A stretch of 33,677 nucleotides of DNA from an uncultured Methanobrevibacter sp. (GTDB taxonomy: Archaea > Methanobacteriota > Methanobacteria > Methanobacteriales > Methanobacteriaceae): contig NZ_CACZTX010000011.1 in assembly GCF_902784195.1 (NCBI RefSeq), positions 1 through 33,677 on the forward strand, in the 5' to 3' direction. The position numbers and the translations under genes are program-made. The notes beneath the pieces were generated by a model. It was not told where the DNA came from. It saw only the letters and a list, made by a program, of their open reading frames with translations, and made no database searches. Of the stretch, positions 1-33,677 are shown piece by piece (the stretch's first letter is position 1; the number at the start of each line of letters is the position of its first letter).

Positions 1-878
1 AATCCTACACCCATATTGAAAACCTTATACATTTCCTCTAAAGGAACTCCTTGTTCATAAATCAATTTAAAGATGTCTTGTGGTTCTGGATAATCGGTAA
101 TGTCAAATCCGATTCCTTTTTTAAGTCTTGAAAGGTTGTTTACTCCACCACCAGTCATATGAGCAAGACCTTTAATGTTAAAGTCATGTTTTAAAAGGTC
201 AACAATTGATTTAACATACAATTGGGTTGGTTTCAATAATTCTTCTCCGATAGTGGTTTCGCCATTAGGCATTTTGTCGTTAACATCAAATCCACCTTCT
301 TCAAAGATTGCTCTTCTAGCTAAACTTAAACCATTACTGTGAATACCGCTGCTTCTAAGGCCGATTAATACATCTCCTTCCTGGATATCTGCACCAGTTA
401 TGATTTTATCCTTGTCTACAAAACCGATACCGGTTCCTGCTAAGTCAAAGTCTTTTACAATTCCTGGAAGGGAAGCGGTTTCTCCACCAATGATTGCGAT
501 TTGAGATTCTTTTGCCCCTTGGACAAGACCGTCTGCAATTTCTTCAGCTACTTTTGGGTCTGGTTCTTCAACTGCTAAGTAGTCAACTAATGCGATTGGT
601 TCTGCACCTACACAAAGGATATCGTTTACTACCATTGCAATCATGTCAATTCCAACAGTATCATATTTTTCCATCATTTTTGCAACTAATATTTTACTTC
701 CTACACCATCAGTACTCATAGCAATAGCCTTATCGCCGAGTTCAACTAATGCTGCAAAGTGTCCACTGTCAGTAATAATATTTCTGTATTCTAATGTTGG
801 CTGCAATTTTGAAGCTAATTTGGAAACGGTTAATGCTTCAAGGTCAATGTCAACACCAGATTCTGAGTAAGTAACCAT
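1..878 (-). CDS. purM: Phosphoribosylformylglycinamidine cyclo-ligase (PurM), 3' end outside window
   Basis: PurM closes the imidazole ring in purine synthesis, turning FGAM into aminoimidazole ribotide with ATP. I translated the minus strand by hand from the ATG at 876-878. The protein begins [12 protein letters not shown] and contains the family signatures [50 protein letters not shown] and [13 protein letters not shown]. These are the ATP/FGAM binding segments of the PurM/AIRS fold. The frame is open to base 1, so about 292 residues are visible and the last part of the C-terminal domain is cut by the window edge. A GGTGA ribosome binding site lies just upstream of the start. It is separated from the aCPSF1 gene, which reads towards it, by 271 bases of AT-rich DNA. 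Confidence 0.95.
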
Positions 879-1084
879 AAAATTCACCTAATAATAATTT
901 CTATAATTTTTTATTTTTCAAAGTTTTATTTTAATAGGCTATTATTAACAATTAAATAATAGCTAACATTATAATATTTGTTTTAGCTATTATTTATATT
1001 ATATTAATTATTTAGAATAATTAATGGTAAAATTGAATTAAAAATTAAAAAAAAATAAATTTTAGTTTTAAATATGAAATATTT

Positions 1085-1147
1085 AAAAAAATATTTAAAA
1101 AATTTTTAAATAAAATATTTTAAAAAAAATATTTTACAAATATTTAA
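1085..1147 (-). terminator. U-rich 3' flank of the aCPSF1 gene
   Basis: Directly after the aCPSF1 stop, the coding (minus) strand carries runs of 8, 6 and 7 T separated by AAATATTT-type stretches. Archaeal termination, and aCPSF1 itself, are known to use U-rich tracts, so this is the likely terminator. Short AAATATTT/ATATTT self-complementary stretches could fold, but no strong GC-containing stem is visible. Confidence 0.55.
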
Positions 1148-1149
1148 AA

Positions 1150-3060
1150 TTATTGAAGTCTGGTTGCTTCAAGAATAAGTGGAGTTTTGGTCTCTACCTT
1201 ATAACTTCTGTGAATGCTTGAAGCTAAGTCAACAGTTTTATATGGGTCTCCGTGACAAGTGATGATCTTATCCGGTCTTGGGTGCAATCTTTTTGCAAAT
1301 TCCATCAATTGTCTTCTGTTGGAGTGACCACTGAATCCTTCAATGGTTTTAACATCCATTTTAACATTGTAGATTCTTTTTTTACCTGTTTCATCTTCCA
1401 ATGGGATTTCCTTGTGTCCTTTTTGGATTTTTCTACCAAGGGATCCTTCTGATTGGTAACCTACGAAAACAATGGAATTGTTCTTGTCTTCACATAACCA
1501 TTTGAAGTACTCAACAGAGTTTCCACCAGTCATCATACCAGATGTTGAAAGGATAATTGATGGTTCTCCTTCTACAATCTGTTTTCTTTCAGCATTGTTT
1601 TGAACCTTATTGAATGATTCTGCAATAAATGGATTTCTTCCCATATGGAAAATTTGATCCCTTAAGTCTTTGCTTAAGTATTCAGGTCTTGCAGTGTGCA
1701 CTGCAGTTGCTTCCCAGATCATACCATCAAGATGGATTGGCACTTCTTCAACCATTCCATGGCGCATGTACTCTTCAAGCACAATCATCAATTCTTGTGC
1801 TCTTCCTACTGCAAATACAGGAACCAATACTTTTCCGCCACGTTTTAATGTTTTGTAGATGGTCTTCATCAATTCTTTTTCTGCATTGTTTCTTGATGGG
1901 GTAACATCTTCGTGTCCACCATATGTACTTTCCATAATGCAGCTTTCCACTCTAGGGAATCTTGTGGTTGCAGGTTCCAAGAGTCTGCTTCTTTCGTATT
2001 TGAAGTCTCCAGTGTAGAGCAAGTTATGTGCACCGTCACCAATGTGGAAGTGGCACATAGCGGAACCTAAAATGTGACCTGCATTATGCAAGGTCAATTT
2101 GATGTCTGGAGATATATCTGTTACTACTCCATAGTCAAGAGTGATTGTGTGCTTGATCATCTTTTGCACATGCTTTACATTAAATGGAAGTGGGTTGTTT
2201 TCCCTATGTGCAATGTCAATGTAATCCAATTGCAATAAGGTCATCAAGTCTCTTGTTGCAGAGGTACAGTATACAGGACCTTCGTATCCATAGTGGTAAA
2301 GGTAAGGAATGAATCCACAGTGGTCCAAGTGAGCGTGAGACACTACAACTGCATCAAGGTCTTGAATTGAAAACTCAGGAACTCCAAGCATTGGGAATGA
2401 ACTTTTTTCATCTTGCCCTGCTACGTTTACTCCACAATCAAGCAACACTCTACTGTTTGGAGTTTGAAGTAACATGCAGGAACGCCCTACCTCTTTAAAT
2501 CCTCCCATAGCGGTTAATCTGGTCCAATCATTATCATATTTTCCGCCTTGGTGGATTCTTGCACCTAAAGTCTGCAAGATTTTCTTTCTTTCCTTACTGT
2601 TGTGCATCAAGGTATTTCTGATTCTATCGATAATTTCAGATCGGATTGGAGGACTTCTTAAAATCTTTGGAGCCCATCCGGTTTTTCTAACGATTTCCCT
2701 TGAGGTCACTCCATATTTTCCAATTACAAGTCCAGGTTTGGTAGCTTCTATAACCACTTCGTTGGTAACTTCATCAAAGGTGATGTTACTGATTTCAGCA
2801 TCTTCTGGAACGATCTCTTCGACTTTTTGAATAGTTTCTTCGTATGGTAATAAAACTGATTTGTCTGATCTGATTATGATTCTTTTTCTAAGTTCTTTTG
2901 CCAAGTTTCTGATTAAGTCCCCATTGTCTGCTACAATGTCTGGGTTTTTTGTATAAATAACAACCTCAGGACCTTCAAATTCAATATTAGCTAATTGAAC
3001 TTCATCAGGTAGTTTTTTTGTAATTTTTTGTTTGATTTCTTCTAAAACGTTTGAAGCCAT
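1150..3060 (-). CDS. aCPSF1/FttA, archaeal beta-CASP ribonuclease and transcription termination factor
   Basis: This 636-residue protein is the archaeal CPSF73 homologue known to cleave nascent RNA and to drive general transcription termination at U-rich sites. Two KH-like domains occupy about residues 1-150, with a [10 protein letters not shown] loop at 110-117. A metallo-beta-lactamase domain follows, with its zinc motif HAHLDH at 242-247. A beta-CASP domain is inserted, with [13 protein letters not shown] and [10 protein letters not shown] signatures, and the lactamase fold ends with [11 protein letters not shown] and ITCHGD. Length and domain order fit the family; the Methanothermobacter homologue is, from memory, MTH1203. 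The start has a GTGAT ribosome binding site. The next gene upstream, psmB, lies 457 bases away, so it probably has its own promoter. Long T runs follow its stop on the coding strand. Confidence 0.95.
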
Positions 3061-3517
3061 ATTATCACTTCGAAAAATAGACGTATAAAATTAGCATATG
3101 GTATAAAATCAATATTTTTGTAATTTCCAATTCTTCTTTTATTTTCCTTTAATCAGTTATAGAAAATGTTTTTTAAAAATATTCGTTAAGTAAATTTTGG
3201 TTAATTTTTAAATAAGCCGTTTAATTGAATAATTATTCTATAATTAATTCTAAATAATTAAATTAATTAACTAATCAAAATCCTAATATTATCTAAAAAT
3301 ATAATTATATAAATTTCTAAATTCAGGATTTAAAATTAAATTAAAAGTTAAGAATATTGATTTTAATCTACGACATCAATATTCTTATGGATTAAATAAA
3401 CAGCTTCTGTGTCATAAAAAAGATGTTTACTTAATTTATTGCATATACTATCTATACTGTAATATGTAAAATTAGTTGTAAAATAAAGTTAAAAAATAAA
3501 TAATTCGTATATATTTT
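3061..3517. other. Intergenic region between psmB and aCPSF1 genes
   Basis: This 457-base AT-rich spacer holds no open frame that I can support and nothing that folds like a tRNA. It contains one clear structure, a perfect 12-bp inverted repeat at 3350-3386. The rest should include the psmB 3' untranslated region and the promoter and leader of the aCPSF1 gene, but I cannot pick a single convincing TATA box among the many AT runs. Confidence 0.5.
3350..3386. terminator. Hairpin, 12-bp perfect stem, 13-nt loop
   Basis: The left arm AAGAATATTGAT (3350-3361) is the exact reverse complement of ATCAATATTCTT (3375-3386). It lies about 130 bases downstream of the psmB stop and about 290 bases upstream of the aCPSF1 start, both on the minus strand. 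It could be a terminator or processing hairpin for psmB or part of a leader for aCPSF1. No long T run follows it directly. Its core recurs at 4547-4580 and 15512-15535. Confidence 0.45.
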
Positions 3518-4141
3518 TTAGCTATTAATTTTTTCAATAATAGATTCAACTTCTTCTTTTTCTAACATCTTGTATCCGTCTTTAGTAACTTCAGCTACTA
3601 AGAAGCCATTTCCAGAGTAAGTGTCTCTTTCTGTAGCAGCTTTGATAGCTCTTAAAGCTAATTCTTTAGCTTCTTCTACAGTGATGTCTTCGTGGAATCT
3701 GTCTTCAAGAACACCATATGCAAATGTAGAACCGGAACCGGTAGAAATGAAAGTATCCTTAATCATACCTCCTGCTGCATCTAAAGAATATATTGATGCA
3801 CCAGTGTCATCTACTCCTCCGATAAGAGTTTGTACATATGCTGGTGAGGAGTGTAATATGTTAGAACTTACAGCTGCAGCAGCTTCTAAGCTAATGTCTT
3901 TACCATTTCTTAATCTGTATAATGCAGTTTCAGCGCTAATGATTTTCATTAAGCTTTGTGCATCTGCAACAGATCCTGCAATTGTTGCTGCAATGTGATT
4001 GTCAATTTTGAATATTTTTTCAGCTACTTTGTGAGCAACAAGGTTTCCCATACTTGCTCTTCTTTCGCTTGCAAATACAACACCATCTTTACAGGTAATA
4101 CCGACAGTAGTGGTACCTTCAAATGTGTTTTTATCAGCCAT
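3518..4141 (-). CDS. psmB: 20S proteasome beta subunit
   Basis: This 207-residue protein is the catalytic beta subunit of the archaeal 20S proteasome, an N-terminal nucleophile threonine protease. It starts with a nine-residue propeptide ending in EG. Autocleavage would expose TTTVGITCKDG, so the nucleophile is Thr10 of the precursor. Glu17 and Lys33 of the mature numbering (SERRAS and AEKIF) are in the expected places. The SGSGS segment and the C-terminal helix fit the family. Seven bases upstream of the ATG is a GAGGTG ribosome binding site. The long spacers on both sides suggest a single-gene transcript. A TTTATATAA element on the minus strand about 140 bases upstream may be its TATA box. 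Confidence 0.96.
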   Translation of the reverse strand: MADKNTFEGTTTVGITCKDGVVFASERRASMGNLVAHKVAEKIFKIDNHIAATIAGSVADAQSLMKIISAETALYRLRNGKDISLEAAAAVSSNILHSSPAYVQTLIGGVDDTGASIYSLDAAGGMIKDTFISTGSGSTFAYGVLEDRFHEDITVEEAKELALRAIKAATERDTYSGNGFLVAEVTKDGYKMLEKEEVESIIEKINS

Positions 4142-4187
4142 ATTAATACACCTCGTATAATAATGTAAAATTAAATTTAAATTATTA

Positions 4188-4219
4188 AATAATCTTAAAT
4201 AATAAAAAATAATCTTAAA
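4188..4219. repeat. 12-bp direct repeat, 20-bp period
   Basis: AATAATCTTAAA occurs exactly at 4188-4199 and 4208-4219, start-to-start distance 20 bases, about two DNA turns. It lies 47-78 bases upstream of the psmB start, within the probable leader or promoter. AT-rich DNA makes chance repeats likely, so function is only a guess. Confidence 0.4.
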
Positions 4220-4279
4220 AATATAATGTTTTAATGATTGAAATTATTATTAAAATTAGAAATTGTCAGGTTTAATAAG

Positions 4280-4288
4280 TTATATAAA
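4280..4288 (-). promoter_or_regulatory. Possible psmB TATA box
   Basis: On the minus strand this reads TTTATATAA, close to the archaeal TATA consensus. It would give a leader of roughly 115 bases. Other AT-rich candidates exist, so this is tentative. Confidence 0.3.
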
Positions 4289-4546
4289 ATTTGTAAAATC
4301 AATTAATATTTATACAATATAACTCGCACTTCCTAACCTATTCTTATTATGTTATACATTATATATAATAGTTTCGTTATTTTCACAAATTCTAATGGAT
4401 AATTTCTTTCATTTTCAAATAATTTTTGATTTTTTATAATTTTTTAATTACTCAATTTTCGATTATTTTGATATTAAAGATTAATTTAATTTTTATTTTT
4501 AATTTAATCTCTTAATTTTCATTTATTTTCAAAACTACCTAGTACT

Positions 4547-4580
4547 AATCAATATTTTTGTTTATAAATTAATATTGATT
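4547..4580. repeat. Inverted repeat sharing the ATCAATATT core
   Basis: AATCAATATT (4547-4556) pairs perfectly with AATATTGATT (4571-4580) around a 14-base loop. It lies 125 bases after the stop of the 112-residue membrane protein gene on the minus strand. The arms share a nine-base core with the hairpins at 3350-3386 and 15512-15535. No T run follows on either side, so it is not an obvious intrinsic terminator. Confidence 0.45.
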
Positions 4581-4704
4581 TTAATAACTTTAATTTATTT
4601 TAATGTATTTACTCTTATTATTGGCTTTGTATTATTTAAATGTTTTTAAATTAGTTTAATATTTTTAGCATATAGTTTTTGATGATTTAAATAAAATAAG
4701 AAAT

Positions 4705-5043
4705 TCAGATTATTCCATATGGCCTCAGGATAAGGAATAGGATAAATGCGATGAATATTCCCACTACGATTATTATTGGAATTAATCTTTTATATTCCAT
4801 TTCTTCCTTGATTAGGAAATTTCCTTGGTCTTTGCCCTTTATTGTTTCTTCATCCTCTGATATGAATGAGTAGAAGATTGCAGTAACTAAAAGACAGAAG
4901 AACAGTCCTGCAAAACGGATCAGTGGATTTTGTGAGAATTGGAATCCTGGATTGATGATCATTGTTGCAATTGCAAAAAGGGATGCGAATTCAAGGAAGA
5001 ACAGTACAGAAACGACTTTTGCAAAGCTTCGATTCACTATCAT
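4705..5043 (-). CDS. Small membrane protein of the adhesin operon, unknown function
   Basis: I do not recognise this 112-residue protein. It has three clear hydrophobic segments, at about residues 9-30, 43-62 and 88-106. Between the second and third is a charged loop rich in Glu and Lys (ISEDEETIKGKDQG). The C-terminus, RPYGII, is very short after the last membrane segment. A GGAGTG ribosome binding site precedes the ATG. It starts 23 bases after the 267-residue gene on the same strand, so it is almost surely co-transcribed with it and with the adhesin-like gene. A helper, exporter or membrane immunity role is possible but is inference from position only. Confidence 0.75.
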   Translation of the reverse strand: MIVNRSFAKVVSVLFFLEFASLFAIATMIINPGFQFSQNPLIRFAGLFFCLLVTAIFYSFISEDEETIKGKDQGNFLIKEEMEYKRLIPIIIVVGIFIAFILFLILRPYGII

Positions 5044-5066
5044 ATAAACACTCCATTATTTTTTTA

Positions 5067-5870
5067 TTATTTCCAGCTGCTTTCATCTTTCCATTTTTCT
5101 TCATCGTATAGTTCGTATACCAGTGGTCTGATGTCATTGAGGATGATTTTGAATCCAGTCAGGTATGCTATTACCACATCTTCGCAAGTAATGCTGTCTC
5201 TTCCTTCTTTTAGAGCATTGCATCCCATGAGATAAAACATTGCCATATGAAATCCGCGGCAATATAGAAAATCCAAATCGCAGCTGCCATAAATAGTGGA
5301 TATTAATCTATGTATCAATGTATCTAATTTTTCTGCCTTTTTATTTTCCCAATATGTTCTATGAAGTTTTTTAAAAAATCTTTCATCATAATCCGGCAGG
5401 GGATTCTCCGTATCATCAAAATCTTCAACAAAGAAAGTGATATGGGCTCCAATATCAGAAAGTTTAATTGCTTTATCCTCTTCCCACTCAAGGTAATGAC
5501 CAGAATAAGTGATGTATGAAATTTGAACCACAGCATAAATGGAAATAAGTGTATTTATATCAATCAAACGATGGGTTATTTCAGGAATATAAAGAGGTAT
5601 TAAATGCCGATAACCTAAACCCTTTTTAGCACATTTAAAAATTTTAACCTTATTAATGTCAAAAAGGAATATGGTGTCATCTTCACCCATTTTATCCCAA
5701 GTTGCATAACGATGAAAGACATCACTAGTTTTTAAAGATTTAATTAACTCAATAAGTTCATTTAAACGTGTTATGTCTTCAAATTCGCTAATTTTTTTTA
5801 GGTAATACTCACATAAATCATCATAACTATAATTAAAAGATTTTATTGTTCCAATCAAATTCACTTTCAT
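5067..5870 (-). CDS. Acidic protein of unknown function downstream of the adhesin-like gene
   Basis: I do not recognise this 267-residue protein. It has no signal peptide and no strong membrane segment, although 110-125 and 203-217 are moderately hydrophobic, so it is probably cytoplasmic. By my hand count it is acidic, with about 45 Asp/Glu against about 34 Lys/Arg, and it is rich in Tyr, Phe and Ile. The strong site AGGAGG sits only one base before the ATG, but seven bases before a GTG at codon 3 (5862-5864). The true start may therefore be that GTG. It begins 22 bases after the stop of the 1074-residue secreted protein, the placement expected of a partner or immunity protein. No sequence motif shown here proves that role. 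Confidence 0.75.
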   Translation of the reverse strand: MKVNLIGTIKSFNYSYDDLCEYYLKKISEFEDITRLNELIELIKSLKTSDVFHRYATWDKMGEDDTIFLFDINKVKIFKCAKKGLGYRHLIPLYIPEITHRLIDINTLISIYAVVQISYITYSGHYLEWEEDKAIKLSDIGAHITFFVEDFDDTENPLPDYDERFFKKLHRTYWENKKAEKLDTLIHRLISTIYGSCDLDFLYCRGFHMAMFYLMGCNALKEGRDSITCEDVVIAYLTGFKIILNDIRPLVYELYDEEKWKDESSWK

Positions 5871-5892
5871 TCCTCCTAGAAATTTTAATAAT

Positions 5893-8800
5893 TTAATTTA
5901 TGAAGCTTTTTAATAATTTCTTTGTATTATTAACTACTTTATTCATTAATTGTTTTCCTTTACTTTTTATAATATTGCCTACTTTAGCAGTAAATTTTTT
6001 AGCAGTTTGAGTCACTTTATGCATTTTATTATTTTTACCTTTTTTATTATTTTTTGGGTATTTTGTTCTTTTCTTGTTTGTTTTGGTTTTAACTTTTGTA
6101 CTAACTTTTTCGATGACTTTTTTTGCAGTTTTAATTATAATTTTTTGTTTTTTGCCATATTCTTTTTTGTTTTTATTTGAAATTCCTAATTGTTTAGCTA
6201 ATTTTTTTATTCCTCTTTTTATTTTATTTTTTATTTGTTTGGGTGTTATTTTAGAAATTTTTTTAGAAATTTTTTTGATGAATTTAATTTGGCCTTCTTT
6301 ATTTTTTTTGTAAATTGATGTATTACCTTTATATAATACTGTTTTTCTTTTATTAGATGCATTATATTTTGTGAGAGTTTTAGTTAAATTTTTAACTTTT
6401 GAAGAAAAAGTTAGAAAATCTGCAGTTAGTATATTTAATACTGGTTTGCTTAAATTATTTAGGTATCTATCGATTATTTGGGATGTTTTAATAATTGAAG
6501 TTATTATGCTGGATTCTGTACCTTTAGATGCCATATTAAACCCAAATTTCTCTGCAAGAAACTTGCCAATGTCATATGTTAAAGAAATTATTCCTGTATG
6601 GGGCTTATTAACCAACTGAATAGATATATCAACTAGATTTAACATAGTGTTTAGATTAGGAAGCCTATTAGGAATAAATATTGTTATCTTTGAACCTTTA
6701 AGGTACATATTGAGTTTATTTAATCTAGTTAATATTTTGGAACCTCCCTTTTCTAATAATCCAACACCTAATAAAGAAATAACATTTATTATAAATTGAG
6801 CTATTGACATATCTCCATTTGCATCTATGCCTATAGCAAAATCTAGAATGCCTTTTATCCATGGGGAATACTCGCCAAATGTTGCATCCATAAATTTGTT
6901 ATATTGTGGGTCATGGAAGAAGGGATATTTTAAGAATCCACTGATGCTGCCATTGCATGCAACATATGCTTCAGCGAATGCGCCAACAACATACAGATCC
7001 AATCCTAAAGCAATAGGGTATATGGATAGGAAAGAGTTAGGATTAGTCAATAAATCATGAGAGAACTCTTTATAAAGATATGATATGAATAACATATTTG
7101 CATCTGTTCTATTTTTTGCATATGGGAACTTTTTATAAAAATCATCAGTATAATCCTTAAATAAACCAAAGAACATTTTATCAATATCATTTTTATTCTT
7201 TGAACTGGTGGATGTGTCTATTTTGATATAAGGGTTATCTGAATAGATAACAATATCCGATGTGTCTCCACTAGATAAAAGTTTAGAATGGACTTTTTTA
7301 TGGTTATTTTCCATTTCAATAATATTGGTTGAATTTCTTGAAGTATCCTCATTATTTATGTTACTATTTTTATTGTTATTCTCATTATTGTTAGTTTCTT
7401 TATTGAATATCTCTAATATTCCAGTGATGTTTATGGGAGTGGATATGTTGCTTGTGGGGTGTGTTATTTGGAAAGAATAATTTCCGTTTTTAAGGTTTTT
7501 TGCTGGTATTTCAAATATGGCAAATCCTGAAGAATTGGTAATGCTTGTAAAGTTTTTGCCATTGAGAGTTAGAATTAACTCTTGATTTGGTGCACCTTTA
7601 GACAATGTGGGAGCAAGATCATCAACAATCAAATCTCCAAGGCTGTATACTCCAGGGTAATTGTCTCCATATTCTAGGAAGACAAGCAGATCAATTATAT
7701 TTTCCTTGTTTTTTGTGCTGTAATTGATTACATTAAGTTTGTAGCTTTTGGCTTGGTTGTCCTGGAAAATATTAGTAGAGAGAATTGCTGTGTTGTTATT
7801 GTATATTGAGCTTCCGTTTAAAGCGGTATTAAATTTAAAGAGTGATTTGTTTAATTTTAAGATGGCGTTGTTGAATATTGCTCCACCTAAAATTGCATTG
7901 TTTAATGTGAAATTGGATCTTGAAATGTTTAGTGTATGGTTTGTAAATATTGCACCTCCAAGCTTAGCCAGATTATTTGAAAATGTGGAGGAAATTATTT
8001 GGGAATTTAGCCCATTCTTGTAATATATTCCTCCTCCATTTGATAATGCTATGTTATTTTCAAATTTGCAATTTATCATTTCATTTAATGAGTTGACAAA
8101 TGCTCCTCCGCCGTAGGATAATGCCAGATTATCTAGGAACCTTGAATTTTTAATAGCTGTTTTGTTGTTTAGGTATAATGCTCCTCCGTTGTTTTCTGCT
8201 GTGTTGTTTGTGAAGTTGCAGTTTATTATATTTAGGTTTGTGTTGTCTTTTGCTTGGAGTATTGCTCCGCCGTTTTTTGCTGTGTTGTTTGTGAATGTGC
8301 AGTCTTTGATTGTGTTGTTTCCGTGGTGCAGCATGTATATTGCTCCACCGCCTAGGGCGTTGTTGCTTGTGAATGTGCAGTTGATTATTTTGGTGTTTAG
8401 TGCATGTGTGTCTATTGCTCCTCCATACCCTCCTGTTCCATTGTGTGTGAATATGGCTCCGTTTTCCTTGAATATGCAGTTTTTTATTGTTGCGTTGTGG
8501 GATTCGTTGTTCAGTACGATTGCACCTATTTGGGCATTGTTGTTAATGAATTCGCAGTTGGTGATTGTCAGGTGTTTTCCGTAGGAGCTTATTGTTCCGC
8601 CCCAGATGTCTGCATGGACATTCTGGAAGATTAGGTTTTCCAGATGAACATTGTCTCCGTTGATGCGTAGGATACGGGTTTCACTGTCGCTGCCATCTAG
8701 GATTGCTTTGGAATTGGGTGATTTGCCTTTTATGGTGATGTTGTCTGTGTTGATGGTGATTTGCTTTTTGTCGCTATGGTATGTGCCGTTTAGTGTTATT

Positions 8801-9117
8801 GTGTCTCCTGGTTTGGAGCTGTTGGCTGCTGAACGGATGTTGGAAAATGATGTTCCTGAAACATAGTGATTGGAACTTAGTGTGGATGAGCTAATGATGT
8901 CTGTTGTGTCTTTTTCATTTGAAATGTTCGGATATTTTTGTGTGACTTGGTTTTCATTGATGACATTGCCAGGATCTTCAATGGACTGTATATTGTCACC
9001 AATTGAAGTGATGGAATCATCTGAATAGGATGTGTTTTCACTAGCATTAACAGAGGCAAGTGAAATGATCAATATTAAAATTAGAAAACCAAATAATAAA
9101 CATTTTTTCTTATTCAT
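5893..9117 (-). CDS. Adhesin-like secreted protein with Pmp-type beta-helix and lysine-rich C-terminus
   Basis: This is a 1074-residue surface or secreted protein. A signal peptide covers residues 1-25 (cleavage probably near VNA-SEN). A right-handed beta-helix spans about 110-460, with repeated C-F-NN-A-GGAI units (for example CTFTSNNALGGGAIY at 247-261). A small Ig-like domain follows at about 505-570, then an Asn-rich linker at 572-600. Residues 620-900 form a domain I cannot name, with hydrophobic stretches near 690-720 and 770-790. Residues 905-1074 are extremely basic, about 58 Lys/Arg against 3 Glu by hand count. There is no C-terminal membrane anchor or sortase-type signal. The beta-helix part matches the adhesin-like proteins known in Methanobrevibacter. 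A GGGGAT site precedes the ATG. It heads a three-gene run with gaps of 22 and 23 bases. Confidence 0.9.
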   Translation of the reverse strand: MNKKKCLLFGFLILILIISLASVNASENTSYSDDSITSIGDNIQSIEDPGNVINENQVTQKYPNISNEKDTTDIISSSTLSSNHYVSGTSFSNIRSAANSSKPGDTITLNGTYHSDKKQITINTDNITIKGKSPNSKAILDGSDSETRILRINGDNVHLENLIFQNVHADIWGGTISSYGKHLTITNCEFINNNAQIGAIVLNNESHNATIKNCIFKENGAIFTHNGTGGYGGAIDTHALNTKIINCTFTSNNALGGGAIYMLHHGNNTIKDCTFTNNTAKNGGAILQAKDNTNLNIINCNFTNNTAENNGGALYLNNKTAIKNSRFLDNLALSYGGGAFVNSLNEMINCKFENNIALSNGGGIYYKNGLNSQIISSTFSNNLAKLGGAIFTNHTLNISRSNFTLNNAILGGAIFNNAILKLNKSLFKFNTALNGSSIYNNNTAILSTNIFQDNQAKSYKLNVINYSTKNKENIIDLLVFLEYGDNYPGVYSLGDLIVDDLAPTLSKGAPNQELILTLNGKNFTSITNSSGFAIFEIPAKNLKNGNYSFQITHPTSNISTPINITGILEIFNKETNNNENNNKNSNINNEDTSRNSTNIIEMENNHKKVHSKLLSSGDTSDIVIYSDNPYIKIDTSTSSKNKNDIDKMFFGLFKDYTDDFYKKFPYAKNRTDANMLFISYLYKEFSHDLLTNPNSFLSIYPIALGLDLYVVGAFAEAYVACNGSISGFLKYPFFHDPQYNKFMDATFGEYSPWIKGILDFAIGIDANGDMSIAQFIINVISLLGVGLLEKGGSKILTRLNKLNMYLKGSKITIFIPNRLPNLNTMLNLVDISIQLVNKPHTGIISLTYDIGKFLAEKFGFNMASKGTESSIITSIIKTSQIIDRYLNNLSKPVLNILTADFLTFSSKVKNLTKTLTKYNASNKRKTVLYKGNTSIYKKNKEGQIKFIKKISKKISKITPKQIKNKIKRGIKKLAKQLGISNKNKKEYGKKQKIIIKTAKKVIEKVSTKVKTKTNKKRTKYPKNNKKGKNNKMHKVTQTAKKFTAKVGNIIKSKGKQLMNKVVNNTKKLLKSFIN

Positions 9118-9315
9118 GCAATCCCCAAATATTAATCAAATTAATACTTAATTAAGTTATTTATTTGAAGGTTTATTTAATATTTTTGAAAGATTCTTTA
9201 TTTATCCTCTTTCCAAAGTATTAAGAAATAATTTTTTACAAAAATATTTTATTTAATTAAAATAAAGTATATTTATTGAATTTAGAATAGAGATTTTTAT
9301 TCATCTGGTGATTCT

Positions 9316-10080
9316 TTGAAATGGAAGAAAATTGGAGATATTTTAATAGTTGACAATAAGTTCAATAATGATTCTCTATATAGTTTGGAATCCATTGCAG
9401 CTGAACATAAAGTCAAGTCAATTATTAAGATTGATAGGATTGAAGGACAAAAGAGAGAACCTACTGTAAGTCTTCTTTATGGAAGAGAAACAGAAACCAT
9501 TCATAAGGAAAACGGTTGCTTATTCAATCTGGACCTGTCTAAAGTGATGTGGGCTAAAGGAAACAATAATGAAAGACTAAGGATAGCAAAGCTTGTTAAG
9601 GATGGTGAAACAGTTGTGGATATGTTTGCAGGTATAGGCTATTTTTCAATTCCAATTGGAGTTCACAGTAGGGCAAAGGAAATCATTTCAATAGAGATCA
9701 ATCCAAATTCCTATCATTTCCTAAAAAAGAATATTGAATTGAATAAGATAAATGAGAAGGCAAAATATGAAAGAATGATTCCTGTTTTGGGAGACTGTGC
9801 CATAGAAGCTCCTAAATACAGTGCCGATAGGGTATTGATGGGATATGTCAAGACAACTCATCACTTCCTGAAGCCAGCAATGGAATGCGTTAAGGAGGGT
9901 GGAATAATCCATTATCATGAAACAGTTCCAGATAAGCTTATTGAAACCAGGCCATACGAGAGAGTAAAGGAGATGGCTTGGCATTGTGGTGAGCGAGAAG
10001 TGGAAGTCTTGAATATTCAAAAAATTAAAAGGTATGCTCCTGGTGTGGAGCATATAGTTTTGGATGTAAGGATTTTTTAA
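9316..10080 (+). CDS. taw2: tRNA(Phe) 4-demethylwyosine aminocarboxypropyltransferase (Taw2)
   Basis: This 254-residue protein belongs to the Trm5/Taw2 methyltransferase-fold family. Taw2 transfers the aminocarboxypropyl group of S-adenosylmethionine to 4-demethylwyosine at position 37 of tRNA(Phe), the wyosine pathway step after Taw1. The cofactor loop VDMFAGIGYF lies at 101-110, SIEINPNSYHFLKKN follows at 125-139, and DRVLMGYVKTTHHFL starts at 171, all typical of Taw2. No ATG is available: the start is a TTG at 9316, preceded by a GGTGAT ribosome binding site, and an in-frame stop lies upstream at 9283. It is divergent from the adhesin gene across 198 bases and is followed 54 bases later by the geranylgeranyl reductase gene. 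Trm5 (m1G37) is the main alternative, but the short length favours Taw2. Confidence 0.88.
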   Translation: MKWKKIGDILIVDNKFNNDSLYSLESIAAEHKVKSIIKIDRIEGQKREPTVSLLYGRETETIHKENGCLFNLDLSKVMWAKGNNNERLRIAKLVKDGETVVDMFAGIGYFSIPIGVHSRAKEIISIEINPNSYHFLKKNIELNKINEKAKYERMIPVLGDCAIEAPKYSADRVLMGYVKTTHHFLKPAMECVKEGGIIHYHETVPDKLIETRPYERVKEMAWHCGEREVEVLNIQKIKRYAPGVEHIVLDVRIF

Positions 10081-10134
10081 AAAATTATATTAATTTGGAA
10101 ATATAAATGTCTTTTATATATAGGAAGAAGTATT

Positions 10135-11322
10135 ATGATTGAAACTGATGTATTGGTAATTGGTGCAGGACCAGCAGGCTCTTCTGCTGCAAGATTTGCA
10201 GCTAAAGGAGGAGTTGATGTAATTCTAATGGATAAAAAGTCCGAAATAGGATTTCCTAAAAGATGTGCTGAAGGGGTTTCAAAAAAGATCTTTGAAAAGC
10301 TCGACCTTGAAATGGATCCTCATTGGGTTACCAATGAAATTAGCGGTGTAAGGTTCGTTGCTCCTGATGGAACAGACATTTGGCTTGATGAGACTCAAAT
10401 AGATTTGCCTGATGCAGGTTATGTCCTTGAGCGTAAGGTCTTTGATAAGCATATGGCTGCGGTCGCTGCAAGGGAAGGTGCACAAATTAAAATCAAGACC
10501 CAAGCAAAAGGCCTTAAAAGACAGGAAGACGGAACATTCATTGTAAGTTGTGAATCCATGGGGGAAATCTTTGATATTCATGCTAAAATTATCATAGGCG
10601 CTGATGGTCCGGAAAGTCATGTAGCCAAATGGGCTGGATTGAATGCATATATAAAGCCTCAACATATGGTGGCTGGTGTCCAATTTGAGATGTGCAATGT
10701 CAATATGAAAAGAAATGATTATCTTGAGTTCTATTTTGGCAGTGTTGCTCCAGGAGGATATTTCTGGCTCTTCCCTAAAGGCGGGGATGTTGCAAATGTT
10801 GGTCTTGGAATCATTACAAATATGGCGGAAAAATCCGCTTACGAATACCTTGTTGATGCTGCAGACAGCTGTTATGCCACTCAGGATGCTCAGGCAGTTG
10901 AACTGAATTCCGGCGGAGACCCAGTTGGAGGTCTTGTCAAGGAAATGTATGGAGATAATATCATGCTTGTAGGGGATGCTGCAAGCCAAGTCAATCCTTT
11001 GACTGGTGGCGGAATCACCAATGGTATGTTAGGAGGCAGATTTGCCGGGGAGGTTGCTGCAGAAGCCATAAAATCAGGGGACTGTTCCAGCAATTTCCTT
11101 AAGAAGTATGAAAAATTATATTTGGATGAAATGGGCAGTGAAATGCAAAAATACACTAAAGTCACTGAGTACCTATGGACTTTAGATGATGATGACATCA
11201 ATAGGATTGCTCATAAATTCAAGGAAATGAAATTTGATAAGCTTACTACAACTGATATTGTTAAGATAGTTATCAAAGCAGATCCGAAATCACTTTTAAA
11301 ATTAGGCAGAATTTTTTTATAG
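10135..11322 (+). CDS. Digeranylgeranylglycerophospholipid reductase
   Basis: This 395-residue flavoprotein saturates the geranylgeranyl chains of archaeal ether lipids at the membrane. An FAD-binding GAGPAG loop is at 10-15 with DKKSEIG after the second strand. The family-specific GFPKRCAEG lies at 39-47 with its conserved Cys44. GADGPES is at 155-161, PGGYFWLFPKG at 206-216 and GDAASQVNPLTGGGI at 280-294, all diagnostic of the geranylgeranyl reductase group. The length is normal. A GGAAG site precedes the ATG. It may be read through from taw2, 54 bases upstream, and ends in front of two tandem hairpins shared with the convergent cofG gene. Confidence 0.93.
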   Translation: MIETDVLVIGAGPAGSSAARFAAKGGVDVILMDKKSEIGFPKRCAEGVSKKIFEKLDLEMDPHWVTNEISGVRFVAPDGTDIWLDETQIDLPDAGYVLERKVFDKHMAAVAAREGAQIKIKTQAKGLKRQEDGTFIVSCESMGEIFDIHAKIIIGADGPESHVAKWAGLNAYIKPQHMVAGVQFEMCNVNMKRNDYLEFYFGSVAPGGYFWLFPKGGDVANVGLGIITNMAEKSAYEYLVDAADSCYATQDAQAVELNSGGDPVGGLVKEMYGDNIMLVGDAASQVNPLTGGGITNGMLGGRFAGEVAAEAIKSGDCSSNFLKKYEKLYLDEMGSEMQKYTKVTEYLWTLDDDDINRIAHKFKEMKFDKLTTTDIVKIVIKADPKSLLKLGRIFL

Positions 11323-11337
11323 ATTTAAAATTATTTT

Positions 11338-11363
11338 AAGAGATTATTTATTTTTAATCTCTT
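11338..11363. terminator. Hairpin 1 between geranylgeranyl reductase gene and cofG
   Basis: AAGAGATTA (11338-11346) pairs with TAATCTCTT (11355-11363) around an 8-base T-rich loop. It lies 16 bases after the reductase stop and is followed by TTAAAAATTAG. With its near copy at 11386-11410 it lies between convergent genes, so it could stop transcription from either side. Confidence 0.6.
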
Positions 11364-11385
11364 TAAAAATTAGATAAGTTAAATG

Positions 11386-11410
11386 AAGAGATTATTTTTT
11401 ATAATCTCTT
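11386..11410. terminator. Hairpin 2 between geranylgeranyl reductase gene and cofG
   Basis: AAGAGATTAT (11386-11395) pairs perfectly with ATAATCTCTT (11401-11410) around a TTTTT loop. It lies 24 bases after the cofG stop on the minus strand. It repeats the arms of hairpin 1, so the two look like a duplicated terminator. Confidence 0.6.
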
Positions 11411-11434
11411 TAAAGATTAAATAAATTAAAGAAA

Positions 11435-12562
11435 TCAGTTATTGATTTCTTCTCGGGCTTTTTTTGTTTTTTCCAATAATATTGGATTTTCAATATATTT
11501 TTCATTAATGTATTTTTTATATATGGCTAACCTTTCTATTAATTCATATCCTGCATCATTAGTTAATTTTTCTAACTTTTCAAGTGTTGGCCATGGGGAT
11601 GATGGGTTCACATAATCTTCACTAAGCGGTGAAACTCCTCCCCAATCGTCTGTACCGCAGAGTAGGAATATTTGGCTGGTTTCATAGTTTAGGTTAGGCG
11701 GAACTTGTACTGAAACCTCTTCATCAAAAAGGAGCTGTGCTGCTGCAACAGTTCTAACCATATCCAGTAGGCTTGGCTCTTCATAATCTTCCATTTCTAT
11801 TCCAGGACTTACTGTAAAGTTTTGGATAATTACTTCTTGGATATGGCCATACTTATCGCAAAGCTCTTTTATTTTAAGCAATGAATCAGCTATTTCCTCT
11901 TTTGTTTCTCCGATTCCAATGAGTATTCCAGTGGTGTATGCAATATTAAGCTTTCCAGCATTTTCAATTGTTTCAAGACGTATTTTTGGATCTTTTCCAG
12001 GACTTTTCTCGTGAGCTATTGTGCTCATCAACCTTTCTGATGAGCTTTCAAGCATCATTCCCATTGAGATATTGTATTGTTTGAGCTTTTTCATATCTTC
12101 ATATGAGAAGTTGCCGGCATTTGTATGGGGTAGAAGTGATGTTTCCTCTACAGTCATCTTGCAGATGTCATAAATGTAATCTATCATGTTTTCATAGCCT
12201 AATTTCTCTAACTTTAGTTTTACAGCTTCCTCATTGTCTGCATCTTCGCCCATTGTAAAGAGTGCTTCCTTGCAGCCATACTTTTCAGCTTCCTTTAAGG
12301 TAGCCAATATCTCTTCCTTTTCCATTAGCACTATTGCATCAGGGTCATCTGGGTTTTGCTTGAATGCACAGTATCCACAATCGTTTCTGCATATTTTTGT
12401 AACTGGAATGAAAACATTCTTGGAATATGTGACATAATTGCTTTCCCTTTTGGAATTAGCTAAAGTCATGATTTCTAGAATATCTTCTTTTTTGCATTCT
12501 AAAATGGATATTAGGTCTTCTCTTGTGAGATTTTCAAAGTCAATATTGGATAGATTAGACAT
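11435..12562 (-). CDS. cofG: FO synthase subunit CofG (radical SAM)
   Basis: CofG is the radical SAM half of 7,8-didemethyl-8-hydroxy-5-deazariboflavin (FO) synthase and works with CofH in coenzyme F420 synthesis, the hydride carrier of methanogenesis. The 375-residue protein has the iron-sulphur motif CRNDCGYC with Cys58, Cys62 and Cys65. The preceding NVFIPVTKI and the following AFKQNP are typical of CofG rather than CofH. Later family segments include GMMLESSSERL, HEKSPGKDP, GILIGIGET and VIIQNFTVSPG. A GGTG ribosome binding site lies upstream of the ATG. The gene starts 50 bases after an unknown 150-residue gene, so the two are probably one transcript. cofH is not in this window. Confidence 0.94.
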   Translation of the reverse strand: MSNLSNIDFENLTREDLISILECKKEDILEIMTLANSKRESNYVTYSKNVFIPVTKICRNDCGYCAFKQNPDDPDAIVLMEKEEILATLKEAEKYGCKEALFTMGEDADNEEAVKLKLEKLGYENMIDYIYDICKMTVEETSLLPHTNAGNFSYEDMKKLKQYNISMGMMLESSSERLMSTIAHEKSPGKDPKIRLETIENAGKLNIAYTTGILIGIGETKEEIADSLLKIKELCDKYGHIQEVIIQNFTVSPGIEMEDYEEPSLLDMVRTVAAAQLLFDEEVSVQVPPNLNYETSQIFLLCGTDDWGGVSPLSEDYVNPSSPWPTLEKLEKLTNDAGYELIERLAIYKKYINEKYIENPILLEKTKKAREEINN

Positions 12563-12612
12563 TTTACACCAGTTTTAATTTAATTTAGAAAAATAGTTTA
12601 GGCAAATTTAAT

Positions 12613-13065
12613 TTATTCAGCTATTTCATCCCTTTCAGTAGCAGTAACTTCAACATATAATGGGCCAAATCCAGATTTGTCTTTCCAGATAGCTACAAAT
12701 GTTCCTACATTAGGCATCAAGAATAGCTTGTACTCTACTTTTAATCCCATAGCTTCCAATTGCTCTTTCATTTTGAGTAATCCTTCATTGTCTGGTGCTA
12801 CACCACCATCTTCAGCATCCCTAATGTAAGAGTCCACTTTCTCAACAAATTCTTTACCCTCATCTGACAAGACATCAACTTCCTTAGCATTGAGAACTCC
12901 TTCAAGTTCCGCTAATTTAGATTCCAATTCATCAATTTCAATCTGGTCACGGCTGACACCTCTTACGATAACAACATGTTCTCCATGGAATGCAGGCCTG
13001 GAGCCTTTAAATGCATTGAAATGTCCAATAATTTTTCCTGTAGTTTTTAATAATACGTCTGACAT
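12613..13065 (-). CDS. Conserved-looking protein of unknown function upstream of cofG
   Basis: I do not recognise this 150-residue soluble protein. It begins MSDVLLKTTGKIIGHFNAFKGSRPAFHGEHVVIVRGVSRDQ up to about residue 41 (shown only as landmarks: KTTGKIIGHF, RPAFHGEHVVIVRGV). Its middle, about 42-110, is helical and acidic. A C-terminal beta-rich part follows with LFLMPNVGTFVAIWK. The even composition and good AAGTGAT ribosome binding site argue for a real gene. It lies 50 bases upstream of cofG on the same strand, probably in one transcript, so a link to F420 synthesis is possible but unproven. No metal-binding cysteines, signal peptide or membrane segment is visible. Confidence 0.75.
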   Translation of the reverse strand: MSDVLLKTTGKIIGHFNAFKGSRPAFHGEHVVIVRGVSRDQIEIDELESKLAELEGVLNAKEVDVLSDEGKEFVEKVDSYIRDAEDGGVAPDNEGLLKMKEQLEAMGLKVEYKLFLMPNVGTFVAIWKDKSGFGPLYVEVTATERDEIAE

Positions 13066-13193
13066 AAAATCACTTTATCATTTAATTGTGTTTAAGTTAT
13101 TTTTTAAAAAAATTATATAGTTATTTTTAATTTAGATAGTATATAAATTTTACAAAATAAATATAAAATAAAATTGATAAATACTTAATAGTT

Positions 13194-13237
13194 AAAAAGA
13201 TTATAAAATAAAAAGATTATAAAAAAAGATTATAAAA
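13194..13237. repeat. AAAAAGATTATAAAA repeated three times
   Basis: The 15-mer occurs at 13194-13208, 13210-13224 and 13223-13237, just upstream of the glycosyltransferase start at 13273. Each copy contains GATTATAAAA, which resembles an archaeal TATA element, so the array may be several overlapping promoter elements or a slippage product. Confidence 0.5.
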
Positions 13238-13272
13238 TAATTTAAGATTTTAACTAAATCTAGAGGCATATT

Positions 13273-14457
13273 ATGAAAGTGTTAATTAGTTCAATGGCTG
13301 CAATGGCTGAAACAGCAGGGCCTTCTGGTAGGGCTAGATTGCTAGTTGAACATTTAAAAGATGCAGGTATTGAAGTTGCTACTTGCATTGCAGAGGATGT
13401 AAATTATAAGCCAATTGAAGGTGTTAAAAACTATTATCTTGAAGTTCCCATGCCTCTGGGGCTTCCTAAAGCTATTGCAAGCAAGACATTTCCTATTGCA
13501 CAAAAATTGGGAATAATAGAAAAGAAAAATGTGGGCAGCTTTGAGGATGTCTTGCACTTTACAGGAAACATTGATTATAATTATTTGGCAAAAAGTGTTG
13601 AAGATATTAGAAAAGCCATTGATGATTTTAATCCGGACATAGTTTATAGTGAATTTAATATCTCTGCAATAATAGCTACGAAACTTGAGAATAGGCTATT
13701 ATTTGCAAGCATTAGTTATCCCACACAAACAGAATACAGTTCTAGTCCAAAGCATGCTAAAGGACTTAAGAAGTTTTTAAAAGAGAACAGTCTTCCAGAT
13801 GTTTATTCTGCATTGGATCTTTTCAAATGGGCAGACAAGTCATTTGTTCCAAGCATTTATGAACTGGAACCAATTGAAAATGATAATGTGACTTTCTGTG
13901 GAACTTGGAAAGATGTAAATTTAGAAAATAGCTCAAATGATGATAATTTAAATGATTCTAAGAATAGTAAGAATATCATTTTGGTTTATATGGGAAATGG
14001 TACTATTTCTCCTAAAAAGATGATGAATGAAATAAAAAATGCATTTGTTGGCACTGATTATGAAGTTTATATTGCATCATTGGGACTGGAAAAGCAAGAA
14101 TATGAAAATATTCATGTAGATAAACGTTGGGACTTTTCTAAACTGCTTAATAGTGCTGTTCTATTCATAAATCATGGTGGTCAAAACAGCATGATTGATG
14201 GATTGATTTATGGAGTCCCCCAATTGATATGTCCTGGACGAGTGTTTGAAAGGATTTACAATGGGAAATCTGTTGAGAATCTCGGTGCAGCTAAAGTGTT
14301 GAATATTAATGAATTTAAAAGTGAAATCATAAGAGCTGAAAGTGAAAAACTCATAAATGATAATGGATTTAGAGAAAATTCCAAGTTCATTGGTGATAAG
14401 TTAAAATCATTTGGTGGAATCGAGTGCATTTTAGATGCTATAAATGAAAAGCATTGA
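13273..14457 (+). CDS. GT1/MurG-like glycosyltransferase
   Basis: This 394-residue protein has the two-lobed GT-B plan. The N-terminal Rossmann lobe has MKVLISSMAAMAETAGPSGR, a glycine-containing acceptor-side loop, and AGIEVATCIAED. The C-terminal lobe has the donor-binding signature HGGQNS at 301-306, followed by MIDGLIYGVPQLICPG. These features match UDP-sugar transferases of the GT1/GT28 type. A low-complexity Asn/Asp/Ser stretch at about 218-234 sits between the lobes. There is no membrane segment, so it probably acts on a cytoplasmic or membrane-face acceptor such as a lipid or wall precursor; the acceptor cannot be told from sequence. A GAGG site precedes the ATG. The next gene's ribosome binding site overlaps its stop codon, implying coupling to a GNAT acetyltransferase. 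Confidence 0.82.
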   Translation: MKVLISSMAAMAETAGPSGRARLLVEHLKDAGIEVATCIAEDVNYKPIEGVKNYYLEVPMPLGLPKAIASKTFPIAQKLGIIEKKNVGSFEDVLHFTGNIDYNYLAKSVEDIRKAIDDFNPDIVYSEFNISAIIATKLENRLLFASISYPTQTEYSSSPKHAKGLKKFLKENSLPDVYSALDLFKWADKSFVPSIYELEPIENDNVTFCGTWKDVNLENSSNDDNLNDSKNSKNIILVYMGNGTISPKKMMNEIKNAFVGTDYEVYIASLGLEKQEYENIHVDKRWDFSKLLNSAVLFINHGGQNSMIDGLIYGVPQLICPGRVFERIYNGKSVENLGAAKVLNINEFKSEIIRAESEKLINDNGFRENSKFIGDKLKSFGGIECILDAINEKH

Positions 14458-14466
14458 GGTGGAAAT

Positions 14467-14958
14467 ATGCATATTAGGAAAGCGACAATTGATGATTTAA
14501 ATCTAATTATGGACATTTATCGTGCTGCTCAAGACTTTATGATTGAATCTGGAAATCCCAATCAGTGGGGTCATTTCTATCCTAGTGAAGATTTGGTAAA
14601 AGAGGATATTGCCAATTCAATCTCTTATCTGATATGTGATGATGATAATGAGCCTCATGGTGTCTTTGTGCTTATTGGCGGATTGGAACCAACTTATCAA
14701 TATATAGAAAATGGCAGTTGGCTAAATGATGATGATTACATCACTTTACATAGAATTGCAAGTGATGGGAAGGGTCATGGAATATTCCAATCTGCAATGG
14801 ATTATTGCAAATCCATTTGCGATAACATTAGAATAGACACTCACAGCAACAATGTCATTATGCAAAAACAGATAGAAAAGAATGGATTTAAGAAGTGTGG
14901 AACCATTTATGTAAGAGATGGTTCTCCAAGAATTGCTTATCAATGGAGAAAAAAATAG
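14467..14958 (+). CDS. GNAT-family N-acetyltransferase
   Basis: This 163-residue protein starts with the GNAT hallmark MHIRKATIDDLNLIMDIY. It has a central strand with YITLHRIASDGKGHGIFQSA (the acetyl-CoA binding region; the usual R/Q-x-x-G-x-G/A loop reads SDGKGHG). It ends with the late family segment IRIDTHSNNVIMQKQIEKNG followed by FKKCGTIY. NQWGHFYPS near residue 32 is typical of a subgroup of small GNAT proteins. The substrate is unknown. The upstream stop TGA lies inside its ribosome binding site (TTGAGGTGG), so translation is probably coupled to the glycosyltransferase. That pairing could mean acetylation of an amino sugar, but this is inference. Confidence 0.85.
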   Translation: MHIRKATIDDLNLIMDIYRAAQDFMIESGNPNQWGHFYPSEDLVKEDIANSISYLICDDDNEPHGVFVLIGGLEPTYQYIENGSWLNDDDYITLHRIASDGKGHGIFQSAMDYCKSICDNIRIDTHSNNVIMQKQIEKNGFKKCGTIYVRDGSPRIAYQWRKK

Positions 14959-15088
14959 TTTTTAAATGCTCTTTCGAAAATTATTTAATATTATAATTTA
15001 ATAAATGTGTATATATTTTGTATAAAATATGCATATTATTGTGATATGAATCTTTATAATGTGCTTATAAATTAAGGAAAATGATATT

Positions 15089-15361
15089 ATGGAAAACTTT
15101 GAAGATCAAAAATTTTGCCAATCCTGTGCAATGCCTATGACTGAAGAGCTTTTTGGAACCAATGCAGACGAATCCAAAAATGATGAATACTGTATTTACT
15201 GCTTTAAGGATGGTGAATTCACTTCAGATATGACTATGGAAGAGATGATGAATTTCTGCATTGAAAAGATGGTTGAAGTTCATCCAGAGATTGATAAGGA
15301 GGAAGCTTCCAAAATGATGAATGAAGTGTTCCCACAACTAAAAAGATGGGCAAAGGATTAA
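15089..15361 (+). CDS. Small zinc-ribbon protein
   Basis: This 90-residue protein carries CQSC at about residues 10-13 and CIYC at about 34-37, set in KFCQSCAMPMTEELFGT and EYCIYCFKDGEF. This pattern fits the putative zinc-ribbon family known as zinc_ribbon_2, in which the two CxxC knuckles bind one zinc ion. The rest is acidic and helical, with the repeated MEEMMNFCIEKMVE and HPEIDKEEASKMMNEVFPQL. Function is unknown. It stands alone, 130 bases after the GNAT gene; TTTATAAT near 15052 could be its TATA box. The ribosome binding site AAGGA is ten bases from the ATG. Confidence 0.8.
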   Translation: MENFEDQKFCQSCAMPMTEELFGTNADESKNDEYCIYCFKDGEFTSDMTMEEMMNFCIEKMVEVHPEIDKEEASKMMNEVFPQLKRWAKD

Positions 15362-15511
15362 GTTTTAATAAATTTAATTCTTTTCATTTTTTTATATCAA
15401 TTCTATTTAGTTGATTGGAATTGACTTTTTTTTTAAAAATAGATTTTGAGTATTTTTTTAAAGACTTGCTTTTTTTAAAAATAGATATTAGAAAAAAATA
15501 AATAAAAAATT

Positions 15512-15535
15512 ATCAATATTCTAAGGAATATTGAT
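15512..15535. terminator. Hairpin terminator between convergent genes
   Basis: ATCAATATTC (15512-15521) pairs with GAATATTGAT (15526-15535) around a TAAG tetraloop. It begins 15 bases after the stop of the 15550-16014 gene. On the minus strand it is followed by AATTTTTTATTT, the form of an intrinsic terminator. It shares its arms with the hairpins at 3350-3386 and 4547-4580. Confidence 0.7.
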
Positions 15536-15549
15536 TTATTAACTATTTT

Positions 15550-16014
15550 TTATATTGCATTTGCTATTGGCTCTATGTTATTGTTTTCATTGAATATCAT
15601 CAATTCATCATAACATGCTTCCCAATCATCAGGGGTTCCGCTTTCCATATAAGTCATGAAAATATACTTTTTGCCATCCACTTCAGCTATTTCCAAGACC
15701 CCATGGTCAATACCGATATTTGCTGAAGTCAGATAAGAAGTAATATGGCTTATTGTGGTGTCGGAATCATAACTGACATTATATGTGTTATTATCTCCTG
15801 AAACTATGCAGTAATCGCTGGAATTTTGCAAATAATATTCTTGAATATATTCATCGTCATAATCCCAAGTGTATAAGTCCATGCCGGTTTCTTCATTTTG
15901 GAAAACAACATCCGACCATTGTTCAAAACCATCATTAATCTTAAAATCTGCTGCACTTGCTGCACCTATAATTAAAAAAGTTAATAATAGGAATGCAAAT
16001 ATTTTTTTATACAT
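15550..16014 (-). CDS. Small secreted protein, unknown function
   Basis: This 154-residue protein has a clear signal peptide at residues 1-21 (MYKKIFAFLL start, hydrophobic core, cleavage near AASA-ADF). The mature part is about 133 residues, acidic, rich in Asp, Asn, Tyr and Thr. Its only two cysteines, Cys69 and Cys134, could form a disulphide outside the cell. No membrane anchor is present after the signal. A recognisable segment is GIDHGVLEIAEVDGKKYIF at about 101-119. I know no function. A strong GAGGTG site precedes the ATG. It lies between the hairpin terminator at 15512 and the kinase-like gene, whose stop is 65 bases upstream of this start. Confidence 0.75.
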   Translation of the reverse strand: MYKKIFAFLLLTFLIIGAASAADFKINDGFEQWSDVVFQNEETGMDLYTWDYDDEYIQEYYLQNSSDYCIVSGDNNTYNVSYDSDTTISHITSYLTSANIGIDHGVLEIAEVDGKKYIFMTYMESGTPDDWEACYDELMIFNENNNIEPIANAI

Positions 16015-16079
16015 TTTTTCACCTCATGATAATCTAGTTTTAACTTAATCCACTTTCCATTTATGGGTTTTGATTCAAT

Positions 16080-17585
16080 TTATTTGCGTAAGAATTTATA
16101 TATTATGTATATTCCAAGAATTGCGCTGATAATGAATCCAAAGAATCCAATAGCAGAAATATCCCATACTCTTGGTCCTTTATCTGCTAAAATTGCAATG
16201 GATGAACCAACAAGCAATGCAGAAACGATTAAGGAAATGGATAATTGATCTTTCAATTCATCCAAGCCAGTGTGGTTCATATTTAACTCTAATTGTCCTT
16301 TTTCAAGCTTGTCAAGAGTGCTGTTAAGTCTGTCCGGCAAGTCTTTTAACAAGTGTTCAATTTCTACAATGTAGTTGAATCCACCACCAACAAGATTTCC
16401 CGGTTCGAATTTTGATTTAATCATTTTTTTAGCGAATGTTTCAAGTTCTGCAGTAAGATTGAAGTGAGGATCCAATTTGTCTCCGGCATCTTCAATAAGG
16501 AGTATTCCTCTTCCAATCATTACGAATTCTCTTGGAAGAATGATATTGTGCTTGATCATGACATTCATTAAGTTGTCGAATATTCCATCCATTTGGTCTA
16601 TGTCAACTCCAATGTAGGTGTTTAGCAAGTCATCAACATCTGCCTTAAATTCATCAGTGTTCTGTTCTGGAGTGATGATATTCATATAAAGCATTTGATT
16701 GATCAAATGGTGTGAATTTCCATCCAATAGGAGCAATATCATTTGAGCAAAGTTTGATCTGAAAGTATCATTTACGACTCCCATCATTCCCATGTCTATG
16801 TAGCAAAGCTTGTTGTCTTTAGTTACAAACAAGTTACCTGGATGTGGGTCCGCATGGAAAAATCCGTCAAGCAAAACTTGTTTCAAATAGGATTGGCATC
16901 CATACTGAGCGATTTCCTTATTGTTTATTCCTTCGATTTCATTGTCGAACAGTTCGGTCACTTCATATCCGTCAATAAGTTCCATGTTAATGACTTTGGA
17001 AGTACAGTATTCAGGATATACTTCTGGGAATTTGATGTAATCCACTTCTGAAAAGTTTTTGGTGATTTTGCCTATGTTTCTGACTTCTTCCATATAGTCG
17101 AGCTCTTTGAAGATGGACCTTTCGAATTCTTGAGCCATCGCAGGTAAGTTATATGTTCTTGTTCCTGAAACATGTTTATCCAAGGTTCCAGCTATTTTAT
17201 TCAATATTTTTACATCAGGTTCAATCACATCAATGATGCCTGGCTTTTGAACCTTAACTGCAACTTCTTGGCCACTTTCCTTTAATGTTGCCTTATAAAC
17301 TTGACCGATTGATGCAGAACCGAGAGGCTCTTCATTGAATTCGGAGTATACCTCTTCGAGAGGCTGTCCAAGTTCATCTTCGATAACTACTCTTATTTCA
17401 TCAAAAGGAGTTGCAGGTGTGTTGTCCCTAAGCAATTTCAAATCATCAGCTATTTCATTGCCCACTAAATCGGGTCTTGTAGCAAGTAATTGACCTAATT
17501 TGATGAATGCAGGACCGCACTCTTCCATTGCATATCTCAAGTCTGAAATTTCAAAATCTTCATCGTCTTCGTTGTCTTTCAACAA
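16080..17585 (-). CDS. AarF/UbiB (ABC1) kinase-like protein, N-terminus cut off by an in-frame stop
   Basis: The 501-residue open frame is an atypical kinase of the ABC1/AarF/UbiB family. The family-specific KLGQ motif lies at 29-32 within AFIKLGQLLATRPDL. The Ala-rich loop SASIGQVYKA follows at 90-99 and the nucleotide-binding Lys is in VAVKVQKPG. The catalytic-loop equivalent FHADPHPGN and the metal-binding YIDMGMMG follow. Two C-terminal membrane segments lie at about 445-495. Bacterial and eukaryotic relatives support quinone biosynthesis; in a methanogen the substrate is unknown. The frame opens at a TTG (17583-17585) with no ribosome binding site. The same frame continues upstream as a good N-terminus back to an ATG at 17666, broken only by TAA at 17601-17603. 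It is thus a likely nonsense-mutated gene or a base-call error. Confidence 0.85.
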   Translation of the reverse strand: MLKDNEDDEDFEISDLRYAMEECGPAFIKLGQLLATRPDLVGNEIADDLKLLRDNTPATPFDEIRVVIEDELGQPLEEVYSEFNEEPLGSASIGQVYKATLKESGQEVAVKVQKPGIIDVIEPDVKILNKIAGTLDKHVSGTRTYNLPAMAQEFERSIFKELDYMEEVRNIGKITKNFSEVDYIKFPEVYPEYCTSKVINMELIDGYEVTELFDNEIEGINNKEIAQYGCQSYLKQVLLDGFFHADPHPGNLFVTKDNKLCYIDMGMMGVVNDTFRSNFAQMILLLLDGNSHHLINQMLYMNIITPEQNTDEFKADVDDLLNTYIGVDIDQMDGIFDNLMNVMIKHNIILPREFVMIGRGILLIEDAGDKLDPHFNLTAELETFAKKMIKSKFEPGNLVGGGFNYIVEIEHLLKDLPDRLNSTLDKLEKGQLELNMNHTGLDELKDQLSISLIVSALLVGSSIAILADKGPRVWDISAIGFFGFIISAILGIYIIYKFLRK

Positions 17586-17600
17586 TTTTGCTAAGTGGTG

Positions 17601-17666
17601 TTATTTTGCAACACCCATAATTTCATCAAAACGTTTCCTTGATGCTTTCTTATCTTCTTTTGCCAT
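17601..17666 (-). other. Original N-terminus of the AarF/UbiB gene, ending at an in-frame TAA
   Basis: From the ATG at 17664-17666 the minus strand reads MAKEDKKASRKRFDEIMGVAK and then TAA at 17601-17603. It then continues without frame change as HHLAKLLKDNEDDEDF into the kinase-like frame. A GTGG ribosome binding site precedes this ATG, whereas the downstream TTG has none. The text on both sides of the stop reads like the normal start of AarF-type proteins (arginine-rich helix, then an H-x-L-x-x-LL segment). One base change (for example TAA from AAA or TAT/TAC) would restore 528 codons. Confidence 0.75.
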
Positions 17667-17685
17667 AAAACCACTAACTTTTTTT

Positions 17686-17748
17686 GATTAAGTATAAATT
17701 GACTAAACAATTAACCTAGTAATATATATGTTCAGATTAAGTATAAAT
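17686..17748. repeat. GATTAAGTATAAAT direct repeat, 49-bp spacing
   Basis: Exact 14-mers lie at 17686-17699 and 17735-17748, 20 to 82 bases upstream of the kinase-like ATG at 17666. On the coding strand each reads ATTTATACTTAATC, similar to a TATA element. They may be two promoters or a regulator site pair. Confidence 0.45.
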
Positions 17749-17978
17749 AGTTTTAATTTAACGCTGTTAATTAGGTATTTCACGAAAAATCAAGTTAATT
17801 AAGATTAAACTAGTAAAATTAAAGTCTAAATTGAAGTTGAAAAAAAGATATATTAATAAACCTAATATTGACTAGGTCTATAAATATTAAAAATAGTTAT
17901 TATTTTTATTATTGTTTAAAGTTATATTAAGCAAATAAGCAATATTTGCGTATGTTTAAAAAGAAAAAATTAAAGTTA

Positions 17979-18001
17979 ATATTAAGTTTAAAACTTAATA
18001 T
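17979..18001. terminator. Hairpin after mptA
   Basis: ATATTAAGTT (17979-17988) pairs with AACTTAATAT (17992-18001) around TAA, starting nine bases after the mptA stop. On the minus strand it is followed by AACTTTAATTTTTTC, including a T6 run, as expected of an intrinsic terminator. Confidence 0.6.
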
Positions 18002-18010
18002 AAACTTCTT

Positions 18011-18949
18011 TTATAAATTAAGCTCTTCTTTAAGAGAACCTAAAGTAGAAACTTTTTCTGCATAAGCATTGTGTCTGTGAATACTTTCATGGTTTTCTTG
18101 TCTTGTAGTGATTAATGTGTCATCAGGCAAGTATGAAAATTCCTCAAGGATCTTTTCATTCATTGTTCTAACACAATCCTCTACAAATACAGGATTCTTA
18201 TGAGCATTCATAACAACTGCATTTTCATCAGGACGTTTTAAAAGCTCTGAAATAGGGGAACTCATAGAGGATTCAATGATTTCAATCAATTTTTCACCAT
18301 CGATGTATTCCTTTTCAGGAACTTCTATTAAGATGGTTCCCACTCCTCTTTGGTTGTGAGAAGCGAAAGTTACAGTGTCCAATACTTTTTCACATGTTTC
18401 TTCATCTAAGAATTTTAATAAGTTGCTTTTATCTACTTCTCTTACAGATTCCTGTGCACATGGACAGACAGTCATTCCAACAACTTCAGCACCAATAGCT
18501 TTTCTAATGGTGATGGTTCCATCATCTTCACGGATGCCAACAGCATTAGCTATTAATTTAGCCATTTCTTGGGATCTATTGTCAGTTACTGGGGACTCTT
18601 TCATAAACATGTAGTCACTAACCATGTTCACTTCAACACGTTTAGCGTATTCATGCTTTTCAAGCATCCTATTTACGATATCTGCACAGAGTGATTCAAC
18701 ACCACCGGATGCACCTTTAGCAACTTCATCAACAACTTCACTGATAGCTTCAGGAGTTCTAGACATATGTGTACCTTTTTGAGTGCTTGGCAAATCTACA
18801 AAAGCATCAAAAGTAGGTAGTAATATGATTGGTCTTTTTTCTTTTCTTTTAAGAGTTAAAAGTTTTTTGACGCCAGTAACACCTACTCTACTTAAGTGAA
18901 TAGGGATACGTGGTTCATCATCTTGTGTGTCTGGGAGACAAACTACCAT
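18011..18949 (-). CDS. mptA: GTP cyclohydrolase MptA (FolE2-like, archaeal pterin synthesis)
   Basis: MptA is the iron-dependent GTP cyclohydrolase that converts GTP to 7,8-dihydro-D-neopterin 2',3'-cyclic phosphate. This is the first step towards tetrahydromethanopterin, the C1 carrier of methanogens. The 312-residue protein has the FolE2/MptA landmarks PIHLSRVGVTGV, TFDAFVDLPSTQKGTHMSR, GMTVCPCAQ (with the conserved cysteines near residue 160), TFASHNQRG and EDCVRTMNEKI. The length fits. An AAGGT ribosome binding site precedes the ATG. A 437-base region with short repeats lies upstream, next to an Lrp-type regulator gene, and could control it. Confidence 0.95.
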   Translation of the reverse strand: MVVCLPDTQDDEPRIPIHLSRVGVTGVKKLLTLKRKEKRPIILLPTFDAFVDLPSTQKGTHMSRTPEAISEVVDEVAKGASGGVESLCADIVNRMLEKHEYAKRVEVNMVSDYMFMKESPVTDNRSQEMAKLIANAVGIREDDGTITIRKAIGAEVVGMTVCPCAQESVREVDKSNLLKFLDEETCEKVLDTVTFASHNQRGVGTILIEVPEKEYIDGEKLIEIIESSMSSPISELLKRPDENAVVMNAHKNPVFVEDCVRTMNEKILEEFSYLPDDTLITTRQENHESIHRHNAYAEKVSTLGSLKEELNL

Positions 18950-19174
18950 TTTTGTTTACCTTCTTTAGTTTATTAAAAATAAATATTATTTTTTTATTAC
19001 AACAATTTTTACAATTAATCATTGTTTTTTAATTTTTATAATAAAATAAATAGTTTTTATTTTCTATATTTAAAATAATATTATTGTATGTTTATATATT
19101 TTTTGTATAAATGTTTAATATAATTTTCTATATTAAATTATTTTTTAAGGGTATTTTATTGATTTGTTTATGAA

Positions 19175-19240
19175 ATAGTGTAGGAATGGTGTAGGAATAA
19201 TGTAAGAATAGCATATAAATAGAATAGAAATAGTATGAAA
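19175..19240. repeat. Degenerate 11-bp tandem repeat, six units
   Basis: Units read ATAGTGTAGGA, ATGGTGTAGGA, ATAATGTAAGA, ATAGCATATAA, ATAGAATAGAA and ATAGTATGAAA, consecutive without gaps. The period is one DNA helical turn. The array starts 226 bases upstream of the mptA ATG. It is not in an open frame and 11 is not a multiple of three, so a coding repeat is unlikely. Phased A/T-rich DNA of this kind can be bent or bound by Lrp-type proteins, but that is inference. Confidence 0.6.
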
Positions 19241-19272
19241 ATTATAAAAAAAGATTAAAAATAGAAATTTTT

Positions 19273-19331
19273 AAAGGGGTTAAATAAAGGGGTAATAATA
19301 ATTAAAATAATTTTATAATTATTGAAAGGGG
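19273..19331. repeat. Three AAAGGGG motifs
   Basis: AAAGGGG occurs at 19273-19279, 19286-19292 and 19325-19331, each followed by T(T/A). G4 runs are scarce in this AT-rich spacer. A related AAAGGGGG lies at 19907-19914 in the regulator's own upstream region. This may be a shared protein-binding motif. Confidence 0.4.
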
Positions 19332-19386
19332 TTTAATTATAAAAATTATTTAATTACTATTATCAATTTTAAAAATTAACTTAAAG

Positions 19387-19866
19387 CTAGAGGATATTAG
19401 CAGATCCAATATCTTCTTTTACTATGTTAAGCACAGTTTGTGTAATTGTTTTTTCAATACAGCCTGATTTAAGCAATTCTTTAAGGAATTTGTCTAATTC
19501 ATCGGTATCTTTAAATTTAGCAATTACAATAGCGTCATATTGACCGGTAACGTCATAAAGTCCAACAACATTTTTGTTGTTTGAGATTTCAGCTTCCCAA
19601 GCTTCCAATTCTTGACCTTTAACATTAACGCCAATAATGCTTGTAAGCGCATAACCTAATTTTTTATGGTTTAATACAGGTGCGAATTTTTCAATTACAC
19701 CAGATTTAAGCATTTTATCGATACGATTGTGTACAGTTCCTACAGAAATTCCTAAATCACGTGATATTTGTCTGTATGAAATTCTAACATCATCATTGAT
19801 GATTTTTAGAATTTTAATATCAGTTTCGTCCAATTTGATTATTTCATCGTTCTTTTTTGCACACAT
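19387..19866 (-). CDS. Lrp/AsnC-family transcriptional regulator
   Basis: This is a DNA-binding regulator of the feast/famine type. From the preferred start at 19866 it has 159 residues. The N-terminal helix-turn-helix follows LDETDIKILKIINDD, with the recognition helix in SRDLGISVGTVHNRIDKM. A RAM effector/oligomerisation domain follows, with GVNVKGQELEAWEAEI, VVGLYDVTGQYDAIV and DELDKFLKELL. I chose the ATG at 19864-19866 (MCAKKNDEI) because GTGA lies five bases before it. A longer frame from 19896 has no ribosome binding site. Upstream are a TATA-like TTTATATATAAA and inverted repeats that suggest autoregulation. Its targets are unknown; mptA is the adjacent downstream gene on the same strand. 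Confidence 0.9.
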   Translation of the reverse strand: MCAKKNDEIIKLDETDIKILKIINDDVRISYRQISRDLGISVGTVHNRIDKMLKSGVIEKFAPVLNHKKLGYALTSIIGVNVKGQELEAWEAEISNNKNVVGLYDVTGQYDAIVIAKFKDTDELDKFLKELLKSGCIEKTITQTVLNIVKEDIGSANIL

Positions 19867-19894
19867 GATTTTCACTTTTTTTATTTTTTCTTGC

Positions 19895-19932
19895 ATTGCA
19901 ATTTTTAAAGGGGGTTTTAAATCAATTGCAAT
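19895..19932. promoter_or_regulatory. Pair of ATTGCAAT palindromes
   Basis: The 8-bp palindrome ATTGCAAT occurs at 19895-19902 and 19925-19932, 30 bases apart (about three helical turns), flanking AAAGGGGGTTTT. Both lie in the leader or promoter-proximal region of the Lrp-like gene, so they may be an autoregulatory operator. Confidence 0.4.
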
Positions 19933-19963
19933 TCAAGTTTCGTGTTAAATAGTTTATATTAAG

Positions 19964-19987
19964 TATAACAATATTAAGTTTGTTATA
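19964..19987. promoter_or_regulatory. Inverted repeat, probable operator of the Lrp-like gene
   Basis: TATAACAA (19964-19971) and TTGTTATA (19980-19987) form a perfect 8-bp inverted repeat with an 8-base spacer. It lies directly downstream of the TATA-like element in the minus direction, overlapping where transcription should begin, a typical repressor position. Confidence 0.45.
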
Positions 19988-19988
19988 A

Positions 19989-20000
19989 TTTATATATAAA
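19989..20000 (-). promoter_or_regulatory. TATA box candidate of the Lrp-like gene
   Basis: TTTATATATAAA is palindromic, but on the minus strand it is preceded by the purine-rich AAAAGT, fitting an archaeal BRE-TATA arrangement for the regulator gene. The implied leader is about 100 bases. Confidence 0.45.
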
Positions 20001-20250
20001 ACTTTTCTTATTTTTCTTATTTTTTTCTAATTTTTGATAAATTTAATTATTATTTGATTATTTTATTTGATATTAAATATTTTTAAATTAAATTTTATTT
20101 AAAATATTTAAAGTATATTTTACTAATTCTTTGTTCTTAATTTTTAATTTTAGAATGTTTATTTTAATATAATCGCCTAATCTTCAATTAAATCAATTTT
20201 AAGCCACTATCCTTATCTAAAATACTTAATTAAGTATAGTTTGCATTTTT

Positions 20251-21465
20251 CTATTTTGCCAATTCCGTGATTATGTCCATCAATTCCTTATTGCTTGCAT
20301 TGGTCTTTATACCGAGAGGACTGTAATGGGTTTTCACTGCAACGAACCCTTCTTCCTCAAGCTTATCGAATACCTTGTCAAACTTAGGGGCGCTGATCTT
20401 TAAGGCTCTGCATACTTTGTGGATATCGTAGAATGTGCTTGGTGCATTTGCCTCTATCTTACAGGAATTCAATAGCTTTAAGACATTATCCTTTTGGTTA
20501 AGATTCTTTTCCTCAGCTATTTCTATCATGGAATCAATGAATTCTTCATTTTGTATAGGTCCTAGCCACATTGGGCCTGCCACTATCAATTTTTCACCGC
20601 ATTCAGGACAGAATTCTGGAATGCTTGATGCAAGACCTTTGTACTCGCTTCTATGAAGGCAATGTTTACAATGTGCAATATATCCAATGTTTTTTAATGA
20701 TTCATCAGTAGCTTTGGAGCCTTTTCTTACTTTCAGGTATGTTCTCATGTAATGCTCACTGCTATGTGACATTTTAACTTCAATGTATTTCTGATACTTT
20801 GCAAGGGTGAGCGCAGCAAATCCAATGAGAATTCTAATACCATTTTCATGGCAATATTCGCTTTTGTATGGTTGCGCATTATATTTTCTAATGCAAGGCT
20901 CTTCATATGTTCCGCAAAGGCATGATGTGTCTGTTGCTGTTAAGCAAAGAAGGGAATCCCTTTTAAGGTTATATCCTGCAGAGTCCACAAATGGTGAAGG
21001 GGTTCCAAATGGGTCAATGTCAATGACATCAAATCTTCCCATATTGCTTCTCAATTCGTTGTTTGCTTCCTTTTGATCTATTTCAACTTCAACATCATTA
21101 AGTTCTGCATTGATTCTGGTAAATTCATTGGCAAGTGGGCTGATGTCATTTATTGAAACATCACCAACTCCATCAATTTCCTTTTTATAGCGTATTCCTC
21201 TTATTCCGCTTCCTCCAAAAAGGTCGCAAATGTTTATTTCCCTATCCACTTCCCTTTGGTATGCCTGGAGTGCAAGGATTGAATTGTCCCTATTGAATTC
21301 CATTCGAGGATTATAAAAAACAGGAGCATCAGATGAAACCTTATCAAAATCAGGGAATTTTATTTGAACTTTACCCTCTTCGATGATTTTTAATTCATCT
21401 TCACCATACTCCCTTATTTCGGTGTTGTAGTTATTTTGATAATTGTTATTTTGATTATTTTCCAT
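20251..21465 (-). CDS. trm1: tRNA (guanine(26)-N2)-dimethyltransferase Trm1
   Basis: Trm1 dimethylates the N2 of guanine 26 in tRNA using S-adenosylmethionine. The 404-residue protein has the cofactor loop DLFGGSGIRG at 81-90, INDISPLANEF at 105-115 and the catalytic DIDPFGTPSPFVD at 149-161. A zinc-binding insert with CKHC and CPEC lies at about 270-300. The C-terminal domain, LKISAPKFDKVFDKLEEEGF onwards, resembles the winged-helix part of archaeal Trm1. An Asn-rich 14-residue extension precedes the conserved TEIREYGEDELKIIEEGKV. An AAGG ribosome binding site lies upstream. It appears to be transcribed alone, with 272 bases to the divergent aminotransferase gene. Confidence 0.95.
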   Translation of the reverse strand: MENNQNNNYQNNYNTEIREYGEDELKIIEEGKVQIKFPDFDKVSSDAPVFYNPRMEFNRDNSILALQAYQREVDREINICDLFGGSGIRGIRYKKEIDGVGDVSINDISPLANEFTRINAELNDVEVEIDQKEANNELRSNMGRFDVIDIDPFGTPSPFVDSAGYNLKRDSLLCLTATDTSCLCGTYEEPCIRKYNAQPYKSEYCHENGIRILIGFAALTLAKYQKYIEVKMSHSSEHYMRTYLKVRKGSKATDESLKNIGYIAHCKHCLHRSEYKGLASSIPEFCPECGEKLIVAGPMWLGPIQNEEFIDSMIEIAEEKNLNQKDNVLKLLNSCKIEANAPSTFYDIHKVCRALKISAPKFDKVFDKLEEEGFVAVKTHYSPLGIKTNASNKELMDIITELAK

Positions 21466-21654
21466 AATTTTGCCTTTTTTGATTATAATTGGTTTAATAA
21501 TTCTTTTATTTATTATTAGATTAATATTTTAATTAATATTTATTTTTCATTTTATTTAAATAAATTTAGAATTTTAAGTAAAACTAATATAAGATTAAGA
21601 ATAAATAGATATTATAAACTATTTAACTAAACTATTGAAAATAATATAATTTCA

Positions 21655-21696
21655 ATTAGTTAATTTTTATTAGTTAATTTTATTAGTTAATTTTTT
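21655..21696. repeat. ATTAGTTAATTTT repeated three times
   Basis: Tandem copies start at 21655, 21669 and 21682, differing only in the length of the T run. They lie 43-84 bases upstream of the aminotransferase start, within its likely promoter or leader. Confidence 0.5.
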
Positions 21697-21738
21697 AAAT
21701 TTATTAAATAATTTATTTTATTCATTTTAGGTGAAAAT

Positions 21739-22833
21739 ATGGCAGACATTAAAGTTTCAATAGCTAGTCCTGTTATTGAAGAAGAGGAAATAAATGCAGT
21801 AATTGATGTAATGAAATCTGGTATGATTGCACAAGGACCAAAGGTAATTGAATTTGAAGAAGAATTTGCAAAATATGTAGGTGCAAAGTATGGAATTGCA
21901 ACCAATTCCGGAACTTCTGCATTGCATGTAGCTCTTTTAGCCGCTGGAATTGGCGAAGGAGATGAAGTTATTACAACCCCATTCACATTTGCAGCTACTG
22001 GAAACTCCATCTTATACACTGGAGCTCGCCCGGTCTTTGTTGATATAGACCCTGAAACCTTTACCATTGACCCTGCAAAGATTGAAGAAGCAATCACTGA
22101 CAAGACTAAAGCTATCATGCCTGTTCAATTGTATGGTCAAGCTGCAGATATGGAACCTATAATGAAAATCGCAAAAGAGCATGACTTGATTGTCATTGAA
22201 GATGCAGCTCAAGCGCATGGTGCTGAATACAATGGTGAAAAGGTAGGTAACCTTGGAGACATGGCTTGTTTCAGTTTCTATCCTACCAAAAACATGACCA
22301 CAAGTGAAGGTGGTATGATCACCACTAACAATGAGGAATTTGCAGAAAACGCAAAGGTCTTTAGAGCTCATGGTTCAGCTACCAAATATCATCATGACGT
22401 TTTAGGTTATAACTTCAGGATGACTGACATTGCTGCAGCTATTGGTTTAGAGCAACTTAAGAAAATAGACTCATTCAATGCAAAAAGAATTGAAAATGCT
22501 AAATGCCTTAATGAAGGTTTAAAGGATATTGAACCAATTGAAACTCCAGTTTTAAAAGATGGTTGCAAGCATGTTTACCACCAATACACAATCAAGATTA
22601 AAGATGGAAAAAGAGATGAATTGTCTGATTATTTAATTCAAAATGGTATTGGTAATGGTATTTACTATCCAATTCCTCTTTATGATCAAGTTCTTTATAA
22701 GGAATTAGGTTACGATCAAGCTCTTCCAGTAACTGATGAAATAGTAGAAGAAGTTTTATCTCTTCCTATTCATGCAAAGCTTACTCAAGAAGACTTAGAT
22801 TATATTATCAAAACAATTAAAGAATTCTTTTAA
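21739..22833 (+). CDS. DegT/DnrJ/EryC1/StrS-family sugar aminotransferase
   Basis: This is a PLP-dependent aminotransferase that usually aminates a keto sugar nucleotide for surface polysaccharides. The 364-residue protein has [14 protein letters not shown] at about 53-66 (cofactor phosphate site), [11 protein letters not shown] at 79-89, [11 protein letters not shown] at 152-162 with the PLP-contacting Asp155, and the Schiff-base Lys184 in [30 protein letters not shown] and YYPIPLYDQ are further family hallmarks. The length is normal. An AGGTGA ribosome binding site precedes the ATG. It is a single gene followed by a T-rich 3' flank and a convergent small gene. The product sugar cannot be told from sequence. 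Confidence 0.92.
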
Positions 22834-22835
22834 AT

Positions 22836-22905
22836 GATTTCTTTAATTAATTTTTATTTTTTCTTTTTTTAATTTCTTTTATTAATATTTTAATTTAATT
22901 TTTCT
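22836..22905 (+). terminator. T-rich 3' flank of the aminotransferase gene
   Basis: After the stop at 22833 the plus strand carries several T runs (for example TTTTTATTTTTTCTTTTTTT) with no stem. This fits U-tract termination in archaea and separates the convergent genes. Confidence 0.45.
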
Positions 22906-22911
22906 TATTTT

Positions 22912-23214
22912 TCACATTCTATTTTTTACAGATTTTACTTTTTCTTCTAATGTTCTGTTTTCCTTATCTCCCCTATCATCTATTTTCAAAACAGTGTAAA
23001 CCCTTGGTACTCCCATTTCAAAAATAGATTCCTGAACTTCTCCACAAACTTCATATAATTTTTTCAAGTCTTCAGTTTCAATTTGAGTTCCCATAGCGGT
23101 TATTTGATAGTTCAAGCCACTTTTTTCAATAATTTGAGCTGCTTTAGCAACATATTTGCCAACACTGGACTCTTCAATTCCCATAGGTATAATACATAAA
23201 TCTGCTGTAATCAT
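22912..23214 (-). CDS. MTH1187-family thiamine-binding protein (DUF77)
   Basis: This 100-residue protein matches the YqgV/MTH1187 family of small tetrameric ferredoxin-fold proteins that bind thiamine or its derivatives. Landmarks are MITADLCIIPMG at the start, SVGKYVAKAAQIIEKSGL, YQITAMGTQIE and GVPRVYTVLKIDDRGDKE. The length is typical. It may buffer thiamine; no enzymatic role is known to me. The ribosome binding site is weak (AAAGT). TTTATAT lies in the 95-base spacer shared with the divergent NcsA-like gene and could serve a short-leader promoter. Confidence 0.9.
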   Translation of the reverse strand: MITADLCIIPMGIEESSVGKYVAKAAQIIEKSGLNYQITAMGTQIETEDLKKLYEVCGEVQESIFEMGVPRVYTVLKIDDRGDKENRTLEEKVKSVKNRM

Positions 23215-23309
23215 AGTTTACTTTTTATACTTTGTATGATATAAAATTTAATAGAAAAACTTTTTTTAAGAAAAATTTAAATTGTTTTGTTTTAATTTTA
23301 AGTGATATT

Positions 23310-24164
23310 ATGAGTATAAAAAAAGAAGAGTTTAATGAAATGATTTTCACTAGAATCAATGATTTGATCAAAGAATATGAATTGATTAAAGAGGGTGAAA
23401 AAATAGCTATTGCATTGTCTGGAGGTAAAGACAGTGTCTTGACTCTTCATGCACTTAAAAATTACCATGACATTTGTGGCTTTGATTTTGAGCTTGTTGC
23501 CATTTCTGTTGATGAGGGAATAGAAGGCTATCGCCAACATGGAATTGATGCAGCAGTAAACAATGCAAAAATGTTGGATATTCCACTTATTCAAAAATCC
23601 TTTAAGGATGAGGAAGGATTTGCATTGGATGACATTTATTCTTATTTTAAAAGCGCTTGCATTCCATGTGGAGTCTTTAGAAGAAATATCTTAAATAAAA
23701 CAGCTTATGAAATAGGTGCTGATAAGATAGCTACTGGACATAATCTTGATGATGAGATTCAATCATTTTTAATGAGCTTTTCAAGAGGGGATACCGTAAA
23801 ATTCTCTAAATTTGGCCCAGAATTAGATCAAATTCATGAAAAGCTGATTCCAAGAATAAAGCCATTATGGAACACTCCAGAAAAAGAGGTAGGCATGTGG
23901 GCAATCCTAAATGGAATTGAAATTCATTTGGATGAATGTCCTTATTCTAATCTTTCATTAAGGGCTAAGATTAAGGAGTTTTTAAACAATACAGAATCCA
24001 AACATCCTGGAACAAAGGAAAATGTGTTGAATTCATTTATTAAAACACTTGATGTTGAGAATATTAGGACAGTGTTAAATGAATGTGAAAGGTGTGGTGA
24101 ACCAACATCCGGTAAAATATGTAAGGCTTGTGAAATAAAAGAAACAATTTGGGAAAACATGTAG
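23310..24164 (+). CDS. NcsA/TtuA-like tRNA 2-thiolation protein (PP-loop, iron-sulphur)
   Basis: This 284-residue protein belongs to the TIGR00269/TtuA group of ATP-pyrophosphatases that adenylate tRNA uridine for sulphur insertion. The PP-loop SGGKDS lies at 37-42. Cys117, Cys120 (ACIPCGVFRR) and Cys210 (HLDECPYS) match the three ligands of the catalytic 4Fe-4S cluster in this group. ATGHNLDDEIQSFLM is a further signature. A C-terminal zinc finger has CERCGEPTSGKICKACE. The N-terminal zinc finger usual in the family is absent: the protein begins where that finger would end. I chose the ATG at 23310 for its AAGTGAT site over the longer frame from 23232. A standalone gene, it ends before a hairpin and T run. 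Confidence 0.88.
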   Translation: MSIKKEEFNEMIFTRINDLIKEYELIKEGEKIAIALSGGKDSVLTLHALKNYHDICGFDFELVAISVDEGIEGYRQHGIDAAVNNAKMLDIPLIQKSFKDEEGFALDDIYSYFKSACIPCGVFRRNILNKTAYEIGADKIATGHNLDDEIQSFLMSFSRGDTVKFSKFGPELDQIHEKLIPRIKPLWNTPEKEVGMWAILNGIEIHLDECPYSNLSLRAKIKEFLNNTESKHPGTKENVLNSFIKTLDVENIRTVLNECERCGEPTSGKICKACEIKETIWENM

Positions 24165-24208
24165 TCTGCTTTCCTTGCTTTTTTCTTTTTTTCAATGATT
24201 AGTATTTT

Positions 24209-24225
24209 TAATCTTTTTTAGATTA
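24209..24225 (+). terminator. Terminator after the NcsA-like gene
   Basis: TAATCT and AGATTA flank TTTTT at 24209-24225, followed by TTTTAATCTTTTTTT. It lies between convergent genes, 44 bases after the NcsA-like stop. Confidence 0.5.
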
Positions 24226-24243
24226 TTAAGTTTTAATCTTTTT

Positions 24244-25296
24244 TTATCTATATCTTCTGTTTCTTTTTCTTCTTCTTTTTCTATAAATTCTATTTTTAAC
24301 AAGTTTTATAATCTTAAGCATTATAAAGAATAAAATTGCTATGAGGATTATAATTCCGATGATTATTAAGCTTATTTCTAGATTGCTTAATTTGTTTTTA
24401 TCATTTTCAAAGCTAATGGAACCTATTTTTTTATAATTTGGAGCTATTGGTATATCTTTGGCTTTTATAGTTTCATTATTAAGGATTATATTGTCAATAC
24501 AGCCAGTATAATTTTTCCCAACAAAGGTTCCATCTTCATTGGCGACATAAATGTCAGTTGTATTGTTATCATTAGTTAAATGAACATCATATGCAATTAT
24601 TTCACGCCTATCTAATCCATAACGATCAGTTTGGGATAAATTAACCATTTCTTTGATTCTATCTTTTATGTTTAATGAAATATTGCCTCTTCTGGATAAT
24701 TCATAATCATTTGGAATGGATATGTATTCTCCAGGGATTAATTTTCCTGTTTTCAACTTGGTAGGTGTTGCAAATCCATAATTTCCATTAGGGGCTTTTA
24801 TGACTACATGCCCTCTCCCATAATGTTTTTTAATCTCTTGAATTTCAGCCAAATACTTCTCTGAGATGCTGTAATCTTCTGTAATCATTTTTGCAGTGAT
24901 GTTTTCACATCTTTCACTGTCGATTCCATCATCTATTCCTCCTAAACCAATTACCCAACCTGAATTAGTTATGATCACATGATTGAAATATTTATTTTTG
25001 GTTTTATACTGTTTTATGGCAGGAATTTCGTGCCAAGTAGTTTTTTCAACAAAAATATCCGCTTCATAATTGGAATCTCTTCTATAAGACATTAATGTAT
25101 CATTGTCTTCCAATTGCATAACTATTGAACAGCATCCAAAATTATTTGTTTCATTGGATAAGATAGATGTTAAATCAGTATTTGATGGATTATACACCAA
25201 ATCACTATTTTGATGATTCGGTGCGAGATTCACAGTAGCTATTGAAATAAAAATTGTAAAAATCGCTATTGCAAAAATTCTTTTATTCAATTTCAT
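24244..25296 (-). CDS. Bitopic surface protein with a conserved-looking GCCS domain
   Basis: From the preferred ATG at 25296 (GGGAT site) this is a 350-residue protein. An N-terminal hydrophobic segment lies at about 7-24, acting as signal or anchor. A large outside domain covers about 50-300 and a membrane helix 307-330. The cytoplasmic tail is very basic, with RKRRRKRNRR at the end. The outside domain contains FGCCSIVMQ (Cys55, Cys56), YRRDSNYEADIFV, YFNHVIITNSGWVIGLGG and GRGHVVIKAPNGNYG. I recall similar domains in surface proteins of Methanobacteriaceae but know no proven function. The invariant-looking Cys and His would suit a hydrolase or acyltransferase, which is speculation. A TTG-started longer frame from 25320 lacks a ribosome binding site. 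Confidence 0.8.
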   Translation of the reverse strand: MKLNKRIFAIAIFTIFISIATVNLAPNHQNSDLVYNPSNTDLTSILSNETNNFGCCSIVMQLEDNDTLMSYRRDSNYEADIFVEKTTWHEIPAIKQYKTKNKYFNHVIITNSGWVIGLGGIDDGIDSERCENITAKMITEDYSISEKYLAEIQEIKKHYGRGHVVIKAPNGNYGFATPTKLKTGKLIPGEYISIPNDYELSRRGNISLNIKDRIKEMVNLSQTDRYGLDRREIIAYDVHLTNDNNTTDIYVANEDGTFVGKNYTGCIDNIILNNETIKAKDIPIAPNYKKIGSISFENDKNKLSNLEISLIIIGIIILIAILFFIMLKIIKLVKNRIYRKRRRKRNRRYR

Positions 25297-25343
25297 ATAA
25301 ATCCCATTTGTCTTTGACAAATTTTTATTTTTTAAAAAAAGAA

Positions 25344-25370
25344 AAGAAATTAATGAATAATTAATTTCTT
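25344..25370 (-). terminator. Intrinsic terminator overlapping the exchanger stop codon
   Basis: AAGAAATTAAT (25344-25354) pairs perfectly with ATTAATTTCTT (25360-25370) around GAATA. In the minus direction the stem is followed by TTC and seven T. The 11-bp stem includes the last codons and stop of the exchanger gene. Confidence 0.7.
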
Positions 25371-26302
25371 ATAATGACAAACGCCATATAGAGTATGAAT
25401 AAGGCAACTAATATTGCACCTTCTTTTTTATCCACTTCATTTTGACTATAAGCGAATATTGCACCGATTATAGTAATCACTGTCATTAAAGCAATATCAG
25501 TTACCATTTCCGGTGCAATAGGTAATGGCATGATTGCACTGCTTACACCTAAAATGAATAAGATATTAAAGATGCTTGATCCAAGCACGTTACCGATTAC
25601 AATACCATTGTCCCCTTTTTTAAGTGCAGTTACAGATGTAACAAGTTCAGGCAAGGAAGTTCCTATTGCAACAATGGTAAGACCAATAAGCGCATCACTT
25701 AATCCGAATGCACTAGCAATGAAACTTGCACCATCCACAACCAAATCAGAACCTATAATGATACCTGCAATACCTAGAATAATGTAAATGAATGATTTTG
25801 GCATTGAAAGTTTCACTTCAATCTCTTCTGACATAGCTTCCTTATCTTTTCTTGCTTCCTGTACAAGACGATAAACATAAGCGATAATGATAATCAAGAA
25901 GATTATACCACAGAGTCTGCTTAGTTGTCCAAATAGGACCGCTATAACAAGTAATCCTATTGTGGAGATGACTAAAAATGGGAAATCTCTTTTAATTAGA
26001 ATTTTATCTACAGTCAAGGTTCCAAGCAATGCAGAAATACCTACTACTGCTAAAATATTGAAGATATTACTACCTACAACGTTTCCTAAGGATAATGCAT
26101 TGGTTCCAGCAAATGCTGAAGTAATTGAAACTGCAGCTTCAGGTGCACTTGTACCAAATGCAACAATTGTCAAACCTACGATGATGGTAGGTATCTTTAA
26201 ATTGTATGCAACATTACTTGCACCATCTACAAATACATCTGCACCTTTTATTAAAAGCACAAATCCTATTATAAGTAAAATAATTTGAATAATTAATTCC
26301 AT
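25361..26302 (-). CDS. Sodium/calcium exchanger-family (CaCA) antiporter
   Basis: This 313-residue integral membrane protein has the two inverted alpha repeats of the CaCA superfamily. The first has GADVFVDGAS, VGLTIVAFGTSAPEA and GNVVGSNIFNI. The second has GSDLVVDGASFIASAFG, IGLTIVAIGTSLPELV and GNVLGSSIFNI. The acidic residues in GTSxPE and the Asn in GNxxGSxxFN are the known cation-binding positions. About ten membrane helices are visible with a short charged loop (EARKDKEAMSEEIEVK) between the halves. It probably exchanges Ca2+ for Na+ or H+. The start at 26302 has an AGGAG site; the longer frame from 26350 would overlap the upstream gene. It follows the CorC-like gene by ten bases. Confidence 0.92.
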   Translation of the reverse strand: MELIIQIILLIIGFVLLIKGADVFVDGASNVAYNLKIPTIIVGLTIVAFGTSAPEAAVSITSAFAGTNALSLGNVVGSNIFNILAVVGISALLGTLTVDKILIKRDFPFLVISTIGLLVIAVLFGQLSRLCGIIFLIIIIAYVYRLVQEARKDKEAMSEEIEVKLSMPKSFIYIILGIAGIIIGSDLVVDGASFIASAFGLSDALIGLTIVAIGTSLPELVTSVTALKKGDNGIVIGNVLGSSIFNILFILGVSSAIMPLPIAPEMVTDIALMTVITIIGAIFAYSQNEVDKKEGAILVALFILYMAFVIIRN

Positions 26303-26312
26303 TATTATTCTC

Positions 26313-27659
26313 CTAATCCTCTTTGCTTTCAAGATCCAATTTATTTGCATCCTCTTCGTTGACGGTTACCAAGATCTTATCAATATGGTTTGCATCCATA
26401 TCCATAATCTCAAAGGTAAACTTGCCTTCATGGAATATTTCACCTGTATCTGGGATTTTGCCTGCATGTGAAAGGATGAATCCTGCAATGGTTGTGTATC
26501 CGTCTTCAACTTCATTTGGCATTTCCTTTTCAATTTCAAACAAGTCCTTAAAGTCTTCAATAGAGAATCTGCCGTCAATTAACCATGAATTGTCTTTTCT
26601 TTCAATTGCTTTAGGATCATCTTCCTCATCGATACCCGGAATGTCTCCTACGATTCCTTCAAGAAGGTCATTCAATGTAATCAATCCTGCAACACTTCCG
26701 AATTCATCTACAACAAGCACCATATGGACATATTCCCTATTTTCCTTGAACTCTTGAAGCAAGTCCATTGCAAGCATGTTTTCAGGAACAACCAATGGAG
26801 ATTTGATGGTTTCTTTAATATTTATTTCTTTACCTGAGAAGATTTCACTTAATAGGTCTTTAGCTTGAACTACACCGATGAAATCATCCAACTCTCCTTC
26901 AGCTACAGGGAAGATGGATCTTTTACTGCTAATGATTCTTTCCTTGTTTTCTTCCATGTCATCTTCCAAATCTATCCAGATGATTTCACTTCTTGGAGTC
27001 ATTATCATATCCACTTTTTGGTCATCTAAACGGAACACCCTTTTGATGATGTCTTCTTCCTCTTCAGCAATGGTTCCGTCTTCAATACCTTCTTCAATAA
27101 GTAATTTGACTTCCTCTTCGGTTACAACATCCTCTTTTGGCTTGGAGCCAACAATTCTAAGTGCAAGGTTGGTTGAACTGTCAAGCAATCTGACAACCGG
27201 CTTGCAGATCCATGAACTTACTTGCATGAATTTTGCAGTTTGCAATGAATATCCCTCAGGGTCATTTAATGCCATTCTTTTAGGTACAATTTCACCAATC
27301 AAGATTGTGAAGTATGTAGTTACAAGAATAACAAATATGAAGCTTAATTGGTAACTGTAAGGAATGTATGGGCTTAAAAAATTACCCATAGGTTCAGAAA
27401 AAGTAGTTCCACCAATTGCCCCTGTGATAATTGCAGTAAATGTTATACCAATTTGTACAGTGGATAAGAAGTCACTGACATTATCCATAAAGTCTAAAAC
27501 AAGTAATGCTCTTTTATTCCCTTCATCTGCGATTTTTTGCATCCTGATTCTTCTAGTGGATACAACAGCAATTTCTGCAAGGGAGAAAAGTCCATTAAGC
27601 ACAATTAAAATTATTATTACTAAAATTTCAATTCCTATAATTATCGAGTCCATTTCCAT
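26313..27659 (-). CDS. CNNM/CorC-type membrane protein with CBS domains
   Basis: This is a 448-residue member of the HlyC/CorC family, related to CNNM Mg2+ transporters. An N-terminal DUF21 transmembrane domain covers about 1-185, with NGLFSLAEIAVVSTRR and ILIGEIVPKR signatures. Two CBS nucleotide-binding domains follow at about 200-325, with MTPRSEIIWIDLEDD and VDEFGSVAGLITLNDLLE. A C-terminal CorC_HlyC domain starts at DNSWLIDGRFSIEDF and has the typical DGYTTIAGFIL. The ATG at 27659 has an AAGGA site; a TTG 15 bases upstream does not. It is followed after ten bases by the CaCA exchanger, so the pair probably forms a divalent-cation operon. A TATA candidate lies at 27735-27745. Confidence 0.92.
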   Translation of the reverse strand: MEMDSIIIGIEILVIIILIVLNGLFSLAEIAVVSTRRIRMQKIADEGNKRALLVLDFMDNVSDFLSTVQIGITFTAIITGAIGGTTFSEPMGNFLSPYIPYSYQLSFIFVILVTTYFTILIGEIVPKRMALNDPEGYSLQTAKFMQVSSWICKPVVRLLDSSTNLALRIVGSKPKEDVVTEEEVKLLIEEGIEDGTIAEEEEDIIKRVFRLDDQKVDMIMTPRSEIIWIDLEDDMEENKERIISSKRSIFPVAEGELDDFIGVVQAKDLLSEIFSGKEINIKETIKSPLVVPENMLAMDLLQEFKENREYVHMVLVVDEFGSVAGLITLNDLLEGIVGDIPGIDEEDDPKAIERKDNSWLIDGRFSIEDFKDLFEIEKEMPNEVEDGYTTIAGFILSHAGKIPDTGEIFHEGKFTFEIMDMDANHIDKILVTVNEEDANKLDLESKED

Positions 27660-27734
27660 TAAGTCCTTAAACAATTTATAATTTAAAATTTTTAATTAAA
27701 AATAAATATTTCTTTATATTGTATTTTATCTATA

Positions 27735-27745
27735 TTTATATAAAG
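27735..27745 (-). promoter_or_regulatory. TATA box candidate for the CorC-like/exchanger operon
   Basis: On the minus strand this reads CTTTATATAAA preceded by an A-rich stretch, about 75 bases upstream of the ATG, predicting a leader near 50 bases. It is the best TATA match in the 250-base spacer. Confidence 0.4.
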
Positions 27746-27912
27746 TTTTTTTTATAAGCAATAATGATATTTATTAATTCTATTTATAAATTTAATGTTT
27801 TTTTAGCATTTGAATTGCATTATTTTTATAATTTTTTAATAATTTTGCTATATTTTACATAATTTTGGTAATATTTTAATGATTATTAAATTATTATGTG
27901 GAAAAAATTTGA

Positions 27913-28173
27913 TTATAATTCTTTCATTTTTCTATCTATTTGATTGAGGAACTTATTCTGTTTAAATTCCTCTGCAGTGCTGAACATTGACCCTCCATAG
28001 ATTTCCTCTTGCATCTTTTGAACGGCATATGTTGCATCTTCTGCAGTTTCCACCCTTTGAAGGATTCTGCGACTTTTCACCTTGATGGTTTTTCCACAAG
28101 TGCATTTTCTTGTAGCAACACCTTTTTTAGCATATAAAACCCTTCCACAGTCGCATCTGAATATCAAATACAT
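27913..28173 (-). CDS. DUF1922 zinc-ribbon protein (MTH1184-like)
   Basis: This 86-residue protein begins MYLIFRCDCGRVLYAKKG and continues ATRKCTCGKTIKVKSRRIL. These two CxCG knuckles match the zinc-binding fold known for the MTH1184 family. The C-terminal half is helical and charged. Function is unknown. I chose the ATG at 28173 because GGAGGT lies five bases before it. That site is formed by the last two glycine codons and stop of the upstream TraB-family gene, so translation is probably coupled. Confidence 0.88.
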   Translation of the reverse strand: MYLIFRCDCGRVLYAKKGVATRKCTCGKTIKVKSRRILQRVETAEDATYAVQKMQEEIYGGSMFSTAEEFKQNKFLNQIDRKMKEL

Positions 28174-28177
28174 ATTT

Positions 28178-29344
28178 TTAACCTCCAAAAATCTTCATGA
28201 ATAGTGGAATAAACACTTGTGAAGGCAAGATTACTAGAGTGGCAATGCTCACTCCAAGGTTTGTTCCAACAACCACAAGCAAGATTCTAATGATATTGTT
28301 ATTCCATAAGTCTCTAAAGCTTTCTATTTTACCTAAATTGTTAATGTCCTGTTTTCTCACTCTTCTGAATTTAGCTTCTGCAAGTCCTGAGAACCATCCT
28401 GCAGCAAGCAATGGGTGAATGATGGTAAGGGGAGCAACTAATCCTCCAATGATTGCAGATTGGATTTTAGACCCAGAGACAATTGAACCTATAAAACCCA
28501 TAATCATGCTGATTACAACAAATTGTACAATATCCCCTTCTATATGGATTCCATTCATCCAAGCAAGAAAAAATATCACGACAAATGAAATAGGGATTAA
28601 AGCCAAAATGATTTTTAGCCAAGGGATTCCACCTTTCTTATCCATATCATTTAGTTCTCTGTAGCTTGGGAGTGTTTCAGGATTGTCAAGATAATCGATT
28701 ATTCCTTCCCTATGGCCTGCACCTACGACAGCTATTACCTTATCTTCTGGAATGCCTAATATTCCTTTTGCAAGGTATGCATCCCTTTCCTTAACAAGTG
28801 CAGTGTATGCTCCAGGTGAGATTTCCTTGAAGTATTCCATAGCTTGGTCTATGTTGGATTGCTCTTTAAGCTCTTCAATGTTCAATTCCTCTTCATCTGA
28901 TGAGAACACTGAACCAACAATTCCATATATGAACTTAAGCTTTTCCCAAGTGGTCATACTGTTCAATACCCTTTGCAATGTGACATTAATGTCTCTGTCG
29001 ATGAGTGCAATTCTACATCCGATTTCCTCGGAGGCTTCAACTGCAGCAATCATTTCAGATCCTGGCTTGATGTCTACATCTTCACCAATCTTGTTTTGCA
29101 TATAGGAAAGGATTGTTGTAACTAGGAAAACACCTACCTTGTTTTCCTTAATGATTTTGGTAATATGAATTGAGTCATCTTCCACGATGCCGTTTCTCTC
29201 ATTCATTAGTCTTTGGTATCGCCCTCTATCCAATTCAATAGCCACTACATCAGGTTGGTCTTCCAAAATAGCTGCCCTTACCTCATCAGCACTATTTTGA
29301 GACACATGTGCAGTTCCTATAATTTTTAAACATTCTCTTATCAT
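28178..29344 (-). CDS. TraB/PrgY-family protein with C-terminal membrane region
   Basis: This 388-residue protein belongs to the TraB/PrgY/GumN group. The N-terminal signature is LKIIGTAHVSQNSADEVRAAI, followed by DVVAIELDRGRY. A second GxGH motif lies in VIAVVGAGHREGIIDYL at about 205-221. These GTAH and GAGH sequences are the hallmark of the fold, thought to be metal-dependent and peptidase-like. After about residue 240, four or so membrane segments follow (LKIILALIPISFVVIFF onwards). In bacteria the founding members reduce pheromone activity; the archaeal role is unknown. An AGGAT site precedes the ATG. The stop TAA is four bases upstream of the DUF1922 start. Confidence 0.9.
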   Translation of the reverse strand: MIRECLKIIGTAHVSQNSADEVRAAILEDQPDVVAIELDRGRYQRLMNERNGIVEDDSIHITKIIKENKVGVFLVTTILSYMQNKIGEDVDIKPGSEMIAAVEASEEIGCRIALIDRDINVTLQRVLNSMTTWEKLKFIYGIVGSVFSSDEEELNIEELKEQSNIDQAMEYFKEISPGAYTALVKERDAYLAKGILGIPEDKVIAVVGAGHREGIIDYLDNPETLPSYRELNDMDKKGGIPWLKIILALIPISFVVIFFLAWMNGIHIEGDIVQFVVISMIMGFIGSIVSGSKIQSAIIGGLVAPLTIIHPLLAAGWFSGLAEAKFRRVRKQDINNLGKIESFRDLWNNNIIRILLVVVGTNLGVSIATLVILPSQVFIPLFMKIFGG

Positions 29345-29483
29345 CAGATATCCTTCTTAAAATGTTCTTTCTATTGTAAATTTTATTTAAAATATAATTA
29401 AAATTTTATTTAACTATTAATATTAATTCTTATATTAATTATATCAATTACATTTATAAACTTTTTGAAAGTCCGATTGAAAT

Positions 29484-30221
29484 CTATTCATGGTATAATG
29501 TAATCTTTCCATCCCTATAGATTCCAACATTCTCGCGGATATTTTCTTTAACGCATAGTCTAACATCATCTTCATATCCAAGATATGCAAGACGACGTCC
29601 GGATTTTGATTTGATGGAAATTTTTTCAACTTTTTCCTTATCTCTGCTTGCCATAATTGCTGAAATAGCAAATTCTGTTATTCCGGTTTCCTCTTTGAAA
29701 TAATCTATGTCATCGATATTTAGTTTATTCTGTTCATCCAATTCCTTTTGAATCCAGAATAATATTTCACCAGCTGCTAAAAAGTCCTCTATTGCAAAGG
29801 TTCTTTCGAATCCTCCCATAACGATTTCAATGTGTTCAGTTGCAAGCTTGCATGCTGCCTTTGCACAAGCTTTTGCATTGATGAATGATCCAATTAAAAT
29901 GATTTCAGATTCCATATTGTCCAAAGCTCTCACACCATTGGTTGTTGTAAGTACTAAAGTGTCCTTTTCACCAGAGTATTCCTTCATTTCACCCGGGGAG
30001 TTTCCAAGTTCAAACCCTTCAATTGTTCTGCCGGTTCTCTCCCCTGCCAACACAGCATCCTTCCTTTCAGCTATTTTTATTGCTTCTTCTGGTGTATATA
30101 CTGGATAAATTTCCTTGAATTTATCGAGAGCAACTGTAATTGTAGTGCTTGCCCTTAATGCATCAACCATTATGGAAAGGTCTTTTGAGGAACCTTTTTC
30201 AAAACTTAAACTCACTTTCAT
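29484..30221 (-). CDS. comB: 2-phosphosulfolactate phosphatase (ComB)
   Basis: ComB removes phosphate from 2-phosphosulfolactate in the coenzyme M pathway (after ComA, before ComC). The 245-residue protein shows the family segments VDALRASTTITVAL at 18-31, LAGERTGRTIEGFELGNSPG, LVLTTTNGVRAL and VMGGFERTFAIEDFLAAGEIL. Length and motif order fit Mg2+-dependent ComB. Its presence suggests the organism can make part or all of coenzyme M; the other com genes are not in the window. A GAGG ribosome binding site precedes the ATG. It is transcribed away from the plus-strand gene at 30384 and is followed by 139 AT-rich bases before the TraB-family gene. Confidence 0.93.
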   Translation of the reverse strand: MKVSLSFEKGSSKDLSIMVDALRASTTITVALDKFKEIYPVYTPEEAIKIAERKDAVLAGERTGRTIEGFELGNSPGEMKEYSGEKDTLVLTTTNGVRALDNMESEIILIGSFINAKACAKAACKLATEHIEIVMGGFERTFAIEDFLAAGEILFWIQKELDEQNKLNIDDIDYFKEETGITEFAISAIMASRDKEKVEKISIKSKSGRRLAYLGYEDDVRLCVKENIRENVGIYRDGKITLYHE

Positions 30222-30330
30222 TTTTTAGCCTCTAATCTTTCTAAAATTTAGTAAATATGATTTTATTCTATGTATAACATTTATATTTAGTAATATATAA
30301 TACTTAATAAGTAATATTTTTTAAGCATAA

Positions 30331-30384
30331 TTTTGAGGATATTATTTTGAGGATATTATTTTGAAGATATTTTGGGGAATATTA
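30331..30384 (+). repeat. 14-bp tandem repeat leading into the 30384 gene
   Basis: TTTTGAGGATATTA occurs exactly at 30331-30344 and 30345-30358. A variant follows at 30359-30372 (TTTTGAAGATATTT), and a fourth, more diverged copy (TTTGGGGAATATTA) ends at the A of the start codon. The last copy supplies the ribosome binding site, so the array looks like duplicated GAGG-type sites in the leader. Confidence 0.6.
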
Positions 30385-31025
30385 TGATTGTTGTTACAAC
30401 TCCAATGTGTAAGCAAATAGTGGAATGGGCAGGACTTAAGAAATTCAAAGTAAATAAATTTCCTGATGAGGAAGAAGGGGATTTTGCCATTTTGCTTTCT
30501 GAAAGCAAGGTGAAAATGGATTCATTGGCCATTAAGACAAATACATTTAGACAGATTAAGGAAAGCATTAAAACAGTGTCTAAGGCTCTTTTTGAAAAGA
30601 ACTTGATTGAAAAAGCTATTGGGGATGAAGAGATAGAAGCTATTTTCAATGATTATAAAGATGATGCTCTCTATGCCCTTTTGGATGAAAATGAGTTTAA
30701 TGAAATAAGAAAATCCAACAAAGATAAAAAAGTGAAAGTCTATTCTGAATTCCTAAAGGACATAGTTTTAGATATTGGAGCAGATGTGATTGATTTCACA
30801 TATGATAAAAATGGAAATTATAAAGATAAGGCAAATGACTTAGGAATGGATTTTGATTATTTGGTTTATCCTGATTATTTAGAGGAAGAAGTTCTAAAAA
30901 GAGAAAACCTAAAATCTAATGAGTTTAAAGTAATTAAGATATTAAGCCATAATAATATTTCAAAAGACCCGATATTGAAAGCGAAATCAAGATATGCGGC
31001 ATTAATTGAAGCAATGTCTCAATGA
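30384..31025 (+). CDS. Unknown soluble protein, probably conserved in methanogens
   Basis: I do not recognise this protein with certainty. From the ATG at 30384 it has 213 residues. Its start, MIVVTTPMCKQIVEWAGL, then NKFPDEEEGDFAILLSES, suggests an alpha/beta fold with a Cys near the N-terminus. The middle is highly charged and helical, and the end reads LSHNNISKDPILKAKSRYAAL. There is no signal peptide or membrane segment. GGGG lies six bases before the ATG; a TTG at 30372 in the same frame is less well placed. It is followed after 21 bases by an SPL-type radical SAM gene with its own GGTG site, so the two probably share a transcript. It may be one of the methanogen-specific DUF families, but I cannot say which. 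Confidence 0.75.
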   Translation: MIVVTTPMCKQIVEWAGLKKFKVNKFPDEEEGDFAILLSESKVKMDSLAIKTNTFRQIKESIKTVSKALFEKNLIEKAIGDEEIEAIFNDYKDDALYALLDENEFNEIRKSNKDKKVKVYSEFLKDIVLDIGADVIDFTYDKNGNYKDKANDLGMDFDYLVYPDYLEEEVLKRENLKSNEFKVIKILSHNNISKDPILKAKSRYAALIEAMSQ

Positions 31026-31046
31026 TTTTTTTATAATGGTGTAAAA

Positions 31047-31925
31047 ATGATTGTTCAGGAAAAGGAAGTTAAATCAATATTATCCAAATCAAATCTTCCC
31101 ATCGCAGGGTATACTGCAAATCCATATGTTGGCTGTCCACATGCCTGCAAGTATTGCTATGCTGATTTTATGAAAAGGTTCACTGGTCATAAAGAGGAAT
31201 GGGGGACTTTCATTGATGTAAAGTATTGGAAACCTATAAAAAATCCTCAAAAGTATTCTGGAGAAACTGTTATTGTTGGTTCAGTAACTGATGGATACAA
31301 TCAATGTGAGGAGGAATTCTGCAGAACTCGCCAATTGTTGGAGGAACTGAAAGGAACAGACATAAATCTTATCATAACTACAAAATCAGACTTGGTGTGC
31401 AGAGATTTGGATTTGATAAAAACATTCAATGATCCTTTGGTTTCCTGGTCCATCAATACCCTTGATGAAGATTTTAAAGAGGATATGGATGATGCACCAT
31501 CAATTAAGGATAGGATTAAAGCAATGAAGAGGTTTCACAAAGAGGGCATAAGAACAACTTGTCTCATTTCTCCTATTTTTCCTGAAATAACAGACCCTAT
31601 TGAAATTATTGAAGAAATCAGTGATTTTTGTGATTATATTTGGCTTGAAAATCTTAATTTAAGGGGAGGATATAAAAAGACTATTTTTGACTATATTGAT
31701 TTAAAATATCCTGAATTGGTGCCTCTCTATAAAGAGATTTATACTTATAAGGACATGTCTTATTGGAAAGAATTGGATGATGAAATCAGTGCTTATGCAA
31801 GGGAAAATGATTTTATGTATATAATTGATGAAGAACCCTTTATAAAAAGCCCTAATGAAAATCCAATCATAATCAATTATTTCTATCATGAAAAGATAAG
31901 GCAATCTTCAAAAAAGAAAAGATAG
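31047..31925 (+). CDS. SPL-family radical SAM protein
   Basis: This 292-residue protein has the radical SAM iron-sulphur motif CPHACKYCYA with Cys30, Cys34 and Cys37, preceded by AGYTANPYVG. This setting is typical of the spore-photoproduct-lyase-like (SplB/Rv2578c) group. VIVGSVTDGYNQCEEE and LIITTKSDLVCRDLDLI are further group features, and CLISPIFPEITD lies in the later barrel. Members in archaea have no proven substrate; DNA repair is known only for true SPL. It begins 21 bases after the unknown 213-residue gene, with a GGTG ribosome binding site, and ends before an 11-bp inverted repeat. Confidence 0.88.
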   Translation: MIVQEKEVKSILSKSNLPIAGYTANPYVGCPHACKYCYADFMKRFTGHKEEWGTFIDVKYWKPIKNPQKYSGETVIVGSVTDGYNQCEEEFCRTRQLLEELKGTDINLIITTKSDLVCRDLDLIKTFNDPLVSWSINTLDEDFKEDMDDAPSIKDRIKAMKRFHKEGIRTTCLISPIFPEITDPIEIIEEISDFCDYIWLENLNLRGGYKKTIFDYIDLKYPELVPLYKEIYTYKDMSYWKELDDEISAYARENDFMYIIDEEPFIKSPNENPIIINYFYHEKIRQSSKKKR

Positions 31926-31987
31926 TTGTTAGGAATCAGCCAATTATTTCTTGAATATTCTTAAAATGTACTTTTTTAATCCAAATA

Positions 31988-32021
31988 ATTATTAAATAAG
32001 AAAAATATATTATTTAATAAT
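31988..32021. terminator. Inverted repeat between the radical SAM gene and serS
   Basis: ATTATTAAATA (31988-31998) pairs perfectly with TATTTAATAAT (32011-32021) around a 12-base loop, 62 bases after the radical SAM stop. TCAAAATTTTATAGATTTTTTATAG follows, including a T6 run. It may end the upstream transcript; TTTATAG copies just after it may belong to the serS promoter. Confidence 0.45.
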
Positions 32022-32099
32022 CAAAATTTTATAGATTTTTTATAGATTGCTGAAATCATAATTACTTAATTCGTTATTCATTTTAAAGGAGAATAAAAA

Positions 32100-33377
32100 T
32101 TGTTAGACATAAAATTATTCAGAGAAGATCCTGAATTGATATTTGACTCTGAGAAGAAAAGATTCAGAAGTACAGAAAATGCAGAGAAAGTTATTGAATA
32201 TGACACCTTATGGAGAGAAGGTGAAAGAAGATTAAACTCTTTAAGAGCAGAGAAAAACAAGTTATCCAAATCATTTAAAAAAGCTAAACAGGAAGGCAAT
32301 ATTGAAGAAGTCATTGCAAAATCCAAGGAAGTGGCTAATGAAATTAAAGAGTTAAGCGCTAAAAATGCAGAATACCTTCAATTAAGAGATGATTATAGAT
32401 ATAAAGTAGGAAACATCATTGACGAAGATGTTCCAGTTTCCGATACTGAAGATGACAATGTAGTTGTAAGAACCTATGGTGAAATCCCAGAGCATGACTT
32501 TGAATTGTTGAATCATGTTGACTTGATCAATAAGATTGATGGAGCAGACCTTGAAACTGCAGCAAGCGTTTCAGGTGCAAGGTTCTACTACTTGAAAAGA
32601 GACATTTTACACTTGAACTTGGCATTGATTCAATTTGCACTTTCAGAACTTGAAGCTGAGGGTTACATTCCTATGCAAACTCCTTTCTTTGTAAAAGGTG
32701 AAGTTGCAGCTGAAACTTCTGAACTTGGCGAGTTTGAGGAAACATTATACAAGGTTGAAAATGAGGATATGTACTTGATTGCAACTGCTGAACAGACCTT
32801 GGCAGCTCTTCACAGAAATGAAATCATCAATCCTGAAGACTTGCCACTTAGATACTGTGCACTTTCAACCTGTTTTAGAAAAGAGGCAGGGTCTCATGGA
32901 AAAGACACTTTAGGAATCTTTAGAGTTCACCAATTCGAAAAGATTGAACAGTTCATTTACTCTACACCAGAAGATTCAAGAAAGCAGCATGATCATTTGA
33001 TGGAAGTCACTGAAAGAATTTATCAGAAATTAGGTCTTCCATATCAAATCATAGCTATTGTGTCTTCAGCTTTAAATGACAATGCAGCAATCAAATACGA
33101 CCTTGAAGCTTGGTTCCCGGGTTCCGGTGCATTCAGGGAATTGGTAAGCTGTACTAACTGTAAGGATTATCAAGCAAGAAAAACCAAAACAAGGTACGGT
33201 AGAGCAGGTTCCGGAGATGCACAAATATTGCATACCTTAAACAGTACAGCTATTGCAACTGAAAGAACCATTTGCTGTATTTTAGAAAACTACCAACAAG
33301 CTGATGGTAGCATTAAAGTCCCTGAGGTCTTGGTACCTTATATGGGCGGAAAAACAGTCATTGAAGCAAAAGAATAA
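32100..33377 (+). CDS. serS: Seryl-tRNA synthetase
   Basis: SerRS charges tRNA(Ser) with serine. The 425-residue protein has the class II layout with an N-terminal coiled-coil arm at about 28-105. The serine-binding TAEQT lies at 229-233, motif 2 at FRKEAG (259-264) with FRVHQFEK at 274-281, and motif 3 ends at ATERTICCILENYQ. This is the common bacterial-type SerRS, not the rare methanogen-specific form of Methanocaldococcus and Methanosarcina. The start is a TTG at 32100, supported by the strong AAAGGAG site upstream and by the conserved MLDIKLFREDPE N-terminus. No other gene is close, and the 3' flank is T-rich. Confidence 0.96.
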   Translation: MLDIKLFREDPELIFDSEKKRFRSTENAEKVIEYDTLWREGERRLNSLRAEKNKLSKSFKKAKQEGNIEEVIAKSKEVANEIKELSAKNAEYLQLRDDYRYKVGNIIDEDVPVSDTEDDNVVVRTYGEIPEHDFELLNHVDLINKIDGADLETAASVSGARFYYLKRDILHLNLALIQFALSELEAEGYIPMQTPFFVKGEVAAETSELGEFEETLYKVENEDMYLIATAEQTLAALHRNEIINPEDLPLRYCALSTCFRKEAGSHGKDTLGIFRVHQFEKIEQFIYSTPEDSRKQHDHLMEVTERIYQKLGLPYQIIAIVSSALNDNAAIKYDLEAWFPGSGAFRELVSCTNCKDYQARKTKTRYGRAGSGDAQILHTLNSTAIATERTICCILENYQQADGSIKVPEVLVPYMGGKTVIEAKE

Positions 33378-33571
33378 TTTTTATTCTTTTTTTTATCTAT
33401 TTTTTTAATTTTTACAAATCTATTTTTACTTTAATTTTAGCCACTATTGTTTGCATACATTCAAACTATTATTTTTGTTATAACTTTTTTGCATAGAAAA
33501 AATTTAAAAAAAGAGTTAAGATAGCAAAAAGTCAAAATTTTAAAAAAAGAAAAAAAATGATGAATACATTA

Positions 33572-33677
33572 TTAGTACTCATCTGCATGTAAATATCCAA
33601 CGATTCCATGTGCTATTAATGCAATACCTAAGATGATGGTGATTAATATTGGATTGTTTGCTGCAAATACAGCAATG
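33572..33677 (-). CDS. C-terminal end of a small membrane protein, start outside window
   Basis: The minus strand is open from the window edge to a TAA at 33572-33574. The 34 visible residues read IAVFAANNPILITIILGIA, then LIAHGIVGYLHADEY. This is one hydrophobic membrane segment followed by a short polar tail. I cannot identify the family from this piece. It is convergent with serS across 194 AT-rich bases that show no clear stem. Confidence 0.6.
   Translation of the reverse strand, partial: IAVFAANNPILITIILGIALIAHGIVGYLHADEY

What the first reader, a model, noticed from the sequence alone, without database searches (positions are those of the whole stretch)
4705..9117. Tight three-gene unit: giant secreted protein, acidic partner, small membrane protein; possible effector/immunity system
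Seen: three minus-strand genes with gaps of only 22 and 23 bases. The first encodes a secreted beta-helix protein whose last 450 residues are not beta-helix: a domain with hydrophobic stretches (620-900) and then a highly cationic tail. The second encodes a cytoplasmic-looking acidic protein (about 45 acidic against 34 basic residues by hand count), the third a three-helix membrane protein. Known: polymorphic secreted toxins often have a repetitive stalk, a hydrophobic pre-toxin region and a C-terminal effector, followed at once by an immunity gene; most Methanobrevibacter adhesin-like genes I know of stand alone or end in an anchor. Inference: this may be an archaeal contact-dependent or secreted effector with its immunity partner, or a surface adhesin with dedicated helpers.
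Basis: partly seen in the sequence, partly recalled or inferred. Interest (0 to 1): 0.65.

Follow-up and report, generated by a model that had tools for sequence, protein, structure and literature searches.

The report
Methanogen surface toxin with immunity genes
In a Methanobrevibacter-type gut methanogen, a surface protein that looks like an adhesin ends in a probable toxin, and the next two genes probably protect the producer from it; related methanogens carry many shuffled versions, which suggests that these archaea fight each other with proteins so far filed as adhesins.

Summary
The three minus-strand genes are real at the stated coordinates. The effector/immunity reading holds up well, although no activity has been tested. 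The trio is a 4.57-kb insertion between psmB and taw2; twelve congeners have those two genes adjacent. A conserved ~85-residue core in the adhesin C-terminus occurs in 18 of 151 Methanobacteriales genomes. Wherever the contig continues, a relative of the 267-aa gene B follows it on the same strand (24 of 24, excluding one degenerate hit). C-terminus and B sequences co-vary (Mantel r = 0.86, p = 2e-4). Relatives show the standard polymorphic-toxin layout: detached C-terminal cassettes each with its own B, strings of up to six B genes, orphan B genes, and a second, unrelated effector class with the same immunity family. The small membrane protein C is fused to B in another species (41% identity over 111 aa), so B and C probably form one two-part immunity unit. 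Effector core, B and C match no curated family above cut-off and no solved fold. The effector tail is Lys-rich and strongly amphipathic as a helix, so membrane permeabilisation is the most likely action; that step is inferred. Class: a new variant of polymorphic toxin systems.

The parts
4668..9235 (.). whole inserted island carrying the three genes, absent from congeners (boundaries good to about 10 bases)
   Evidence: G026 (L124) is colinear with the window to 4667 and from 9236, about 12 bases between; psmB next to taw2 in 12 congeners; no flanking repeats beyond AT-rich chance
5893..9117 (-). gene A: secreted adhesin-like protein with effector C-terminus, 1074 aa
9040..9117 (-). A residues 1-26: Sec-type signal peptide (by eye)
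   Evidence: strongest hydrophobic segment of the protein at residues 6-24
7678..8850 (-). A residues 90-480: beta-helix / PMP-repeat stalk (approximate limits)
   Evidence: Pfam Beta_helix and Chlam_PMP; many paralogous stalks in the same genome
7318..7650 (-). A residues 490-600: Ig-like stretch, also in other large ORFs of this genome
   Evidence: NCBIfam Ca_tandemer 8e-4, below its cut-off; weak own-genome matches
5896..7260 (-). A residues 620-1074: effector C-terminus
   Evidence: alignments A2/A5; detached cassettes of this part in L041
6709..6969 (-). A residues 717-803: conserved effector core (P.Y....G.....DF.GIDANG..S....L.SL..G)
   Evidence: alignment A1; 18 genomes
5896..6420 (-). 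A residues 900-1074: Lys-rich amphipathic helical tail (K55 R3 / D1 E3)
   Evidence: helical moment z = 5.3 against shuffles for residues 861-1074
5067..5870 (-). gene B: predicted cytosolic all-helical immunity protein, 267 aa
   Evidence: family A3, 29 genomes; AlphaFold pLDDT 89.8, pTM 0.89
4705..5043 (-). gene C: three-helix membrane protein, predicted membrane half of the immunity unit, 112 aa
   Evidence: 41% identical over 111 aa to the C-terminal tail of a B-C fusion in G033

Best explanation
The unit is a polymorphic toxin-immunity locus of Methanobacteriaceae. A is exported by Sec and displayed on a beta-helix stalk; its C-terminus (hydrophobic core plus lysine-rich amphipathic helices) enters and permeabilises the membrane of a neighbouring, probably related, methanogen. 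B (cytosolic) and C (in the membrane), which are one protein in some species, form a two-part immunity unit that neutralises the cognate C-terminus at the cytoplasmic face of the membrane. Shown by comparison: architecture, linkage, co-variation, cassettes, B-C fusion, island behaviour. Inferred: toxicity, target cell, membrane permeabilisation, and which of B or C does the neutralising. The confidence given is for toxin-immunity; membrane action, given that, is about 0.65.
For: Core followed by B in 24 of 24 testable cases, Fisher p = 7e-14 for co-occurrence. Co-variation of effector C-terminus and B, Mantel r = 0.855, p = 2e-4, including two effector types in G141 each with its own B type and a cross-genus match in G139. 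Detached C-terminal cassettes without signal peptides, each followed by B and mostly C, in G141; strings of up to six B genes; a second effector class alternating with B in G138-G140. G033 carries four B genes that are sisters of the window-type clade without a window-type effector. B-C fusion. Insertion/absence polymorphism. Amphipathic cationic tails z 4.5-9.2 in eight of eight.
Against: No effector or immunity domain of a known family; no activity data; effector model is poor (pLDDT 54), so the membrane step rests on sequence features; some loci have no C (L033, L034, L050); the correlation partly reflects shared ancestry.
Confidence: 0.8

Rival explanations
1. Toxin-immunity system, but the effector acts inside the cell (nucleic-acid binding or an unrecognised enzyme); B neutralises it in the cytosol and C is accessory.
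For: The tail is extremely Lys-rich and B is soluble and, in this pair, net -11. DNases and RNases are said to be the commonest toxins of archaeal systems (PMC8416519).
Against: No nuclease or other enzyme motif found; no conserved catalytic-type residues outside the core; B and membrane protein C are fused in several species; the second effector class is hydrophobic, not cationic, yet uses the same immunity family.
Confidence: 0.2
2. A surface adhesin with dedicated helpers: B a cytosolic chaperone and C an export or anchoring protein.
For: A has an adhesin-like stalk with many paralogues in this genome; gene order alone would allow it.
Against: B occurs as orphans and in strings of up to six diverged copies; detached C-terminal cassettes have no signal peptide yet each has its own B; B co-varies with the C-terminus; no anchor domain in the C-terminus.
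Confidence: 0.06
3. A self/non-self recognition or kin-adhesion module: variable C-termini are ligands and B/C the matching receptor or signalling pair, without killing.
For: Polymorphism and paired inheritance would look the same; this reading is offered for the Thermococcales VARTIG module (PMC8416519).
Against: Orphan B genes and B genes of a foreign subfamily kept without the matching effector fit protection better than reception; the amphipathic cationic tail fits membrane damage.
Confidence: 0.07

Closest known systems
Polymorphic toxin systems (Zhang et al. 2012, PMC3482391)
   Same: Long exported protein with stalk and variable C-terminus; immunity gene directly downstream; standalone toxin-immunity cassettes; strings of immunity genes; island-like distribution
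   Different: Effector core, B and C match no known toxin or Imm family above cut-off; beta-helix adhesin-like stalk of methanogens; two-part (cytosolic plus membrane) immunity
VARTIG modules of Thermococcales (Makarova et al. 2021, PMC8416519)
   Same: Archaeal, hypervariable C-terminus of a large surface protein, downstream membrane proteins matched to subfamilies
   Different: Ig-domain proteins, another archaeal order; there no toxin candidate was identified; no sequence comparison with VARTIG was made here
Adhesin-like proteins of Methanobrevibacter (Leahy et al. 2010, PMC2812497)
   Same: Secreted beta-helix/PMP-repeat stalk with Ig-like stretch
   Different: Extra effector C-terminus with partner genes instead of an anchoring end
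Contractile (type VI-like) antagonism in Halogeometricum (Zachs et al. 2024, PMC11566945)
   Same: Archaeal contact-dependent antagonism, shown by experiment in that paper (abstract)
   Different: Different delivery machine; here the effector carries its own signal peptide and stalk

Membership tests
Polymorphic toxin system | multi-domain exported protein with a trafficking part and a C-terminal effector module | tested here: met
   signal peptide and stalk, then separate C-terminal module
Polymorphic toxin system | C-terminal module varies while the family of the locus is kept; standalone cassettes | tested here: met
   three detached cassettes in G141; four or so C-terminus types on a constant body in G138-G140
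Polymorphic toxin system | cognate immunity gene immediately downstream (toxin-immunity order) | tested here: met
   23 adjacent pairs, gaps 10-239 bases; 24/24 testable cores
Polymorphic toxin system | strings of extra immunity genes, often non-cognate | tested here: met
   six B genes in G033, of two clades
Polymorphic toxin system | located in variable islands | tested here: met
   present/absent at psmB-taw2; recurring sites near lysA/dapF and ribB
Polymorphic toxin system | effector or immunity domain of a catalogued family | tested here: not met
   Pfam, NCBIfam, PHROGs, PADLOC, PDB: nothing above cut-off. Not required for membership, since new families are often found by context
Polymorphic toxin system | toxicity and specific protection | not testable with these tools
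   needs expression experiments
PT-TG pre-toxin domain (PF14449) | HMM match of the conserved core | tested here: not met
   no A protein matches in 151 genomes even at E 0.1; the control Bacillus subtilis does
Anchored Methanobrevibacter adhesin-like protein | C-terminal anchor or wall-binding domain | tested here: not met
   no pseudomurein-binding repeat, Big_1 or sortase-type Pfam match in A or its C-terminus; the M1-C domain of PMC2812497 is not in the libraries, so it was not tested

The most novel reading that the evidence does not exclude
Pseudomurein-walled methanogens kill kin by contact with adhesin-like proteins whose cationic helical C-terminus forms pores in archaeal lipid membranes, countered by a two-part immunity complex (cytosolic helical B plus membrane C) of previously undescribed families and, for B, with no detectable relative among solved folds.
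Probability: 0.45. Interest if true: 0.85.

Novelty: new variant of a known kind. Interest (0 to 1): 0.7.

Why it matters
Gut and rumen methanogens carry dozens to over a hundred adhesin-like proteins of unknown role (PMC2812497). If a subset are weapons with matched immunity, that gives them a concrete, testable function and a means of strain exclusion among the archaea that make ruminant methane, and adds effector and immunity families absent from the libraries searched. I found no description of it in the held literature, but Makarova et al. 2019 (mBio 10:e00715-19), the main survey of archaeal polymorphic toxins, could not be read here.

Tried and rejected
(1) PT-TG pre-toxin: similar to the eye, not supported by HMM. 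(2) Simple toxin loss at the ribB site: G082 has A+B and G085 only a B at the same place, but the tree puts G085's B in a different clade, so the site holds different islands rather than one decayed island. (3) Viral or plasmid origin: no B relatives in IMG/VR, phages or plasmids; no effector relatives in phages. (4) Mobile-element ends at the insertion: none beyond AT-rich chance matches. (5) Homology between the two effector classes: hhalign probability 0.4%. (6) Structure searches: B gives only weak, partial similarity to MCM and histone-fold proteins (best E 0.97) and nothing in viral models; the C-terminus model is too poor for its search to mean anything. (7) The 50-row B alignment could not be used on genome contigs; a closer set found five Methanobrevibacter loci. 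(8) The PHROG tape-measure match of the tail (4.8e-5) and an ApoLp-III match in one relative are taken as helix/composition matches. (10) Makarova 2019 was not held.

Full report
What is there. Three minus-strand genes, A (5893-9117), B (5067-5870) and C (4705-5043), lie head to tail with gaps of 22 and 23 bases and have ribosome-binding sites before B and C. A has a signal peptide, a beta-helix/PMP-repeat stalk, an Ig-like stretch and a C-terminus of about 450 residues. The genome is an unnamed Methanobacteriaceae species. Its genus also holds a single-contig genome of 2,937,203 bases (G023), which fits the 2.93-Mb Methanobrevibacter ruminantium M1 (PMC2812497), and the closest named B relatives are uncultured Methanobrevibacter. 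The genus assignment is therefore an inference.

An island. In twelve congeners psmB is directly next to taw2. Genome G026 is colinear with the window up to 4667 and again from 9236, with about 12 bases between. So about 4.57 kb, exactly the three genes plus short flanks, is present here and absent there. The sister unit in G036 sits elsewhere, next to lysA- and dapF-like genes, and its own psmB-taw2 site is empty. Related loci recur near lysA/dapF (L031, L033, L049) and near a ribB-like gene (L040, L042, L046) in different genera. Names of these neighbours are my reading of the sequences; only the window's own flanking genes were checked against Pfam and NCBIfam.

Linkage. A profile of 50 B proteins finds B in 29 of 151 genomes of the order; the phylum search added one genome and no new hit. 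A profile of the 85-residue effector core finds it in 18. 17 of these 18 also have B (Fisher p = 7e-14; genomes are related, so the p-value is nominal). The exception, G066, is a weak hit with three stop codons. Leaving G066 out, every core whose contig continues has B downstream on the same strand, 549-1770 bases away (24 of 24); five cores run into contig ends.

Polymorphic layout. The gene map of 41 loci shows A-B-C in G000 and G036; one effector followed by six B genes in G033; and in G141 a full-length A, then B, B, C, then three detached C-terminal cassettes, each with its own B and most with a C. In G138-G140 a second effector class (repeat body, constant linker, variable hydrophobic C-termini) alternates with B genes; its C-termini are not related to the first class by profile comparison. 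Several B genes stand alone.

Co-variation. Over 20 adjacent pairs the identity matrices of effector C-terminus and B correlate with r = 0.855 (permutation p = 2e-4). Shared ancestry contributes, but two contrasts do not depend on it. In G141 two effector types have different B genes, and a type-2 cassette from another genus (G139, 85% identical) has a type-2 B (71%, against 35-42% to the other G141 B genes). In G033 the B genes fall in two clades: two with G033's own effector type, and four as sisters of the window-type B clade although G033 has no window-type effector. The latter looks like immunity to rivals. B genes next to the second effector class also cluster on the tree (4 label changes, 15.5 in shuffles).

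C belongs with B. The window's C is 41% identical over 111 residues to the C-terminal extension of a B protein in G033, and the separate C of G031 is 63% identical to the fused tail in G030. Small membrane genes or fused membrane tails accompany B in most loci, though not all.

Mechanism. Shown: the effector core contains a strongly hydrophobic helix (residues 770-788), and the tails are Lys-rich and amphipathic at the helical angle (z 4.5-9.2 in eight of eight, no signal at the strand angle). B is a confident all-helical soluble fold (pLDDT 89.8) with no PDB or BFVD relative. Inferred: the C-terminus inserts in and permeabilises a membrane, and B and C meet it at the cytoplasmic face. I put the toxin-immunity reading at 0.8 and membrane action, given that reading, at about 0.65. 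The effector model is poor (pLDDT 54), so the membrane step rests on sequence features.

Place among known things. It meets the genomic features that define polymorphic toxin systems (PMC3482391) but matches no effector or immunity family in the libraries searched. That paper calls such systems rare in archaea. VARTIG in Thermococcales (PMC8416519) is an analogous but different module. The key survey, Makarova et al. 2019, was not held, so a prior listing of this family cannot be excluded. Hence: new variant of a known kind.

Noticed in passing
window 4142-4667: A 526-base, very AT-rich stretch between psmB and the insertion has no long ORF yet is 77-92% identical in the closest congeners; no Rfam family matches. 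It may be regulatory or encode an undescribed RNA.
   Followed up: partly
L037, L038, L039, L040 (G138-G140): A second polymorphic effector class with a constant repeat body and linker and several different hydrophobic C-termini, each followed by a B gene; it deserves its own study.
   Followed up: partly
L031, L033, L045 (4230-4439), L041, L143, L147: Effector C-termini that are otherwise hardly alignable end in a similar short basic-aromatic motif (KLKFW, RLKFW, KFRLW, KWHLW, KFFRW); the window's A does not have it.
   Followed up: no
L045 4230-9236 (G039): Four B genes with fused membrane tails follow a 69-aa basic ORF that looks like a remnant of an effector C-terminus: immunity without an intact effector.
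   Followed up: partly
L046 and L042: The same chromosomal site holds an A-B pair in G082 and a lone B of a different clade in G085.
   Followed up: yes
B residues about 217-250 (window 5121-5222): The best conserved B motif (GC.ALK.GR..I..EDVV.AY.T.FK) resembles the C-terminal helical part of MCM/AAA proteins by eye and in weak Foldseek matches; not significant.
   Followed up: partly
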